From NCBI RefSeq assembly GCF_000733775.1, contig NZ_JPOE01000002.1:1922001-1986000 (forward strand): a stretch of 64,000 nucleotides of DNA. The letters are read 5' to 3'. A program made the translations under genes and the position numbers. Source of the stretch: Thiomonas sp. FB-Cd. Lineage in GTDB: Bacteria; Pseudomonadota; Gammaproteobacteria; Burkholderiales; Burkholderiaceae_C. This document shows, one piece after another, positions 1-64,000 of this stretch. The notes beneath the pieces were generated by a model. The model was not told the origin of the DNA and ran no database searches. It worked only from the letters and a program-made list of their open reading frames with translations. Numbering within the stretch: the first letter of the stretch is position 1; the number at the start of each line of letters is the position of its first letter.

Positions 1-2
1 GC

Positions 3-1622
3 ACGGCAATCGACATCGAAGTCTCGACAACGGAGGGTGTGCTCAACCCGCTGGTGCGCTCGCAAATGGCCTCCGGCGGCACACTGCTCGCCGTGGGTGC
101 GGTCAACACCGCAGATCCCAAGTTTGCCGGACTGCACATCATCCCAACCGGACTTGACCAGGTCCTCGCCGACCCCCACGCGGCGCTGGCGCAGGCACTG
201 CACAGCCAACCGCCTGCGGCCGATGCACCGGCGCCGAAACCCCAACGCATCGTGGCCATTACGTCCTGCCCAACCGGCATCGCCCACACCTTCATGGCCG
301 CCGAAGGGCTGCAACAAGCCGCCAAGGAACTCGGCATCGCGATGCGTGTGGAAACGCAGGGCTCCGTCGGCGCCCAGGACGCGCTCACCGATGCCGAGAT
401 TGCTGCAGCCGATGTCGTCATCGTTGCCGCTGACCGGCAGGTCGAACTGGGCCGCTTCGCCGGCAAACGCATGCTCTTGAGCGGCACAAAACCGGCCATC
501 AACGATGGCAAAGCCCTCATCCGGCGCGCCCTGGCAGAGGCGCAGGTGCAGGAACAGGGCCAAGCGCGGGGGGACACGTCGGCTGCTTCCAAACCGGCAG
601 CTACGGCCAAAGCGCGCACCGGCCCCTACAAACATCTGATGACCGGGGTGTCGTTCATGCTGCCCTTCATCACGGCCGGTGGATTGCTTATCGCCCTGGC
701 ATTTGCGTTCGGTGGCATCTACGCCTACCAGCACAGCGGCACACTCGCTTATGCGCTGTTCCAGATCGGTGCCAAGTCGGCTTTCGTGCTCATCGTGCCG
801 GCGCTGGCTGGTTACATTGCCTACTCAATCGCCGATCGTCCCGGCATCGCTCCGGGCATGATCGGCGGGCTGATTGCGGCCAATCTGGGGGCAGGCTTCC
901 TTGGCGGCATCGTCGCCGGCTTTATTGCCGGCTACGGCACCGACTGGTTCAATCGCCACCTGCGCCTGCACCGCAGCGTCGAGGGCCTGAAGCCCGTGCT
1001 CATCCTGCCGCTGCTGGGCACCCTGCTCACGGGTTTGCTGATGATCTACGTGGTGGGCACCCCAGTGGCGCACGCCCTGGCCTTTCTCACGGAGTGGCTC
1101 AAGGGCATGCAGGGGGCCAGCGCTGTCGTGCTCGGCATGCTGCTGGGCGCCATGATGGCGTTCGACATGGGTGGCCCGGTGAACAAGGCCGCCTATACGT
1201 TTGCCACGGGCCTGCTTGCCAGCCAGGTCTTCACGCCGATGGCGGCCGTCATGGTCGCTGGCATGACCCCGCCGCTTGCGGTGGCGCTTGCCTCCTGGCT
1301 GTTTCCACGGCGATTCACGCTTGAGGAACGTGAGGCGGGCGGGGCGACGGCGTTGCTCGGGCTGTCCTTCATCACCGAAGGCGCCATTCCCTACGCCGCG
1401 CGCGACCCGCTGCGGGTGATTCCTGCCAACATGGTCGGCTCGGCTGTGGCCGGGGCAATCTCCATGGTTGCAGGCGCTCAGCTCCGGGTGCCACACGGCG
1501 GCGTGTTCGTCCTTCCCATCCCCAACGCCGTCACCCATCTGGGCCTGTATGTGGTCGCACTCGCCGCTGGTACGGCGGTCAGTGCGGCGCTGCTGGGCTT
1601 GTTCAAAAAGAGCGTCGGCTGA
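3..1622 (+). CDS. fruA: PTS fructose transporter subunit EIIBC (5' end outside window)
   Basis: This is the fructose-specific permease of the phosphotransferase system; it imports fructose across the inner membrane and phosphorylates it. The frame is open to the window edge, so the N-terminus is missing. The visible part starts in the degenerate first EIIB domain. The second EIIB domain follows, with the phosphocysteine motif [10 protein letters not shown] (Cys codon at 267-269), then a linker rich in Ala and Lys, then the membrane EIIC domain from about base 640 with many hydrophobic segments. It ends with a short basic tail. The sugar porin gene starts 31 bases downstream, so the two are probably one operon for sugar uptake. 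The order of domains and the cysteine motif make the family assignment secure. Fructose specificity is inferred from the FruA-type B'-B-C architecture. Confidence 0.93.
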
Positions 1623-1653
1623 CGACGCGACCCATTTCGACGAGGAGACCACA

Positions 1654-2946
1654 ATGAACCATCGCAAGAACCTGGCGCGCGCCACAATCGGCGCAGCAGC
1701 GCTAGCACTGGTGACAGGCCTGGCACACGCGGCTGATCCGACGCCCGGTCAATACGCCTTGGGCGACGGGCTGACCCTTTCGGCAAACTACACCGGCGAG
1801 GCTGCGGCCAACACCAGCGGCGGGATCCGCCGGGGTTCGGCCTATGCCGGCCAGCTGTTCCTGGGTGCCGATCTGGACCTGCACAAAATGCTGGGCTGGA
1901 ATGCCACGAGCGTGCACATCGCCGTGACCCAACGCCACGGCCAAAGCCTGGCGTCCGAGGCGATCGGCAACAACACCTCGGTCCAGGAAATTTACGGCAC
2001 CCAGAACCTGCATTTGGCCTATTTCACGATTGAGAAAAAACTGTTCGGCGGCCGTCTCGAACTGCAAGGTGGCCGCACCGTCGCCAACATCGACTTCCTC
2101 AACTCGCCGCTGTATTGCAACTTTCAAAGCAACTCGGCGTGCGGCAACCCGACATTCGTGTTCAAGGACAGCAACTTCACCTACTTTCCTGCATCCAGCT
2201 GGGGCGGCTACGCCAAGGGCTGGCTGACGGACAAGCTTTATGCAAAGGCCGGCGCCTACGAAGTCAACCCGAACGACAAACGGGCGAGCGACCATGGCAT
2301 CAACTGGAGCACGGGTGACGCCACAGGGGTGATCGTGCCCTGGTCCCTGGGCTACGCGACCACCTTCGCCAACGACAACCACCCGCGGAACTATGAGATT
2401 GGTGGCTGGTTTGACCGCTCCGACTACGCCGATCCGCTCCTCGATGCCAACGGCAATGATGCGGTCCTCACCGGCCTGCCCTACCGCACCGACCGTAACC
2501 GTTCAGGGGCCTATGTACGCTTCAATCAGATGGTGTGGCGCCCGGACATGAATACCAAGCGGGGCCTGACCGTGTTCGGCGTGGCCATGACCAAGCTTGC
2601 AGGGCGGGTCAACGAGAGCAATTTTCTTGAACTCGGCGCGGTAATGCAGGGACCCTTCGCATCGCGGGAGCATGACACGCTGGGCTTTGTGATCAACCAG
2701 CAGCGCTTTTCCAGTCTGGCGCTGCAAAACATCCAAGTGGCGCTTGCCTCGGTGGGCGTCACGACGCCGGTACCCGACAACGAAATCATGATGGAGCTCG
2801 CTTACGGCTATCAGCTCAGTCCCGGCATTCGCCTCTCACCCAACGTGCAATACATCGTGCATCCAGACCAGCAGGCCGAGCCGTTTCGAACGTCCGCGAT
2901 TGGAAATGCCTTCGTCATCGGTCTGAAATTCACCCTGGCGCTCTGA
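1654..2946 (+). CDS. oprB: Carbohydrate-selective porin, OprB family
   Basis: This is a predicted outer-membrane beta-barrel porin for sugars, 430 residues. The start is the ATG preceded by a GAGGAGA ribosome binding site. An in-frame open stretch upstream overlaps fruA and was not used. The N-terminus is a Sec signal peptide with probable cleavage after AHA at about residue 28. The mature protein has alternating aromatic/polar strands and ends ...IGLKFTLAL. The terminal residue is Leu rather than the usual Phe, within an otherwise strand-like end. It follows fruA closely, consistent with delivery of fructose or related sugars to the PTS permease. A very strong hairpin follows the stop. Confidence 0.88.
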   Translation: MNHRKNLARATIGAAALALVTGLAHAADPTPGQYALGDGLTLSANYTGEAAANTSGGIRRGSAYAGQLFLGADLDLHKMLGWNATSVHIAVTQRHGQSLASEAIGNNTSVQEIYGTQNLHLAYFTIEKKLFGGRLELQGGRTVANIDFLNSPLYCNFQSNSACGNPTFVFKDSNFTYFPASSWGGYAKGWLTDKLYAKAGAYEVNPNDKRASDHGINWSTGDATGVIVPWSLGYATTFANDNHPRNYEIGGWFDRSDYADPLLDANGNDAVLTGLPYRTDRNRSGAYVRFNQMVWRPDMNTKRGLTVFGVAMTKLAGRVNESNFLELGAVMQGPFASREHDTLGFVINQQRFSSLALQNIQVALASVGVTTPVPDNEIMMELAYGYQLSPGIRLSPNVQYIVHPDQQAEPFRTSAIGNAFVIGLKFTLAL

Positions 2947-2952
2947 GCGCCC

Positions 2953-3004
2953 AAAGGCATGAAGGGCGGGGGCTGCCGTTGCAGCCCCCGCCCTTCATGC
3001 CTTT
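2953..3004. terminator. Bidirectional hairpin between oprB and rhlE
   Basis: A perfect inverted repeat with 24-base arms (2953-2976 and 2981-3004) and a 4-base CGTT loop lies between the convergent oprB and rhlE genes. The arms begin and end in AAA/TTT, giving short A and T tracts on either side, so it can act as a terminator in both directions. The T tract is only three bases, but the stem is unusually long and stable. Confidence 0.8.
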
Positions 3005-3062
3005 CGATACCCCACCGGCGGCGCGCCATGCGCACAGCCGGTGGGCTCAGGGGTGGTGCAGC

Positions 3063-4448
3063 TCAGCGACCGCCATCGCGTCGTGGCGCACCCGAGGTGC
3101 CGCGGCGGCCGGCATCGCGCCGAGGTGCGGCGGCACCATCACGGCGTCCACTGCCATGTGCATGACCGGTGGCATCGCTGCGCCCGTGACCATGGCCTGC
3201 CAAGGCCCGGCTCGGAGACTCGCCGCGGCGTGCACCGCCACCCGAGGGCTTTCCACCGCCGATGGTCGTACGGCCGACGCGAATGGGCTGCGCGCGCTCC
3301 TTGGGATCCGGTTCGAACCCAGCGATCACGTGACGGTCAATCGGGCGACCGATGAGGTTTTCGATGTCGCGAAGAAAGCGCAACTCATCCACGCAAACCA
3401 GGGAGATCGCCTGGCCTTCGGCCCCCGCGCGCCCGGTGCGTCCAATCCGATGCACGTAGTCTTCCGGCACATTGGGCAACTCGTAGTTCACGACCATCGG
3501 CAATTGGTCGATGTCGATCCCGCGAGCTGCGATGTCCGTGGCCACCAGCACCTGCAGCTTGCCACTCTTGAATGAGGCCAGCGCACGGGTCCGCGCACCT
3601 TGACTCTTGTTGCCGTGGATGGCGTCGGCGCCGATGCCGTCCGTGTTGAGCTGTTCAGCCAGTCTGTTGGCACCATGCTTGGTGCGCATGAAGACCAGGA
3701 CCTGGTACCAGTTGCTCTCGCGAATCAGGTGCGACAGCAGTTCACGCTTGCGCTCGCGCCCCACCGGATGCACGGACTGTCGCACGGTCGCCGCGGTCGC
3801 ATTGCGACGCGCCACCTCGATCACCGCCGGCTTGTTCAACAAGCCGTTGGCCAGGGTCTTGATCTCGTCTGAGAAGGTCGCCGAAAACAGCAGGTTCTGG
3901 CGTTGCTTGGGCAGCAGCGAGAGCACGCGTTTGATGTCATGGATGAAACCCATGTCCAGCATGCGATCCGCCTCGTCGAGCACCAGGGTATTGATGCCGG
4001 AGAGGTTGAGCGTACGCTGGCCGTGGTGGTCAAGCATGCGTCCGGGTGTCGCCACGACGATATCCACGCCGCGCTTGAGGGCGTCGATCTGCGGCTGCAT
4101 GCCCACGCCGCCGTACATCACCATACTGCGCAGCTGCAACTGCCGGCCGTAATCGCGCACGCTTTCCGCCACCTGGGCAGCAAGCTCGCGCGTGGGAACC
4201 AACACGAGCACGCGCGGAATGACGCGTCCCTGCGCGTCACGCGCCTGCTCGCTCTGGCTCAGGCGATGCAGGATGGGCAACGTGAAGGCGGCCGTCTTAC
4301 CCGTTCCGGTTTGCGCCGCAGCCAGCAGATCGCCACCGGCAAGGACTGCCGGAATGGCCTGCGCCTGAATGGGGGTGGGGGTGGTGTAGCCCTGCGCCGA
4401 CACGGCACGCAGGATAGGCTCGGCAAGTCCGAGTTGATCAAAGTTCAT
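3063..4448 (-). CDS. rhlE: DEAD-box ATP-dependent RNA helicase RhlE
   Basis: This is an RNA helicase of the RhlE subgroup, 461 residues, acting in the cytoplasm on structured RNA and ribosome assembly intermediates. Visible motifs are the Q-motif region near residue 25, Walker A AQTGTGKT (45-52), PTRELA (about 85-90), DEAD (158-161), SAT, and the [10 protein letters not shown] motif VI. The C-terminal tail is rich in Gly, Arg and Ser, as in RhlE proteins that bind RNA non-specifically. The start chosen gives the typical MNFDQLGL beginning. The frame is open for about 55 further codons upstream, but that stretch has no helicase similarity. Confidence 0.93.
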
Positions 4449-4654
4449 GGAGTCTTTCGAAGCCGCGTGCCACAAGGCTTGGCGGCAGGTGCCTGGCAAC
4501 CGCTCGACCGGGAGGACGAACACCAGCTTGTTGCAAGGCTGAGCCGGAACATTCCGGCAGGAGGTCAGATTGACAGGGTGTGCAGAACTGGGCAGCACAC
4601 CGCAGAGGCACACTATAGCAGGGATTGCCGCAGTTTGCGCTATGCATCAGACGC

Positions 4655-4712
4655 CGCATGTGAATGCTCCCGCGACTAAGCGCCACGCGCTGTCGTCGCG
4701 GGATGCGCGGTC
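4655..4712 (-). repeat. Solo copy of the tnpB-element end hairpin
   Basis: This stretch aligns with the end of the tnpB element at 20762-20818. Both share CTCCCGC, then CTAAGCGCC, a short loop and CGCT, with the same spacing. Both fold into a nested hairpin: an inner AGCGC/GCGCT stem and an outer stem. In the outer stem one C-G pair in the tnpB copy is G-C here, a compensatory change. The copy lies directly downstream of the eamA stop codon and has no tnpB attached. It may be the residue of a decayed element, or a free-standing structured RNA or 3' end of the eamA transcript. No function can be assigned from sequence alone. Confidence 0.5.
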
Positions 4713-4719
4713 GAATTGC

Positions 4720-5667
4720 TCAAAGCCGCGCCCGCGTCAGCGCGTAAATGCCCGCCAGCACGAGAGCCGTGCCAAGGAGCAGCCAAGGCGTAAACGGCTC
4801 ATGCAGCAGCCAGACGCTCAGTGCGATGGTCGACAGCGGACCGAGCATTCCCGTCTGCGCCGTGAGTGCCGGGCCGATGCGCTCGATCGCCATCATCACC
4901 ATCAGAATCGGCGCCACGGTGCACACGGTCGCGTTGAGCAGGGATAGCCACACCACCGGCATGGGCACCCACACCGCCTGCCAGGGCTTGATCAGCGCGA
5001 ACTGGGCAATGCAAAAAAAACTGGCCACAACACCCGCCCACCCGGCCAGGCGCAGCGACCCCAGTTCCCCCACAAGCTTGCCGCTCATCAGGAGATACAC
5101 CGCATACGACAGCGCACTACCCAGCACCAGCAAGGCGCCCAGCACCGCGTGCGCGCCCTGCAGGCCGATTTCCTGGGCGAACACCACCAGCACGCCCGCG
5201 TAGCTCAATGCGATGGCTGCAACATGGCGCCATCCCACGCGCCGGCCAAAGACCATGGCCCCGAGCAGCAGCACGAAGCTCGGGTTGAGGTACAAAATGA
5301 GCCGCTCGAGGCTGGCCGTGATGTCCTCCAGACCCATGAAGTCGAGCATGCTGGCGGCGTAATACCCCGTGAACCCCAGCACGAGCACGATGCGCGCCTG
5401 CGACGCGGTGAGACTTGCCTTGCCGCGCCCGGCCCACCACGCCATGACTGCGAACAACGGCAGGGCGAACAGCATGCGGTAAAAAATGAGCGTGACCGCG
5501 TCGATCGGCCATTCGTAGATCAGCTTGGCGAGGATCGCCTTGCCCGAAAATGCAATCGCTCCGGCCGAGGCCAGCAGCAGGCCCGCTCGCAACGCTCCTG
5601 GACGCGAGGCGGTGCTGGTGGGTGCGCGTATGGGGACTGCGGGCGACGGAGGCGATGGCATGGACAT
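4720..5667 (-). CDS. DMT/EamA family transporter
   Basis: This is an inner-membrane permease of the drug/metabolite transporter superfamily, about 315 residues from this start. It has roughly ten hydrophobic segments arranged as two EamA repeats; the first segment begins near LLLASAGAIAFSGKAIL. The substrate cannot be told from sequence; relatives export amino acids, purines or other metabolites. An upstream in-frame ATG at 5715, preceded by AAGG, is an alternative start that adds 16 residues. The gene is divergent from the RidA-like gene. It ends next to the solo tnpB-type hairpin. Confidence 0.82.
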   Translation of the reverse strand: MSMPSPPSPAVPIRAPTSTASRPGALRAGLLLASAGAIAFSGKAILAKLIYEWPIDAVTLIFYRMLFALPLFAVMAWWAGRGKASLTASQARIVLVLGFTGYYAASMLDFMGLEDITASLERLILYLNPSFVLLLGAMVFGRRVGWRHVAAIALSYAGVLVVFAQEIGLQGAHAVLGALLVLGSALSYAVYLLMSGKLVGELGSLRLAGWAGVVASFFCIAQFALIKPWQAVWVPMPVVWLSLLNATVCTVAPILMVMMAIERIGPALTAQTGMLGPLSTIALSVWLLHEPFTPWLLLGTALVLAGIYALTRARL

Positions 5668-5768
5668 GGGCGCGGCGTGAAGGGCGAAAAAACAGGGAAC
5701 GGCATCGGCGCACATGCGCCTGGCCTTGCTTATGCTATGGGGTTTTCCACAAACGAGCCCGAGCTGCC

Positions 5769-6224
5769 ATGTCCATCTATACCAATCTCCAAAATCTCGG
5801 CATCACCCTGCCTCAGGCTTCCGCCCCGGCAGCCGCATACCTCCCGTTCGTGCAAACCGGCAAGCTGTTGTTCCTTTCCGGCCACATCAGCAAGAAAGAT
5901 GGCCAGGTCCTGGCCGGACAGCTCGGACGCGACCTCACCACAGCACAAGGCCAGGCGGCTGCGCGGCTTGTGGCCGTCGATCTGATGGGCACGCTGCATG
6001 CAGCCTGCGGCGACCTGCATCGCGTGCGCCGCATCGTCAAACTCCTGGGCCTGGTGAACTCCACGCCGGTTTTCACTGAGCAGCACCTGGTGATCAACGG
6101 CGCCTCCGAACTGCTTGGGCAGGCATTTGGCGACCTTGGTCGCCACGCGCGCAGCGCCTTTGGTGTAGCCCAGCTGCCCATGGGCGCAGCAGTGGAGATC
6201 GAGCTGATCGCCGAACTCGACTGA
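5769..6224 (+). CDS. RidA family protein
   Basis: This is a 151-residue member of the RidA/YjgF/YER057c family, small trimeric proteins that hydrolyse reactive enamine/imine intermediates or act in related chemistry. The start is the ATG giving MSIYTNLQNLG. Family features visible are LFLSGHIS near residue 35 and the MGAAVEIELIAELD end. The protein is longer than RidA itself (about 128), matching the longer Rid subgroup, so deaminase activity on 2-aminoacrylate should not be assumed. The gene is followed by the convergent parC. Confidence 0.85.
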   Translation: MSIYTNLQNLGITLPQASAPAAAYLPFVQTGKLLFLSGHISKKDGQVLAGQLGRDLTTAQGQAAARLVAVDLMGTLHAACGDLHRVRRIVKLLGLVNSTPVFTEQHLVINGASELLGQAFGDLGRHARSAFGVAQLPMGAAVEIELIAELD

Positions 6225-6267
6225 TTCCGCCTTCGCGCGACATCGTTCCATCGATGCCCGCGACGGT

Positions 6268-8655
6268 CTAGATCGCGCGCAAGGCCACGGGCTTGAAGCC
6301 GGCCGTGCCCACCGCCTTGCCCTTGCGCGCGCGCTTGGCCACGTAGTCGTTCTGGGTCCGCGGTGTGAGCGTCTGAACCTTGGCAACACCCCCGCGCCCG
6401 CTTCCTGCAACCTCCAGCGTCTCGCCAGGGGCCAAAGCGCAGGTGGCTCGCACCGTTTCCTTGGGATCCAGGGCCATCAGCAGCACGCCGCGCCCGCCGC
6501 GCGGCAGTTCGCGCAATTCGTCGACGCCAAAGATCAGCAATCGCCCCCCGCTCGACAGCACGGCAACGCGGTCGGCCGCTTGCACCTCACCTTGCTCACC
6601 CGCCACGCGCTGCAGCGGCTGCGGCGGCAGGAGGGACTCCCCACCTTCGATCGGAACGAAGGTCTTGCCGGCCCGTTGGCGGCTCGACAGATTTTCCGCA
6701 CGGGCGACAAATCCGTAACTGGCGCTCGACGCAAACAGCAAGGGCATGCCGGCCGGGCCAGCCCAGTAGTGAGCTGGGCTGGCGCCAGGAGCCAGGTCGA
6801 TGAAGCTCGTCACCGGCTGTCCGTCACCGCGCCCGCCTGGCAGCTGCGCGATGGCAATGCTGTAGGCGCGGCCATCGCTGCCCAGGACCCACAGCTGGCC
6901 CGTGGAGCGGGTCTCGAACGTGGCGCGTAGCGCATCACCCGGCTTGAAACTGAGGTTTGCAACTCCAAGACCGTGGCCCTTTTGCGTGCGCAGCCAACCC
7001 TTTTCGGACACGATGACCGTCACGGGTTCGTCCGCCACGCGCACCTCCAGAGTGGCGCGGCTTTGGGCCTGGATCAATGTGCGGCGGTCATCACCGAACT
7101 GCTTGGCGTCCGCCTCAATTTCCTTGATTACCCGACGCGTCAGGGCCTTGTCATCCGAAAGCAACTTTTGCAGCTCGCCCTGCTCGCCGGTGAGCTTGTC
7201 GATCTCCTGCTCGATCTTGATCGCTTCAAGCCGCGCGAGCTGACGCAGCCGGATTTCCAGGATGTCTTCGGCCTGGCGGTCGGTGAGCCCGAAATGCTGC
7301 ATCAGCGCAGACTTGGGCTCGTCGGATTCCCGGATGATGCGAATGACTTCGTCGATGTTCAGCAGGACGATGCGCCGCCCTTCCAGAATGTGCAGGCGAT
7401 CGTCAACCTGCTGCAACCGGTGGCTGCTGCGGCGCCGCACGGTAGCTTGCCGGAATGCCGTCCATTCGCGCAGGATGTCGAGCAGTCCCTTCTGTCTCGG
7501 CTTGCCATCGGCCCCGACCATCACCAGGTTGAGCGGCACGCTCTGTTCAAGGCTGGTGGTGGACAGCAGCACGGACACCAGCTCTTCCACGGGCACGCGC
7601 GAACTCTTGGGTTCGAACACGAGGCGCACGGCAGCATCGCGCCCGGCTTCATCACGCACGCCGTCCAGAACGGCAAGCACCGTTTGCTTGAGCTGTTGCT
7701 GCTCGGCGCTGATGGTCTTCTTGCCGGCCTTCGGCTTGGGGTCGGTGATCTCCTCGAGTTCCTGCAGCACGCGCTGCGCGCTGGTCGCAGGTGGCAACTC
7801 CGTGACAACGAGCTGCCACTGACCACGAGCGAGATCTTCCACGGTCCAGCGCGCGCGCACCTTCAGGCTGCCGCGTCCGCTGACATAGGCGTCCCGGATA
7901 TCGTCCGGGCCACTGATGATCTGGCCTGCGGTGGCAAAGTCCGGCCCCGGCGTCAGCGCCAGGATCTCGTCGATCGAGACTGTCGGCTTGCGCAGCACGG
8001 CCACGCAAGCTGCCGCCACCTCGCGCAGGTTATGCGCCGGAATCTCCGTGGCCATGCCCACCGCGATGCCCGATGCGCCATTGAGCAGCACAAAGGGGAG
8101 CCGCGCCGGCAACAGCCGTGGCTCGGTGGTGGAGCCGTCGTAGTTCGGCGCGAAGTCCACCGTGCCCATATCCACCTCATCCAGCAGGAGGCGGGCGACG
8201 GGTGTGAGCCGCGCTTCGGTGTAGCGCATGGCTGCGGCCCCGTCACCGTCGCGGCTGCCAAAGTTTCCCTGGCCGTCAATCAGCGGATAGCGTTGGGCGA
8301 AGTCCTGTGCCAGGCGCACCAGCGCGTCATAGGCAGCCTGGTCGCCATGCGGATGGTATTTGCCCAGCACGTCGCCCACCACGCGGGCAGACTTCACCGG
8401 CTTGGCGCCCGAAGCAAGGCCCATGCGGTCCATCGCGTACAGGATGCGTCGCTGCACGGGCTTGAGCCCGTCGCAGACATCCGGCAGCGCGCGGCCCTTG
8501 ACCACGGAGATGGCGTAGTCGAGATAAGCCTGCCGCGCGTAGTCCGCCAGCGACAGGCTGTCGCTGTCAGAGAGATCCGGTGAGGGCGGCTCCTGTGCGG
8601 ATGAGACGGCGAACAGATCGGGAGTCGGGTCGGATGGTCCGGGAATCGAAGTCAT
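6268..8655 (-). CDS. parC: DNA topoisomerase IV subunit A
   Basis: This is the breakage-reunion subunit of topoisomerase IV, which decatenates chromosomes; 795 residues. The N-terminal domain carries [12 protein letters not shown] and the catalytic tyrosine in [10 protein letters not shown] (Tyr145). The quinolone-resistance region reads [15 protein letters not shown] (98-112), with Gln106 where E. coli ParC has Ser80 and Asp110 at the Glu84 position. The C-terminal beta-pinwheel repeats follow. Lacking the GyrA box and lying next to parE, it is ParC rather than GyrA. It is 139 bases downstream of parE in the same orientation and probably co-transcribed. Confidence 0.95.
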
Positions 8656-8794
8656 GGGTCAATGTGAATCAAGAATCAATCATGGCGCTGGCCGGGTTTG
8701 TCCACCGCGCACGTTGCAATCGCCTTCGTCGCCGCGTGCGGGCGCCCGCTGTGCCTGGGTCAGGAACGGGAAGGTCGGCACTCTTCGCGGGCTC

Positions 8795-10804
8795 TCAAAC
8801 GTCCACCTCGACGCGGTCGCCAAACGCCTCCATCAGTTCGCGCCGGGCCTGGGCTTCGCCCTTGCCCATGAGCTGCACGAACAGCGCGGTGGTTGCCGCT
8901 TCGCCTGCGCGCCCCAGTTGCACGGGCAGCAGGCGGCGAGTGTCCGGGTTGAGTGTGGTCTCCCACAACTGCTCGGCACTCATCTCGCCCAAGCCCTTGA
9001 AGCGGGACACGCTCCAGCCGGCCTCTTTCACCCCATCCTTGCGCAAGCGGTCGAGGATCGCCTGCAGTTCGCCGTCGTCCAGCGCGTAAAGCTTTGCAGC
9101 CGGCTTTTTCCCGCGGGCCGGCGCATCCACACGGAAAAGAGGCGGGCGAGCCACATACACATGGCCACGTGCGACAAGCTGCGGAAAATGGCGGAAAAAA
9201 AGAGTCAGCAGCAGAACCTGGATGTGCGAGCCATCCACGTCCGCATCGCTCAGGATGCAGATCTTGCCGTAGCGGAGCTGGCCAAAGTCCACGGCGTCGG
9301 CCAAGCCATGCGGGTCCAGCCCGATGGCCACCGCCATGTCATGGATTTCCTGGTTGGCGAACAGGCGGTCGCGATCGACCTCCCACGAATTGAGCACCTT
9401 GCCCCGCAACGGCAGCACGGCCTGGTACTCCTTGTCGCGCCCCATCTTGGCCGAGCCACCGGCGGAGTCACCCTCCACGAGGAACAGCTCGTTACGCGCG
9501 GTGTCGCGGCTTTCGCAGTCCGTGAGCTTGCCTGGAAGCACGGCCATGCCGGAGCCCTTGCGCTTTTCAACCTTTTGGGCCGCGCGCTGGCGGCTTTGTG
9601 CTTGGGCAATGACGAGCTCAGCCAGGGCCTTGCCCTGCTCGACGTGCTGGCTCATCCACAGCTCCAGGGCCGGGCGCACAAAGCCGGCGACGAGGCGCAC
9701 CGCGTCGCGACTGTTGAGGCGTTCCTTCATCTGGCCCTGGAACTGCGGGTCGAGCACCTTGGCCGACAGCACGAAGGACGCTCGCGAGAAGACGTCCTCC
9801 GGCAGCAGTTTCACGCCCTTGGGCAACAAGCTGTGCAATTCGATGAAGCCCTTGACCGCTTGGAACATGCCCTCGCGCAGGCCCGCTTCGTGCGTGCCGC
9901 CGGCAGGTGTCGGGATCAGGTTGACATAGGATTCCCGCAGCACGCTGCCCTCGGCGCTGAAGGCCACGCACCACGCCGCGCCCTCACCCACCGCAAACCC
10001 CTCGCTTTGGCTGCCGGCTTGGCCTTCGCCCTCGAATTCGACCAGCACCACCGTATCGCCCAAAGCCTCACCCAGATAACCACGCAACCCCTGGTCATAG
10101 CGCCAGGAGTGGGTCTCGCCCGTTTTTTCCACGACAAGCGTCACCTCCAGCCCCGGCAACAGCACGGCCTTGCTGCGCAACAGATGCACCAACTCCGCAT
10201 GGGGCAGTTGAACGCTGTCGAAGTATTTCGCGTCGGGCCAAGCTCGCACCCGGGTGCCAAGCTTCCATTCACCACGCCCCAGCGCCCGGGTCTGCAGGGC
10301 CTGCACAGGCGCCCCACCCTTGAACGCCAGGCTCGCAGCCTGGCCATCGCGGTGCACCTCCACCTCCAGGCGTGCGGCCAGCGCATTCGTCACGCTCACC
10401 CCGACTCCATGCAGGCCACCGGAGAAGCGGTAGGCGGCGCCGGCGTCGAGCTTGTCGAATTTGCCGCCGGCATGCAGCTGGGTGAACACGAGTTCCACGA
10501 CAGGCACCCCCTCGTCCGGATGCACGCCGATAGGGATGCCGCGCCCATCGTCCTGCACGCTCACGCTGCCGTCGGCGTGCAGCGTCACGGCGATGCGACG
10601 CGCATGTCCGGCAAGCGCCTCGTCGGCGCTGTTGTCGATGACCTCCTGGATGACATGCAGCGGATTGACCGTGGACGTGTACATGCCCGGGCGTTGCTGC
10701 ACAGGCTCCAGGCCCTTGAGCACGCGGATGGAGGCCTCGCTGTACGCTGGGGGGTTCGGGTTGCCATAGGGAGATTGTGGATAAGACAGCTGAATTGTGG
10801 ACAA
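8795..10804 (-). CDS. parE: DNA topoisomerase IV subunit B
   Basis: This is the ATPase subunit of topoisomerase IV, 669 residues. It shows the GHKL ATP-binding motifs (EVIDNSADEAL, DDGRGIP, GGLHGVGVSVTNAL), the transducer domain, and the TOPRIM motifs LVEGDSAGG and ILSDADVDGSHI. It ends in a typical ParE C-terminus. The start appears to be a TTG: an in-frame stop lies shortly upstream, and no ATG occurs before the conserved YSEASIRVLKGLEPV. DnaA-box-like sequences overlap the first codons. It pairs with the downstream parC. Confidence 0.93.
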   Translation of the reverse strand: MSTIQLSYPQSPYGNPNPPAYSEASIRVLKGLEPVQQRPGMYTSTVNPLHVIQEVIDNSADEALAGHARRIAVTLHADGSVSVQDDGRGIPIGVHPDEGVPVVELVFTQLHAGGKFDKLDAGAAYRFSGGLHGVGVSVTNALAARLEVEVHRDGQAASLAFKGGAPVQALQTRALGRGEWKLGTRVRAWPDAKYFDSVQLPHAELVHLLRSKAVLLPGLEVTLVVEKTGETHSWRYDQGLRGYLGEALGDTVVLVEFEGEGQAGSQSEGFAVGEGAAWCVAFSAEGSVLRESYVNLIPTPAGGTHEAGLREGMFQAVKGFIELHSLLPKGVKLLPEDVFSRASFVLSAKVLDPQFQGQMKERLNSRDAVRLVAGFVRPALELWMSQHVEQGKALAELVIAQAQSRQRAAQKVEKRKGSGMAVLPGKLTDCESRDTARNELFLVEGDSAGGSAKMGRDKEYQAVLPLRGKVLNSWEVDRDRLFANQEIHDMAVAIGLDPHGLADAVDFGQLRYGKICILSDADVDGSHIQVLLLTLFFRHFPQLVARGHVYVARPPLFRVDAPARGKKPAAKLYALDDGELQAILDRLRKDGVKEAGWSVSRFKGLGEMSAEQLWETTLNPDTRRLLPVQLGRAGEAATTALFVQLMGKGEAQARRELMEAFGDRVEVDV

Positions 10805-10852
10805 GATCCGCAGCGCATGAACGCCAGCCCCTGGCCCGAAAACTTATCCCCA
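10776..10852. promoter_or_regulatory. Cluster of three DnaA-box-like sites at the parE start
   Basis: TGTGGATAA at 10776-10784 is a perfect DnaA box (TTATCCACA on the minus strand). TGTGGACAA at 10796-10804 differs from the consensus at one position and lies exactly 20 bases away in the same orientation. TTATCCCCA at 10844-10852 is a third one-mismatch site in the opposite orientation. The first two overlap the first codons of parE and the third lies just upstream. The sites are seen directly; binding by DnaA and any effect on parE are inference. Confidence 0.4.
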
Positions 10853-10967
10853 CAGGATGGGGATAGAGTGCCAGTCAGGAGTGCGGGAATTCAGATTCCA
10901 TGCGGGCCGGCTTGGGTTTGCACAAAAATGCGGCAGCAAACGCGCATCGCGAAACCCTCAACATGGC

Positions 10968-10996
10968 TTGACAAATGCGAGCCAGCCATGCTTAAA
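10968..10996 (+). promoter_or_regulatory. Possible sigma-70 promoter for the methyltransferase gene
   Basis: A consensus -35 TTGACA (10968-10973) is followed after 17 bases by a weak -10 CTTAAA (10991-10996). This would start a transcript about 70 bases before the methyltransferase gene. The -10 matches only three consensus positions. Confidence 0.35.
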
Positions 10997-11070
10997 GGAC
11001 CGCCGACAAGGGCCATTCTAGAAGCCCGACACCCCGAATCGGCGCAACACCCGCCGCTCGAGCCGCTAGG

Positions 11071-11688
11071 ATGAGAAGCCAATGCGCATTGCCCATGACC
11101 CCGCCTGTTCACGACCCTTCCGAAGAACTGCCGCAGCCCTCAGCCTGGGTCATGCGATTCGCCCCGCTGTTGGCACCCGGCGCATCGGTTCTTGACCTGG
11201 CATGCGGCAGCGGCCGCCATGTACGCGCGCTCGCTGCGCGCGGCCATGCAATGCATGCGGTGGATCGTGACGCCCAGGCGCTGGAGCCGCTGCGCGGCAT
11301 CGCGAAGGTTCTTGTGACGGACCTGGAAACGGGGCCGTGGCCCTTTGGCACACAGACCTTTGGCGGCGTGGTTGTCACCAACTATCTGTGGCGACCCCTG
11401 CTGCCGCACATCGTGCGTGCCGTGGCAACCGCAGGCGTGCTGATCTACGAGACCTTCGCCCTTGGCAACGAGACGGTCGGCAAACCGCGCAACCCCGATT
11501 TCTTGCTGCGCCCGGGGGAATTGCTGGATGCCGCGCGTCCTGCGCTTCGCGTGGTTGCCTATGAAGATGGCTTCCTGCGGACGCCCAAGCCCGCCTACGT
11601 GCAGCGGATCTGCGCGGTGCGCGAGCGCATGCCGGCACAGGCGCCCGTCGCAATCGCCGAAAGCCCCCCTGCCAAGTACAATCTGTGA
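11071..11688 (+). CDS. Class I SAM-dependent methyltransferase
   Basis: This is a small cytoplasmic methyltransferase, 205 residues. The SAM-binding motif VLDLACGSGRHVRALAARGH lies near residues 40-60, followed by an acidic residue in AVDRDAQAL and a post-I motif around LVTDLETGPWPF. The family occurs widely in betaproteobacteria beside dapA, but its substrate is unknown to me. A second in-frame ATG at 11095 is an equally plausible start. dapA begins 19 bases after the stop, so the two are probably co-transcribed. Confidence 0.8.
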   Translation: MRSQCALPMTPPVHDPSEELPQPSAWVMRFAPLLAPGASVLDLACGSGRHVRALAARGHAMHAVDRDAQALEPLRGIAKVLVTDLETGPWPFGTQTFGGVVVTNYLWRPLLPHIVRAVATAGVLIYETFALGNETVGKPRNPDFLLRPGELLDAARPALRVVAYEDGFLRTPKPAYVQRICAVRERMPAQAPVAIAESPPAKYNL

Positions 11689-11707
11689 TTTTTGACAAGC
11701 GCTTGGA

Positions 11708-12595
11708 ATGAACCCCATTACCGGCAGCATCGTGGCCTTGGTCACACCCATGCTTGACGACGGCAGCGTCGATTTCGACAGCCTTCGCAGGCTCATCGAT
11801 TGGCATATCGCCGAAGGCACCGATTGCATCGGTGTGGTTGGCACCACGGGTGAATCGCCCACCGTCAACGTCAAGGAACACGGCGACATCATCCGGGTGG
11901 CGGTCGAACAGGCCGCAGGGCGCGTGCCCGTCATGGCGGGTGCCGGTGCCAACTCCACGGCCGAGGCCATCGAGTTGTCACACTTTTGCAAAGAGGTCGG
12001 TGCCGACTGTACGCTGCAGGTGGTGCCGTACTACAACAAGCCGACCCAGGAAGGCATTTACCGCCACTTCCGCGCCATCGCCGAAAGCGTGGATATTCCC
12101 ATGGTCCTGTACAACGTGCCGGGGCGTACGGTGGCCGATATGCTGCCGGAGACGGCGCTGCGGCTTGCCGAAGTGCCCAACATCGTGGGCATCAAGGAAG
12201 CAAGCGGCCATATCGACCGTTCCGCGCAAATCCTGCGTCGCGCACCCAAGGGTTTCGCCGTGTACTCGGGCGACGATCCAAGCGCCGTGGCCACCATGCT
12301 GCTGGGCGGTCACGGCAACGTGAGCGTGACGGCCAATGTCGTCCCGCGCCTGATGCATGATCTGTGTGTCGCAGCCATTGCGGGGCGCGCGCAGGATGCG
12401 GCGCAGTTGCATTTCAAGCTCATGGACCTGAACCGTCTGCTTTTCGTCGAACCCAATCCCATCCCGGTGAAATGGGCCCTCGCCGCCATGGGCAAAATGG
12501 GCGGCGCGATCCGCCTGCCGCTCACACCTCTGTCCAGCCATCACGACGAGTTGCGGGCTGCCCTGGCCGACCTCGGCATTCCCGTCCTTCACTAA
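11708..12595 (+). CDS. dapA: 4-hydroxy-tetrahydrodipicolinate synthase
   Basis: DapA condenses aspartate semialdehyde with pyruvate, the first committed step of lysine and diaminopimelate synthesis. The protein is 295 residues, standard for the family. Visible catalytic residues are the Schiff-base Lys163 in GIKEASG, Tyr135 in VLYNVPGRT, and the TTGES motif at 46-50. The next gene, bamC, begins 10 bases downstream. A dapA-bamC (dapX/nlpB) pairing is also found in E. coli. Confidence 0.97.
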
Positions 12596-12605
12596 AACCA
12601 TACCC

Positions 12606-13772
12606 ATGCGCCGCATCCCTGCACCTGCACGTCCCCTTCCTCGCCTTTCAGCCTTGGCCCTGGCTCTGGCCACCCTCGGCGCCATGGGTGGCTGCTCCTC
12701 ACTCGACAGCGTGGTGCAGGGCAAGAGCGTCGACTATGAAAGCGCCAAGGCCGGCCCCTCGCTCGACATCCCGCCTGACCTCACTCAGCTCGCCCGCGAG
12801 CAACGCTACGCCATGCCCGAAGGCACGAAGAGCGGCCCGGTGAGTGCGCTTGAATACCAGACTGTGAACGCCCAGGCCGCCCAGCAGGCGGCAAGCAACG
12901 CGGTGCTGCCGCAATACCCCGGCATGCGCATTGAACAGGCAGGCGGCCAGCGCTGGCTGGTCGTGGACGCAGCGCCTGACAAGCTGTGGGACACCGTGAA
13001 GGCGTTCTGGCAACAAAACGGGTTCTATCTCACAAAGGCCGATGCGGCGACCGGCGAGATGGAAACCGACTGGGCGGAGAATCGCGCCAAGCTGCCGCAG
13101 GACATCATTCGCAAATACCTCGGCAAGGTCTTCGACAGCCTTTACGACACCGGTGAGCGCGACCGCTTCCGCACCGTGTTCGAACGCACACCGGACGGCA
13201 AGGGCACGGAAGTCTTCATCACGCACCAGACCATGGTGGAGGTGTACACGAACCAGGACAAGACGCAGACCACCTGGCAGCCCGGCACCCCCGACCCCAC
13301 GCTGGACACTGTGTTCCTGCGCAAGCTGATGGTGCGCCTGGGCATGAACGAGGAGCAGGCCAAGGCGGCCGTGGCTGATGTCACGACGCCCAAGACCGCC
13401 CTGCGCGCGACTCTCATCGATGACGGCCGCGCCATTCAGGTGGTCGACGGGTTCGACGAGGCGTGGCGCCGCGTTGGCCTGGCCATCAACACTGCAGGGT
13501 TCACCGTGACTGACCGCAACCGGGCGACCGGCACCTACGACATCCGTTACGTCAACCCGGTGGAGGCGATGAAGGCCGAGGAAAACAAAGGCGGCTTCCT
13601 GAGCAAGCTCTTCGGCGGCAGCAAGACCGAGGTCAAGCCCGAGGATTTCCGCATTGTGGTCCAACCCGTGGGCAGCGTCTCGCGCGTCACGGTGCAACCG
13701 GTCAAAGCCGGGGCTGACAGCGCCCAATCGGCACAAAGCATCCTCAAGGTCCTGGAGCAGCAATTGAAGTGA
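12606..13772 (+). CDS. bamC: Outer membrane assembly lipoprotein BamC
   Basis: This is the lipoprotein subunit of the BAM complex, which inserts beta-barrel proteins into the outer membrane; 388 residues. A lipoprotein signal ends in the lipobox AMGGC with the acylated Cys30. A disordered Pro/Asp-rich segment follows (DIPPDLTQL, which in E. coli BamC contacts BamD). Then come two helix-grip domains, including LWDTVKAFWQQNGF and GFDEAWRRVGLAIN. It lies directly after dapA and is followed by a clear terminator. Confidence 0.92.
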   Translation: MRRIPAPARPLPRLSALALALATLGAMGGCSSLDSVVQGKSVDYESAKAGPSLDIPPDLTQLAREQRYAMPEGTKSGPVSALEYQTVNAQAAQQAASNAVLPQYPGMRIEQAGGQRWLVVDAAPDKLWDTVKAFWQQNGFYLTKADAATGEMETDWAENRAKLPQDIIRKYLGKVFDSLYDTGERDRFRTVFERTPDGKGTEVFITHQTMVEVYTNQDKTQTTWQPGTPDPTLDTVFLRKLMVRLGMNEEQAKAAVADVTTPKTALRATLIDDGRAIQVVDGFDEAWRRVGLAINTAGFTVTDRNRATGTYDIRYVNPVEAMKAEENKGGFLSKLFGGSKTEVKPEDFRIVVQPVGSVSRVTVQPVKAGADSAQSAQSILKVLEQQLK

Positions 13773-13788
13773 ACGCGCGCGCTGCACG

Positions 13789-13820
13789 AAAAAAAGCCGC
13801 GGAAAGCGGCTTTTTTCTTT
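13789..13820. terminator. Rho-independent terminator after bamC
   Basis: An A-tract plus GCCGC stem, a GGAAA loop, GCGGC and a run of six Ts form a classic intrinsic terminator. The A-tract lets it also work for the convergent desaturase gene. Confidence 0.88.
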
Positions 13821-13870
13821 GTGGATCCGCGCGCGCACCGTGATCGGCCGCGCCCCACCGTCGCGGCTAC

Positions 13871-15082
13871 TCAGACCTGGTAGCTGCGCAGGCGCAACGA
13901 CATGTTCTGCAGTGCCCCGATGCCGCTGTGCTCGGCGCGCTGGCACCAGTCCTGCAGATGCTGGCGCAGCTGCTCGGCCGAAGCGGACGAGTGCTCCCAG
14001 ACGGCCTTGAGATCCTCTCGCATTTGCAGCAACTTGCCTATCACCGGGCTGTTCTGGGCGGCGGCGTCCACGACGGCGAGCGACTGCGCATCCAGTGTCT
14101 CACGCTCGCGGGTGATGAGGTGACGCGCCGCGCGAAGAACCTGGCTCGGGCTCGCCGCCCCACCCTGCGGCGCCGCGAGGCTGAGTCGATTCAACTCCGC
14201 ACGCAGCGCGCGGCGCATCTCGCGCGCATAACGCGCCATCAGGTCGTAGCGGTTGGCAATCACGGTCTGCAACAAAGCCACGTCAACCTGTGGGCGCACC
14301 GCCCCAATCCGGGCCTTGGGTGGCAGCTTGCGCGGTTTGGCCAGGCCGAGCCAGGACAGCACGCGGATATAGGCCCAGCCGATGTCGAACTCCCACCACT
14401 TCAGCGAAAGCTTGGCCGAGGTGGGGTAGGTGTGGTGGTTGTTGTGCAACTCTTCCCCACCGATGATCAGGCCCCAGGGAAAAACGTTGTGGCTCGTATC
14501 GCGGCTGGCGTAGTTGCGGTAACCCCACCAGTGCCCCAGGCCGTTGATCACCCCCGCGGCCCAGATGGGAATCCACAGCATCTGGATGGCCCAGACCGTG
14601 GCGCCGATGGCACCGAACAGCAACACGTCGGTGATGAGCATCAGCCCCACGCCCTGCCACATGAAACGCGAATACACCTTGCGCTCCAGCCAGTCGTCGG
14701 GCGTACCGTGGCCAAATTTGGCCAGTGTTTCCTGGTTTTTCGACTCGGCGCGGTACAACTCCGAGCCACGCAACAGCACTGTGGAAATCCCTTTGGTCAC
14801 CGGACTGTGGGGGTCGTCCACGGTTTCACACTTGGCGTGGTGCTTGCGGTGGATCGCAACCCATTCCTTGGTGACCATGCCAGTGGTCAGCCACAGCCAA
14901 AACCGGAAAAAATGCATCACGGCCGGGTGCAGGTCCAGTGATCGGTGCGCTTGCGAGCGATGCAAGAACACCGTGACTGCCACGATGGTGACATGGGTCA
15001 GCACCAACGTGTATACCACAATGTGCCAAACCGAAGCGTGGGCCACGCCATGGGCAGCCCAATTCAGGAAACCATTCAACAT
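13871..15082 (-). CDS. Fatty acid desaturase (membrane delta-9 type)
   Basis: This is an integral-membrane di-iron desaturase that introduces a double bond into acyl chains, 403 residues. The three histidine boxes are HRSQAH (41-46), HRKHH (78-82) and HNNHH (213-217), separated by hydrophobic segments as in DesC/acyl-CoA delta-9 desaturases. The C-terminal hundred residues are hydrophilic and partly helical, an extension common in betaproteobacterial members. It stands alone, convergent with bamC. Confidence 0.9.
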   Translation of the reverse strand: MLNGFLNWAAHGVAHASVWHIVVYTLVLTHVTIVAVTVFLHRSQAHRSLDLHPAVMHFFRFWLWLTTGMVTKEWVAIHRKHHAKCETVDDPHSPVTKGISTVLLRGSELYRAESKNQETLAKFGHGTPDDWLERKVYSRFMWQGVGLMLITDVLLFGAIGATVWAIQMLWIPIWAAGVINGLGHWWGYRNYASRDTSHNVFPWGLIIGGEELHNNHHTYPTSAKLSLKWWEFDIGWAYIRVLSWLGLAKPRKLPPKARIGAVRPQVDVALLQTVIANRYDLMARYAREMRRALRAELNRLSLAAPQGGAASPSQVLRAARHLITRERETLDAQSLAVVDAAAQNSPVIGKLLQMREDLKAVWEHSSASAEQLRQHLQDWCQRAEHSGIGALQNMSLRLRSYQV

Positions 15083-15229
15083 CTTTGTTTCAACCTGTCA
15101 AACCTCAAACGTGATGACCCAGCTTACAGCCCTCGATCGCCGCATTCAAGCGCCGAAGCCCAGTCCCATTGTAGGTGCTTGGGATAACCGACTTGGCGCA
15201 AGGACATGCGCCCTCGTCCCGCGCCCCGT

Positions 15230-16507
15230 TCAGGTGCGTCGGGCGGCGCCGCGCTGCATCACTGCGGCAAAAAAACCGTCAGTGCCATGCCGATGGGGAA
15301 AGAGTTCCAGCATCGGATTGCCGGTGCCGCCATCCAGATTCACCTGCTGGTGAGCCAGCGCCTCGGCAGCCCCCTGCAATGCGAAATCCGGTCGTTCCTG
15401 CAAAAACTGCTCGACAATCTGCCGGTTCTCGGCAGGCAGCAAGCTGCAGGTGGCGTACACCAGGCGGCCACCGGGTTTGAGCAGCGTTGCCGCGGCGTTC
15501 AGAATTGACGTCTGTTGCGCGGCAAGCTTCAGCACATCGGCCTCCTGCAGTCTCCATTTCAGGTCCGGGTTGCGGCGCAGGGTGCCGGTGCCGGTGCAAG
15601 GAGCGTCAACGAGCACGCGGTCGAGTTTGCCGGCCAATCGCTGCACCCGATCGTCGCGCTCGTGGCTGATGACCACCGGGTAGACGTTTGACAAGCCACT
15701 ACGTGCCAGTCGAGGCCGCAGTTTGTGCAGCCGGTGTTCGGCCACGTCAAACGCATACAGGCGCCCTGTGTTGCGCATCATGGCCCCGAGCGCCAGGGTC
15801 TTGCCTCCGGCGCCAGCACAAAAATCCGCCACCATCTCGCCACGCCGGGGCGCAAGCAGAAGCGCCAACAGCTGACTGCCCTCGTCTTGCACCTCGATCG
15901 CGCCATCCAGAAACAGCGCCGAGCGATTCAGCGCAGGCTTGCCCTGCACGCGCAGCCCCCAAGGGGAATAGCGCATGGGGGCTGCATCGATGCCAAGCTG
16001 CCGCAATTCGGCAAGTGCCGCTTCCCGCGTGGTCTTCAGCAGGTTCACGCGCAGATCCAGAGGCGCGGGCTGCAGAAGGCTGCGGGCCAGGTGGTCGAAT
16101 TCGACACCCGGCAAATCGCCACGAGCCTGCAACGCCAGCGCCATCCAGTCGGGCAGGCTGTAGCGCAGGGCCGGCGCCAGCGCGGACACATCCTGACGCA
16201 GCGTCTTGTCGCGCCAGGCCACGAGCTCAGCGGGAAACGCCAAGGCAAGAGTGGCCGCATCCGCCTGCCATCCCAATGCCAGCAGGTGCAGGTCAAGGGC
16301 ACCGCCGGCCGCCTCGGCCCAGTGCCGATACAGGCGCAGATGGCGCACGATCTGGTAGATGCTCTCGGCAATCACGTGGCGGTCATGCTGGCCGAGCTCG
16401 GGATGCGCGCGGAAATAACGCGAGACGACGACATCGGCTGGCAACTCGAAGCGAAGCACCTGGCGCAGCAGCTCGCGTGCGCTGGTGACCAAGGCGCGCG
16501 GCTTCAT
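15230..16507 (-). CDS. rsmB: RsmB/NOP-family RNA (cytosine-C5) methyltransferase
   Basis: This is a SAM-dependent 5-methylcytosine RNA methyltransferase, 425 residues. The SAM motif is VADFCAGAGGKTLALG. The two family cysteines are in DAPCTGTGTLRRNPDLKW (catalytic region) and YATCSLLPAENRQIV. RsmB methylates C967 of 16S rRNA in E. coli. This protein lacks a clear NusB-like N-terminal domain, so the exact target could differ. The start codon overlaps the purN stop by four bases (ATGA), indicating translational coupling. Confidence 0.85.
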   Translation of the reverse strand: MKPRALVTSARELLRQVLRFELPADVVVSRYFRAHPELGQHDRHVIAESIYQIVRHLRLYRHWAEAAGGALDLHLLALGWQADAATLALAFPAELVAWRDKTLRQDVSALAPALRYSLPDWMALALQARGDLPGVEFDHLARSLLQPAPLDLRVNLLKTTREAALAELRQLGIDAAPMRYSPWGLRVQGKPALNRSALFLDGAIEVQDEGSQLLALLLAPRRGEMVADFCAGAGGKTLALGAMMRNTGRLYAFDVAEHRLHKLRPRLARSGLSNVYPVVISHERDDRVQRLAGKLDRVLVDAPCTGTGTLRRNPDLKWRLQEADVLKLAAQQTSILNAAATLLKPGGRLVYATCSLLPAENRQIVEQFLQERPDFALQGAAEALAHQQVNLDGGTGNPMLELFPHRHGTDGFFAAVMQRGAARRT

Positions 16508-17157
16508 CGGACCACCTCACCGGCCTGAACGGGCGAGGCGGCAAGCACGCGCACGCGCAGCCCCTGCACCTGCAGTCGCCGCTCCACAAGCGCGCGCACC
16601 GCAGCGGGATAGATCCGATGCTCCTCCTCAAGCACGCGTGCCGTGAGCATGGCCTCGGTGTCGTCGTCATGCACAGGCACGGGGGCTTGCGCGACGATGG
16701 GGCCGTGATCAACGTCGGGCGTGACCAGATGCACGGTTGCACCGTGCCATTTCACGCCGCTGTCGAGTGCGCGGCGGTGCGTGCCCAACCCCGGAAAGGC
16801 AGGTAGTAGCGAGGGATGAATGTTGATCAGCCGGCCCGCATAGTGCCGCACGAAACCCGGTGTGAGCACACGCATGAAACCGGCCAGCGCGACGGCCGAT
16901 GGCTCAAAGGCATCGATGCACGCGGCAAGCTCGGCCTCAAACGCTTCACGGCTTGTGGCGAGGCGATGATCAACCACCGCGGTGGCAATGCCCTGCTGCT
17001 GCGCAAACCTCAAGCCAGGCGCGTCGGGCCGGTTGCTGATGACCGCCGCCACGCGCGCGGGCCACTGTTCGGCCGCGCAAGCGCGCACGATGGCTTCCAT
17101 GTTGGAGCCCCGCCCGGAGATGAGAATGACGATCGAGGGAAGGCGCGCTGGTTGCAT
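16504..17157 (-). CDS. purN: Phosphoribosylglycinamide formyltransferase
   Basis: PurN transfers a formyl group from 10-formyltetrahydrofolate to GAR in purine synthesis; 217 residues. Visible features are the phosphate-binding ISGRGSNMEAI, the catalytic NIHPSLLPAFPGLGTHRRAL (Asn-His) and HLVTPDVDHGPIVAQAPVPV with the catalytic Asp. The start is the ATG giving MQPARLPSIVILISG; the frame is open for 30 codons upstream without family similarity. It overlaps the downstream rsmB by four bases. Its upstream region now ends in an insertion sequence. Confidence 0.95.
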   Translation of the reverse strand: MQPARLPSIVILISGRGSNMEAIVRACAAEQWPARVAAVISNRPDAPGLRFAQQQGIATAVVDHRLATSREAFEAELAACIDAFEPSAVALAGFMRVLTPGFVRHYAGRLINIHPSLLPAFPGLGTHRRALDSGVKWHGATVHLVTPDVDHGPIVAQAPVPVHDDDTEAMLTARVLEEEHRIYPAAVRALVERRLQVQGLRVRVLAASPVQAGEVVR

Positions 17158-17381
17158 CCTCGCAGTGTAGCTTGGGGGGTGGGGTGCACGCGCCTCGGCA
17201 GCGCGGTGCCAGCTCCCTGCCCCGCCTGCCCAACGGGCACAGCCCATCAGGCCCGTCGCCAGGAGCGCACGGTCGGCGCGGACAATAATGCCGGCTGCAC
17301 AATGCCTGCACCCGCCGCCAACGATTGGCGCTTGTCTTCTTTGTTAGTTACTGCCCCAGCCCGAACGCCGGGGTTTCTCGG
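17158..17381. other. purN leader / former nrdR upstream region
   Basis: These 224 bases lie between purN and the left tip of the IS element and contain no convincing gene. They should hold the promoter of purN-rsmB, and before the insertion they held the 5' region of nrdR. Joining their last bases (...TTTCTCGG) to the bases after the IS (AGCAACGGATG) recreates a GGAG ribosome binding site for nrdR. Confidence 0.5.
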
Positions 17382-17388
17382 AGATGTG

Positions 17389-17401
17389 ATGGATGCCTCC
17401 C
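17389..17401 (+). repeat. IS1111-like left subterminal inverted repeat
   Basis: ATGGATGCCTCCC is the exact reverse complement of 18924-18936; pairing stops on both sides of the 13 bases. Confidence 0.85.
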
Positions 17402-17561
17402 TCCCTGCGGGGACTGAGACAGGAGTATGGAGATGAACGCGAGGCCGTTCGGAGTCGACCTGGCCGCCAGGGTGGCGGGGTGGGTCCCCGAGTGGATACG
17501 GCATCGATGTGCCCAGGACGTGATAGACCACGGTCTTCACAAACACCCTCGGAGACCCGAC

Positions 17562-18638
17562 ATGAATCGTAAGACAGGCATGAGCGCAGGGCAAATCATC
17601 GGCACGATGGACGGCCTGCAGGTGGTGGGGCTGGACATCGCCAAGCTGGTGTTTCAGATGCACACGGTCGACATGTTCACGGGCGAGATTGCCAATGTGC
17701 AGATCAAGCGGGCCAAGGTGCTGGAGCACTTCGCCAACCGGGCGCGGTGCCTGGTCGGCATCGAGGCCTGCGGCGGGGCGCACCACTGGGCGCGCGAGCT
17801 GCGCGCGCTGGGCCATGAGGTGAGGCTGCTGCACGCCCGGGCGGTGCGGCCGTTCGTGTCGGGCAACAAGACCGATGCGACGGACGCGCGAGCGATCTGG
17901 CTGGCGGTGCAGCAGCCGGGCACCAAGTTCGTCGGAGTCAAGTCGCTGGCGCAGCAGGCCACGCTGACGCTGCATCGCCAGCGCGAGCTGCTGATGAAGA
18001 TGCGCGTCATGCAGACCAACGCGCTGCGCGGATTGCTGTACGAGTTCGGCACCGTCTTCGCCAAGGGCAGCCGGGCCATGCTGGGCGAGGTCGAGGCGGC
18101 GCTGGAGGCACTCTCGACGGCGCTGCCGCAGATGGTGGCCGACAGTCTGCGCGAGCAGGTGCAAAGGATCAAGGCGCTGGGCGAGGACATCGCCGCCATC
18201 GACAAGCGTCTGGCATGGCAACTCCGCCAGGATCCGGACATGCGGCGCATTGCCGAGATCCCCGGCGTCGGGGTGCTCACCGCCACAGCGGCGATCGCCA
18301 CCATGGGCGACGCCCGCGCTTTCGGCTCGGCGCGCCAGTTCTGCGCCTGGCTGGGCCTGGTGCCCGCACAGCGAGGCACGGGCGGCAAGATCCGCCTGCA
18401 GGGCATCTCCAAACGCGGCGACGCCTACGTGCGAACGCTGTTGATCCACGGCGCGCGATCCGTGCTCACGCACGCCAAGGAACCGGGGCCATGGTTGGAG
18501 CAGATCCGGCAGCGGCGCCCGGCCAACGTGGTCATCGTGGCCCAGGCGGCCAAGATGGCGCGGACGATCTGGGCCGTCACGGCCAGACAACAGGATTACC
18601 AGAGGGGCCACCGCAGCGTGCGGCCGCAAGCGGCCTGA
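17562..18638 (+). CDS. IS110-family transposase (DEDD recombinase)
   Basis: This is the transposase of the element, 358 residues. The N-terminal RuvC-like DEDD domain shows Asp25 in GLDIAK, Glu68 in VGIEACGG and the pair in GNKTDATDARAI (Asp105, Asp108). The C-terminal Tnp_20 domain begins near IPGVGVLTATAAIA and includes the conserved GLVPAQRGTGGK. The start is the ATG giving MNRKTGMSAG, preceded by CGGAGA. The open frame upstream runs over the non-coding left end. No frameshift or stop is seen, so the protein is probably functional. Confidence 0.93.
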   Translation: MNRKTGMSAGQIIGTMDGLQVVGLDIAKLVFQMHTVDMFTGEIANVQIKRAKVLEHFANRARCLVGIEACGGAHHWARELRALGHEVRLLHARAVRPFVSGNKTDATDARAIWLAVQQPGTKFVGVKSLAQQATLTLHRQRELLMKMRVMQTNALRGLLYEFGTVFAKGSRAMLGEVEAALEALSTALPQMVADSLREQVQRIKALGEDIAAIDKRLAWQLRQDPDMRRIAEIPGVGVLTATAAIATMGDARAFGSARQFCAWLGLVPAQRGTGGKIRLQGISKRGDAYVRTLLIHGARSVLTHAKEPGPWLEQIRQRRPANVVIVAQAAKMARTIWAVTARQQDYQRGHRSVRPQAA

Positions 18639-18923
18639 ACGAACGGTGACCATGGATCAACTCTTACTTGATGAAAGGAATGGACCGCCTTTGTAGGCGA
18701 TGAGGCAGCAAGACGCAGCGTGATGTGAACCGGTCGGACCGGGGCAAGCCAAACCTGAATCCGTTGTCGGACTTCAACAGTCCGCTCTAGGAGATGAGGC
18801 GCTTGTCCGCGAATGACATCGGGGCCGGCGGCGCGTCTGGGCAACCAGACAACCCGCGATCGAGGCCGGATATAAGGCGGCAGCCGACTCTTCACAGCAC
18901 AACGCCGATTGCTCTTGATCGCC
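18639..18923 (+). ncRNA. Candidate bridge/seek RNA region of the IS1111-like element
   Basis: The 285 bases between the transposase stop and the right inverted repeat have no gene. In IS1111-type elements this right end encodes the RNA that pairs with donor and target DNA. Two local hairpins are visible: CCGG/CCGG around 18730-18742 and CGGACT/AGTCCG at 18768-18784. The ends of the RNA and its guide loops cannot be fixed by eye. The assignment rests on family knowledge plus position. Confidence 0.4.
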
Positions 18924-18936
18924 GGGAGGCATCCAT
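18924..18936 (-). repeat. IS1111-like right subterminal inverted repeat
   Basis: GGGAGGCATCCAT is the exact reverse complement of 17389-17401. Its GGAGG lies 18 bases before the nrdR ATG, too far to serve as a normal ribosome binding site. Confidence 0.85.
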
Positions 18937-18947
18937 ATAAGCAACGG

Positions 18948-19445
18948 ATGAAATGCCCCTTTTGCCAGCACCCTGACACCCAGGTGGTGGAAACCCGCGA
19001 GGTTGAAGATGGCACGGCGCTGCGGCGCCGGCGGCGCTGCGCGGGTTGCGACAAGCGGTTCACGACCTACGAGCGGGCCGAAGTGAGCTTCCCGGCGGTC
19101 GTGAAAAAAGACGGCCGGCGCGTGGACTACTCGCGCGACAAGCTTGCCGCGTCATTGCAACTCGCGCTGCGCAAGCGCCCCGTGCGCGCCGAGGATGTCG
19201 ACGCCGCCATCAGTCGCATCGAAGAGCGGCTGCTTCAGACCGGCGCGCGGGAACTGGACTCGGCACAGATCGGCGAATGGGTCATGGACGAACTCAAACG
19301 CCTGGACGACGTAGCGTATGTGCGATTCGCATCCGTCTACCGCAGTTTCAAGGATCCGGCGCAGTTCGTCCAGATCCTTGAAGAAATGGCGCGCAGCGGC
19401 AAGCCCCTTCGTGCCCCGCGTGCCCCCCGCCGCCGTAAACCCTGA
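18948..19445 (+). CDS. nrdR: Transcriptional repressor NrdR
   Basis: NrdR represses ribonucleotide reductase genes in response to ATP/dATP, 165 residues. The zinc ribbon is MKCPFC near the start with a second pair in CAGC, and the ATP-cone domain covers roughly residues 50-140 ([11 protein letters not shown] onward). The start is fixed by the invariant MKCPFC. Only eleven bases separate it from the right repeat of the upstream IS. No good ribosome binding site remains, so translation may be reduced. ribD follows after 7 bases. Confidence 0.95.
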
Positions 19446-19452
19446 GCTTCCG

Positions 19453-20583
19453 ATGGCAACCACAACCATGTTTGATGCAACCGATGCGACCTACATGCGC
19501 CGGGCTCTGGCGCTTGCCCAAAGCGTGCTCTATCTCACCAGCCCCAACCCCCGGGTCGGCTGCGTGATCGTGCAGGACGACCGTGTCATCGGCGAAGGAG
19601 CCACTGAAGCCGCCGGGCAGCGGCATGCGGAAATCGTGGCGCTGGATGCCGCGCGCGCGCACGGCGCCGATCCGCGCGGCGCCACGGTTTACGTCACTCT
19701 GGAGCCGTGCGCGCACCATGGCCGCACCCCGCCTTGCGCCGATGCGCTGGTGCAGGCGGGCGTGGCCCGTGTCGTCGCCGCCGGGCGCGACCCGAACCCG
19801 CGTGTGGACGGCAGCGGCTTGGACCGGCTTCGCGCTGCGGGCATACGGGCTGAGAGCGGGCTTCTTGAAAACGCCGCCCGCGCGCTGAACCTGGGATTTT
19901 TCTCGCGCTTCGAGCGGGGCAGGCCGTGGGTGCGTCTGAAAGCGGCGGCCTCGCTGGATGGCGTCACGGCCCTGCCGAACGGGCGCAGCCAGTGGATCAC
20001 GGGACTTGCCGCACGCGCCGACGCCCACCACTGGCGCGCGCACGCCTGCGCCGTACTCACCGGCATCGGCACCGTGCGCGAAGACGACCCACAGCTCACG
20101 GTGCGTCATGTGCAAACGCCGCGCCAGCCCGTGCGCGTCGTCGTCGACAGCCGGCTGGAACTGCCCCCGACCGCGCGCATGCTCCAAGTCGAGCCAGACA
20201 AGGTCTGGGTAGCGCACGCGCTGCCGCCGCAGGAAGCCGAGGCGCGCGCGCAGGTCCTGCGGGCGCAGGGGGTTGAAGTCATCGCGCTGCCCACCGATGC
20301 CGACAAACCCGGGAAAACCGACCTCGCGGCGCTCATGCACGAGCTTGCCGCGCGCGAAATCGGCGAGCTGCATGTGGAAGCCGGCGCGCGCTTGAACGCC
20401 TCCCTTCTGACTGCGGGGCTGGTGGACGAACTGCTGCTGTATCTGGCACCCACACTGCTAGGCCAGGGCGCCGGCCTTGCACCCTTCGGGCCGCTTCAGG
20501 CAGTGGCCGACGGCATCGCGCTGCACGACATGCGCGTGGAGCCCATTGGCGCGGACTGGCGCGTTCGCGCGCGGCTTGGGTGA
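19453..20583 (+). CDS. ribD: Bifunctional riboflavin deaminase/reductase RibD
   Basis: RibD performs the deamination and reduction steps of riboflavin synthesis after GTP cyclohydrolase; 376 residues. The N-terminal zinc deaminase domain has the HAE motif (RHAEIVALD) and PCAHHGRTPPC. The C-terminal reductase domain begins near WVRLKAAASLDG and contains VVDSRLELPPTARML and LHVEAGARLNASLL. It is downstream of nrdR, as in many proteobacteria. Immediately after its stop lies the tnpB-containing island. Confidence 0.95.
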   Translation: MATTTMFDATDATYMRRALALAQSVLYLTSPNPRVGCVIVQDDRVIGEGATEAAGQRHAEIVALDAARAHGADPRGATVYVTLEPCAHHGRTPPCADALVQAGVARVVAAGRDPNPRVDGSGLDRLRAAGIRAESGLLENAARALNLGFFSRFERGRPWVRLKAAASLDGVTALPNGRSQWITGLAARADAHHWRAHACAVLTGIGTVREDDPQLTVRHVQTPRQPVRVVVDSRLELPPTARMLQVEPDKVWVAHALPPQEAEARAQVLRAQGVEVIALPTDADKPGKTDLAALMHELAAREIGELHVEAGARLNASLLTAGLVDELLLYLAPTLLGQGAGLAPFGPLQAVADGIALHDMRVEPIGADWRVRARLG

Positions 20584-20625
20584 CGGGTCTGACGCTCCCC
20601 ATGGCTAAAGCCAGGGGATCCTGAA

Positions 20626-20657
20626 GGCGCCATCATGTCTCTGATGCACATTGATGC
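20626..20657 (+). repeat. Left arm of inverted repeat around the tnpB/fic island
   Basis: This matches the reverse complement of 22479-22510 in 27 of 32 positions, including an uninterrupted run ATGTCTCTGATGCACA. A 10-base direct repeat CCTGAAGGCG overlaps its outer side (20620-20629) and recurs at 22510-22519. Confidence 0.6.
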
Positions 20658-20730
20658 TGAGGGCATGGCTTGGCCTCAATAGCTGGATGACAATTGACCT
20701 CGGCAGAATGCTGACGTGGCCAAGCCAAGA

Positions 20731-20762
20731 GTATTTCGCTGCATCATGATGCAGCGAAATAC
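20731..20762. repeat. Perfect 32-base palindrome downstream of tnpB
   Basis: All 32 bases are self-complementary, with no loop; the half-site reads GTATTTCGCTGCATCA. It lies 18 bases beyond the tnpB stop codon and directly next to the hairpin shared with the solo copy at 4655-4712. It could be a cruciform, an end structure of the element or an RNA hairpin of the omega RNA. Perfect symmetry over this length suggests it is recent or selected. Confidence 0.8.
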
Positions 20763-20880
20763 GTATGAACTCTCCCGCCACTAAGCGCCTGACGGCGCTG
20801 TAGTGGGGGTTTCGCGGGTCACAGGCTTGGACTTGCCACGTTGCCGGGTCAGAGGTTTCGGTCTCGCCGCCACGCCCGTC
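20763..20880 (-). ncRNA. Candidate omega RNA (reRNA) overlapping the tnpB 3' end
   Basis: TnpB nucleases use an RNA made from the 3' end of their own transcript. Here the end of tnpB and the bases after it form a nested hairpin: outer CCACTA/TAGTGG and inner AGCGCC/GGCGCT. After the hairpin the minus strand reads GCGGGAGAGTTCATACG, a plausible scaffold end. The same structure is kept, with a compensatory change, in the solo copy at 4655. Extents are approximate, and expression is not shown. Confidence 0.4.
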
Positions 20881-22067
20881 CCAGACGTGTCCTGCGTGTT
20901 GAATGCGTCGATGAGCACCACCATTGCGCTGTTCTGGTCGCGCGGCGCCGTGTGCCCGCACGGGCACACATGCATGCGTTGGCTCAGCGTCTTGGGAACG
21001 AGTTCCCAGCACGCCGAGCAGCGTTGCGACGGTTTGATCTGGCGCGTATTGCTCAGATGCAGCCGCGTACCAGCTTCTTCCGCTTTGTACGCCAGCATCG
21101 GATGCACCATGCCGAACCCTGCCGAGAGGATCTCCCGGTTGAGTCCGGCTTTCTGCCGCACGCGACGGCCCGGTGCATCCACCGTGCCCTTCGCGCTGCG
21201 GCTCATGGTCTTCGGGGCCAGTTGCTCAGTCGCCAGGACGGCGCATTGCCGCACCATCCTGGTCGTTTCCTTGTGCACGAAGTCCCGGCGCCGATTGCCG
21301 ATACGCTCGTGCAGCCGGGCGATGCGACGCCCGAGCCGTTTGAAGCGCAACGATCCGTTCTTCTTCCTGGCGCGCTGCCGCTGCAGCGCGGCAAGGCGCG
21401 GCAGTTCCTCGCGCAGCCAGCGCGGGTTATCGATGGTCCGTCCATCGTCGAACGTCGCCCAGTCGTTGATCCCGAAATCCACCCCGCGGCGCTGATCGCC
21501 CGTGCGCTGGCGCGCACAGGTCGCGTCGGGCACGCGCAGCGTCACCGACACGAACCACTGACCGTTGCGGCGCGTCAGCGTGATGTCATTGGGCTTGGCA
21601 TCCGGCCCGAAGCGGTGACGGCCGCGCGCCCGAATGGACAGGGCCGTGTCTCCACTGCCAATGCGCAGCGTGGCACCACGGCCGCCGTGCTGCATGAGCT
21701 TCCACCCCGCCGGATCGGGATAGGCGAAGCCGGAGAACCGCATGCTGGATTTGAATCGCGGGAATCCGGGCGTCTGCCCCGCCTTGACGCGACGAAAGAA
21801 TGCGGCAAAGGCCAGATCGAGCCGCCGCAGCGTCTGCTGCAAGGCATGACTGCCAAGCGCGATGAACTCGGGCCGATCGGCCTTGATCTGCGGCAGGACG
21901 TTCTGCTGGTCGAAGGAGCTGATCGATTTGCCCTCCTTGCGCCAGGCGTCGATGCGCTCTTCCAGCGCCGCGTTGTACAACTCGCAGTGCAGCCGCGTCC
22001 AGTCCTCAAGCCGCGCAGCTTGCGCGGCAATGGGATACAGCTTGAGCGTGACCTTGCGGCGTTGCAT
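20781..22067 (-). CDS. tnpB: RNA-guided endonuclease TnpB (OrfB family)
   Basis: This is an IS605-type TnpB, 428 residues, the miniature nuclease family related to Cas12. The N-terminal helix-turn-helix/wedge region begins MQRRKVTLKLYP. The RuvC triad is complete: Asp197 in GVDFGINDW, Glu281 in ATEQLAP and Asp377 in RDQNSA. The zinc finger has Cys350, Cys353, Cys368 and Cys370. No stop or frameshift is present, so the nuclease is probably active. No tnpA lies in the window, so mobility would need a partner in trans. Confidence 0.93.
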   Translation of the reverse strand: MQRRKVTLKLYPIAAQAARLEDWTRLHCELYNAALEERIDAWRKEGKSISSFDQQNVLPQIKADRPEFIALGSHALQQTLRRLDLAFAAFFRRVKAGQTPGFPRFKSSMRFSGFAYPDPAGWKLMQHGGRGATLRIGSGDTALSIRARGRHRFGPDAKPNDITLTRRNGQWFVSVTLRVPDATCARQRTGDQRRGVDFGINDWATFDDGRTIDNPRWLREELPRLAALQRQRARKKNGSLRFKRLGRRIARLHERIGNRRRDFVHKETTRMVRQCAVLATEQLAPKTMSRSAKGTVDAPGRRVRQKAGLNREILSAGFGMVHPMLAYKAEEAGTRLHLSNTRQIKPSQRCSACWELVPKTLSQRMHVCPCGHTAPRDQNSAMVVLIDAFNTQDTSGTGVAARPKPLTRQRGKSKPVTRETPTTAPSGA

Positions 22068-22196
22068 ACTGGTATTTTATCCAGCCTGGAGAGGAACAAC
22101 AAGCGAAAACCGCCCGCTTGACCCCGTCCTGCCCGGTCGGCTTCGCCTGAGCGACGCTGTGCGTCAGGCCGGGCGAGGAAGCGGAATGCGCGGGCA

Positions 22197-22403
22197 TATG
22201 TTCATCCGTTTCCCAACGGGAACGGGAGGCACTCTCGCATGATGGCCGACGCGCTTTTGCGCGGCCTTGGCCAACCAGTGTTCTCTTGGGGCGGTGGCGG
22301 CAACCTGGTCGCCGCCAGCAACGTGCGGGACCGGTACTTGGCCACCCTGCGAGCGGCAGACCAGGGTGACTATGAATTGCGGCTGGCGTTCGTCCGTAGT
22401 TGA
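22197..22403 (+). pseudogene. 3' fragment of a Fic-domain gene (mobile mystery protein B-like)
   Basis: The frame encodes the full Fic catalytic motif HPFPNGNGRHSR followed by MMADALLRGLGQP and the C-terminal end LRAADQGDYELRLAFVRS, then a TGA. This matches the last third of Fic proteins known as mobile mystery protein B. The sequence upstream of the motif is the end of the tnpB element, so about two thirds of the gene is gone. The usual partner (mystery protein A, a DNA-binding protein) is also absent. It is a remnant, not a working AMP-transferase. Confidence 0.75.
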
Positions 22404-22478
22404 CAGACCCTGGTAGTCATCAACAAAGGACAAAGATAGCCGCGATCCGCTTCACGGCGTCACCAACCTGTTGTTCTT

Positions 22479-22510
22479 GCACGATTGTGCATCAGAGACA
22501 TAATGGCGTC
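22479..22510 (-). repeat. Right arm of inverted repeat around the tnpB/fic island
   Basis: This is the partner of 20626-20657 (27 of 32 positions pair). It ends ten bases before the aminotransferase stop codon and includes a small GCAC-GATT-GTGC hairpin. Confidence 0.6.
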
Positions 22511-22519
22511 CTGAAGGCG

Positions 22520-23716
22520 TCAGGCCCGCGCCAGGCGCGGGTTTCGCCGCTCCAGATAGGCACCCAGGCGGCGGGCCGCCTCACGCAGATTGTCCACGCT
22601 GTTGGCGTAGCTCAGCCGAAACCAGCGCTCGGGCTGGTAGGTGGCGAAGTCTTTGCCGGGCACAAGCACCACACCGGTTTCGCGCATCACATCAAAGCAG
22701 AAGGTCCAACTGTCTGCACTATGGCGCGAACAATCGGCCCACACATAAAACGCCCCGTCGGGCAGCACCGGCACATCCAACCCCAAGTCCCGAAGGGCTG
22801 GCACGATGACATCGCGGCGGCGCTCAAATTCAGCGCGCCGGCGCTCGGTTTCGAGCAGCGTGTCGGCCTCGAAACAAGCCAGTGCGGCATGCTGAGCCGG
22901 GCTGCTGGGACAAATGAACAGGTTGCCGGCCAGCCGCGACAGCGGTTCGATGAGAGCCTCGGGAACCACCATCCAGCCCAGCCGCCAGCCTGTCATCTGG
23001 AAATACTTGGAGAAACTGTTGATACTGATGACCGAGTCATCCAGCGCAAGGGCCGTGCGCCCGTAGGCGGCGTCGAACCCCAGTTCAAGATAGATCTCGT
23101 CGATCATCAAGAATCCCCCGCGCTTGCGCACCACGGCCGCAATACGCGCCAGTTCATCCGGAGCAATGGACGTGCCGGTGGGATTCGATGGCGATGCGAG
23201 CAGCACGCCGCGCGTGGCCGGGCCCCAGGCCGCATCGATCTGCTGCGCGGTCGGCTGAAAGCGCGAGGCTGCCGAGGTCGGCAGCAGGCGCGCGGTGCCG
23301 CCAGCGGCGGCAACGAAATTCTTGTTGCAGGGGTAGGTTGGATCGGGCATCAGAACTTCCGAGCCCGGCTCCACGAGGAGCAGGCACGCCAGGGTGAGTG
23401 CGCCGGATGCGCCCGCCGTGATGAAAACCCGCTCGGGCGCCACCTCCACGCCGTGCTTGGCCGCATAGTGGCTCGCGATGGCCTGACGCAGCGCCGGCAG
23501 GCCCGGGGCCAGCGTGTAGCCCGTACGGCCTTCGCGCAAAGCGCGCACGCCCGCCTCCACCACCGGGGGCGGCGCGGTGAAGTCAGGCTCGCCCACGCTC
23601 AGATGGATCATGTTGCGTCCCTGGGGGCGCCACTCGGCCTCCTGCTCCCAGGCGGCGCGCACCACGTCCATTACGTAAAACGGCTCAATTTGTTGAATGC
23701 GGCTGGCGAGTTGCAT
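22520..23716 (-). CDS. Class I/II pyridoxal-phosphate aminotransferase
   Basis: This is an aspartate-aminotransferase-fold enzyme, 398 residues. Visible motifs are SVGEPDF near residue 40, TGYTLAPGLPALRQAI, the substrate/PLP motif SPSNPTGT, IDEIYLEL, the PLP-binding lysine in SFSKYFQMTGWRLGW, and the C-terminal arginine in WFRLSYANS. The amino acid it acts on cannot be told from sequence. It is five bases downstream of nusB and shares its operon. Its stop codon borders the tnpB/fic island. Confidence 0.9.
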   Translation of the reverse strand: MQLASRIQQIEPFYVMDVVRAAWEQEAEWRPQGRNMIHLSVGEPDFTAPPPVVEAGVRALREGRTGYTLAPGLPALRQAIASHYAAKHGVEVAPERVFITAGASGALTLACLLLVEPGSEVLMPDPTYPCNKNFVAAAGGTARLLPTSAASRFQPTAQQIDAAWGPATRGVLLASPSNPTGTSIAPDELARIAAVVRKRGGFLMIDEIYLELGFDAAYGRTALALDDSVISINSFSKYFQMTGWRLGWMVVPEALIEPLSRLAGNLFICPSSPAQHAALACFEADTLLETERRRAEFERRRDVIVPALRDLGLDVPVLPDGAFYVWADCSRHSADSWTFCFDVMRETGVVLVPGKDFATYQPERWFRLSYANSVDNLREAARRLGAYLERRNPRLARA

Positions 23717-23721
23717 GGAAT

Positions 23722-24366
23722 TCAGTCCCCCTGGGGTTTGCGGCGTGCCGAAGGCTTGCGCTGAGCCCAGGGGTCGCCCGGTGAACTGGACGCATCGGTG
23801 CCGGCGTGGCGCGCTGCAGGCTTGGCATCGGATCGCACGGGCGTCCTGGCTTTGAAGCTCACGGGCACCTTGGCCGCCGGATTGGCGGGCATGCCCCCCG
23901 GCTGGTGCTGGTAGGGCTGCGGGACGAGCCGGCCCGTGGTTTCGTCCGGACGCAGGATGACGGCCAGGCGGTCAAGCACGCCGTTGACGTACTTGAAACC
24001 GTCGGTACCACCGTAGACCTTGGCCAGGTCCACAGCCTCGTTGATGATGACCTTGTAGGGCACTTCCAGCATGAACCGGAGTTCATACGTGCCCAGCAGC
24101 AGCAGGGCGTGCTCGACAGGCGAGAGCTCCCGCGTCGGCCGGTCCAGATACGGCTGGATGTCCGCGTCGAGCTGGGCGGCCTCGCGGATGCAGCCGTGCA
24201 GGACACTCTGGAAATGTTCGGTATCCAGCTTGATCGTCGGGTAGCGTTCGTGGAGAAATGCTTCGATGGCGCCTGCGTCACTCCCGGACACCAGCCATTC
24301 GAATACGCCCTGCAGGGCCAGCTCGCGCGACTTGCGCCTGGCGCTCTTGGGATTGGTGAAATTCAT
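23722..24366 (-). CDS. nusB: Transcription antitermination factor NusB
   Basis: NusB binds boxA RNA with S10 and supports rRNA antitermination, 214 residues. The conserved region is residues 1-145 (RRKSRELALQGVFEWL, LSPVEHALLLLGTYEL, INEAVDLAKVYGG, KYVNGVLDRLA). The last 65 residues form a Pro/Ala/Arg-rich tail absent from E. coli NusB. It lies 18 bases after ribH, a widespread ribH-nusB arrangement. Confidence 0.95.
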   Translation of the reverse strand: MNFTNPKSARRKSRELALQGVFEWLVSGSDAGAIEAFLHERYPTIKLDTEHFQSVLHGCIREAAQLDADIQPYLDRPTRELSPVEHALLLLGTYELRFMLEVPYKVIINEAVDLAKVYGGTDGFKYVNGVLDRLAVILRPDETTGRLVPQPYQHQPGGMPANPAAKVPVSFKARTPVRSDAKPAARHAGTDASSSPGDPWAQRKPSARRKPQGD

Positions 24367-24384
24367 GGCTCGCTACCCGGCGCG

Positions 24385-24852
24385 TCAGTCGCCGATCTCC
24401 ACCAGAAGATTGGCCATTTCCACCGCCACCCGCGCACACTCGCGGCCCTTGTCGATGCGCGCATGGGCCTGCGCTTCCGTGTCGACCGTGATGATGCCGT
24501 TGGCCACGGGCAGGCCAAATTCGAGCGCCACCTGCTGCACACCCGCAGCGGACGTGTTGCAGACGAGCTCGAAGTGGTAGGTGTCGCCGCGGATCACGCA
24601 GCCCAGCGCGATGAGCGCATCAAAGTCGTCGTTCTCGGCAAGCGCCGCCAACGCCAGCGGAATCTCCAGTGCGCCTGGCACCGTGATGTGTCGAATCGCG
24701 TCCGGCTTAACACCCAGGGCATGAAGCTCCGCCACACAACCTTCGGCCATGCGGTCCGTCAGATCCGCATTGAAGCGTGCCTGCACAATGCCAACGCTGA
24801 GTTTGGCACCGATGAGCAAGGCTGGGTTGTCGCGTTGTTGGGCGTGTTGCAT
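24385..24852 (-). CDS. ribH: 6,7-dimethyl-8-ribityllumazine synthase
   Basis: RibH condenses 5-amino-6-ribitylaminouracil with dihydroxybutanone phosphate, the penultimate riboflavin step; 155 residues. Visible features are VQARFN near the start, [29 protein letters not shown] with the catalytic His, and [18 protein letters not shown]. It sits between ribBX, which supplies one substrate, and nusB. Confidence 0.96.
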
Positions 24853-24903
24853 GGGTTTGGGGAGAAACGGAATCGAAGTCGAAGGGGGCGCCGGGTCAAC
24901 CGT

Positions 24904-26025
24904 TCAGTGGCCCGTGCCGGCAGCAGCGGGGGGCGGCTCGAAACCCTCCACTTCCAGTCCAAAACCGGTCATGCTCGGCATTTTGCGGGGCGCCGCGAGA
25001 AGACGCATGCGGCGCACGCCCAGATCGCGCAGGATCTGGGCACCCACACCGTAGGTGCGCAGCGCCGCAGCCGCTCCACGTGGGGCCGCCGGCCTGTGCA
25101 GCGCCACGAAATGCCGCGCAAACGCTGCTGCGCTCTCGCCTGCGTTGAGCAGCACGGCCACACCCGCTTCGGCCTGCGCAATGCGTGCGAGCGCCTGCTG
25201 CAGGTTCCACGAATGGGTGGTGGCTTGGGCATCAAGAAGGTCCAGTGCCGACAGCGGCTCGTGCACCCGTACCACAACCGGCTCGCGCGCGCTCTGCGGT
25301 TCGCCATGCACGAGCGCCAGATGCACGCCGCTGCCAGCGCGATCGCGGTAGAGCGTGGCCTGCAGCGTGCCAAAGGCCGTTTGCATCGGCCGGGCATCCA
25401 TGCGCTCAATCAGACTTTCGGTACGGCTGCGGTATTCAATGAGGTCGGCAATGGCGCCGATCTTCAGTCCGTGATGGGCGGCGAAACGCTCCAGGTCGGG
25501 CAGGCGGGCCATGGTGCCGTCGTCGTTCATGATTTCGCAGATCACTGCAGCCGGCTCCAGCCCCGCCAGTCCGGCGAGGTCGCAGCCCGCCTCGGTGTGG
25601 CCCGCGCGCATGAGCACCCCACCCTCCTCGGCCATCAGCGGAAACACGTGGCCGGGCTGCACGATGTCAGCGGGTTTGGCGTTCGGTGCCACGGCCACAC
25701 GCGTGGTGTGTGCGCGGTCCGCGGCGGAAATCCCCGTGGTCACGCCGCTGGCTGCCTCGATCGACACGGTGAAGGCCGTCCCGTGGGAGGATCCGTTGTG
25801 CTGAACCATGGGCCTGAGCCCGATCTGCTCGCAGCGCGTGCGGGTCAGGGTCAGGCAGATCAGCCCGCGCGCGTGCGTGGCCATGAAATTGATGGCCTCA
25901 GGCGTGACATGCTGCGCGGCGAGTACGAGGTCCCCCTCGTTTTCGCGGTCTTCTTCGTCCACGAGGATGACCATGCGGCCAGCCTGCATTTCAGCGACGA
26001 TTTCGGGGATGGGGGATAAGGGCAT
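24904..26025 (-). CDS. ribB: 3,4-dihydroxy-2-butanone 4-phosphate synthase with degenerate RibA domain (RibBX)
   Basis: The protein is 373 residues. The N-terminal RibB domain is complete: [31 protein letters not shown] and [17 protein letters not shown]. The C-terminal half has the fold of GTP cyclohydrolase II but lacks its zinc cysteines: where RibA has ECLTGD..CDCG, this reads [18 protein letters not shown]. The catalytic Arg motif is also gone. It should therefore make dihydroxybutanone phosphate but not open GTP; a separate ribA must exist elsewhere. The start is the ATG giving [10 protein letters not shown]. It is upstream of ribH in the same orientation. Confidence 0.9.
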
Positions 26026-26114
26026 GCGCGTGCCGCACCCTGGCAAGTGGTGCGCTGGAAACAAACCGGCATTGTAGAAGCCCGACGGGGCGCGCGTCAT
26101 CGCAGGGACGAAGC

Positions 26115-29100
26115 CTAATCGAAGCGAAACGTGTAGAAGACGTCCACCGCGCTATCCGCACCGGATTGCAGCCGCAACGACAGGCGATGCGTGAAGTCAT
26201 ACCGGATGTTGAACAGGCTTCCGGTCGTGCCCAGCCCCTGTTCCACGCCAATCGACAGCTTGGAGGTGATGCGCTTGCCCAGCGTGACGATGCTGTTTTG
26301 CAGCCCGCCCTGGCCGGCGAGCGAGAGTTGGCTCAAGCCCAGAGCGCTGGCCACGCGGCTCGTCACCGGCGCACCCTGCCCCGAGGCCAGGAGCGCACCC
26401 GCTGCGGTCTGCAAGAGCGCCAGGTTGTTCGGGCTGGCGGTGCTGAGGTCCTGGCCCAGGACCAGCCAGGACAGGATTTCGCTGTCGGGCATCGCCGGCG
26501 TGGACGTCAGCGCGACCTGCGGCGCGCGCAACGTCCCCGTGACCTGCACACCCACAACCACCGGCAACCCCGAGCGCTGCGCGGCGAAATTGAGTCCCGG
26601 ATTGTCGATGGGGCCGGAGAAATTCACGGCGCCTCCCTTGACCAGCGCAAGCGTCTGGCCGTATGCGCTATAGGTGCCCTTGCGCACCTCGATGCTGCCT
26701 GATGCCGCAAGGGGCTCACCGCTTGCCGCGCGCAGGGCAAGCTGGCCCCCGAGATCGGCGTCCAGCCCGTACCCACTGACATGCACCTTGCGACCCAGGT
26801 CCACCTGCACCACAGCGGTCACGGCATAGCCAAGGCCACGCGGTTTGGCCGCTGCGGATTGCGTGCGCCCCTTGATCACCACATCGCTGGCAAGCTTCGG
26901 TGCACTGCCACGCGGCAGCTCGATGGTGGCACTGTCCACGGCGAGCTTGCCATCGAGATGCGCGCTGCGCCCGCGAAGCGTCAGCGTGCCATTGCCGCTG
27001 ACCACCGCTTGGCGATCAGGTCGATCGAGGATGTGCAAAGCGTGGGCGGTGAACGCAAATGCAGCCGTGGGCTTGCCGCCCGCGAGCTGCGCGCTGCCAC
27101 TGGCGGTCAGCTCGCCTTGCCCCCCTTGCGCGCTGAAGCGCGTGAGTTGCAGCCGATCCCCCGAAAAGCTCGCGTCGAGCACGCCACCGTGCAGATCCAG
27201 GCCCTGCTCGGGCAACGCCAGCGCCAGGCCCTTGCCGGTCAGTTGCCCCGAGAGCTGCGGGTCGCCCACCGTGCCGCCCGCGCGCATGTCCAGCAACAGG
27301 CTACCGCCCACTCTTGCAGTCGGGCCGAGCATGGCCCCAGCCCAGGCAAGACTGGGCAGGTCCGCGCTCAGGCTCCCGGCCAGGGGCGCCATCCCCTCCA
27401 GCCCCCAGGCCGCACCACGGCGGGCGATGCGGCTTTGCACCGTGCCGTGCACAGTGCCAAGCAGACGACCCACCGCATCGGCGCTGACGGACACGGCGTC
27501 GTCCCTGGCCAGCACGTGCAGGTCCAAGGCTGACAGTCCAAGGCTCAGGCGCGAATCGGTCGGCAGAGTCACGTCCCCCGTTGTGCGCACGATGTCCACG
27601 TGGCCTGATACGGTTTGCCCCAGGGTGATCGCCCAGTCGGCGTCGAGCCGCAAGGTCGAGCGCACGCCCTGCATGTCCGCACCAGCCAGGTGCAGCCAGT
27701 ATGCAGGGTCGACTCCGCTGGCCGCGCCGCTGGTGACCAGTGCGCCCGCTTTCCACGCGGCCTGCCGCAGATTGAGCAGACCCCCTTCGCTTTGCAACCG
27801 CGCATGATGCACGTCCACAGCGCCCGGGGCCAGCACGAGCTGCGCTGGCGCAAGCAGATGCATGGCGTAGCGGCCCGTGTTGGTGAGTTGCTCAATGCTG
27901 CCGCGCCAACCCTGAGCGGGCGTGTAGCCGCCGTCAAGCTGCGCGCTCAGATCCAGGTCAGCGCTGCGCAAACGCAGGGTGATGCGCTGGGCATCCAGTC
28001 GACCGCCGGCTTGAACCTGGACCTGCTGCAAGGCCAGCGTCCCCGCCCGGATGCCACGTCCGTCGATCTGCAGACGCATCGGGCCTTGCAATCCGGCGCT
28101 CAGGCTGCCGCGGGCTTCGAGCGCGTCGACCCGCATCGCACCTGGCACGACAAGGCCGCTGCCGTGAAGGTCGAAGCGCCCCGAGGGCTGGGCAAGCGTG
28201 CCCGACAGCGTTCCACTGCCTTGCACCTGCCCATCAAACCCGGGGCCAATCTGCGCAAGCTCGGGCGCGTCCAGGCGCCAGCGCAGGGTGTCACCGGCGC
28301 GACCGAAGTCGCCCTGTGCATCCAGACGATTGCGCCCCAGCAGCACCGCTGCCTGCAACCCACGCACCCCGGCAGGCGAAGCCATGCCGCGCGCCTGCCC
28401 CGAAAACACGTAGCCGCGCCAATGGCTCGGGTACACCTGCACGGCCACCTGCGCGCTGCGCGCGCGAGCGTCGCCCTGCACATGCGCGTGCAGGTTCAGG
28501 TCGGCCACGGGGTACGCGCCAAAACGGCTGGGGTCGAAGTGGTCGAGCGTGCCGGTCAGGTCAAAGCGCTGTGGGGCGCTGGTGGACAGCACACCGGTTG
28601 CGTCCAGCCGGCCGCCTTGGGCCTGAAGATGCATGCGGGTGATCGTGATGCGTTGGCCCGCATGCTTGGCGCGCAACTCGGCCAGCCAGCCCGGTTGGGC
28701 AAGGCGAAACTGCAGCTCCTGGCTTTGGAGCGTTCCACGCGCCTGCAGGGGACCGCTCAGCCGTGTGGGAAGCAGCCTTGCGTCGAGCGCGCGCAGGTTC
28801 ACCTGGCTGGCCTGCAAATCGACCATGAACGCCCCACCCGGCTGACCCTGGCCTCGGGCAGCGGGGTTGCTGGGCAACGGCTCCTCTTGCCAGCTTGCGC
28901 GACCGGTCAACTCCCCGTTGCCTGCAAGCACAGCGCGCAGCTGGTCAACGCGCAGGCTTCCCCGCTGCAGGCGCAGCGCGGCCTGCACGCTGCGAAGGGG
29001 CACAAGGCCGGCGTTCACTGGCCCTGGGCGCGCGTTTTGCAAGCGCAGGGTTCCACGCACGTCTTGCGCGCTGGACGGCTGGAGGTCGAGTTGCGCATCA

Positions 29101-29990
29101 ATTGCAGCCGCAGGCAACCCCGCGGCGAAGCGCGCCGGGTCCACACCGGTGGCGCGCACACGCGCTGAGCGCAGGGGCAACGCCGAGAATGGCGCGAGAT
29201 GTGCGTCGAAACGGGCTTGCGTGTGCAGGGCGCTGGCGGTGCCTTGCAACCGCAGCGCCTGCAGGCTTCCCGAGGGCTGGGCCGCAAGACTCAATGTGTC
29301 CTTGTGCAAGCGCAGCGTGGCCTGCAGCGCGCCGCCCACGCTGAATGGACTCCGCAGGCCCAGCGTGATGCCAGCCTGCGCCTGGCCCCAGGGCGTTGTT
29401 GCATGAAGCTGCACGCGCGCTGTGCCCCCGTCGGCATCAAGGCTGGCGCGCAGTGCGCCGAAATCCTGCAGCGCTCCCGGCGCGCCGACGCGCAAGCGCC
29501 CAATGTCCAGTTGCGCCACGCGCAGCGCCACAGGCAGGGTCAGGCTTTGCGGCAAGACCGGCGGGCCGGGCGACGCTCCGGGTGGCAGCGTGACATCCAG
29601 CCGCGCGAAGGACAATTGCTGAATCTCCACACGCCTGGAGCCTCGCAGCAGGGCCAGGGGGCTCCATCGCAGGTGCAGCTCGCGCGCATCCACATCGGCC
29701 TTCGGGCTTTGAACCTGCAGCCGCGCAATGCGCAAGTCCCCCCACAAGCTGCCCCTCACGTCCTCCAATTCAACATGTGTGGCGCCGAACTGCAGCGGCT
29801 GCTCGCTCAACCAGCGCAACCCCGCGCCGCTGGTCAGCCACGCCATCAGGCCCGTCAAAACCGCGGCAAGCAGCAACAACGCCAGAAACCCACGCCAAAC
29901 CCAGCGCCAAGCGCCAGCCCGGGGCACAGCTGCGGGGCTAGCGCTTGGCTGTGGCCCGCCCGGGGGGGAGGAAGCCGGTGTGTCTTGCAT
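26115..29990 (-). CDS. tamB: Translocation and assembly module subunit TamB
   Basis: TamB is a large periplasm-spanning protein, 1291 residues, anchored in the inner membrane and working with TamA in outer-membrane biogenesis and lipid transport. A single N-terminal membrane segment (about 32-50, GFLALLLLAAVLTGLMAWL) is followed by a very long beta-rich region. The C-terminal DUF490/TamB domain ends in a run of beta strands, ...DSAVDVFYTFRFD. It starts one base after the tamA stop, so the genes are translationally linked. Confidence 0.92.
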   Translation of the reverse strand: MQDTPASSPPGGPQPSASPAAVPRAGAWRWVWRGFLALLLLAAVLTGLMAWLTSGAGLRWLSEQPLQFGATHVELEDVRGSLWGDLRIARLQVQSPKADVDARELHLRWSPLALLRGSRRVEIQQLSFARLDVTLPPGASPGPPVLPQSLTLPVALRVAQLDIGRLRVGAPGALQDFGALRASLDADGGTARVQLHATTPWGQAQAGITLGLRSPFSVGGALQATLRLHKDTLSLAAQPSGSLQALRLQGTASALHTQARFDAHLAPFSALPLRSARVRATGVDPARFAAGLPAAAIDAQLDLQPSSAQDVRGTLRLQNARPGPVNAGLVPLRSVQAALRLQRGSLRVDQLRAVLAGNGELTGRASWQEEPLPSNPAARGQGQPGGAFMVDLQASQVNLRALDARLLPTRLSGPLQARGTLQSQELQFRLAQPGWLAELRAKHAGQRITITRMHLQAQGGRLDATGVLSTSAPQRFDLTGTLDHFDPSRFGAYPVADLNLHAHVQGDARARSAQVAVQVYPSHWRGYVFSGQARGMASPAGVRGLQAAVLLGRNRLDAQGDFGRAGDTLRWRLDAPELAQIGPGFDGQVQGSGTLSGTLAQPSGRFDLHGSGLVVPGAMRVDALEARGSLSAGLQGPMRLQIDGRGIRAGTLALQQVQVQAGGRLDAQRITLRLRSADLDLSAQLDGGYTPAQGWRGSIEQLTNTGRYAMHLLAPAQLVLAPGAVDVHHARLQSEGGLLNLRQAAWKAGALVTSGAASGVDPAYWLHLAGADMQGVRSTLRLDADWAITLGQTVSGHVDIVRTTGDVTLPTDSRLSLGLSALDLHVLARDDAVSVSADAVGRLLGTVHGTVQSRIARRGAAWGLEGMAPLAGSLSADLPSLAWAGAMLGPTARVGGSLLLDMRAGGTVGDPQLSGQLTGKGLALALPEQGLDLHGGVLDASFSGDRLQLTRFSAQGGQGELTASGSAQLAGGKPTAAFAFTAHALHILDRPDRQAVVSGNGTLTLRGRSAHLDGKLAVDSATIELPRGSAPKLASDVVIKGRTQSAAAKPRGLGYAVTAVVQVDLGRKVHVSGYGLDADLGGQLALRAASGEPLAASGSIEVRKGTYSAYGQTLALVKGGAVNFSGPIDNPGLNFAAQRSGLPVVVGVQVTGTLRAPQVALTSTPAMPDSEILSWLVLGQDLSTASPNNLALLQTAAGALLASGQGAPVTSRVASALGLSQLSLAGQGGLQNSIVTLGKRITSKLSIGVEQGLGTTGSLFNIRYDFTHRLSLRLQSGADSAVDVFYTFRFD

Positions 29991-29991
29991 C

Positions 29992-31806
29992 TCAGAAATT
30001 CACCCCGGCGTTGAACTGCAGCCGCACGGCCTGTGTGGCCTGGCCGTAGGCCAAATCCACGCTGATCAGGCCCGCCGGGCTGCGCCAGCGCGCCCCCACG
30101 CCGTATCCGGCCACGGTCTTCAGCGCGCCAAAACTGTCCGCGGCCCCCCCGCGGTCGTAAAAGACCGCGGCGCCCCACTTGGGGGTCAGCCAATGCACCG
30201 CCTCCACGCTGGCGGTGAGCAGCGCGCGCCCGCCGACGACCGCATTGCCCTGCACAACCCCCAGGCTCTGGTAGGCATAGCCGCGCACCGAACCAATGCC
30301 GCCGGCACGGAACAGCTCCTGCTGCGGAATGCCCTCGGCTGAAGGACTGATGACGCTGCCCACGACGCCGCGCACGATGAGCTGGTTGCGGGCACCCAAG
30401 GCGATGAGGTCGACGCCGCGCAGCAGCAGTCGGATGAAGTTCTGGTCCGACAGCACAGCCTTGCTTGCCCCGCCGATCTGCGCGTTGATCAGCGTGCCGT
30501 TGCGGGGATCAATCGGGTTGTCCAGATCGCGGCGGGTCCAGGAAAAACCGGGAACCAGAGCCATCGTGCTGGTGCTGCCACTGCCGGCCACGTCCTGGCG
30601 CTCGTTGATGAATTGCAGGGACTGCACCGTCTCGATCGGGCCGTCCACGCGCTGGCGCTGTGCGGAGAGGACTTGACTGCGCGTTGTCAGGCCCTGGATA
30701 TTGCTGTGCTGCACATCGGCACCCACGCTGTAGCGCGAGCCGTTTTCGGTGCGCGGAAAGGCCAGCCCGGCGGAAAGCGACTGTTGAACGGTCTCGAGTT
30801 TGATGGCGCTTGTCAAACGCCACGCGCGCCCGCCGATATTGAGATTTTCATAGTCGAGCTGGGTCCGCGCGCCCGTGTTGCTGCTGTAGCCCAGCCCCGC
30901 GCCAAGCCGTTGCGTCTTTTGCTCGGCGACCTGGACGAGCACGGGCAAGCTGGTCCCCTGCGCATCGGCCAGGGGCGCGGCCACGAGGGCCGTGCGAAAG
31001 TAGCTGCTGCTTTGCAGCCGCGCCTGCCACTCCAGGAGCTTGTCCTGGGCGTACGGCTCGCCGGGCTGCAGCGGCGACAGGCGCTGCACGATGGACGCCG
31101 GGTAGCGCTGCAGACCTTCGACATGGATCGGGCCGAATGTGTAGCCCGGCCCGGTGTCGAGTTCCAGCGTGAGGCTCGCCGCGCGCGTCTCGGGGTCCAC
31201 CAGCGCCTCGCTGCGGGCGATCCGCGCAGCCGGATAGCGCTTGGTCAACAACTCCAGCAACGCGTTGCTCTTGGCGGTCTCCCACGCGGCGCTTCGGAAC
31301 ACCTGCCCGGGCGCCAAGCGCCAGTTCTTGCGCAAGGCGGCGGCCAGCGCGGCATCGGGATGGCCATCCGGACCCTGGACTTGCAGATCCACGCTTTGCA
31401 CGCGTGTGGGCTCGCCCGGCTGCACCGCAATGGCAACCACGGGCACAGGCTGCGTATCGTCCAGGTGGACCGCAATGTGCGCCGAGAAGTAGCCCTGCGC
31501 CGCAAGCAGATCGCCCGCCTGGCTCGGCACCTTGTCCACCAGCCCGCGCAGCTGTTCGGGGCTCATGTCCGGAAAGGACCGCCAGCGCTCGATGTCCAGG
31601 TACTGTGCCAGCATCCCTTGCACGTCCTGTGGTGCCTCGATCTGCACCACATAGCGGGGTTGCACGGCCGCCGCGGCCGATGCTGCAGCCGCCGGCCGCG
31701 CCCGGAGGGCTTGCGGCGGCGACGATGCTGCGCTTGCGCTCGGCACCGGCGCCGCCATCGCCACGCACGACGCCGCGCCGAGCGCCAGCAGGCACGCTGT
31801 CCACAT
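29992..31806 (-). CDS. tamA: Outer membrane protein TamA (BamA/TamA family)
   Basis: This is an Omp85-family barrel, 604 residues from the chosen start. A signal peptide (MWTACLLALGAASCVAMAAP) leads into POTRA domains at about residues 45-270 (GYFSAHIAVHLDD, SEALVDPETRAASLTLEL). The 16-strand barrel follows, with the lid-lock motif around GGIGSVRGYAYQSLG, and ends ...AVRLQFNAGVNF with the terminal Phe recognised by BAM. The frame is open for 70 codons upstream, but that part has no signal peptide. It is co-transcribed with tamB. Confidence 0.92.
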   Translation of the reverse strand: MWTACLLALGAASCVAMAAPVPSASAASSPPQALRARPAAAASAAAAVQPRYVVQIEAPQDVQGMLAQYLDIERWRSFPDMSPEQLRGLVDKVPSQAGDLLAAQGYFSAHIAVHLDDTQPVPVVAIAVQPGEPTRVQSVDLQVQGPDGHPDAALAAALRKNWRLAPGQVFRSAAWETAKSNALLELLTKRYPAARIARSEALVDPETRAASLTLELDTGPGYTFGPIHVEGLQRYPASIVQRLSPLQPGEPYAQDKLLEWQARLQSSSYFRTALVAAPLADAQGTSLPVLVQVAEQKTQRLGAGLGYSSNTGARTQLDYENLNIGGRAWRLTSAIKLETVQQSLSAGLAFPRTENGSRYSVGADVQHSNIQGLTTRSQVLSAQRQRVDGPIETVQSLQFINERQDVAGSGSTSTMALVPGFSWTRRDLDNPIDPRNGTLINAQIGGASKAVLSDQNFIRLLLRGVDLIALGARNQLIVRGVVGSVISPSAEGIPQQELFRAGGIGSVRGYAYQSLGVVQGNAVVGGRALLTASVEAVHWLTPKWGAAVFYDRGGAADSFGALKTVAGYGVGARWRSPAGLISVDLAYGQATQAVRLQFNAGVNF

Positions 31807-32006
31807 CGTGCTCCGGGCGCCCGAACGAATAAGGGCTGCGAACGCACAACAGCGCTTGAGGGCACCCGCCCGTCCGCGGCGATGGCGAAGGCCTGCCCTA
31901 GCCGCGCGGTGCCGGTCTGCCTGGCGCACCGGCACCGCCTGCCATGATCGCAACGAAAGTCCGAACTGTTCCACAGGCGCCAGCGATGCAAACCAGCGAC
32001 AGCCAA

Positions 32007-32648
32007 TCAGAGGCATTGGGCCTCACGACCGGGCGGTTCACCCAGCATGCGCTGCACGTAGCGCGCAATCAGATCCACCTCCAGATTCACCGCACGCCCC
32101 GCCTGCAACGTGTGCAGATTGGTGTGTTCCAGCGTATGGGGAATGAGGTTGATGTGCACGACAGCGCTGCCGTCCGCCTCATCGACGACGCGGTTGACGG
32201 TCAAGCTCACGCCATTGATCGCGATCGACCCCTTGTACGCAAAAAACTTCGCCAGTTCGGCTGGTACGTGCACGGCCAGATGCCAGGATTCGCCGACGGG
32301 CTCAAACTCCTCCACCCGGCCAATCCCATCGACATGTCCGGTGACCAGATGGCCCCCCAGCTTGGTGGCCAGGGTCAACGACTGCTCCAGGTTCACCCCT
32401 GCACCCGCAACGTCGATGCCGGTCGTGCGCGCCAGGCTTTCGCTCGATACATCGAAGGCGAAGCTCGGCGGGCTGAGTTCCACCACGGTCATGCAAGCGC
32501 CGCTGATGCAGATGCTGTCACCCAGGGCCACCCCTTGCAACCACTCGGGCGGGGCCTGCACGACCACGCGCAAGCCGGCGTTGCTTCCTGCGTGCAGCTC
32601 TTGCACGTGCGCGATGCGGCCTACGGCCGTGACGAGTCCTGTGAACAT
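32007..32648 (-). CDS. ribE: Riboflavin synthase alpha subunit
   Basis: This enzyme dismutates 6,7-dimethyl-8-ribityllumazine to riboflavin, 213 residues. Two lumazine-binding repeats are visible: MFTGLVTAVGRI ... SGACMTVVEL and HLVTGHVDGIGRVEEF ... INGVSLTVNRV. The start MFTGLV is diagnostic. It lies upstream of tamA with a 200-base gap and is divergent from ybgC by about 96 bases. No FMN riboswitch fits in that gap. It completes the local riboflavin set with ribD, ribBX and ribH. Confidence 0.96.
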   Translation of the reverse strand: MFTGLVTAVGRIAHVQELHAGSNAGLRVVVQAPPEWLQGVALGDSICISGACMTVVELSPPSFAFDVSSESLARTTGIDVAGAGVNLEQSLTLATKLGGHLVTGHVDGIGRVEEFEPVGESWHLAVHVPAELAKFFAYKGSIAINGVSLTVNRVVDEADGSAVVHINLIPHTLEHTNLHTLQAGRAVNLEVDLIARYVQRMLGEPPGREAQCL

Positions 32649-32744
32649 GATGCGGAGTTGGTGAGGTTCGGAATCGATCAGCATAGCCGCACACGCGCGT
32701 TTCGGCACATGCCACGTCGTGCCGGCGGGCGTTAGACTCGGCCC

Positions 32745-33212
32745 ATGGCTGCACATGACTCCTTGACCCCAGCGGCGCCGTTCACATGGCCGGTGCGCGT
32801 GTACTGGGAAGACACCGACGCCGGCGGCGTGGTGTATTACGCCAATTACCTGAAATTCTGCGAGCGTGCCCGCACGGAATGGTTGCGCGGCCTGGGCTTC
32901 GATCAGCAGGCCATGGCTGAGCGCGATGGCGTGCTGTTCGTGGTCAGTAGCGCGCAGGTGCGCTATGCGGCGCCCGCCCGACTGGACGACCAGCTCACGG
33001 TGAGCGTTGCCGTGGTGCATGCGGGAGGCGCCAGCCTGGAGCTCTTGCAGGAGGTACGCCGATGCGCCCACGAGCATGGCCCGCAGGGCTCAGGGACCAC
33101 GGCCATCCCGCCCACCCTGGTCGCCAGCGTGCAGGTGCGCGTGGCTTGCGTGCGAACCGGCAGCTTCAAACCCGTGCGGCTACCGGGCGCGGTGCTGAGG
33201 GCCGTGCAGTAG
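32745..33212 (+). CDS. ybgC: Tol-Pal system acyl-CoA thioesterase YbgC
   Basis: This is a hot-dog-fold thioesterase, 155 residues. The family motif is YWEDTDAGGVVYYANYLKF with the catalytic Asp, followed by CERARTEWLRGLGF. YbgC is the usual first gene of the tol-pal cluster and hydrolyses acyl-CoA or acyl-ACP. tolQ begins about 165 bases later, after a palindromic stretch. Confidence 0.93.
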   Translation: MAAHDSLTPAAPFTWPVRVYWEDTDAGGVVYYANYLKFCERARTEWLRGLGFDQQAMAERDGVLFVVSSAQVRYAAPARLDDQLTVSVAVVHAGGASLELLQEVRRCAHEHGPQGSGTTAIPPTLVASVQVRVACVRTGSFKPVRLPGAVLRAVQ

Positions 33213-33292
33213 TGCGCACGGCTGGGTGCATCGAGCCGTTGTGCATCCGCGCCTTGCGGCAGTGCAAAATAGCGACCTTCAGGGCATGGCAT

Positions 33293-33310
33293 GGACCCCC
33301 ATGGGGGTCC
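33293..33310. repeat. 18-base perfect palindrome before tolQ
   Basis: GGACCCCCATGGGGGTCC is fully self-complementary and lies 67 bases before the tolQ start. As RNA it could form a tight hairpin in the ybgC-tolQ intergenic region; no T-tract follows, so it is not an ordinary terminator. Confidence 0.6.
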
Positions 33311-33377
33311 TGCAACGCCTGCCGGCCTTGCCTGCATGGCACCCGTTGCCTTGCATCACCTTCTGCCTGGACATTGC

Positions 33378-34121
33378 ATGGACCAAAACTTTTCCATCAT
33401 TTCCCTCGTACTTGGCGCCAGCACCGTGGTCCAGTTCGTTCTGGCACTGTTGATGGCCGTGTCGCTGGCGAGCTGGACGGTGATCTTCCGAAAATATTTC
33501 GCCATCAAGAGCGCACGCCTGAAGACCGATGACTTCGAGCAGGAGTTCTGGTCGGGCACCAGTCTCAACGACCTTTACCAGGCAGCGATCAACAGCGCGC
33601 GCCAGGGCAGCCCCCTGCAGCGCATTTTTGCCTCCGGCATGCGCGAGTTCCTCAAGCTGCGCGAGCGGCGACTCGACACCTCCACCCTGGTCGACGGATC
33701 GCGCCGGGCCATGCGCGCCGCCTTCCAGCGCGAGATGGACGTGATCGAGGCCAACCTCTCCTTCCTCGCCTCCGTCGCGTCCGTGTCGCCTTACGTCGGT
33801 CTGTTCGGGACGGTGTGGGGCATCATGCATGCCTTCGTGGGCTTGTCCAACCTGCAGCAGGTCACCCTGGCCACCGTCGCGCCCGGCATTGCCGAGGCAT
33901 TGGTGGCCACGGCCATCGGCCTGTTTGCCGCCATTCCAGCCGTGATCGCCTACAACTTCTTTGCCCGCGACATCGACCGCCTGGCGATCCGCTTTGAGTC
34001 GTTCACGGAAGAGTTCTCGAACATCCTTCAGCGTCAGGTGGCACCCCACCCCCAGGGCGCTGCGGCCCAGCCTTCGGGCCCCCTGACACGGCCAATGATG
34101 GCCGACTCCGGGGGGCATTGA
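33378..34121 (+). CDS. tolQ: Tol-Pal system proton channel subunit TolQ
   Basis: TolQ forms the inner-membrane proton channel with TolR that energises TolA, 247 residues. Three membrane segments are visible: residues 8-30 (LVLGASTVVQFVLALLMAVS), around 130-155 (PYVGLFGTVWGIMHAFVGL), and around 165-195 (ALVATAIGLFAAIPAVIAY). The start is the ATG giving MDQNFSIISL. The stop codon is immediately followed by the tolR start. Confidence 0.95.
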   Translation: MDQNFSIISLVLGASTVVQFVLALLMAVSLASWTVIFRKYFAIKSARLKTDDFEQEFWSGTSLNDLYQAAINSARQGSPLQRIFASGMREFLKLRERRLDTSTLVDGSRRAMRAAFQREMDVIEANLSFLASVASVSPYVGLFGTVWGIMHAFVGLSNLQQVTLATVAPGIAEALVATAIGLFAAIPAVIAYNFFARDIDRLAIRFESFTEEFSNILQRQVAPHPQGAAAQPSGPLTRPMMADSGGH

Positions 34122-34595
34122 ATGGCCGCGATCCAACAACGCTCGGGCGGCCACCGGCGCCGCGCGCTTGCCGAGATCAACGTCGTCCCCTACATCGACG
34201 TGATGCTGGTCCTGCTGATCATTTTCATGGTCACCGCGCCGCTCATCACTCCCAGCGCAGTGAAACTGCCCAGTGTGGGGCAGGCCACGCGCGCGCCAGA
34301 TACGGTGGTGGAGGTGGACATCAAGGCCGACCAGACCCTGAGCGTGCGGCTGCGCGACCCCAATGCCAAGGCTGGGCAGAGCGGCCTTCAACCCCAGACG
34401 GTGACGATGGCTGACCTGCAAGCCACCGTGGCCCAACTCGCCCAGCAAAGCGGGTCAACGCTGGCGGCCATGCCGGTGTTGATTGCCGCCGACAAGGACG
34501 TCAAGTACAACGACGTGATCAAGGTGCTCAATCGCCTCAAGCTCGGCGGCGTGCAGCGCGTCGGTCTGGCCGTGCAGGCCACGGGTCAACCATAA
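34122..34595 (+). CDS. tolR: Tol-Pal system subunit TolR
   Basis: This is an ExbD/TolR family protein, 157 residues. It has one membrane helix with the conserved proton-relay Asp in INVVPYIDVMLVLLIIFMV, and a periplasmic C-terminal domain ending LGGVQRVGLAVQ. It starts directly after the tolQ stop. tolA follows after 25 bases. Confidence 0.96.
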   Translation: MAAIQQRSGGHRRRALAEINVVPYIDVMLVLLIIFMVTAPLITPSAVKLPSVGQATRAPDTVVEVDIKADQTLSVRLRDPNAKAGQSGLQPQTVTMADLQATVAQLAQQSGSTLAAMPVLIAADKDVKYNDVIKVLNRLKLGGVQRVGLAVQATGQP

Positions 34596-34620
34596 AGCCG
34601 GCCGTTCGTTCGATTTTGCG

Positions 34621-35580
34621 ATGAACACCTACAACCCGCCAGCCGACAAACTGCGCCCGCCACCGGAAAAGGGCATTGGCCGCGCGCTGCTGTTCGCCGC
34701 GCTCATGCATGTGATGCTGATCCTGGTCATCGCCCTTGGCGTGCACTGGAAAAGCCATCCGCCCGAGGCGGTCGAGGCCGAGTTGTGGGCTCCCACGGCG
34801 CATCTGGCCGCCCCGCGCCCGCCGAAGGTCACGCCGCAGCCGGTGCCGCCCGAGGTCAAGCCGCAACCCGCACCACCACCGCCAGCGCCCCCGGTGGCCA
34901 AGACGCCACCGGCCCCGGACAACGCCGAGATTGCGCTGGAAAAAGCACGCCGGCTCAAGCAGCAGGAAGAACAGCGCCAAGCGGCCTTGCTCGCCCAGCA
35001 GCAAGCGGAAAAGCGATTGACCGCCAAACTTGCGGCTGAAAAACTCGCGCGGGAGCAGCAGCGCGAACAGGCGCGCGAAGAAAAGCAGCGGCTGGAGCAG
35101 GAGAAGATTGCCGAGCAACGCAAGCAAGCCGAGCTGCAAAAACAGCAGGAACTCAAGGCGGAGAAACAGCGCAAGGCAGAACAGCAGCTTGCCAAGCTGC
35201 AGCAGCAGGCGCGTTCGGATTACATGAAAAACCTCATGTCCCAGGCCGGCACGGGGCCCTCCACCAGTACCGGCACGGCCGCCGTCAGTTCGGGGCCGTC
35301 CGGCAAATACGCGGCGCGGCTGGCGACGCTGGTGCGACAGAACGTCATCTTCCCGCAGATCGACCAGATCCAGGGCGACCCCAAGGTGATCATCACCGTC
35401 ACGCTGGATCCCAACTCGGGCGAGGTCCTGGGCACGAGCATCAAACGCTCAAGCGGCGTGCCGAGTTGGGACCAAGCCGTGCTGCGCGCCATCCAGCGCG
35501 TGGGCCGCTTCCCCGCCGACAGCAATGGGCGGTGGTACACGCCCATGGAAATCAAGGCTGGGCCACGCGACGAAGGCTAA
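34621..35580 (+). CDS. tolA: Cell envelope integrity protein TolA
   Basis: TolA connects the inner-membrane TolQR motor to TolB and Pal, 319 residues. An N-terminal membrane helix (about 21-42) is followed by a Pro-rich linker. A long charged Glu/Lys/Gln/Ala helix spans about residues 100-205 and would cross the periplasm. The C-terminal TonB-like domain (KYAARLATLVRQNVIFP onward) follows. tolB, which normally comes next, is absent here; dnaE is convergent instead. Confidence 0.94.
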   Translation: MNTYNPPADKLRPPPEKGIGRALLFAALMHVMLILVIALGVHWKSHPPEAVEAELWAPTAHLAAPRPPKVTPQPVPPEVKPQPAPPPPAPPVAKTPPAPDNAEIALEKARRLKQQEEQRQAALLAQQQAEKRLTAKLAAEKLAREQQREQAREEKQRLEQEKIAEQRKQAELQKQQELKAEKQRKAEQQLAKLQQQARSDYMKNLMSQAGTGPSTSTGTAAVSSGPSGKYAARLATLVRQNVIFPQIDQIQGDPKVIITVTLDPNSGEVLGTSIKRSSGVPSWDQAVLRAIQRVGRFPADSNGRWYTPMEIKAGPRDEG

Positions 35581-35694
35581 GGGCGACGCGTTTGGCGCAG
35601 CGCCCCACTGCGGATGTCGCAGCTGGTCGAAGACCGCGCAGCCCGGCCTCGCCCGCCGGCGTTCAACAGAACCGCACACCGCGCGCGGTCGGCT

Positions 35695-38600
35695 CTAGTG
35701 CTGCATGCGCATGGCTGCTGCGCCGTCGGCGCTGTCGTAGACCACATGCACGCTTGCGTCCAGCGCCAGGCTGGCGAGCGCCGCGAGCACATCGTCGCCC
35801 GGGCGCAGACGCACGCGATCGAGCCGCAGCAGGGCTTCGGCGCCACCGCGTTCGACCTCGATGTCCAGGGGCAGGCCACCGTCGTCGCCCGCGGCATGCG
35901 CGCGCGTCAGATCAATCAGCGGCGCGGCATCGGCCAAACCGTTGATGCGCATGCGGATGCGTCGCCCAAGGCGCGCGCGGGCCTGCTCCAGGGTCCAGAC
36001 GGCGTCGACGTTGAAGCGCAGGCCACCGCTGAAGCGGTCGTTCTGCGCCCGCCCCTGCATCACCAGCAGTTCGTCGTCGCGTAGCAGGGTGCGCACGGTG
36101 TCGAGCAGGCGCTCGTTCACCACGGTTTCCAGCATGCCGGAGCGGTCCTCGAGGGTGACGATGGCCACCCGTCCGCGCTGGCCCTGCACCACGCGCACCG
36201 CGGCGACAATCCCGGCGACGATCTGCGGCTCGCGCGCATCGGCCAGTTCAGCCAGCGAACGCGGCGCAAAACGGCGCACCTCGGTGGCATGGGCGTCGAA
36301 CAAGTGGCCGCTGAGCACGAAGCCGATGGCGAGCTTTTCCTCGGACAGGCGCTTGCGCAAATCCCAGGGCGGATGCGGCTCAGGCTCGGGACTGCTCGCA
36401 ACCGCCCCACCCGACTCGTTGAACAAACTGTCGAACAAGCCCGCCTGGCTTGCATGCTCGGCGCGTTGGGCGGCATGCTCCAGGGCCATGCCCACGGCGC
36501 CCATGAGCGTGGCGCGATTGGGGTCGAGGGAGTCAAAGGCGCCCGAGCGAATCAGCGCCTCAAGCACGCGGCGGTTGATCCGGGTGCGGTCCACGCGCGC
36601 AGCAAAGTCCATCAACGACGCAAACGGCGCGTCGCCACGTGCGTCCACGACCGCTTCGATGGCCGCCCGCCCCGTCCCCTTGATCGCTCCCAGCGCATAG
36701 CGGATGGTGTGCGCATCCACGGGGTCAAAGCGCCAGGAGCCAAGGTTCACATCCGGGGGCAGGAGCTTCAAGCCCATAACACGGGCATCGTCCACCAGCA
36801 CCTTCAGCTTGTCGGTGTCGTCCAGCGCAACGCTCATGTTGGCGGCCATGAATTCCGCTGGGAAGTGCGCCTTGAGCCAAGCCGTTTGCACCGCCAGCAG
36901 GGCGTAGGCGGCTGCGTGCGATTTGTTGAAACCATAGCCGGCGAATTTCTCCATCAAGTCGAAGATCTCGTTCGCCTTGTCGGCGGCAATGCCGTTTTTT
37001 CCCGCCCCTTCAGCGAAGATGCCGCGATGCTTGGCCATCTCCTCGGGCTTTTTCTTGCCCATCGCGCGCCGCAGCAGGTCGGCGCCGCCGAGGGAGTAGC
37101 CGCCGATGACCTGTGCCACCTGCATGACCTGCTCCTGGTAGACCATGATGCCGTACGTCTCCTGCAGCACGGAGGCCATGCGCGGGTCCGGGTAGACAAT
37201 GGGCTCGTTGCCCGCCTTGCGCTGGCAAAAGCTGGGGATCAGATCCATCGGGCCGGGACGGTACAAAGCCACAAGGGCAATGATGTCCTCGAAGCGGTCG
37301 GGCCTGGCCTCGCGCAACATGCCCTGCATGCCTCGCGATTCGAGCTGGAAGACGGCCACCGTGTCGCCGCGCGCCATGAGTTTGTACGTGGCCGGGTCGT
37401 CCAGCGGGATGTCGTCCAGCGTGAACTGCGCACGATCCGGGTGGTTGCGGCGGATATGCTGGGCGGCGAGCTCCAGGATGGTGAGCGTGGCCAGGCCCAG
37501 AAAGTCAAACTTCACCAGGCCGATGGCCTCCACGTCGTCCTTGTCGAACTGCGAGACCGCGTCCGTGCTCCCGGGTTGTGCGTAAAGCGGGCAGAAATCG
37601 GTGAGCTTGCCCGGCGCGATGAGCACGCCGCCCGCGTGCATGCCCACGTTGCGGGGCAGGCCTTCGAGCTGCTGAGCCAGGGTCAGCAGGTGGCGCACTT
37701 CCTCCTCCTGCTCCATGCGCTCCTTCAGTTGGGGCTCCACATCGATGGCCTGGGCAATGGTGATGTGCTGCCCGGGCTTGTTGGGAATGAGCTTGGCGAG
37801 CTGGTCGCAGAAGGTGTAGCCCAGCTCCTGCACCCGACCAACATCACGCAGGGCCGCGCGTGCGGCCAGCGTGCCGAACGTGGCGATCTGCGAGACGGCA
37901 TCGACCCCGTACTTGTGCTTGACGTAATCGATCACCCGATCGCGGTTCTCCTGACAGAAGTCAATGTCGAAGTCGGGCATGGACACCCGTTCCGGGTTCA
38001 GGAATCGCTCGAAAAGAAGGTTGTACGCCAGCGGATCGAGATCGGTGATGCGCAGGCTGTATGCGACCAGTGAGCCGGCGCCCGAACCACGCCCCGGGCC
38101 CACGGGACAGCCGTTGTCCTTGGCCCAGTTGATGAAGTCGGCCACGATGAGAAAGTAGCCCTCGAAGCCCATCTTGGCAATCGTGCCGAGCTCGAACTCC
38201 AGTCGCTCAACGTAGCGCGCGCGCTGGGCTTCGCGCCGGGCGGCATCCGGATAGAGTTGTTGCAGGCGCCGCTCCAGGCCCTCATAGGACTGCGCGCGGA
38301 AAAACTCCGCCATGGCCATGCCCTGCGGCGTGGGGAAATCGGGCAGCTGCGGCTTGCCCAGCGTGAGAGTCAGGTTGCAGCGCTTGGCAATTTGCACCGT
38401 ATTGGCGAGCGCCGATGGGATATCGGCGAACAAGTCGTGCATTTCGGCCTGGGTCTTGAAATATTGGTCAGGCGTGAAATGCCGCTGGCGGCGCGGGTTG
38501 CCCAAGGTCTCACCCTCGGCGATACACACACGCGCCTCGTGCGCCTCGAAGTCCGCGGCCTCCAGAAATTGCACGGGGTGCGTAGCCACCACCGGAAGGC

Positions 38601-39180
38601 CGAGTTCGGCAGCGAGTCGCACCGTCGCAACAACATGGCGTGCACATTCGGCATGGCCGCTGCGCTGCAATTCGAGATAAAAACGGCTGGGAAACACCGC
38701 GGCATGGCGCTGCGCCAGGCTCCGCGCACGCGCCTGATCCCCTGCCAAAAGCGCCTGCCCGATGGCGCCGCCGCGCGCACCGCACAGCGCGATCAGCCCC
38801 TCGCCCAACCCCTCCTGCTCCAGCCACGCCCACTGAATTTCCGCCTGGCCGTTGCGCTGACCTTCGAGCCACGCCCGACTCAGCAAGGTGCACAGGTTGA
38901 GGTAGCCCTGGCGGTTCGTCGCCAGCAGCAGCAGTCCGGTTGCGCCTGCCAGGCGCGCGGTGTCGTCAGGCGCCACCCGCACGTCGCAGCCGATGATCGG
39001 CTTGACGCCGGCCTCTCGTGCCTCGGTGTAGAAGCGCACCGCAGCAAAGAGGTTGTTCAGATCGGTGATCGCGAGCGCCCCCTGGCCATCCGCCCGGGCT
39101 GTCGCAACGGCCGCCTCGACCCGCAGGCTGCCGTCGACGATGGAGAACTCGGTATGGGTGCGCAGGTGGACGTAAGACAT
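35695..39180 (-). CDS. dnaE: DNA polymerase III subunit alpha
   Basis: This is the replicative polymerase catalytic subunit, 1161 residues. The PHP domain opens MSYVHLRTHTEFSIVDG. The polymerase core has VGPGRGSGAGSLVAY and the catalytic aspartates in MPDFDIDFCQE. The fingers, the helix-hairpin-helix (about 830-890) and the C-terminal OB fold (IVAGIVAAVRVVQGQRGRVAIVTLEDRSG) follow. The start is the ATG giving MSYVHLRT; an upstream in-frame stretch lacks homology. The gene interrupts the tol-pal cluster, convergent with tolA. Confidence 0.97.
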   Translation of the reverse strand: MSYVHLRTHTEFSIVDGSLRVEAAVATARADGQGALAITDLNNLFAAVRFYTEAREAGVKPIIGCDVRVAPDDTARLAGATGLLLLATNRQGYLNLCTLLSRAWLEGQRNGQAEIQWAWLEQEGLGEGLIALCGARGGAIGQALLAGDQARARSLAQRHAAVFPSRFYLELQRSGHAECARHVVATVRLAAELGLPVVATHPVQFLEAADFEAHEARVCIAEGETLGNPRRQRHFTPDQYFKTQAEMHDLFADIPSALANTVQIAKRCNLTLTLGKPQLPDFPTPQGMAMAEFFRAQSYEGLERRLQQLYPDAARREAQRARYVERLEFELGTIAKMGFEGYFLIVADFINWAKDNGCPVGPGRGSGAGSLVAYSLRITDLDPLAYNLLFERFLNPERVSMPDFDIDFCQENRDRVIDYVKHKYGVDAVSQIATFGTLAARAALRDVGRVQELGYTFCDQLAKLIPNKPGQHITIAQAIDVEPQLKERMEQEEEVRHLLTLAQQLEGLPRNVGMHAGGVLIAPGKLTDFCPLYAQPGSTDAVSQFDKDDVEAIGLVKFDFLGLATLTILELAAQHIRRNHPDRAQFTLDDIPLDDPATYKLMARGDTVAVFQLESRGMQGMLREARPDRFEDIIALVALYRPGPMDLIPSFCQRKAGNEPIVYPDPRMASVLQETYGIMVYQEQVMQVAQVIGGYSLGGADLLRRAMGKKKPEEMAKHRGIFAEGAGKNGIAADKANEIFDLMEKFAGYGFNKSHAAAYALLAVQTAWLKAHFPAEFMAANMSVALDDTDKLKVLVDDARVMGLKLLPPDVNLGSWRFDPVDAHTIRYALGAIKGTGRAAIEAVVDARGDAPFASLMDFAARVDRTRINRRVLEALIRSGAFDSLDPNRATLMGAVGMALEHAAQRAEHASQAGLFDSLFNESGGAVASSPEPEPHPPWDLRKRLSEEKLAIGFVLSGHLFDAHATEVRRFAPRSLAELADAREPQIVAGIVAAVRVVQGQRGRVAIVTLEDRSGMLETVVNERLLDTVRTLLRDDELLVMQGRAQNDRFSGGLRFNVDAVWTLEQARARLGRRIRMRINGLADAAPLIDLTRAHAAGDDGGLPLDIEVERGGAEALLRLDRVRLRPGDDVLAALASLALDASVHVVYDSADGAAAMRMQH

Positions 39181-39509
39181 GCCTGCATTGTAGGAAGCCA
39201 GGGGTTGGCTGAAGCCCTTGACAAACACCCGTGCGCTCTTGGCGCGAATTCCAACTTCGTTCTAGAGCGTTGATTTTCATCGACTTTCATGAATGCAAGG
39301 GCTGCTCCTGCACCGATACTCGCCTGCCTATAATCGTTTGAGCTTCACTGCGCGGTCGTGCCCGACCCACACGCCTCGAGCTGGCACGTGCCGAGCACGC
39401 GTGGCGCCCGAAGTTTTCTCGCGTCCTGCGCGGGCAGTGCCCGCCGCGACGTGGTAGCCAGGAAGCACCTGGCCACCGTTCTGACACCACCAGCAGGCCC
39501 CAAGAACCG
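39181..39509. promoter_or_regulatory. Divergent promoter region and structured leader of the antiporter gene
   Basis: These 329 bases separate dnaE (minus) and the antiporter (plus) and contain no gene. A perfect -10 TATAAT lies at 39329-39334, with no good -35 upstream. Transcription from it would give a leader of about 170 bases. That leader contains two strong hairpins: GCGGGC/GCCCGC at 39430-39444, and a 10-bp GGTAGCCAGG/CCTGGCCACC stem with one mismatch at 39453-39477. No known riboswitch class was recognised. Confidence 0.45.
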
Positions 39510-40724
39510 ATGCCCGACTTTCACGCCCTGCCCGCGATTTCCCTGCATGCCGACGGCGTTCTGTGGGTGGGCCTCGCGTTGGTGCTGGCCACGCTCATGG
39601 GCGAATCGGTGTTCCGCTTCCTGCGCTGGCCACGGCTCATCGGCTACACGGCGGCTGGACTGGTCATTGCTGCAGGCGGGGGTGGCCTGCAGGCCATGGC
39701 CTTGCAGCCCGGCGCTCGTGCGATCGTGGACGCCGCTCTGGCCGTGCTGCTGTTCGAGATCGGGCACCGCGTGAATCTGCGCTGGCTCCTCACCAATCGG
39801 TGGTTGATGTTCATCAGCTTGGGCGAATGGACGCTGGCACTCGCGGCGATGTGGGCTGTGCTGGGTCTGCTCGGTCTTGGTGGGCTGCATGGCCTGGCCA
39901 CGGCTGCAGCCCTCGCCTGCACGGCGCCCGCCGTGGCGCTGCGCCTGAGTGGCGAGTTCAACGCCAAGGGCCAGGTCACCGAACGCCTGCTTCTCGTTTC
40001 GGCCCTGGGCACCATCCTGTCCATCCTCGCCGTGGGCGTGCTCACCGGCTGGCTGGGCGCGCAAGCCAGCGCCCATTGGTGGAACGCATTGCTGCAACAG
40101 GCCTATGCAATCGGTGGTGCGGTGCTGGCAGCCGGCGTTCTGGCCTGGGCCGTGCACTGGGTGGAGCGCCATTTCGATTTCGCCGACGAAGGCGCCGCGC
40201 TGCTGTTGGTAGGGCTGATCCTGCTGGTGCTGTCCATCACGCGCATGATGCAATGGTCCACCCTGCTCACGCCCGTGCTGGCCGGTCTGCTGCTGCGCGC
40301 GCGCAGTCAGCGCCCACGCGTGTGGCCCCGGCACTTCGGCACCGCAGGGGGAGTTCTGGTTGTGCTGCTGTTTCTGATCCTGGGCCTGAGCCTGAACTGG
40401 GCAGCGCTGGCCAGCGGCATGATCGCGGGTTTGCTGCTGGCTGCCGTGCGCGCGCTCGCCAAGCTCGGGGTGCCCGTCCTGCTCGGCCGCCCATCAGGCT
40501 TGAGCTGGAGGCAATCCACCGCGCTGGGATTGACGCTGAACCCCGCAGCCGGCGTGAGCTTCGTGCTGCTGTTGAACCTGGCGCAGGCCGTGCCGGATTT
40601 TCCGCATGCCCTGATCGCCTCGGCCTTTGCGGCCATTGTCGTCCTGGAGCTGGGGGGCACGCTGCTGGCACGCTGGGCGCTGGGCCGCTCGGGCGATATT
40701 GCCGCCGTACGCAAGGCACCCTGA
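39510..40724 (+). CDS. CPA2-type cation:proton antiporter
   Basis: This is an inner-membrane monovalent cation/proton exchanger of the Kef/CPA2 type, 404 residues with about 11-13 hydrophobic segments. The N-terminal [14 protein letters not shown] and the [15 protein letters not shown] segment are typical of the Na+/H+ exchanger domain. There is no C-terminal TrkA-N/RCK domain, so it lacks the cytoplasmic regulatory part of KefB/C. The ybdK-type gene follows after 10 bases with its own GAGGAGG site, so both are probably one operon. The transported ion cannot be decided. Confidence 0.82.
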
Positions 40725-40734
40725 GGAGGACGCG

Positions 40735-41883
40735 ATGAGTCTGGGACCGTTTTCGCAGTCGGACGCTCTGTCCATCGGGATTGAGCTGGAGCTGCAGATC
40801 GTCAGCCGCCACAATTACGACCTCATGCCCTGCGCACCCGACCTGCTGCGCTTGCTTGAGGGCCGCAAGCTTCCTGGGCTGGTGACCCCGGAGATGACCG
40901 AAAGCATGATCGAACTCTCCACCGGCATCTGCACGGGCTATGAGGATGCGCTGGCCCAACTGGGGGAGATTCAAGGCGCCCTCGTGGAAGCGGCCAGCCG
41001 GCTTGACGTGGGACTGGCTGGTGGCGGCACGCACCCCTTCCAGCACTGGGCGCAGCAACGCATCTTTGACAAGCCGCGCTTTTTGCAGCTCTCGGAGCTT
41101 TATGGGTATCTGAGCAAACAGTTCACCGTATTCGGCCAGCACGTGCACCTGGGCTGCCCGAGCGCGGACGACGCGCTCTACACGCTGCACTGCATGTCGC
41201 GCTTCATTCCCCACTTCATTGCGCTGTCAGCATCCTCGCCCTACGTGCAGGGTGAGGACACGGGGTTTCACTCGGCCCGCCTGAACTCGGTATTTGCCTT
41301 TCCGCTGTCGGGTCGTGCGCCTTTCGTGCTGACCTGGGACGACTTCGAGCGCTACTTCGAAAAAATGACCGCCACCGGCGTGGTCAAAAGCATGAAGGAT
41401 TTCTACTGGGACATCCGCCCCAAGCCCGAGTACGGCACGATCGAGGTCCGGGTGATGGATACGCCGCTGACGATCTCCAAGGCGGCGCGCATTGCGGCCT
41501 ATATCCAGACGCTGGGCCGTTTCATCCAGATCGAGCGCCCCTACACGCCGCAGGATGATGATTACCTCGTTTACACGTTCAACCGTTTCCAGGCCTGCCG
41601 CTTCGGCTTCGATGGCACGTTTGTCGACCCGGCCACGCGTGAGCACCGCACCCTGCGCGAAGATCTGGTGCGCACGCTGGTCAAGCTCGAAGATCACGCG
41701 GTAGTGCTCAAGTCCGACACGGCCTTGCGCGAACTCCTGGCCGATGTGAGCGCGCGTGGCAACGACGCGCAGTGGATCCGCGAGACGTTCGCGCGGGAAA
41801 AGCATTTGCCGGAAGTTGTCAGGCAGCAGTGCGGGCGGTGGATGGATCGTCCGCGCGAAATTTTGCAGCGCGCAGAGGCCTGA
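40735..41883 (+). CDS. YbdK-type carboxylate-amine ligase (GCS2 family)
   Basis: This enzyme belongs to the glutamate-cysteine ligase 2 family, 382 residues. The ATP/metal site motifs are [13 protein letters not shown] near residue 13, [11 protein letters not shown], and [18 protein letters not shown]. coli YbdK has weak gamma-glutamylcysteine ligase activity; the true substrate is unknown. A strong GAGGAGGA ribosome binding site precedes the ATG. Pairing with a Kef-like antiporter is suggestive, because Kef systems respond to glutathione adducts, but that link is inference. Confidence 0.85.
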
Positions 41884-41892
41884 ACCGGGCGC

Positions 41893-43710
41893 TCAGTTCC
41901 CGCCAGCCCACTCACGCGCTTGCTGGCCGGCGAATTGCATGCGGTGCAGTTGCGCGTACAAGCCGCCCTGCGCCAGCAACTCCGACTGCGAGCCCAGTTC
42001 CACCAGGCGCCCCTGATCGAGCACCGCAATGCGATCACAGTGGGCGATGGTCGCCAGACGGTGCGCGATCACAATGGTCGTGCGGCCCTGCATCAGCCGA
42101 TCGACCGCCTGCTGCACCAGCCGCTCGCTCTCGGCATCGAGCGCACTGGTGGCCTCGTCGAGGATCAGGAGCGGTGCATCACGATACAGCGCGCGAGCAA
42201 TCGACAGGCGCTGGCGCTGCCCACCGGAGAGTTTCGAGCCATTGTGGCCAACCTCGGCGTTCATCCCTCCCGGCAGGCCGCGCACGAAATCGGACAGGGC
42301 GGCGGCCTCCAGCGCCGCCCAGGCACGTGCTTCGTCGACCGGCTCCCCGAAGCTCACGTTGGCGGCAACGCTGTCGTTGAGCAGCATCACGTCCTGTCCA
42401 ACGTAGGCGATCTGCTGACGCAGGCTGTGCAGACGCCAGTCACGCAGAGGTATCCCGTCAAGTAACAGGCGACCGGACGTGGGCTCGAGAAGGCGCGGCA
42501 CCAGACGCATCAACGTCGTCTTGCCGGCTCCCGAGGGACCCACCAGAGCCAGGCTCTCGCCCGCACGCACGTGCAGGCTCACGCCGTCGAGCACCGGGCG
42601 ATCGAGCGCGCCAATGCGAACCGTCACGTTGTCGAAGACCAGGTCACCACGCACGCGCCCCGTCTCGAAGGTCCCGGTATCGAGCTCTGCAGGCGTATCC
42701 ACGATGCCGCGCAAGCGCTCCAGGGAACTGAGCGCACGCATCATCGGCTGCACGATGTCCGACACGCGGCGCAGAGGCGACAGCGTCATCAGCATGGCGG
42801 TGATGAACGACACGAAACCGCCCACGCTGTGATGGCCGGAAAGATCGCTCTGGTGCAGGGCGTAGACCATCACCACCGACACGGCCAAGGCTGAAAGCCA
42901 CTGCGAAACCGGCGTGGTGGACGATCCGGACACCAGCGTCTTCACCGTGGTGCGGCGCAGATACTGATTGATGGCATCGAATCGGGCGGCAAACCCGCTC
43001 TGCGCGTTGTGCACGCGAATCACCGGCGCGGCGAGCATCCCTTCTTCCAGCGCATAGGCGGTCTCCTCCGCAGCCTTTTGCATCTGCGCATTCAGCCGCT
43101 TCGCGCGCCGACTGATGAGCCGCATGGTGAACAGCAGGGGCATCAGAATGGCCAGGGTCAGCAGCGTGAGACTCCAGTTCAGCCACAGCAGGTAGCCAAA
43201 CAAGGCCACCAGTGTGAAACTGTCGCGTACCAGGGTGAGCAGCCCGGGGAAGATCATCCCCAAAGCCAGTTGCGCCTCGTACACGGCGGCACCGATGAGG
43301 CTGCTGGCGCTTTCGCGCTGCAGCGCAGCGAGCTGCGCATGCACAATCTGGCTATAGACCAGCGAGCGCACCCGCGCCAACACGTTTTGCGTGAGCCATT
43401 GTGTGAGAAACTGCGACCCCAGCCACGCCAGCCCGCGTGCCGTGAACAGCCCAAGCAGGACGGCAGGGACCGCCCATAGCGGGAAGTCGCGCTTGGGCGT
43501 GAATCCAACATCCAGCACGTGCTTCATCAGCGCTGGCAGCACGGGTTCGGTGGCGGCCACAATGGCCGCGAAAAGCACGATGAGCAGCGCAGCCGCGCGA
43601 TTGCGGGGGTTGGCCAGGAAAAGTTGCCACAAAAGCTGGCGCGATCCCGCTGTGTTCGACTGATTTGGGGAAGTTGTCAATTGACTGAGACCGAAAACGC
43701 TGAAGCCCAT
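41893..43710 (-). CDS. msbA: Lipid A export ABC transporter MsbA
   Basis: This is a half-size ABC exporter, 605 residues, that flips lipid A-core across the inner membrane. Six membrane segments occupy about residues 35-320. The nucleotide-binding domain has Walker A GPSGAGKTT, Q-loop GQDVMLL, signature LSGGQRQR, Walker B LLILDEATSALD and the H-loop IAHRLATI. Its neighbours (O-antigen ligase, WaaE-like glycosyltransferase) support a role in lipopolysaccharide. It is divergent from the O-antigen ligase, and their 5' ends overlap. Confidence 0.9.
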   Translation of the reverse strand: MGFSVFGLSQLTTSPNQSNTAGSRQLLWQLFLANPRNRAAALLIVLFAAIVAATEPVLPALMKHVLDVGFTPKRDFPLWAVPAVLLGLFTARGLAWLGSQFLTQWLTQNVLARVRSLVYSQIVHAQLAALQRESASSLIGAAVYEAQLALGMIFPGLLTLVRDSFTLVALFGYLLWLNWSLTLLTLAILMPLLFTMRLISRRAKRLNAQMQKAAEETAYALEEGMLAAPVIRVHNAQSGFAARFDAINQYLRRTTVKTLVSGSSTTPVSQWLSALAVSVVMVYALHQSDLSGHHSVGGFVSFITAMLMTLSPLRRVSDIVQPMMRALSSLERLRGIVDTPAELDTGTFETGRVRGDLVFDNVTVRIGALDRPVLDGVSLHVRAGESLALVGPSGAGKTTLMRLVPRLLEPTSGRLLLDGIPLRDWRLHSLRQQIAYVGQDVMLLNDSVAANVSFGEPVDEARAWAALEAAALSDFVRGLPGGMNAEVGHNGSKLSGGQRQRLSIARALYRDAPLLILDEATSALDAESERLVQQAVDRLMQGRTTIVIAHRLATIAHCDRIAVLDQGRLVELGSQSELLAQGGLYAQLHRMQFAGQQAREWAGGN

Positions 43711-45060
43711 TCGCCCATCCGTGCGCCTCGCGGCGCAACGGGTGGGCCCACCGCGCGCATCCTAGCCCCTAACGGGAGCCCGCTGAGCGAGGCCGTCACG
43801 GCGCGTTGGCTTGGGTGGACCATCGCGGCTCTTTTAATGGCTTATCCAACCCTTATGCTGGTTGTGCCCGGCGCGGTCAATACAGCCTTTGCGCTTCTCT
43901 TGGTGCTGAGCCTTGGGATCTTGGCTTCGGGGTGGCGCCACGGCAGTGGCAGAGAGGTCGCCGCCGATGCGCGGCGCGCCTCACTCCCAGCGACTTGGGG
44001 CTGGGCATTCAGCTTGGCCATGCTTGCATTGCCGGTTTCGATTTTTCTCAGTCAGGTTGCGAATCAGCGTTGGGGGTGGCCCTATTACGACGCGGCATCA
44101 CGCTTCCTGTTCTCCGTTCCGGTCTTCTTTGCGCTTCGCCGCGTCGCTCCCAAATACCTGCGCCCACTCCAATACGGCTTGATCGCCGGCGCCCTTGTCG
44201 CGGCTTTTGCCATCACGTACATAGCGAGGGACTGGGGCAATGGGCGTTTGGGCACCAGTTTTCTCAATCCGATCCACTTTGGCGATCTGGCCTTGACCCT
44301 TGGCATGCTGGCAGCCTTTAGCATCGACTGGGGCACCCGTGACACACATTGGATGCGGGCATTGAAAATTTGCGCCCTTTTGGCCGGCCTGTATGCGTCC
44401 ATGAAAACCGGGGCGCGTGGCGGCTGGGCGGCCATACCCCTGTTTGTGGCGCTATGGCTTTGGTTTCAGAGAAAAAGCCTGCCGCCATCCAGGCTGGCCT
44501 GGTACGCCGCCGCTGCATGCGTGCTGGCCATCGCCAGCTACCTGTTGCTTCCGGAGGTGCACCACCGGATCGACATGATTGAGGCAAACCTCGCTGCGTA
44601 TCAAGGCGGCCAGGACAACACCTCACTCGGGATCCGCTTTCAACTGTGGCGGGCGGCACTCTTGATTTTCGAGCAGCACCCATGGCTGGGCGTTGGGATG
44701 GGTGGTTTCAAGGCGCTCATGCCGGCGATGCAAAAGGCCGGCGTGCTCACTCCACTTGCAGCCGCGCTCGGGGAAGGAGAGGTGCATAGTGAAATGCTGT
44801 CAAGGCTCTGTCAACTCGGCATTTTGGGGTTGGCTGCCATTGTCAGCGTGTATGCGCTGCCCGCCCTGATGTTCGCTCGGCGCCCATTCAGGGGCTCTGC
44901 CTTCCGGATCCGAAGCGCCCAGATGGGAATGGTCTTGATTGGCGTCTTTTTCGTGTATGGGTTAAGTGTCGAGACCTTTGACTTAACCATGACGGCTGCT
45001 TTTTATGCGCTCACGACGGCGATTTTGCTCGCGTCAACTCACAATGAAAATAATTCGTAG
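43681..45060 (+). CDS. O-antigen ligase family membrane protein
   Basis: This is a polytopic membrane protein of the Wzy_C/WaaL family, about 459 residues. It has roughly ten or more hydrophobic segments and the conserved RIDMIEAN ... GIRFQLWRAALLIFEQHPWLGVGMGGF region near residues 300-345 that marks the ligase/polymerase loop. The start is taken as TTG at 43681 because GGGGAAG lies seven bases before it and no in-frame ATG precedes the first membrane helix. The start overlaps the divergent msbA coding region. It would attach O-antigen to the lipid A-core. Confidence 0.8.
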   Translation: MTETENAEAHSPIRAPRGATGGPTARILAPNGSPLSEAVTARWLGWTIAALLMAYPTLMLVVPGAVNTAFALLLVLSLGILASGWRHGSGREVAADARRASLPATWGWAFSLAMLALPVSIFLSQVANQRWGWPYYDAASRFLFSVPVFFALRRVAPKYLRPLQYGLIAGALVAAFAITYIARDWGNGRLGTSFLNPIHFGDLALTLGMLAAFSIDWGTRDTHWMRALKICALLAGLYASMKTGARGGWAAIPLFVALWLWFQRKSLPPSRLAWYAAAACVLAIASYLLLPEVHHRIDMIEANLAAYQGGQDNTSLGIRFQLWRAALLIFEQHPWLGVGMGGFKALMPAMQKAGVLTPLAAALGEGEVHSEMLSRLCQLGILGLAAIVSVYALPALMFARRPFRGSAFRIRSAQMGMVLIGVFFVYGLSVETFDLTMTAAFYALTTAILLASTHNENNS

Positions 45061-45971
45061 TGAACATCAATATGTTTAGCATCCTCATTCCGACTTGGAA
45101 CAATCTGGAGTTTCTTCAATTATGTGTGGCCAGCATACGAAAGAACTCGGCATTCCCGCACGAGATCCTGGTGCACGTCAATGACGGAGGCGACGGGACA
45201 TTGGAGTGGGTCAAGAGTGAAGGTCTCCGGCATACCCACTCCACGCATAATGCGGGCATCTGCCTGACCGTGAATGGCCTCGCGGGTATGGCCACACAAC
45301 CATGGCTCGTTTATATGAACGATGACATGATCTGCTGTCCAGGCTGGGATACGGCATTTGCCAATGCCATTGATGCATCCGACACGGATTTGATTTTTCT
45401 GTCGTCGACGCTCATTGAACCAACGGACACCAAGAATCCGGTTGTGATCGTGGGGGATTTTGGCACCTCGCCGGACAATTTCGACGAGGATCGACTTCTG
45501 AAGGATTACATGAATATGGACCGCCCCGATTTATTGGGGCATGGTTCACAACCGACCCTGGTCAGCAAGCGTTGGTGGCATATGGTCGGAGGATACAGTC
45601 TTGAGTTTAGCCCGGGCATGAGTTCCGATGACGATTTATTGATGAAATTCTGGGTGGCGGGATGTCGCACATTCAAGGTTCTGGGCAAGAGTCGGGTTTA
45701 CCATTTCTCCTGCCGCAGCACCGGGCGTGTTCGAAAGAATAAAGGAGCCCGCACCTTCGTCACCAAATGGGGCATTACACAAGGCGAGTTTAAGAAAATG
45801 TTTCTCGAGCAATCGGGAAATCCATCTGGAAATGCGCCCGCGTTTCCACAGAGCACGAGACTTGGCCGATTTAAGCGCGCGGTCTATGGCCTGAGTGGCG
45901 ATTTTCCGCTGGGTGACATTCGCGCCTGGGATGCGGCTCCTGGATTGCACTTCTCCAAAGAGCATGATTGA
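45060..45971 (+). CDS. Family 2 glycosyltransferase
   Basis: This is a GT-A fold glycosyltransferase, about 303 residues. It begins with the typical FSILIPTWNNLEFLQLCVASI and has the acidic metal motif YMNDDM near residue 85 and a later DDD pair at SSDDDLLMKFW. The GTG at 45060 overlaps the stop of the preceding gene; ATG at 45072 (MFSILIP) is an equally likely start. Base composition is visibly lower in GC than the flanks, suggesting transfer. Acceptor and donor sugars are unknown. Confidence 0.82.
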   Translation: MNINMFSILIPTWNNLEFLQLCVASIRKNSAFPHEILVHVNDGGDGTLEWVKSEGLRHTHSTHNAGICLTVNGLAGMATQPWLVYMNDDMICCPGWDTAFANAIDASDTDLIFLSSTLIEPTDTKNPVVIVGDFGTSPDNFDEDRLLKDYMNMDRPDLLGHGSQPTLVSKRWWHMVGGYSLEFSPGMSSDDDLLMKFWVAGCRTFKVLGKSRVYHFSCRSTGRVRKNKGARTFVTKWGITQGEFKKMFLEQSGNPSGNAPAFPQSTRLGRFKRAVYGLSGDFPLGDIRAWDAAPGLHFSKEHD

Positions 45972-46004
45972 GGGACTCCTGCGCAGCACGCAGCCGAAAA
46001 CGTC

Positions 46005-46817
46005 GTGAGCACCAACACTGCGACCGCAGTTTCCGCAATCCTCATCACGCGCAACGAAGCCCATAACCTGCCCGCTTGCCTCGCGGGTCTGGCATGGTGC
46101 GACGAGATCGTGGTGCTCGACAGCGGCAGCACGGACGAAACCGTCGAGATCGCCCGCCGCGCGGGCGCTCGGGTCCAGACAAGCAGCGACTGGCCGGGTT
46201 TCGGCCCGCAAAAAAACCGCGTACTCGAACTCGCCCGCTGCGACTGGGTGCTATCCGTCGATGCCGACGAGCGCGTGACCCCAGAGCTTGCCGCGGAAAT
46301 TCGCGCGACCATCGCCGGTGCAGACCCCTGCAACGCCTATGCCATTGCGCGCCTGTCCAGCTATTGCGGACAGTTCATGCGTCATGGCGGCTGGTATCCA
46401 GACCGCGTCGTGCGGCTTTTCAAGCGCGGCACGGCACGCTTTTCTGATGACATCGTCCATGAATCGGTCCAGACCCATGGGCGTGTTGGCCGACTTCGGG
46501 AAGACCTTCTGCACATCAGCTACCGCAGCTTCGAAGATGTGCTGGACAAGATGAACCACTATTCCACGGCCGGCGCGAGCAAGGCCGCCGCCCGGGGCCG
46601 CTCGAGCAATCTGCTCTCGGCGTGGCTGCACAGCCGCTGGGCCTTCATCCGCGCCTACATTCTGCGTCTGGGTTTTTTGGATGGCCGCCTCGGGTACGTG
46701 CTCGCCTGCTCCATTGCGCACGAGACTTGGTATCGTTACGTCAAGCTCTGGCACCGACCCCACGAAAACCTGTTAAAGGACACCCTGGATGCAGCACCTC
46801 GGACCGAACGCCGCTGA
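46005..46817 (+). CDS. WaaE/KdtX-like family 2 glycosyltransferase
   Basis: This is a lipopolysaccharide-core-type glycosyltransferase, 270 residues. The motifs are ILITRNEAHNLPACLAGLAW near the start, VVLDSGSTDETVEIA, SVDADERVTPEL with the DAD metal site, and HGGWYPDRVVRLF, a pattern typical of WaaE/HldE-neighbour core beta-glucosyl or heptosyl transferases. The start is a GTG. It is the last gene before the separated tolB cluster. Confidence 0.83.
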   Translation: MSTNTATAVSAILITRNEAHNLPACLAGLAWCDEIVVLDSGSTDETVEIARRAGARVQTSSDWPGFGPQKNRVLELARCDWVLSVDADERVTPELAAEIRATIAGADPCNAYAIARLSSYCGQFMRHGGWYPDRVVRLFKRGTARFSDDIVHESVQTHGRVGRLREDLLHISYRSFEDVLDKMNHYSTAGASKAAARGRSSNLLSAWLHSRWAFIRAYILRLGFLDGRLGYVLACSIAHETWYRYVKLWHRPHENLLKDTLDAAPRTERR

Positions 46818-47080
46818 ACACCGTCAAGGTGCCACGGTCCATCCATCACGTGCGCGTGATGACGATTGGAGTAACCTCGGCGTGCGTTGCGGCTCGAAGC
46901 CGGATGGAGGTGCCGTCCGACCCGCGCGTCTTGCTTGTCACGTAGCATTCCTTAACCGATCCGGTCCGTGCCCCTGCGTAGAATTTTTGATTCTTGATCG
47001 ACCACGTTGGGACATGTGCCGATCGCATTGTCCATGACGCCTTCATGGCCCCGAGGCCTGCGCCTCTTTGACCCTCTCTC

Positions 47081-48397
47081 ATGAAACGACGCCACTTTCT
47101 GCTCAATAGCCTTGCCAGTCCCTGGCTGCGTCCTGTTGGCGCTGCTGCGGCCTCGTTCGCCATTCCCACCTTGGCCCGTGCCCAGTTCAAGATCGACGTC
47201 TCGGGCATTGGCGCCACACAAATTCCGGTGGCCATTGCCCCGTTCAAGGGACAGGAAGCATGTGGTCAGCCGATCGCCGACATCATCCGGGCCGACCTCA
47301 CACGCAGTGGCCAGTTTCGTACCTCCAACCTGGGTGGCGCTGCGCTCACCGAGCAGGGGCCGCCCAATTACGCGGCGTGGCGCACCCAAGCGCTGGAAGC
47401 GGTTGCCGGCGGAAGCGTCGCGTCGCAAGGACCTGGCCGGTGGATGATCCGTTTCCGACTGTGGGACGCCGTCAAGCAAGCCGACATGGGCGGTGAGGTC
47501 TACCAGGTCGTCACCGGTGACTTGCGCCTGGCAGCGCACCGCATTGCGGACTTCATCTACCAGAAGCTCACGGGTCAACGAGGGGTGTTTGCCACGCGCA
47601 TTGCTTACATCAGCAAGGCAGGCCAGCACAACTTTGGCCTCGTGGTGGCCGATAGCGACGGCGAGAACGCACGCGCCGCGCTGCGCAGCCGCGAGCCCCT
47701 GCTGTCACCGGTGTGGGCGCCCGACGGCGGCAGCCTGGCCTACGTCTCCTTCGAAACCGGCAAGCCTGTCGTGTTCATCCAGGACATTCGCAATGGCGCG
47801 CGCCGTGCCGTCGCCAACTTCCGAGGCAGCAACAGCGCACCGGCCTTTTCGCCGGACGGCCACACCATGGCGGTCGTGCTCACACTCGCTGGGCGCTCGC
47901 AAATCTATGTGCTGCCGCGCACAGGTGGTCAGCCACGCCAGCTCATGCACAGCGGCTCCATCGACACCGAGCCCGTGTTCGCGCCCGACGGCAAGAGCCT
48001 TTATTTTGTCAGTGACCGCGACGGCTCCCCGCAAATCTACGTTGTGGGCATCAACGGCGGTGGCGTGCGGCGCCTGACCTTTTCGGGAAGCTACAACGTC
48101 AGTCCTGCGATCAGCGCCGACGGCAAGAATCTCGCCTACATCTCGCAGCAGGGCAACAACTTTGAGCTCTGGGTGCAGGATCTGCAATCCGGCAACACCC
48201 GCGCCTTGGGGAATGGCACCGACGATGGTCATCCGAGCTTCGCCCCAAACGGGCAGATCCTGCTGTACTCGGCGCGTGAAGGTGGCTCCGAGGTCCTGAA
48301 AACCGTGTCACTCGACGGCAGTGTGCGCACCACGCTGGCCGCCGCCGGCCTGCAGGTGCGCGAGCCCTCGTGGGGCCCGTGGACGCCAGGCAACTAA
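47081..48397 (+). CDS. tolB: Tol-Pal system beta-propeller protein TolB
   Basis: TolB is a periplasmic protein, 438 residues, that binds Pal and the TolA C-terminus. The signal peptide ends near ARA-Q (about residue 34) and begins MKRRHFLL, which resembles a twin-arginine motif as well as a Sec signal. An N-terminal domain is followed by a six-bladed propeller, with repeats such as SPVWAPDGGSLAYVS, APAFSPDGHTMAVV and EPVFAPDGKSLYFVS. It lies 11.5 kb from tolA rather than adjacent. pal and cpoB follow. Confidence 0.95.
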   Translation: MKRRHFLLNSLASPWLRPVGAAAASFAIPTLARAQFKIDVSGIGATQIPVAIAPFKGQEACGQPIADIIRADLTRSGQFRTSNLGGAALTEQGPPNYAAWRTQALEAVAGGSVASQGPGRWMIRFRLWDAVKQADMGGEVYQVVTGDLRLAAHRIADFIYQKLTGQRGVFATRIAYISKAGQHNFGLVVADSDGENARAALRSREPLLSPVWAPDGGSLAYVSFETGKPVVFIQDIRNGARRAVANFRGSNSAPAFSPDGHTMAVVLTLAGRSQIYVLPRTGGQPRQLMHSGSIDTEPVFAPDGKSLYFVSDRDGSPQIYVVGINGGGVRRLTFSGSYNVSPAISADGKNLAYISQQGNNFELWVQDLQSGNTRALGNGTDDGHPSFAPNGQILLYSAREGGSEVLKTVSLDGSVRTTLAAAGLQVREPSWGPWTPGN

Positions 48398-48551
48398 CCG
48401 CGTGCACAAACGCAAGTTGTTACACGCGGGGGCTTCGCAATGTCATCATCCGCCTGCATCATTCATGGTTGAGCTTTTGCTTGTTTTTTGATGGGTCAAA
48501 CCCCTTTCCCCCTTTCCTTCACATCCAACCCCTGACTTTCGGAGAACCACG

Positions 48552-49094
48552 ATGAACCACCGCTCTGCCCTTTTGCTGACCGCACTCGCCGCGGCGCTTA
48601 CCCTGGGCGGCTGCGCCTCGGGCGTCAAGATGAACAAGGCCCCGGTCGGATCCAAGACGGCCGAGCCGGCCAATGCCAACGGCGCGAACGCGCAAGGCGC
48701 CGGCCAAAGCCAGGTCGCCGCAGTGCAGGCTCCGGCGGAAACCAATGCAGGTCCCGGCCCCGACGTGCCCAAGAGCGTGTACTTTGCCTTCAACAGCTAC
48801 GTCGTGGACGGCAAATACCGCCCCGTGCTCGAGAACAACGCGCAGTATCTGAGCACGCACCCGGCCGCGCATGTGCAGCTTCAGGGCAACACGGATGCTC
48901 GTGGCAGCCGCGAGTACAACCTGGCGCTTGGCCAAAAACGCGCTGACGCTGTGATGAAGGGCATGGAACTGCTGGGCGCCAAACCCAGCCAGATGGAGGC
49001 CATCAGCTTCGGCAAGGAAAAGCCCAAGGCCCTGGGCACGACCGAGGCCGATTACGCTGAAAACCGCCGTGTGGACATCGTTTATCAGAAATGA
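48552..49094 (+). CDS. pal: Peptidoglycan-associated lipoprotein Pal
   Basis: Pal is an outer-membrane lipoprotein that binds peptidoglycan, 180 residues. The lipobox LGGC gives the acylated Cys21. An Ala/Asn-rich linker leads to the OmpA-like domain (YFAFNSYVVDGKYRPVLE, VQLQGNTDARGSREYNLALGQKRA, ENRRVDIVY). An imperfect CCGCGTG/CACGCGG hairpin lies between tolB and pal, which may set the high Pal-to-TolB ratio. The stop overlaps the cpoB start. Confidence 0.96.
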   Translation: MNHRSALLLTALAAALTLGGCASGVKMNKAPVGSKTAEPANANGANAQGAGQSQVAAVQAPAETNAGPGPDVPKSVYFAFNSYVVDGKYRPVLENNAQYLSTHPAAHVQLQGNTDARGSREYNLALGQKRADAVMKGMELLGAKPSQMEAISFGKEKPKALGTTEADYAENRRVDIVYQK

Positions 49095-49912
49095 TGCAGC
49101 AAACCGCCACTGACATGCCCTGCCTTGCAGGGCTTTCCAGGCTGCGCCGCGCGGCCCCGACCCTCCTGCTCAGCCTCGGGCTGGGCCTGGGTTGGGCGTC
49201 GCAGGCCCGGGCCGACATGTTCCCGGACAACGAAGCGCGTCGGGCCATTCTCGACCTGCGCGGCCAGATCGCGCAAAATCAGCAGAGCAACCAGGCTCAA
49301 TTGACCCAGCAAGGGCAGCAGATCCAGCAGATCCGCAGCTCCTTGCTCGACCTGTCCAACCAGATCGAGCAACTCAAGAGCGAGATTGCGCAGTTGCGCG
49401 GCCAGCAAGATACGACCACGCAACAGCTCAACGACACCATTGCAAAGGTTGCGGCAAGTCAGAAGGACCTGACCCAGCGCATGGCCCCGCTGGAGCCGGT
49501 CACGGTGCAAATTGGCGGCAAGGCCTACACCGTGCAGCCGCCTGAAAAGGCAGCCTACGATCAGGCGCTCGGCGCCTTCCGCAATTCGGATTTTGCCGGT
49601 GCGAGCACCCAGTTCAAGGCCTTCCTGGGCCAATACCCATCCAGCGCCTACGCGCCTGAGGCGCAATACTGGCTGGCCAACTCCTTGTACGCGCAAAAAC
49701 AATACAAGGATGCCATCGCCGCATTCAAGGCACTGATCAACGGCTACCCCAATAGCACCCGCATTCCCGAGTCGCTGCTCGGCCTGGCCAATTGCCAGGT
49801 GGAGATGCGCGAGGTACAGGCGGCGAGAGTCACCCTGCGCAAGCTGATGCACGATTACCCGCAGTCTGAGGCTGCGCAGGCCGCCAAGGACAGGCTGGCC
49901 AAGCTGCGTTGA
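49091..49912 (+). CDS. cpoB: Cell division coordinator CpoB (YbgF)
   Basis: CpoB is a periplasmic protein, 273 residues, linking Tol-Pal with peptidoglycan synthesis. A signal peptide ends ARA-D (about residue 42). A Gln-rich coiled coil (about 60-135) mediates trimerisation, and C-terminal TPR repeats start near [18 protein letters not shown]. The start overlaps the pal stop codon, so translation is coupled. A second ATG directly follows the first. Confidence 0.93.
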
Positions 49913-49919
49913 CGGTCTG

Positions 49920-50630
49920 ATGTTGCAGGGATTTGCGAAAGCGGCTGCGAATCCAGCAGCCGTCGTTCTGCTTTCCGGTGGGCTCGACTCCGCCACGGTG
50001 TTGGCGCAAGCGCGTGAGATGGGCTTTGCCTGCCATGCGCTGTCGCTGAACTACGGCCAGCGGCACAGCGCAGAACTCGACGCAGCGCGCCGCATCGCCC
50101 AAGCGCTCGGCGCCGTGCGACACGAGATCATCGATCTCGACCTGGCGCGCTTCGGCGGCTCGGCCCTGACCGACCGTGCGCTGGCCGTTCCCACCGCCGG
50201 CCAGCAGGCCGGCATCCCGGTGACCTACGTTCCCGCGCGCAACACCGTGATGCTGGCGCTGGCCCTTTCCTGGGCGGAAGCGCTGGGCGCGCGCGATCTT
50301 TTCTACGGCGCCAATGCGGTTGACTACTCGGGCTACCCGGACTGCCGGCCAGCGTTCGTCGAAGCCTTCGAGCGCCTGGCCAATCTCGCGACGAAGGCCG
50401 GCGTCGAACAGGGCAACATTCACGTTCACGCGCCCATCATCGACATGAGCAAGGCCGAGATCATTCGCGAGGGTCTGCGCCTTGGCGTGGATTTCGCCCT
50501 CACGGTGAGTTGTTACCAGGCCGACAACCAAGGCCGCGCCTGCGGCCGCTGCGATTCCTGCCGCATCCGTGCTGCGGGCTTCGCCGAAGCCGGTTTGGCG
50601 GATTCGACGCGTTACCAGCCAGGCGCCTAA
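49920..50630 (+). CDS. queC: 7-cyano-7-deazaguanine synthase QueC
   Basis: QueC converts 7-carboxy-7-deazaguanine to preQ0 for queuosine, using ATP; 236 residues. The PP-loop motif is [12 protein letters not shown] near residue 18. Other motifs are [19 protein letters not shown] and the zinc cysteines in [21 protein letters not shown]. It follows cpoB by seven bases, a common betaproteobacterial arrangement. Confidence 0.95.
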
Positions 50631-50777
50631 AACCGCAGGTGCGGGCCCGGCGCGTGCGCGCCCCGGATTCCTTCGGTCGGGATTTTGTTTATCCTCGAGC
50701 GTTGCGTGGGCGTGCCACAGCGCCGTGCGCGTGGGACAATGCCTCATTCACGGGCACATGGCGCGCGCAATCCGACA

Positions 50778-51941
50778 ATGGTGCGCGCCTCCCGCTCTCG
50801 CAACCTTCATCGGCTCCTTACCATCTTGCAGGATCTTTCTGTTTCCGCCCTCAACACCACGGTGCTGTGGTGGACCTTTGCGCTGAGCGCTGTGTTCGGC
50901 GCCGTGATGCACCGCACCCAGTTCTGCACCATGGGGTCGGTTGCCGACATCATCAACTTCGGCGACTGGACTCGCATGCGCATGTGGGCCCTTGCCATCG
51001 CGACTGCCCTGCTCGGGACCAGCATCTTCGCGGCGCTGGGCCTCATCAACACCGACCAGACCATTTACACCAGCAACCGCGTGTTGTGGCTGTCGGCGCT
51101 CGTGGGAGGCGCCATGTTTGGCTTCGGCATGGTTCTGGCCTCGGGCTGCGGCAGCAAGACCCTGGTGCGCCTTGGCTCTGGCAGCCTCAAGGCCTTGGTG
51201 GTGTTCGTGATGCTGGGCATCGGCGCCTACGCCACGCTGCGCGGCATCACGGCCGAGCCGCGGGTGTACCTTCTTGACCGCGTGGCCGTGCCGCTTTCCG
51301 GCCCGCAGGATCTGCCCTCGCTGCTGGCGCGCCACACGTCCATCACCCGCTCCGCATGGCTTCTGGTGTTGGGCATCGGCGCTTCGCTGGCGATTGGCGC
51401 ATGGGCATTGTGGCCCCGCGAAGCGAGGACCCCGCGGCATCTGCTGGGCGGCTTCGGCATCGGCGCGATGGTGGTTGCGCTGTGGTGGGTATCCGGGCAT
51501 GTCGGCTTTGTCGCGGAAGACCCGCAGACCCTGCAGCACGCCTACGTTGGCAGCGTCGGCAACAGCATGGAGTCGTTCACGTTCGTTGCGCCAGTGGCCT
51601 ACACGCTGTACTGGTTCCTGATGTACAGCGACGCCAGCAATGTGCTCAACATCGGCATTGTCTCGGTGTTCGGCGTCATCGCAGGTGCGGCGCTGCACGC
51701 GCTTGCAACCCGGCGTTTTCGCTGGGAGGGTCTGGCAGGGTTGGAAGATACTGCCAACCACATGACGGGCGGTCTCTTCATGGGAATCGGCGGCGTCACT
51801 GCCATGGGGTGCACGATCGGCCAGGGGATCACCGGTGTCTCCACACTGTCCATCACGAGCTGGATTGCACTGGCATCGATCATCGCCGGCGCGGTGCTCG
51901 GCGTGAAATATCAGGCCTGGAGACTTGATCGTGCAGGCTGA
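50778..51941 (+). CDS. YeeE/YedE-family sulfur transport protein
   Basis: This is a polytopic inner-membrane protein, about 387 residues from this ATG, of the YeeE (TsuA-like thiosulfate transporter) family. Conserved cysteines lie in HRTQFCTMGSVADI, VLASGCGSKTLVRLGSG and GGVTAMGCTIGQGITG, the residues that relay thiosulfate in YeeE. The two TM halves look fused in one protein. The start could lie further upstream, where the frame is open. The downstream tcdA overlaps its end. Substrate (thiosulfate or other sulfur anion) is inferred from the family. Confidence 0.83.
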   Translation: MVRASRSRNLHRLLTILQDLSVSALNTTVLWWTFALSAVFGAVMHRTQFCTMGSVADIINFGDWTRMRMWALAIATALLGTSIFAALGLINTDQTIYTSNRVLWLSALVGGAMFGFGMVLASGCGSKTLVRLGSGSLKALVVFVMLGIGAYATLRGITAEPRVYLLDRVAVPLSGPQDLPSLLARHTSITRSAWLLVLGIGASLAIGAWALWPREARTPRHLLGGFGIGAMVVALWWVSGHVGFVAEDPQTLQHAYVGSVGNSMESFTFVAPVAYTLYWFLMYSDASNVLNIGIVSVFGVIAGAALHALATRRFRWEGLAGLEDTANHMTGGLFMGIGGVTAMGCTIGQGITGVSTLSITSWIALASIIAGAVLGVKYQAWRLDRAG

Positions 51942-52788
51942 CGCCCTGGTCGTGTCTGGCCTGCTTAGCAGTGAGCCGGCACCTGATCTCGAGCGTCGCT
52001 TCGGTGGCGTGACGCGGCTTTACGGGGCTGATGCCGCCGAGCGCATCACTGCTGCGCACGTCGTCGTGGTCGGTGTCGGCGGTGTCGGGTCCTGGGCGGC
52101 CGAGGCGCTGGCGCGCAGCGGCGTCGGGCATCTCACGCTCATCGACCTCGACCATGTCGCGGAATCCAACATCAATCGCCAAAGCCAGGCGCTGGGTTCG
52201 ACCCTCGGCATGGCCAAGGTGCGCGCCCTAGCGCTGCGCATCGCCGATATCAATCCCCATTGCGTGGTGCATGAGGTGGAAGAGTTCGCCAGCCCGGAGA
52301 ACGTCGCAGACCTTCTCCCCGCCACCGCGCAGACCATTCTGGACTGCTGCGACCAGGCTCGGACCAAAGCTGCCATTGCCGCGCACGCGCAGCGCGCCGG
52401 CGTGCCCGTCGTGCTGGCTGGCGCCGCCGGTGGCAAGCGCCATCCGCAGCAGGTTCAGGTGCTGGATCTGTCTGAGGTGCGCCATGACCCCCTCCTGGCG
52501 AAGGTACGCTACCGCCTGCGCCGCGCCTTTGGCGCGCCGCGTAGCGGCACCATGCAGCTGCCCTGCGTGTGCTCCGCCGAGCCCGTGCGCAGTTCCCTGC
52601 AGATCAGTTGCGACATCGAGCAAACACACCAGGGTCTGAACTGCGCGGGCTACGGCTCGAGCGTGATGGTCACCGCGACATTCGGCATGGTCGCAGCCAG
52701 TCTCGCGCTGGATGCGTCAATCCGCGCGGGTCGACCGACGCGCAAACGCCGGCATCCGGACGCGGTCCCTGCCAGCACTCAGGTGTAA
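51931..52788 (+). CDS. tcdA: tRNA threonylcarbamoyladenosine dehydratase
   Basis: TcdA (CsdL/YgdL) is an E1-like enzyme that cyclises t6A to ct6A at position 37 of tRNAs, about 285 residues. Visible features are RFGGVTRLYGADAAERI, the nucleotide-binding VVVVGVGGVGSWAAEALARSG, DLDHVAESNINRQ and CDQARTKAAI. The GTG start at 51931 is preceded by GGAGA and overlaps the previous stop; a TTG six bases upstream is the alternative. The two tRNA-Lys genes nearby decode AAN codons, which are t6A targets. Confidence 0.92.
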   Translation: MQADALVVSGLLSSEPAPDLERRFGGVTRLYGADAAERITAAHVVVVGVGGVGSWAAEALARSGVGHLTLIDLDHVAESNINRQSQALGSTLGMAKVRALALRIADINPHCVVHEVEEFASPENVADLLPATAQTILDCCDQARTKAAIAAHAQRAGVPVVLAGAAGGKRHPQQVQVLDLSEVRHDPLLAKVRYRLRRAFGAPRSGTMQLPCVCSAEPVRSSLQISCDIEQTHQGLNCAGYGSSVMVTATFGMVAASLALDASIRAGRPTRKRRHPDAVPASTQV

Positions 52789-52825
52789 AGGGCACGCATT
52801 CCAGTTTGCTATGATTGCGCGTTTT

Positions 52826-52901
52826 GGGTCGTTAGCTCAGTCGGTAGAGCAGCGGACTTTTAATCCGTTGGTCGCGCGTTCGAGTCGCGCACGACCCACC
52901 A
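52826..52901 (+). tRNA. tRNA-Lys(TTT)
   Basis: A 76-base cloverleaf starts GGGTCGT and ends ACGACCC-A-CCA with the CCA encoded. The anticodon loop is CTTTTAA (anticodon TTT). The D-loop TAGCTCAGTCGGTAGAG and T-loop GTTCGAGTC are standard. A TATGAT -10 box lies at 52810-52815. Confidence 0.97.
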
Positions 52902-52908
52902 AATGTGA

Positions 52909-52945
52909 AAGCCCGTGATTGCGTTCGGCAATCACGGGCTTTTTT
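52909..52945 (+). terminator. Terminator after tRNA-Lys(TTT)
   Basis: A perfect 14-base stem (AAGCCCGTGATTGC with its complement at 52928-52941), a five-base loop and a T run form an intrinsic terminator. Confidence 0.92.
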
Positions 52946-52980
52946 CGTCGCGCTCACGCCGGGCAGGGGCGCGTTTGATG

Positions 52981-53382
52981 TCAACCAAAGAGCTTTCCCT
53001 TAAGTAATCCGAGACCTTCCTCCAGCAGATTACCCTCGGGAACCTGCCCGTTTGGCGTCAGCTTGTCCACCAGTTGCGGCAGCATTTGTGACAGGGTGGC
53101 TGCAGCCTGAGAAGGATCCACCCCGACCTTTGATGCGAGGGCCTGGACCGTGTCGCTGCCAAGGACTTGCTGAATCTGCTCCGCCGAGATGGATTGATTC
53201 TGTCCGGTGCCGACCCACGATTGCACCAGATCGCCCAAGCCGCCACTCTTGAACTTCTCAACCAAACCAGCCAAGCCGCCTGGTTGGTTCTGGATCAGAT
53301 TCATGACTTCGCTGACCATGGGGTTCCCGCTACTTCCCGAGGCCCCGCTGAGAGCGCCCAATGCATCGTCGAACAGGCCCAT
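52981..53382 (-). CDS. YidB-like DUF937 family protein
   Basis: This is a 133-residue protein of the YidB/DUF937 family, whose function is not established. It is rich in Gly, Gln and Leu, with the typical MGLFDDALGALSG start and repeated helical segments (LASKVGVDPSQAAATLSQMLPQLVDKL). The start follows GGAGA. It lies convergent with the first tRNA-Lys gene and divergent from the second. Confidence 0.82.
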   Translation of the reverse strand: MGLFDDALGALSGASGSSGNPMVSEVMNLIQNQPGGLAGLVEKFKSGGLGDLVQSWVGTGQNQSISAEQIQQVLGSDTVQALASKVGVDPSQAAATLSQMLPQLVDKLTPNGQVPEGNLLEEGLGLLKGKLFG

Positions 53383-53750
53383 CTTGCTCTCCTGGAGTGA
53401 ACGCAATGGGACCAAGGATAGCTCACTGGTCGTGTCAATGCCAAACAGTTGCACCAGCCTGCCAAAGCCGAGGTTGGCACGATCTGGCAACCCGTCGTTG
53501 TTCCGGTCACAGCCTTCGCTCCATCGCGCGAAGTAAGCAGCAGTCACCGGCAAACGCACCCGACGTTTGGGTGGACGCGAAGCGGAGCGTGCGCTTTGCA
53601 CGCTCGCCGGCCTCGCACCGCGGCGCTGCCATGCAGATGCCAGACGCCACAAAGGCAAATGGGATGGTCTCGCTCCGAGCAGCGCTTCGCAAAAAGGATC
53701 GCGAACCGACACGCGCGTGGGCAAAAGTACGCTATGATTGTTGGTTCTAC
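53383..53750. other. Intergenic region between yidB-like gene and tRNA-Lys(CTT)
   Basis: I see no gene in these 368 bases. They hold the leader of the yidB-like gene, an 8-bp GAGCGTGC/GCACGCTC hairpin near 53584-53604 with no T tract, and the tRNA promoter, whose -10 TATGAT (53733-53738) is embedded in the same CTATGATTG string as that of the other tRNA-Lys gene. Confidence 0.5.
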
Positions 53751-53826
53751 GGGGGTATAGCTCAGTTGGTAGAGCAGCTGACTCTTAATCAGTAGGTCCT
53801 GGGTTCGAGTCCCTGTGCCCCCACCA
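53751..53826 (+). tRNA. tRNA-Lys(CTT)
   Basis: A 76-base cloverleaf starts GGGGGTA and ends TGCCCCC-A-CCA with CCA encoded. The anticodon loop CTCTTAA gives anticodon CTT. The D-loop and T-loop (GGTTCGAGTCC) are standard. Confidence 0.97.
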
Positions 53827-53841
53827 ATATACGTTGAGCAA

Positions 53842-53886
53842 GGGCCGCAAGCACACGAAACATCGAATGCTTGCGGCCTTTCCTTT
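53842..53886 (+). terminator. Terminator after tRNA-Lys(CTT)
   Basis: GGCCGCAAGCA (53843-53853) pairs with TGCTTGCGGCC (53868-53878) and is followed by a T-rich tract. Confidence 0.88.
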
Positions 53887-53933
53887 TGTGACCCACATCC
53901 AGCTTTCGGGGACAGTCAATCACCGCGTTTAAG

Positions 53934-54164
53934 ATGCCGCATCCGGTCAGCACTGATATTCAAGCCAACCCTTTCATGCCCGCACTGCGCATCGCCTCCC
54001 TCGATCTACTGGCCAGCTTGAAATCATGGCGCTTGTGGAGCCTTCTCGGCTGGCTTGAAATTCGCCAGCGCTACGCCCGCTCCAAACTCGGTCCATTCTG
54101 GCTCACCATCAGCATGGGCGTACTCGTGGCCTTGCTAGTTGGTGTATTTCGGCAATTTGGTTAG
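53934..54164 (+). pseudogene. Truncated ABC-2 permease (wzm-like) fragment
   Basis: The 76-residue frame matches the first part of the intact wzm gene at 55365: [20 protein letters not shown] corresponds to [20 protein letters not shown], followed by [14 protein letters not shown]. After that it reads ...VALLVGVFRQFG and stops, where the intact protein continues [13 protein letters not shown]. The nucleotide sequences differ at roughly a quarter of positions, so this is an older paralogue or a leftover of a different transporter, not a recent duplication. About 70 percent of the gene is missing. Confidence 0.75.
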
Positions 54165-54392
54165 TGGCGGAAATTTGTGGGATTCCGGCGTGCAGCGCCG
54201 TGCACGGGAGTTCTGAGCAATTCCGATCCCTCACGGCGTTTCTTTCAGGCGCCTCCTGACCCGCCCCTATCAGAAGTCCTATGCCCGCCGGGCGGCCAGC
54301 CCCGTGAACTGGTGCAGTCAGCTTCTGGAAATGACACGGCTTGACGGATATCGAAAGTAAGGCACTTTTGCATTATTGTGCTAACGTCGACC
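54165..54392. other. Non-coding spacer before the toxin-antitoxin pair
   Basis: No convincing gene is visible in these 228 bases. The stretch separates the wzm fragment from vapB and may contain debris of a mobile element. No transposase fragment was recognised in any frame. Confidence 0.4.
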
Positions 54393-54404
54393 TGCAAATT
54401 TGCA
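54393..54404. promoter_or_regulatory. Palindromic operator candidate before vapB
   Basis: TGCAAATTTGCA is a perfect 12-base palindrome 13 bases before the vapB start, overlapping the expected promoter/leader. AbrB-type antitoxins usually repress their own operon through such sites. Confidence 0.55.
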
Positions 54405-54417
54405 AGGACACAGCACC

Positions 54418-54669
54418 ATGACCACATTGACTGTTACCGCACGGGGACAAGTGACGTTTCGGAAGGACGTCCTGCAACACCTCGGCATCAGGCCAGGCGA
54501 CAAGATCGAGCTCGATTTACTACCAGATGGTCGGGGCGTACTCAAGGCGGCGCGGCCCTCTGGGACGATATCCAGCTTCGTCGGCCTGCTGGCTGGCAGG
54601 ACGCAGAAGGTTGCCACCATCGAAGAAATCAACGAAGCGGCTGCGCAAGGATGGGCAGGCAAGAAATGA
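54418..54669 (+). CDS. vapB: AbrB/MazE-type antitoxin (VapB)
   Basis: This is an antitoxin of 83 residues with a swapped-hairpin AbrB DNA-binding fold: MTTLTVTARGQVTFRKDVLQHLGIRPGDKIELDLLPDGRGVLK. The C-terminal tail (TQKVATIEEINEAAAQGW) should wrap the toxin. AAGGACA precedes the ATG. The stop overlaps the toxin start (ATGA), the standard coupling for these operons. Confidence 0.88.
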   Translation: MTTLTVTARGQVTFRKDVLQHLGIRPGDKIELDLLPDGRGVLKAARPSGTISSFVGLLAGRTQKVATIEEINEAAAQGWAGKK

Positions 54670-55043
54670 AGGTCGTCGTCGATACCAATGTTCTTGTGCG
54701 TGCTGTTGTGGGTGACGATCCCGCGCAAGCGAGGATTGCCGCCATGGTCTTGACCGACGCCAAGTTGATCGCGGTAGCAACGCCGTGTCTGTGCGAATTT
54801 GTTTGGGTGCTGCTCCGGGTCTACGGCTTCCAGCAAGCCGACGCCGCCAGCGCGATCCGGGCATTACTTGCCGCAGCGAACGTGGAAGTGAACCGGCCCG
54901 CGGTCGAGGCAGGCTTGCTGGTGCTCGACGCGGGCGGAGATTTTGCCGATGGCGTTATTGCCTACGAGGCCAATTGGCTTGGCGGGGAGACCTTTGTTTC
55001 CTTCGACAAGAAGGCGGTTGCACTTCTCACGACTCAAGGGTAA
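54666..55043 (+). CDS. vapC: PIN-domain ribonuclease toxin VapC
   Basis: This is a PIN-domain toxin of 125 residues, a Mg-dependent ribonuclease that in known cases cuts tRNA or rRNA. The acidic residues are all present: Asp6 in VVVDTNVLVRA, Glu44 in CLCEFVWVL, Asp92/Asp95 in GGDFADGVIAYEA and Asp114 in SFDKKA. It overlaps vapB by four bases. The pair lies between the broken and the intact wzm genes. Confidence 0.9.
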   Translation: MKVVVDTNVLVRAVVGDDPAQARIAAMVLTDAKLIAVATPCLCEFVWVLLRVYGFQQADAASAIRALLAAANVEVNRPAVEAGLLVLDAGGDFADGVIAYEANWLGGETFVSFDKKAVALLTTQG

Positions 55044-55156
55044 TCAACGCGCCTTTTGTGACCCAGGCCGCCGCGCGTCGCACGTCTTAGGACTCACGCG
55101 ACAATGCCAAAAGAAACCTTGCGCCGGAGCCACAATGACACCATAATGGCTCAATC

Positions 55157-55363
55157 ATGAAAAATGCGCGCAAAGAATCACGCCTCCGCTCAATGGTGCG
55201 CATCAACCTGCGCATCCCCTCGGAGGTGATCGAAGCCATCGACGCCGAGCGCTCGTGTCGAGCCGGCAGTATCTCGCGGAACACGTGGATTACCGAAGCC
55301 GTGGCTGAGAGGCTGAAGGTCTGTCTAGCGTCGAGCACGGATTCAGGCTCAAGAGGGGAATGA
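55157..55363 (+). CDS. Ribbon-helix-helix (Arc/CopG-like) protein
   Basis: This is a small predicted DNA-binding protein of 68 residues. The RHH pattern is visible as VRINLRIPSEVIEAIDAER (strand and first helix) followed by SISRNTWITEAVAERL (second helix). Such proteins are often antitoxins or plasmid regulators. No toxin partner is adjacent in the usual arrangement, so it is an orphan here. It ends one base before the wzm start. Confidence 0.65.
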   Translation: MKNARKESRLRSMVRINLRIPSEVIEAIDAERSCRAGSISRNTWITEAVAERLKVCLASSTDSGSRGE

Positions 55364-55364
55364 G

Positions 55365-56156
55365 TTGGCTGTTCTTGATTGTGCGATCAACGATTTGTTT
55401 GAAAGCCTGAGGGCTTGGCGTCTCTGGTCCTTGCTCGGCTGGCTGGAGATCCGGCAGCGCTATTCGCGTTCCAAGCTGGGGCCATTGTGGCTGACCATCA
55501 GCATGGGAGTCATGATCGGCACGCTGGGCGTGGTGTACGGCACCCTGTTCGGGCAGAAGTTGGGCGACTATTTACCGATGGTGGCTGTCGGGCTGGTGGT
55601 CTGGACCCTGTTCTCGACCATCGTCAACGAGGGGAGCATGGCCTACATCTCCAGCGCGAACTACATCCGCCAGGTCCGAACGCCGCGCTTGCTCTACGTG
55701 CTGCAGGCGGGTTGGCGCAATTGCGTGATCTTCGCGCACAACTTCGCCATCGTACTGCTCGTTCTGGCGATCCTCGGGGTCAAGTCTTGGGCGGTGCTGC
55801 CACTGTTCGTTCCAGGGATCGCCCTGCTGGTGCTCAACGCTTTGTGGATGGCTGCGTTCGCTGGCCTGCTGTCGGCGCGTTTTCGCGATTTGCCGCAGAT
55901 CGTGGCGGCGTTACTGCAGGTTGCCTTCTACGTGACGCCGATCTTGTTCAGCGGAACCATGCTGGCTGGCAAACACCACTGGATTGTCGCGTTCAATCCC
56001 CTGTCCTATCTGATCGACGCCGTGCGCGAACCCTTGTTGGGGCAGGCGCCGTCGGCGACGACCTGGGTCGTAACTGGCGGGATGGCTGCGCTTGGCTGGG
56101 TCTTGGCACTTGCCCTTACGGGCCGATTTCACAAGCGCATCCCGTACTGGGTCTGA
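55365..56156 (+). CDS. wzm: Polysaccharide ABC transporter permease Wzm
   Basis: This is an ABC-2 type permease, 263 residues with six hydrophobic segments, exporting O-antigen or a similar polysaccharide across the inner membrane. The N-terminal amphipathic region reads [25 protein letters not shown], and later ...[36 protein letters not shown]. The start is TTG with GAGGGGAA in front. wzt follows after 17 bases. Confidence 0.9.
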
Positions 56157-56173
56157 CTTCATACGGTTCGCCA

Positions 56174-56956
56174 ATGTCTTCTCGCCTGACCCTGACCGAT
56201 GTTCACCTGGACCTGCCGATCTTCGACGTCTCGGCGCAGTCGCTGAAAAAGCGGGTTATGCGCTTGGGGCGACGCAATCGCATCGCTGAGGACAACACTG
56301 GCGTGGTGATCGTCAAGGCGATTGATGGCCTCAGCCTAGCGCTCGAGAGCGGGGATCGCCTCGGATTAATCGGCCACAACGGCGCGGGCAAGAGCACGCT
56401 GCTGCGCGTCATGGCGGGGATCTATCCGCCGACAGCCGGCTCTGTCGATGTGCATGGGAAGATTGTTCCTCTGCTGGACATCGCGCTGGGGATGGACGAC
56501 CAGTCCACCGGCCGTCAGAACATCAGGTTGCGAGGTCTGCTGCTCGGCATGAACGACGCCGAGATCAGGCGCAAGACCGAGGAGATCATCGACTTCACGG
56601 AACTCGGGGACTACCTTGATCTTCCATTGCGCACCTATTCCTCCGGCATGCGGGTGCGACTGGCGTTCGCCGTCTCGACTGCGGTTGAGGCAGAGATCCT
56701 TTTGCTTGACGAGGTTCTTGGGGTGGGCGATGCGAGCTTCCAAGAGAAGGCCAACCGACGGCTGCTGGACCTCCACAATCGTGCAGAAATCGTCGTACTT
56801 GCGATCCACACGGCCGAGGTCATTCGCAAGACATGCAGCAAGGTGCTGTGGATGGAACGCGGCAAGTTGCGCATGCTTGGTGGTGTCGATGAGGTGCTGA
56901 GCGCCTATGAACAGTCCATGCGCGTCAGCGATCTAAACCCCAAGGGCGCGAGCTGA
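56174..56956 (+). CDS. wzt: Polysaccharide ABC transporter ATP-binding protein Wzt
   Basis: This is the ATPase partner of Wzm, 260 residues. Walker A is GHNGAGKST (67-75), the signature is [12 protein letters not shown] and Walker B is [12 protein letters not shown]. The Wzt-type GVGD after Walker B supports polysaccharide export. The protein is short: it lacks the C-terminal carbohydrate-binding domain that selects capped O9a-type chains, so it belongs to the class that exports undecaprenyl-linked glycan without a terminal-cap check. Its stop overlaps the next start by one base. Confidence 0.92.
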
Positions 56957-57735
56957 TGGCGCCTTTGTCCGCGGTGCTCGATTTGGGGCAACAGGCAAGC
57001 GCTCCTCGCGTCACCGTGTCCGTGGTGTCGCACGGCCAGCGCAGCTTGGTGGCTTCGCTGCTTGCGCAACTCGCAGACTTGCACGATTCCGATATCGGGC
57101 GTGTGGTCGTCGTACACAACCTGCCGGACGACGAGCTTCCAAGGCCACAGCACGCGGAATTTGAGTTGCTACAGATGCACAACGAGAAGCCGCTTGGGTT
57201 TTCCGCCAACCACAACCGTGCCTTCGCCCATTGCGCTACGCCTTGGTTCGCGGTGTTGAATCCGGACATCGACTTTCACTTCGACAATCCATTTCCAGTT
57301 CTGTTCGGCGCCGTTGCGGCAGAGCCACGCCTCGGGGCTGTAGCGCCAGTCTTGCTCCAACCGGGGACGTTGCATGCAGAGCCAAATCGTGGCGTTGTCA
57401 CTCCGCTGGAATTGATTCGTCGTCGCCTCCCAGGGTGGCGACCTCCAGCTGAGCCGTCTTGGCTTGTTGGCGCTTTCATGATGGTTCGCGCCGATGTGTT
57501 CGCGTCGCTCGATGGCTTTGATGAGCGATTCCGTCTGTATTGCGAAGACATCGACCTTGGCTTGCGAGTGCGCGACGAGGGGTGGGGCATCCAGCGTGTC
57601 AATGGCGCGCGGGTTGTGCATCAGACGCAACGGAGCAGCCACCGGCGGTTCAAGTACACCCTTATGCATCTGATCAGCTTGCTCCAATTGTGGTTCAAAC
57701 TTTTGCGCGATTGTTCTTGTTCGCCCCACTTCTGA
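56956..57735 (+). CDS. Family 2 glycosyltransferase (rhamnosyltransferase-like)
   Basis: This is a GT-A glycosyltransferase of 259 residues resembling WbbL-type rhamnosyltransferases. Motifs are VSVVSHGQRSLVASLLAQL, LGFSANHNRAFAH, the NPDIDF metal motif, WLVGAFMMVRADVF and YCEDIDLGLRVRDEGW. It overlaps wzt by one base and is followed by the double-GT gene, so it belongs to the polysaccharide operon. The sugar transferred is unknown. Confidence 0.85.
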   Translation: MAPLSAVLDLGQQASAPRVTVSVVSHGQRSLVASLLAQLADLHDSDIGRVVVVHNLPDDELPRPQHAEFELLQMHNEKPLGFSANHNRAFAHCATPWFAVLNPDIDFHFDNPFPVLFGAVAAEPRLGAVAPVLLQPGTLHAEPNRGVVTPLELIRRRLPGWRPPAEPSWLVGAFMMVRADVFASLDGFDERFRLYCEDIDLGLRVRDEGWGIQRVNGARVVHQTQRSSHRRFKYTLMHLISLLQLWFKLLRDCSCSPHF

Positions 57736-57742
57736 GTTAGGC

Positions 57743-59773
57743 ATGCAAAACGAGAACCACGCGCGAGATCTTCTCCACCGCGTTACGCGCAAGGTGCTGA
57801 AAACGGCACACAGGGCCTTGTTCCTGGTTCGCAGGGACCGCCGCGCCTTGCGGCGTGCGATCTATCAGCGCGTTCCAGCCTTTGTCAGGATGCGCATGGC
57901 GCAAACACGTCTTCTTCATGCGGTTAGTCAGTCGTGGAGTGACTTTGTCGCAGGGTCATCTGGCAATCGCCCGGCACTGGATGCACTTGCCCGCAACCGA
58001 TCGCGAAATGCCGAACGAACCCATGCGCCACGCGAAGCCGACACCATCGACGTTTCGGTCGTGACCTACAACAGCGAACGCTGGATTGCTGCGTTTATGA
58101 CGTCGTTGCTCGCACAGGACTATCCCACGTCCCGCATGAACTTGATGTTCGTTGACCACGGATCGCACGATGGCACCGTGGACATCTTGCGCAGCATGCA
58201 AGAGCGCTTTCGCGCACGTTTCGCCGGGTTCACGCTGCTGCAGCAGGAAAACAAGGGCTTCGGCGCGGGTCACGACCACGCGGTGCGCGCCTCGAAATCA
58301 GATTTGATACTGATTTCCAACGTCGACCTCGAATTCCGCGCGGACAGCCTGAGCCGGGTGATCGCCGTAGCGCGTGCCGACGCGGACCATGTCGCCGCAT
58401 GGGAATTGCGACAACTGCCGTTCGAGCATCCCAAGCATTACGATCCGGTGACCCTTGAGACGAACTGGCAGTCCCATGCCTGCGTGCTGATGCGGCGCGA
58501 CGCGTACCTACGCGTCGGCGGATACGAGCCGAAGATCTTCATGTACGGCGAAGATGTCGAGTTGTCGTATCGCCTGCGTTCGTACGGTTACACGCTCCGC
58601 TACGTGCCGTCCGCGGCCGTCATCCATCACAGCTATGCCGACGAGGCGACCCTGCTCAAAGCGCTGCAGTACACCGGTAGCACACTCGCCAATTTGCTGA
58701 TCCGTCTACGCTACGGCACGGTCAGGGATGTATTGATCGGGTTCATGCTCTACCTCGGACTGCTTTTCCGGCTGCGACAGCCGTTCCCTGGCGTGCGCCG
58801 CGTCTTGGTGCGCAACCTCGCGTACGCCCTGCGGCATATCGCATATTTCAAGCGCGGGCGCGGCACCGCGCCCGCGCATTTTCCATTCAGGGCCTTCGAT
58901 TTCGAACTGCGACGCGAGGGGGCGGCATGCCGGTGCGAGATCCCTAGCGAGATCCAACGCGTGACCGTCATCACGCGCACCTACGAAACGGCTGATCGAG
59001 CGATGTTGCTCGCCCAGTGCGGCTCCAGCGTCGCCAACCAGACGTATCCGGACATCGAGTGGCTAGTCGTCCAAGACGGCCCGGGGTCGAGCGCGCGCGG
59101 CGTGGTCGAGCGCGTGGCGGCCCGTGCTCCGTGGCTGCACACGCGTTTCATAGAGTGCCCACCCGAGGGCCGATCGCACGCCGGGAACGAGGCGCTTAAG
59201 CAGGCGACGGGCGCTTTCTGTATGTTCCTTGACGACGACGATCTGCTGTATGCGGACCACGTTGAGTCGTTATATGTCGCATTGGAGAAGGAAGCGGGCG
59301 CGACCGCCGCCTACGCGCTATCGTTCGAAGTGCGTGTGGCAGACGATGGTGGCGCACGCGTCGACGGTGCTTTCAGCACGCCAAGCATTTTCCGGCAGCC
59401 TTGGGACTACGATGTTCTCCTCGACCACAACTTCATTCCGATCCAGTCGATCCTTTTCAAGCGCGAACTGTTTCGCGATTACGGCGGCTTCGCGCGCGAA
59501 CTTGACCAGCTAGAGGACTGGAATCTCTGGTTACGCTACGGCTATCGGAATCGATTCGTCTACCTACAAAAAACGACGAGCATATTCTATACGCCGATAA
59601 GGGCGAAGGACCGTCTGCGGCGGCACCTTGCGTTGCACCAAGCCTACATCCAGGCGAAAGAGCACGCCCTGGACGAGATCGAGAAGCGCGGGCTGGGGGA
59701 TTTGCAGCTGCCGCGGCAGCAGGATCGACGTTTCGGGCGGCCTCAAAACCATCCGGTAAGGTGCCGTGAATGA
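57743..59773 (+). CDS. Bifunctional protein with two family 2 glycosyltransferase domains
   Basis: The protein has 676 residues. After a basic N-terminus, a first GT2 domain begins near residue 95 (IDVSVVTYNSERWIAAF) with NVDLEF as metal motif and FMYGEDVELSYRLRSYGY. A second GT2 domain begins near residue 410 (VTVITRTYETADRAMLLAQC) with FLDDDDLLY and EDWNLWLRYGYR. Two active sites in one chain suggest it adds two residues or polymerises an alternating unit. It lies seven bases after the previous glycosyltransferase. Confidence 0.85.
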   Translation: MQNENHARDLLHRVTRKVLKTAHRALFLVRRDRRALRRAIYQRVPAFVRMRMAQTRLLHAVSQSWSDFVAGSSGNRPALDALARNRSRNAERTHAPREADTIDVSVVTYNSERWIAAFMTSLLAQDYPTSRMNLMFVDHGSHDGTVDILRSMQERFRARFAGFTLLQQENKGFGAGHDHAVRASKSDLILISNVDLEFRADSLSRVIAVARADADHVAAWELRQLPFEHPKHYDPVTLETNWQSHACVLMRRDAYLRVGGYEPKIFMYGEDVELSYRLRSYGYTLRYVPSAAVIHHSYADEATLLKALQYTGSTLANLLIRLRYGTVRDVLIGFMLYLGLLFRLRQPFPGVRRVLVRNLAYALRHIAYFKRGRGTAPAHFPFRAFDFELRREGAACRCEIPSEIQRVTVITRTYETADRAMLLAQCGSSVANQTYPDIEWLVVQDGPGSSARGVVERVAARAPWLHTRFIECPPEGRSHAGNEALKQATGAFCMFLDDDDLLYADHVESLYVALEKEAGATAAYALSFEVRVADDGGARVDGAFSTPSIFRQPWDYDVLLDHNFIPIQSILFKRELFRDYGGFARELDQLEDWNLWLRYGYRNRFVYLQKTTSIFYTPIRAKDRLRRHLALHQAYIQAKEHALDEIEKRGLGDLQLPRQQDRRFGRPQNHPVRCRE

Positions 59774-59925
59774 CAAGAACGACACACCGACAGCTGCAAT
59801 CCGAAGAGCGCATGCGCGGCGAGATCTGGGAAGCCGAGAACGTCAGCCTGCAGGATAGGTCCTGGCCAACCGCACCGACCAGGACCTCACTCAATAATCC
59901 GCAGGGTGTTGCGCTTCGCACTTGA
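59770..59925 (+). CDS. Small hypothetical ORF overlapping the preceding stop
   Basis: A 51-codon frame starts at an ATG that overlaps the stop of the double glycosyltransferase by four bases (ATGA) and ends 13 bases before the next gene. It is hydrophilic (MTRTTHRQLQSEERMRGEIW...), with no recognised domain. It could be a coupled small protein, a remnant of a lost gene, or chance. Confidence 0.25.
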   Translation: MTRTTHRQLQSEERMRGEIWEAENVSLQDRSWPTAPTRTSLNNPQGVALRT

Positions 59926-59938
59926 AACCGACCGTCCT

Positions 59939-62428
59939 ATGAAAAACGAACGTAACGAAGAGAATCCATATAACGACTCTTTCTATCAGGCGCAGCAGGA
60001 TCGAAGTTTGAGCTCGGCGCGAGTGATCCTCGGCAGGGTTTTTCCGATGCTCAACCCTGATGCCAAGTGCGTGCTTGACGTTGGTGGCGGCGTCGGCACT
60101 TGGTTACTGGCTGCGTCTGAACTTGGTGCGCAGGACATTCTGTGCATCGACGGGGATTACGTTGATCGCTCGATGCTTCAGATCAATCCGATCTATTTCC
60201 AAGCCGCTGACATAGCCAATGAGCGCCTTGGCAGTATCCTCGCCCGCAGGACGCGCCAAACGTTCGACCTAACGATTTGCCTAGAGGTAGCTGAACATCT
60301 GCCATTCGAGCGCGCGGCATCTCTCGTCGACGACCTCACGGCAACGGCGGACACAATCCTGTTCTCTGCAGCGCTGCCATATCAGTACGGCGTAAACCAT
60401 ATCAACGAGCAGTGGCCTGAATTCTGGGCAATATTGTTCCGCGCACATGGCTACTCATGCTACGACTGCCTCCGCGAGGAGATCTGGAACCATCCAGACG
60501 TCGATTGGTGGTACGCCCAGAATGCACTGCTCTTCGCCAGGAATGGATCAGCGGCAGCTGATCGCTTGGTGCAATACTCCAAGCCGGTTGTGCTGCCGCT
60601 CGCTCGCGTGCACCCGGAGAATTTTCTTTCTAACGCCCTGATCCTCCACCGTCGCCACCGCCTGTCGGCGAGCGCAGAAGAGCTGGCGGACTATCGCTGC
60701 ATCGTGCGCTCGTACGCGGCGCGTAGGACCATTATTCCGCGCTTGGAGGCCGTTGCGCGCGCCTCGAGCAATGAAGGCGATCCATACAGCGCATTTCCTT
60801 ACACCAGGACCGAGGTCAGCCAGCCGGAACAAGAGCTCGCCGAACTGAGCGCCGCGTTAGCCGAGAAGCAACGGCTGGCTGTTGAGCTGACTGAGACGGT
60901 TGAGCGGCTGACGGCGCAAAACGAACAGCAGAGCGTTCACAGCGCCGAACTGAGCGCCGAACTGAGCGCCGCGTTAGCCGAGAAGCAACGGCTGGCCGTG
61001 GAACTCGGGGCGGTGCTCTCGTCAGCCGCATGGAAGGCCACGTTGCCGATCCAACGCGCGGCATCCCACCTGCCGCCGCCGGTCCGGCGACTCGCCCGGG
61101 GTGCGGCCAAGATGGTCTGGTGGACACTGACCATGAAATTGCGCCAGCGGCTCGCCGAGCGGCGGCGTCAAGAAGTATCGGCCCACGGGCAGGTGATCGC
61201 CGCTTTGCGACGAGCCACCATGGCCGCGCCGCGCGCCGCTGCGCTCCGCCGGCCTTCCGGCTTCCGCCCGGTGCTCGGAGTGGCACGCCTTACTCAGACT
61301 CCTGGCCGGGTTCTGATCGTTGCCGACTTGCTGCCGCTTTTTGATCAGTGCAGCGGCGGCCTGCGCCTGAAAACCCTGATCGGCATAATGGGCCAATCCG
61401 GTTACCGCATGGTGTTCGGTTCATTCGCTGCGCTCGATGCTCAGCCCGGCATCCTCGCCTCGGCACAAGGTCGTCAACGCTACGAAGAAGCACTGCGCTG
61501 CGCTGGTGTCGTCGAAATTCTCTACGGCATCGATGCCATCGACCGTTTCATCACGACCTCGGAGAACTCGCTCGCTTGGGCCTTCCTGTCATTCCCGCAG
61601 ATCGCCGCGCGCTTCCTGCCGGTGCTGCGCAGCCATTCCCCGGCGACGCGCGTGATCTACGACATGGTCGACTTCCACGGCTTACGCCTCCGCCGCGAGG
61701 CTGAACTGCGCAATGATGAGGCAATCCGGGAAAAGGCGCTGCAGCAGCAGGCCGTGGAAGTGGCTTGCGCGGAAGCGGCTGACCTCACCCTCGCTGTGAC
61801 CGAAGAGGAAAGGGGCGCGTTGCTGGCGCTCGCACCGGAGGCGGTGGTAGAAGTGTTGCCGAATGTGTTTGAACTGCCGCCGCGCGGCCTGGCAAGTCCC
61901 GAAGGCCGGAGTGGCCTTTTTTTCGTTGGAGGCTTCTGGCACGCCCCGAACAACGACGCGGTGTTCTGGTTTGTCGAACGTATTTTTCCCGAGTTACGCA
62001 AGGCAATTCCGGATCTCGTTCTCCGTATTGCTGGAGCCAATGCCGGCGCGGACGTCCTCGCGCTGGGCAAAATCACCGGCGTCGAGGTTCTCGGCTTCGT
62101 CGAAGATCTGGAACCCCTATATCGTTGCCACCGTGCATTTGTCGCACCGCTGCGCTACGGAGCGGGCATGAAGGGCAAGGTGGGACAAAGCATGGCTTAC
62201 GGGCTGCCCGTAGTTGCGACCCCCGTCGGCGCGGAGGGCATGGGCCTGGAGACAGAGGTTCAGGTGCTGATCGCCGAGGGCGAAAGCGCTTTTGTCGCGC
62301 AAGTGCTGCGGCTGCTGCGCGATGACCAGCTGTGGACGCGCCTCGCGGTCGCCGGCCGCGAACATATTGAGAAAAACTATTCGGTGGACGCTGTGCGGGA
62401 ACGCTTGGGGGCCTTGCTCCGTGGCTAA
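59939..62428 (+). CDS. Methyltransferase / coiled-coil / glycosyltransferase GT4 fusion
   Basis: The protein has about 829 residues in three parts. Residues 1-240 are a class I methyltransferase with the SAM motif VLDVGGGVGTWL (45-56) and ICLEVAEHLPF. Residues about 295-355 form a coiled coil with a repeated unit AELSAALAEKQRLAVEL. From about 430 to the end is a GT4-type glycosyltransferase with VIYDMVDFHGLRLRREAE, LPNVFELPPRG, LFFVGGFWHAPNNDAV and VAPLRYGAGMKGKVGQSMAYGLPVV. The start is ATG 59939; a GTG at 59906 is the alternative. It may both modify and extend the glycan, with the coiled coil as a spacer or ruler. That role is inference. Confidence 0.85.
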   Translation: MKNERNEENPYNDSFYQAQQDRSLSSARVILGRVFPMLNPDAKCVLDVGGGVGTWLLAASELGAQDILCIDGDYVDRSMLQINPIYFQAADIANERLGSILARRTRQTFDLTICLEVAEHLPFERAASLVDDLTATADTILFSAALPYQYGVNHINEQWPEFWAILFRAHGYSCYDCLREEIWNHPDVDWWYAQNALLFARNGSAAADRLVQYSKPVVLPLARVHPENFLSNALILHRRHRLSASAEELADYRCIVRSYAARRTIIPRLEAVARASSNEGDPYSAFPYTRTEVSQPEQELAELSAALAEKQRLAVELTETVERLTAQNEQQSVHSAELSAELSAALAEKQRLAVELGAVLSSAAWKATLPIQRAASHLPPPVRRLARGAAKMVWWTLTMKLRQRLAERRRQEVSAHGQVIAALRRATMAAPRAAALRRPSGFRPVLGVARLTQTPGRVLIVADLLPLFDQCSGGLRLKTLIGIMGQSGYRMVFGSFAALDAQPGILASAQGRQRYEEALRCAGVVEILYGIDAIDRFITTSENSLAWAFLSFPQIAARFLPVLRSHSPATRVIYDMVDFHGLRLRREAELRNDEAIREKALQQQAVEVACAEAADLTLAVTEEERGALLALAPEAVVEVLPNVFELPPRGLASPEGRSGLFFVGGFWHAPNNDAVFWFVERIFPELRKAIPDLVLRIAGANAGADVLALGKITGVEVLGFVEDLEPLYRCHRAFVAPLRYGAGMKGKVGQSMAYGLPVVATPVGAEGMGLETEVQVLIAEGESAFVAQVLRLLRDDQLWTRLAVAGREHIEKNYSVDAVRERLGALLRG
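60839..60879 (+). repeat. 41-base direct repeat, copy 1
   Basis: Identical to 60956-60996, offset by 117 bases (39 codons), inside the coiled-coil part of the fusion gene. Confidence 0.9.
60956..60996 (+). repeat. 41-base direct repeat, copy 2
   Basis: Identical to 60839-60879. The in-frame spacing means recombination between copies would remove or add exactly 39 residues. Confidence 0.9.
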
Positions 62429-63122
62429 GATCCTTGTCGTCGGCGTGTACCTTGCTAATCGGCCCAATACCGCCGTGCATCTGATGTACGAACTCCAGTC
62501 CAGCGTCGCACATACAGTGGTCCAGCGCTGGGCGGCAATCGCCCCGGGGCAGCGGGGTCGCTTCGACCTGCCATGGACCAAGATGGTACTCACCGAAAGG
62601 ACGCCGAAGTTCACTATTCTCAATCAACTGGCGAACGACGCCCTCGATTTCGACTGGTTATTGCTCTGCGACGACGATGTCGAGGTCTCGGAAGGATTTC
62701 TAGACTGGTTCATCGAACTGGCTGGGAAATATGACTTCGCCGTGGCGCAGCCGGCGCGCACCGCAGACAGCTTCATCGACCACCCGATCGTGCAGGTGAT
62801 GCCAGGCCTGAAGGCTCGGCGGACGCGTTTCGTCGAAATTGGCCCTGTCGTCTGCCTGCGCCGCGATGCCATTCCCCTGCTGCTACCCTTCCCTGAAGAT
62901 TGTGGCATGGGCTGGGGCCTTGATCTGGTCTGGCCGGTGCGCCTGGAACGCGCCGGACTGCGTCTTGGCATAGTCGATGCAGCCCCCGTGGCGCACCGCT
63001 TGCGCCCCCCCACTGCCGCCTATGACGGCGGCGAGGCGAGCCAGAACATGTGTTGGACACTGGCTCGGCACGCGCATCTCGGGTTGGACGAGGCGTTCAC
63101 CATCCTGGATGCTTACGCATGA
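62421..63122 (+). CDS. GT-A type glycosyltransferase
   Basis: A 233-residue protein with a GTG start that overlaps the end of the fusion gene. Features are KILVVGVYLANRPN at the start, the acidic metal motif LLCDDDVEVSEGFLDWFIELA near residue 80, and DCGMGWGLDLVWPVRLE later. I do not recognise a specific subfamily; the fold is inferred from the DDD motif and context. It overlaps the next gene by four bases. Confidence 0.72.
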   Translation: MAKILVVGVYLANRPNTAVHLMYELQSSVAHTVVQRWAAIAPGQRGRFDLPWTKMVLTERTPKFTILNQLANDALDFDWLLLCDDDVEVSEGFLDWFIELAGKYDFAVAQPARTADSFIDHPIVQVMPGLKARRTRFVEIGPVVCLRRDAIPLLLPFPEDCGMGWGLDLVWPVRLERAGLRLGIVDAAPVAHRLRPPTAAYDGGEASQNMCWTLARHAHLGLDEAFTILDAYA

Positions 63123-64000
63123 TGCCGGAGATCTCCGCCCTGCTGACGACATACAACCGCGCGCATCTACTGCCGCGCGTCCTGCAGGGCCTTGCCGAGC
63201 AGCGGTTATCGATCTCACGCTTCGAGATCGTCGCGATCGACGACGGGTCATCGGACACAACTCCGCAGGTGCTTTCCGCTTGGCAGGACCGGCTGCCGCT
63301 GCGCATCGTGCGCCAGCAGCATGCCGGACTTGCCGCGGCAAAGAATCTCGGGTTGTTCGTCGCACGTGCGCCGATCATCGTTTTTCTCGACGACGATGAC
63401 GTGGCCGAGCCTGATTTGCTGCTCGCGCATCTTGCTACCCATCTGGCGAACCCCGATCCAGCGGTGGCCGTCCTCGGCTATACGACCCTTGCCCCGGAAA
63501 TCGGCGCGCTGCCAGTCATGCATCACGTGACCCAGGTCGGATGTCAGCTTTTTTCCTACGGCTGGATGAAGCCCGGCCAGTTCCTGGATTACAAAGCCTT
63601 CTGGGGTGGGCGCAGTTCATGCAAGCGCAGCCTGCTGGTACAGCACGGAATATTTCAACCCGACTTCCAGTTCGGCTGCGAGGACATTGAGCTCGGCTGG
63701 CGGCTGGCGTCGCGGGGCCTGCGCGTCATCTACCAGCCTCGCGCGCATGCGGTGATGATCCGCGCCCTGAGCTTCAATGACTTCTGTGCGCGTTCCTACC
63801 GTCAGGGACGCTCGCAGTACAGGTTTGCTCGCCTCCACGATGTCGCCGAAGTGCACGCCTACTGCGAGATCGACTCCGCGCTCGCAGCATGGAGCCAGCA
63901 CGGCCCCGACTACGCCGCGCACTTGGCCTGGGCAGGCAAGATGGATCGTTTGGCGAATGCTTGGCAACGCGGCGAAATCGCCCTGGACCCACGGTTCCAG
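63119..64000 (+). CDS. Family 2 glycosyltransferase (3' end outside window)
   Basis: An open frame runs from ATG 63119 to the window edge (294 codons seen). It begins ISALLTTYNRAHLLPRVLQG, with EIVAIDDGSSDTTPQVL, the FLDDDD metal motif near residue 90, and FGCEDIELGWRLASRGLRV, all typical of GT2 enzymes. A second ATG directly follows the first. It overlaps the preceding gene by four bases (ATGA), consistent with one long polysaccharide operon. Confidence 0.85.
   Translation, partial: MMPEISALLTTYNRAHLLPRVLQGLAEQRLSISRFEIVAIDDGSSDTTPQVLSAWQDRLPLRIVRQQHAGLAAAKNLGLFVARAPIIVFLDDDDVAEPDLLLAHLATHLANPDPAVAVLGYTTLAPEIGALPVMHHVTQVGCQLFSYGWMKPGQFLDYKAFWGGRSSCKRSLLVQHGIFQPDFQFGCEDIELGWRLASRGLRVIYQPRAHAVMIRALSFNDFCARSYRQGRSQYRFARLHDVAEVHAYCEIDSALAAWSQHGPDYAAHLAWAGKMDRLANAWQRGEIALDPRFQ

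Follow-up and report, generated by a model that had tools for sequence, protein, structure and literature searches.

The short hairpin that directly follows eamA in the window (the whole stretch of 64,000 nucleotides of Thiomonas sp. FB-Cd that was analysed) is, with a probability of roughly nine in ten, a terminal-only (PATE- or MITE-like) derivative of an IS605 element of the tnpA148-tnpB477 type, inserted 3' of a TTGAG at the eamA stop. It has the anatomy of two fused ends, its insertion is precise when compared with element-free sites, there are many sister copies, here called solos, and full parents with tnpA are present in the same genome. The solo looks ordinary, without sign of being a kept guide RNA. 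Its parts, its gene neighbours and the tnpB element 16 kb away are listed in Table 1.

Table 1. Positions in the window of the solo, the adjacent genes and the tnpB element at 20.8 kb.
Feature	Position	Strand	Basis
Terminal-only IS605 element, 59 nt (left end, one hairpin, right end)	4660..4718	-	Stretch absent from the aligned G021, G003, G020 and G025 sites; leave-one-out model; BLASTN
Left-end arm CAATTCGACCGCGCAT	4703..4718	-	Like the left end of the full IS605 elements in L061, L062 and L063
Nested hairpin, common to left and right ends	4669..4702	-	Folds; counted pairs
Right-end tail AGCATTCAC	4660..4668	-	Same as the right-end tail of L061-L063
Target pentanucleotide TTGAG, one copy, no duplication	4719..4723	-	Also in the element-free G021 and G003 sites
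eamA stop codon TGA, within TTGAG	4720..4722	-	Sequence and ORF 4720-5715
eamA (EamA transporter)	4720..5715	-	Pfam PF00892, E=2.3e-30
rhlE-like DEAD-box helicase	3063..4448	-	Pfam PF00270, E=8.8e-49
Right-end hairpin of the tnpB-428 element (other family), to which the sequence-only reading compared the solo	20765..20830	-	Model R2, 48.5 bits, E=3.8e-11; tail GAGTTCAT
tnpB, 428 aa	20781..22067	-	Pfam PF01385 and PF07282; NCBIfam guided_TnpB 217.2 bits, cut-off 100

Anatomy of the solo

The eamA gene ends in ...CGG CTT TGA, with TTGAG at 4723-4719; then come 59 bases (4718-4660) that end in GCATTCAC, and then the eamA-rhlE spacer. On this minus strand the order is left end, one common hairpin, right end. 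A covariance model (R2) built from nine other solos, with the window copy left out, finds the solo at 4660-4723 (minus strand) with 75.1 bits and E=2.4e-18; the nested hairpin of the sequence-only reading is real and non-random. The fold of 4660-4723, taken as single-stranded DNA, beats all 200 shuffles on the minus strand (z=-3.16) and 195 of them on the plus strand (z=-2.68). With more flank included (4645-4722) the RNA fold is weaker, with z=-1.85 on the minus strand (11 of 200 shuffles as good) and z=-2.21 on the plus strand (5 of 200).

ORFs and Pfam also confirm that the hairpin comes right after eamA and before rhlE, with no nuclease gene adjacent to it. Rfam, run over the whole 64-kb window, finds two tRNAs only and no family at the hairpin. 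Two things had been overlooked: the solo reaches as far as a recognisable left end with its target site (up to 4723), and the nearest relative found is a different IS605 element instead of the tnpB copy at 16 kb distance.

Full-length relatives in the same genome

The core pattern of the hairpin has 17 exact matches in the whole genome (4.39 Mb, 6 contigs), 13 with CTCCCGCC and 4 with CTCCCGCG. The first version is that of the tnpB at 20.8 kb, and the second is that of the window solo and three others. Each of these three is the right end of a complete IS605 element about 2 kb long, at C2:781.7k, C2:920.6k and C5:970.7k. The ORFs, as listed in one copy, encode a Y1 transposase of 148 residues and a divergent TnpB-type protein of 477 residues, and all three copies encode both TnpA148 and TnpB477, at 97-100% identity.

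TnpA148 is an IS200/IS605 transposase (PF01797, E=7.7e-37; NF033573, 116.7 bits, cut-off 55). A scan of named genomes gave 69 loci with relatives of it, the best with 65% identity over most of the protein and one, a partial match, with 79% in a Rhodoferax MAG. TnpB477 is probably TnpB-type, a label that rests on PF07282 (28.3 bits, cut-off 26.3, E=2e-6), on TIGR01766 (35.9 bits, cut-off 32) and on a guided_TnpB match of 65.8 bits, which is under the cut-off of 100. It has no match to PF01385 at 0.001 and none among PDB sequences at E<=0.001.

In the full elements the left end has the order TTGAG-CAACTCACCGCGCATC-hairpin and the right end the order hairpin-CGGGAGCATTCAC, and the two hairpins are almost alike. 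BLASTN aligns the solo with 57 nt of the full left end (87.7%, 65.3 bits), TTGAG and hairpin included, and with 48 nt of the full right end (85.4%, 54.5 bits), which run from the hairpin to TTCAC; the two matches overlap within the solo hairpin. The solo-trained model R1 finds the three full left ends over all 64 positions, with 59.5 bits each, and the three right ends with 39.3, 39.1 and 32.6 bits. Since the solo matches a left end and a right end by way of one hairpin, the ends of an element of the tnpA148/tnpB477 kind have been joined in it. By R1 and BLASTN, then, it has a near-terminal palindrome related to an IS605-type transposon, with both parental ends fused and the core missing, as in a terminal-only PATE. 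Against the fused-end reading it counts that identity between the solo and the present full copies is just 85-88%, which means that none of them is the exact parent.

The parent's two ends carry near-identical hairpins, and a deletion between them would leave a left end, one hairpin and a right end, here 59 nt, which would then lie 3' of the TTGAG at the eamA stop without target duplication. Single-strand transposition by Y1 enzymes inserts without target duplication. It is about equally likely that the short form jumped to the eamA site and that a full element landed there and then lost its core in place. The 14 solo sites known from three genomes fit either short-form jumping or repeated core deletion, and no site was seen where one species has the full element and another a solo. 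We infer that the hairpin matters as a DNA site recognised by a Y1 transposase, and that TnpA could still move the solo in trans. The suggestion in the sequence-only reading of a decayed element comes close: an IS605 element has been cut down to its fused ends.

The insertion site in related species

Ten loci from relatives were compared with the window site. In four of them only the eamA side or only the rhlE side matched, which makes them uninformative; in all six congeners that could be read (G021, G003, G020, G025, G018 and G008) the site is without the element. The eamA-rhlE junction aligns in G021 and G003 (90.6%, gap counted, and 95-98%), with G020 and G025 more distant, while G018 and G008 have no element after the eamA stop. 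In both G021 and G003 the downstream flank begins immediately after TTGAG, apart from a difference of one or two bases.

Other solos can be compared in the same way. Those at C2:210195 and C2:351906 are absent from the matching places in G021, where the second site is TTGAG and the first, which counts against the reading, is TTGAC. At C2:1250736 the right flank alone can be aligned, and G021 has TTGAG directly before that flank. Flank differences of one to a few bases remain between element-free and occupied sites. From the element-free sites, the boundaries of the element lie between TTGAG and CAA... and directly after ...TTCAC, with no target duplication; this is the precise insertion seen in terminal-only PATEs. 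Since the element is missing in six of six congeners, the insertion at the eamA site is young.

It is unlikely, on the same comparison, that the hairpin is a domesticated 3'-end structure of eamA that serves mRNA stability or termination. The idea draws on the position of the solo directly after the eamA stop, and on a second solo (C2:969767; L066:4768-4833) directly after the stop of a PAS-GGDEF gene, where TGA again lies within TTGAG; the Borrelia report proposes a regulatory role for IS605 stem loops located at the 3' ends of genes (PMC2775950). However, the structure is absent from the same gene end in all six congeners, and it has no T run: the search for intrinsic terminators (GC-rich stem followed by a T run) gave no site in 4400-4900. 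A promoter scan found none. There is also a simple reason for solos right after stop codons, as insertion there spares the gene, and selection against gene disruption leaves insertions at such places as well.

Solos elsewhere in the genus

An exact pattern of the canonical solo gave just two copies in 28 genomes of the genus, both in the source genome; it was too strict and was replaced by a covariance model. At E<=0.01, R1 has matches in 10 of the 28 genomes, and matches of at least 37 bits in G000 (the source genome), G021 and G003 only, among 150 first-look candidates scored per genome. The 30 matches of at least 37 bits consist of three left and two right ends of full elements, a tnpB-428-type palindrome at C2:760069 and 24 others. 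With two lower G003 matches (34.8 and 34.7 bits) these 24 make 26 solo candidates, six of which were set aside: four adjoin or belong to tnpB-428-type right ends (G021 C212, G000 C2:1118159, G003 C267 and G003 C123), and two are orthologous copies with a tnpB-428-like end (G021 C161b and G000 C5:979000).

What is left is at least 20 solos at 14 distinct sites in G000, G021 and G003, a lower bound because 150 first-look candidates were scored per genome and lower-scoring matches were left out. Judged from the flanks, five of the 14 sites are common to two or three species. The exact TTGAG start is kept in 11 of the 20 solos and the exact TTCAC end in 10. In 150 genomes of the family, searched with stricter filters, two have a match: the source genome and, weakly (38.8 bits), a genome of another genus.

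The loci around the 20 solos, with at least 1.8 kb of flank on each side except to the left of G021 C252 (53 nt) and G021 C151 (196 nt), contain no match to tnpA148 or tnpB477, and the same search detects both genes in the full-element loci. Matches like tnpB-428 are found in five solo loci, the nearest at G021 C161a, 141 nt from a truncated tnpB-428 gene. Matches like tnpB lie 0.6 to 4.0 kb from the solos G000 C2:1288909 (31% identity), G021 C156, G003 C28 and G000 C2:1388130, and at a distance of 17 nt from C2:1250736 there is a segment of about 100 nt with a match to tnpB-428-type ends in relatives. A close TnpA148 is absent from G021 and G003, where the best match has 36% and 42% identity, so the solos of these two species look like remains of earlier activity.

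Change in solos after insertion

Solos that are common by descent allow us to ask whether the hairpin is kept. Seven ortholog comparisons gave no paired compensatory change: seven pairs are broken in one partner, and each remaining pair is either unchanged, altered on a single side, broken in both partners or gapped. In six ortholog pairs, 29 of 243 stem positions have changed (11.9%), as have 24 of 147 other element positions and 252 of 1659 flank positions (15.2%, flanks of up to 150 nt on either side). The difference between stems and flanks is not significant (p=0.21). In a structure-fitted alignment of the six pairs, which favours pairing, 13 of 142 stem positions have changed vs 42 of 244 other element positions. 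It should be kept in mind that G021 C156 is in two of the six pairs and that the orthology of G021 C89 and G003 C314 rests on weak flanks (89 of 267 flank positions differ). No ortholog of the window solo itself was found.

Orthologous solos thus seem to change in a neutral-like way, about as fast as their flanks. The stems have changed slightly less than the flanks or the other element positions, which leaves room for a weak constraint that may act on them, and nothing requires one. The sequence-only reading had looked to a covariance-model search for many solo copies with covariation as support for a maintained RNA. The search (28 genus and 150 family genomes) yields the solos, at least 20 of them, and covariation at the level of the family, but none between orthologous solos.

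The solo as a guide RNA

That the solo is an RNA kept after tnpB was lost, and usable by the TnpB 16 kb away, had been suggested from the sequence. Such a guide RNA would be part of the read-through transcript of eamA; a TnpB would take it up in trans, and the sequence beyond 4660 would be the guide against the empty TTGAG site. The orientation is right for this, as the right-end tail is downstream in the direction of eamA; tnpB477 genes are present in the genome; and TTGAG resembles TTGAT, described as the target motif of TnpB in ISDra2 (PMC8612924).

In that account of ISDra2, the RNA bound by TnpB is about 150 nt long and consists of the 3' end of tnpB, the right end and about 16 nt of flank (PMC8612924). 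Here the full element, folded over the 150 nt of its right end, forms further stems upstream of the terminal hairpin (z=-3.72). In the solo, 16 nt of left end stand where this upstream part would be, so that instead of a scaffold of about 150 nt for a TnpB guide RNA (omega RNA or reRNA), including the 3' end of tnpB, just the last hairpin and the tail are present. In addition, the window site is young, solos common by descent show no compensatory change, and there is no match to tnpA148 or tnpB477 in the loci around the solos. A kept guide RNA is therefore quite improbable. Use of the solo in trans by any TnpB seems unlikely from the sequences compared, and it would be least likely for the tnpB at 20.8 kb, which has a different end family. 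The suggestion of an RNA kept for that TnpB was not borne out, given the other end family, the young site, the lack of compensatory change in seven comparisons and the left-end sequence upstream of the hairpin.

A more far-reaching version, to which we give as little chance, is that the 59-nt unit is a minimal parasite of a parasite: mobilised in trans by the resident Y1 TnpA, it would, whenever an upstream gene is transcribed through it, yield a short right-end RNA, and the guide in this RNA, the flank beyond 4660, would let TnpB477 cut the empty TTGAG site, which would restore the mini-element.

The tnpB at 20.8 kb and the base-pair switch

The solo was first compared with the right end of the tnpB-428 element at 20.8 kb, and the two do align: R2 finds that end with 48.5 bits, and an 18-base core is exact at both places, for which 0.24 chance matches are expected in the window even with three mismatches allowed. 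The switch from C-G to G-C on both sides of the outer stem, taken in the sequence-only reading as a sign of selection on the RNA fold, is present as well (plus-strand G4674/C4697, model columns 27/58).

To see what the switch means we used an alignment of 29 rows (20 solos, six full-element ends and three tnpB-428-type ends), in which 27 rows are distinct and two are identical to others. Columns 27/58 hold G-C in 23 rows, G-U in one and C-G in three, and all three C-G rows are tnpB-428-type ends with a GAGTTCA tail. The switch is thus a difference between two element families, not a compensation at the solo site, and does not point to selection on an RNA fold there. At columns 25/60, a C-C mismatch is found in the parents, from which a single base separates the window copy (G-C) and likewise C2:1250736 (C-G).

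As a structure, the hairpin of the family is supported by the alignment. Over the 27 distinct rows, 88.4% of cells are paired, and six of 12 pairs have changed at least once on both sides; shuffles have a mean of 2.5 and are as high in 3 of 500, and sliding the structure by one to three columns gives one to four pairs with two-sided change. The hairpins of IS605-type ends are substrates of Y1 transposases, and covariation at the level of the family is therefore expected.

It is very improbable that the solo is a truncated right end of a tnpB-428-type element. The BLASTN match to the right end at 20.8 kb covers 47 nt at 80.9%, but its 35.6 bits are fewer than the 65.3 (left end) or 54.5 bits (right end) obtained with the tnpA148/tnpB477 element, and the tail, target and left arm of the solo are all those of the other family. 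By its tail (GCATTCAC) and its target (TTGAG), the solo belongs to another end family than the 20.8-kb tnpB, whose tail is GAGTTCAT.

Some further observations concern the tnpB-428 elements themselves. The source genome (G000, 4.39 Mb) has 103 TnpB-like matches. Of these, 34 are close to full length and have 83-92% identity to the window copy, and one of the 34 (C5:1348078) adjoins a Y1 TnpA (C5:1349393) with 49% identity to TnpA148. In the window the tnpB-428 element lies between 30-nt inverted repeats (20628-20657 and 22479-22508) that are 87% complementary, and the motif of these repeats, with up to three mismatches, occurs in this one pair only in the genome. Perhaps they belong to a single-copy non-autonomous element that took up tnpB, or to a palindromic region that was split by the tnpB-428 element. 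Two or three bases beyond the tnpB-428 right end, where its guide would be read, there is a perfect 32-nt palindrome (20731-20762, two arms of 16 nt, no loop). At C2:760061-760112 (L028) and C2:2473734-2473788 in G000, tnpB-428-type hairpins match the model on both strands, and the L028 hairpin has its tail mirrored at the other end (ATGAACTCTC...GAGAGTTCAT).

The last alternative, a REP palindrome moved by a RAYT-type transposase, can appeal to a short intergenic hairpin repeat, to the presence of a Y1-type transposase and to a sub-threshold match of TnpA148 to the REP transposase model (31.9 bits, cut-off 80), but it is almost certainly wrong and was rejected on the anatomy and the transposase models, as TnpA148 has 116.7 bits with the IS200/IS605 model (cut-off 55), the unit is asymmetric, its left end being distinct from its right end, its target is TTGAG, its parents are full-length IS605 elements, and no GTAG or CGTC, the tags that REP sequences have at the stem foot, can be read in the sequence.

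Relation to known elements

Both free-standing IS605 stem loops and terminal-only PATEs of 52 bp are already in the literature (PMC2775950, PMC3119063). In Haloquadratum walsbyi, terminal-only PATEs of 52 bp (HqIRS46, ISHwa23 derivatives) are described as arising from IS605-type elements by repeat-mediated deletion of the core, with mobility of the short form suspected and not settled (PMC3119063). Like the solo, they are about 50-60 bp long, with IS605-type ends fused by deletion between near-terminal palindromes; like the solos, they are without target duplication, and some copies are common to strains and others strain-specific. Unlike them, the solo is not in a haloarchaeon, its end sequences and target differ, and its divergent tnpA-tnpB parent is still present in the genome as three full copies.

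Borrelia plasmids, too, are described as carrying free-standing IS605 stem loops, of which some have base-pair compensatory changes and some lie at the 3' ends of genes (PMC2775950). In that report the loops next to lipoprotein genes are said to be conserved in their RNA form, whereas solos common by descent here show no compensatory change.

ISDra2 of Deinococcus radiodurans, the model of the family, is described as excised near TTGAT by a single-strand peel-and-paste mechanism (PMC8612924). Like the full element here, it has a Y1 TnpA, a TnpB and a TTGA-type pentanucleotide (TTGAT) at its insertion site. Its right end supplies the guide RNA, in contrast to the solo, which has no genes and is without most of the right-end RNA of about 150 nt described there.

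Significance

A double base change between two hairpins can mark two families instead of RNA selection at one site, and some caution is needed when such changes are read as compensatory. The solo illustrates how the ends of IS605 elements are left as tiny precise insertions in a genome laden with TnpB (103 TnpB-like matches). If the 59-nt unit did guide TnpB477 to the empty site, it would be a case of homing by a unit without any gene of its own. Should the short form be mobile or act as a guide in trans, a genome with full parents and solos, together with sister species in which some of them are missing, would lend itself well to a test.
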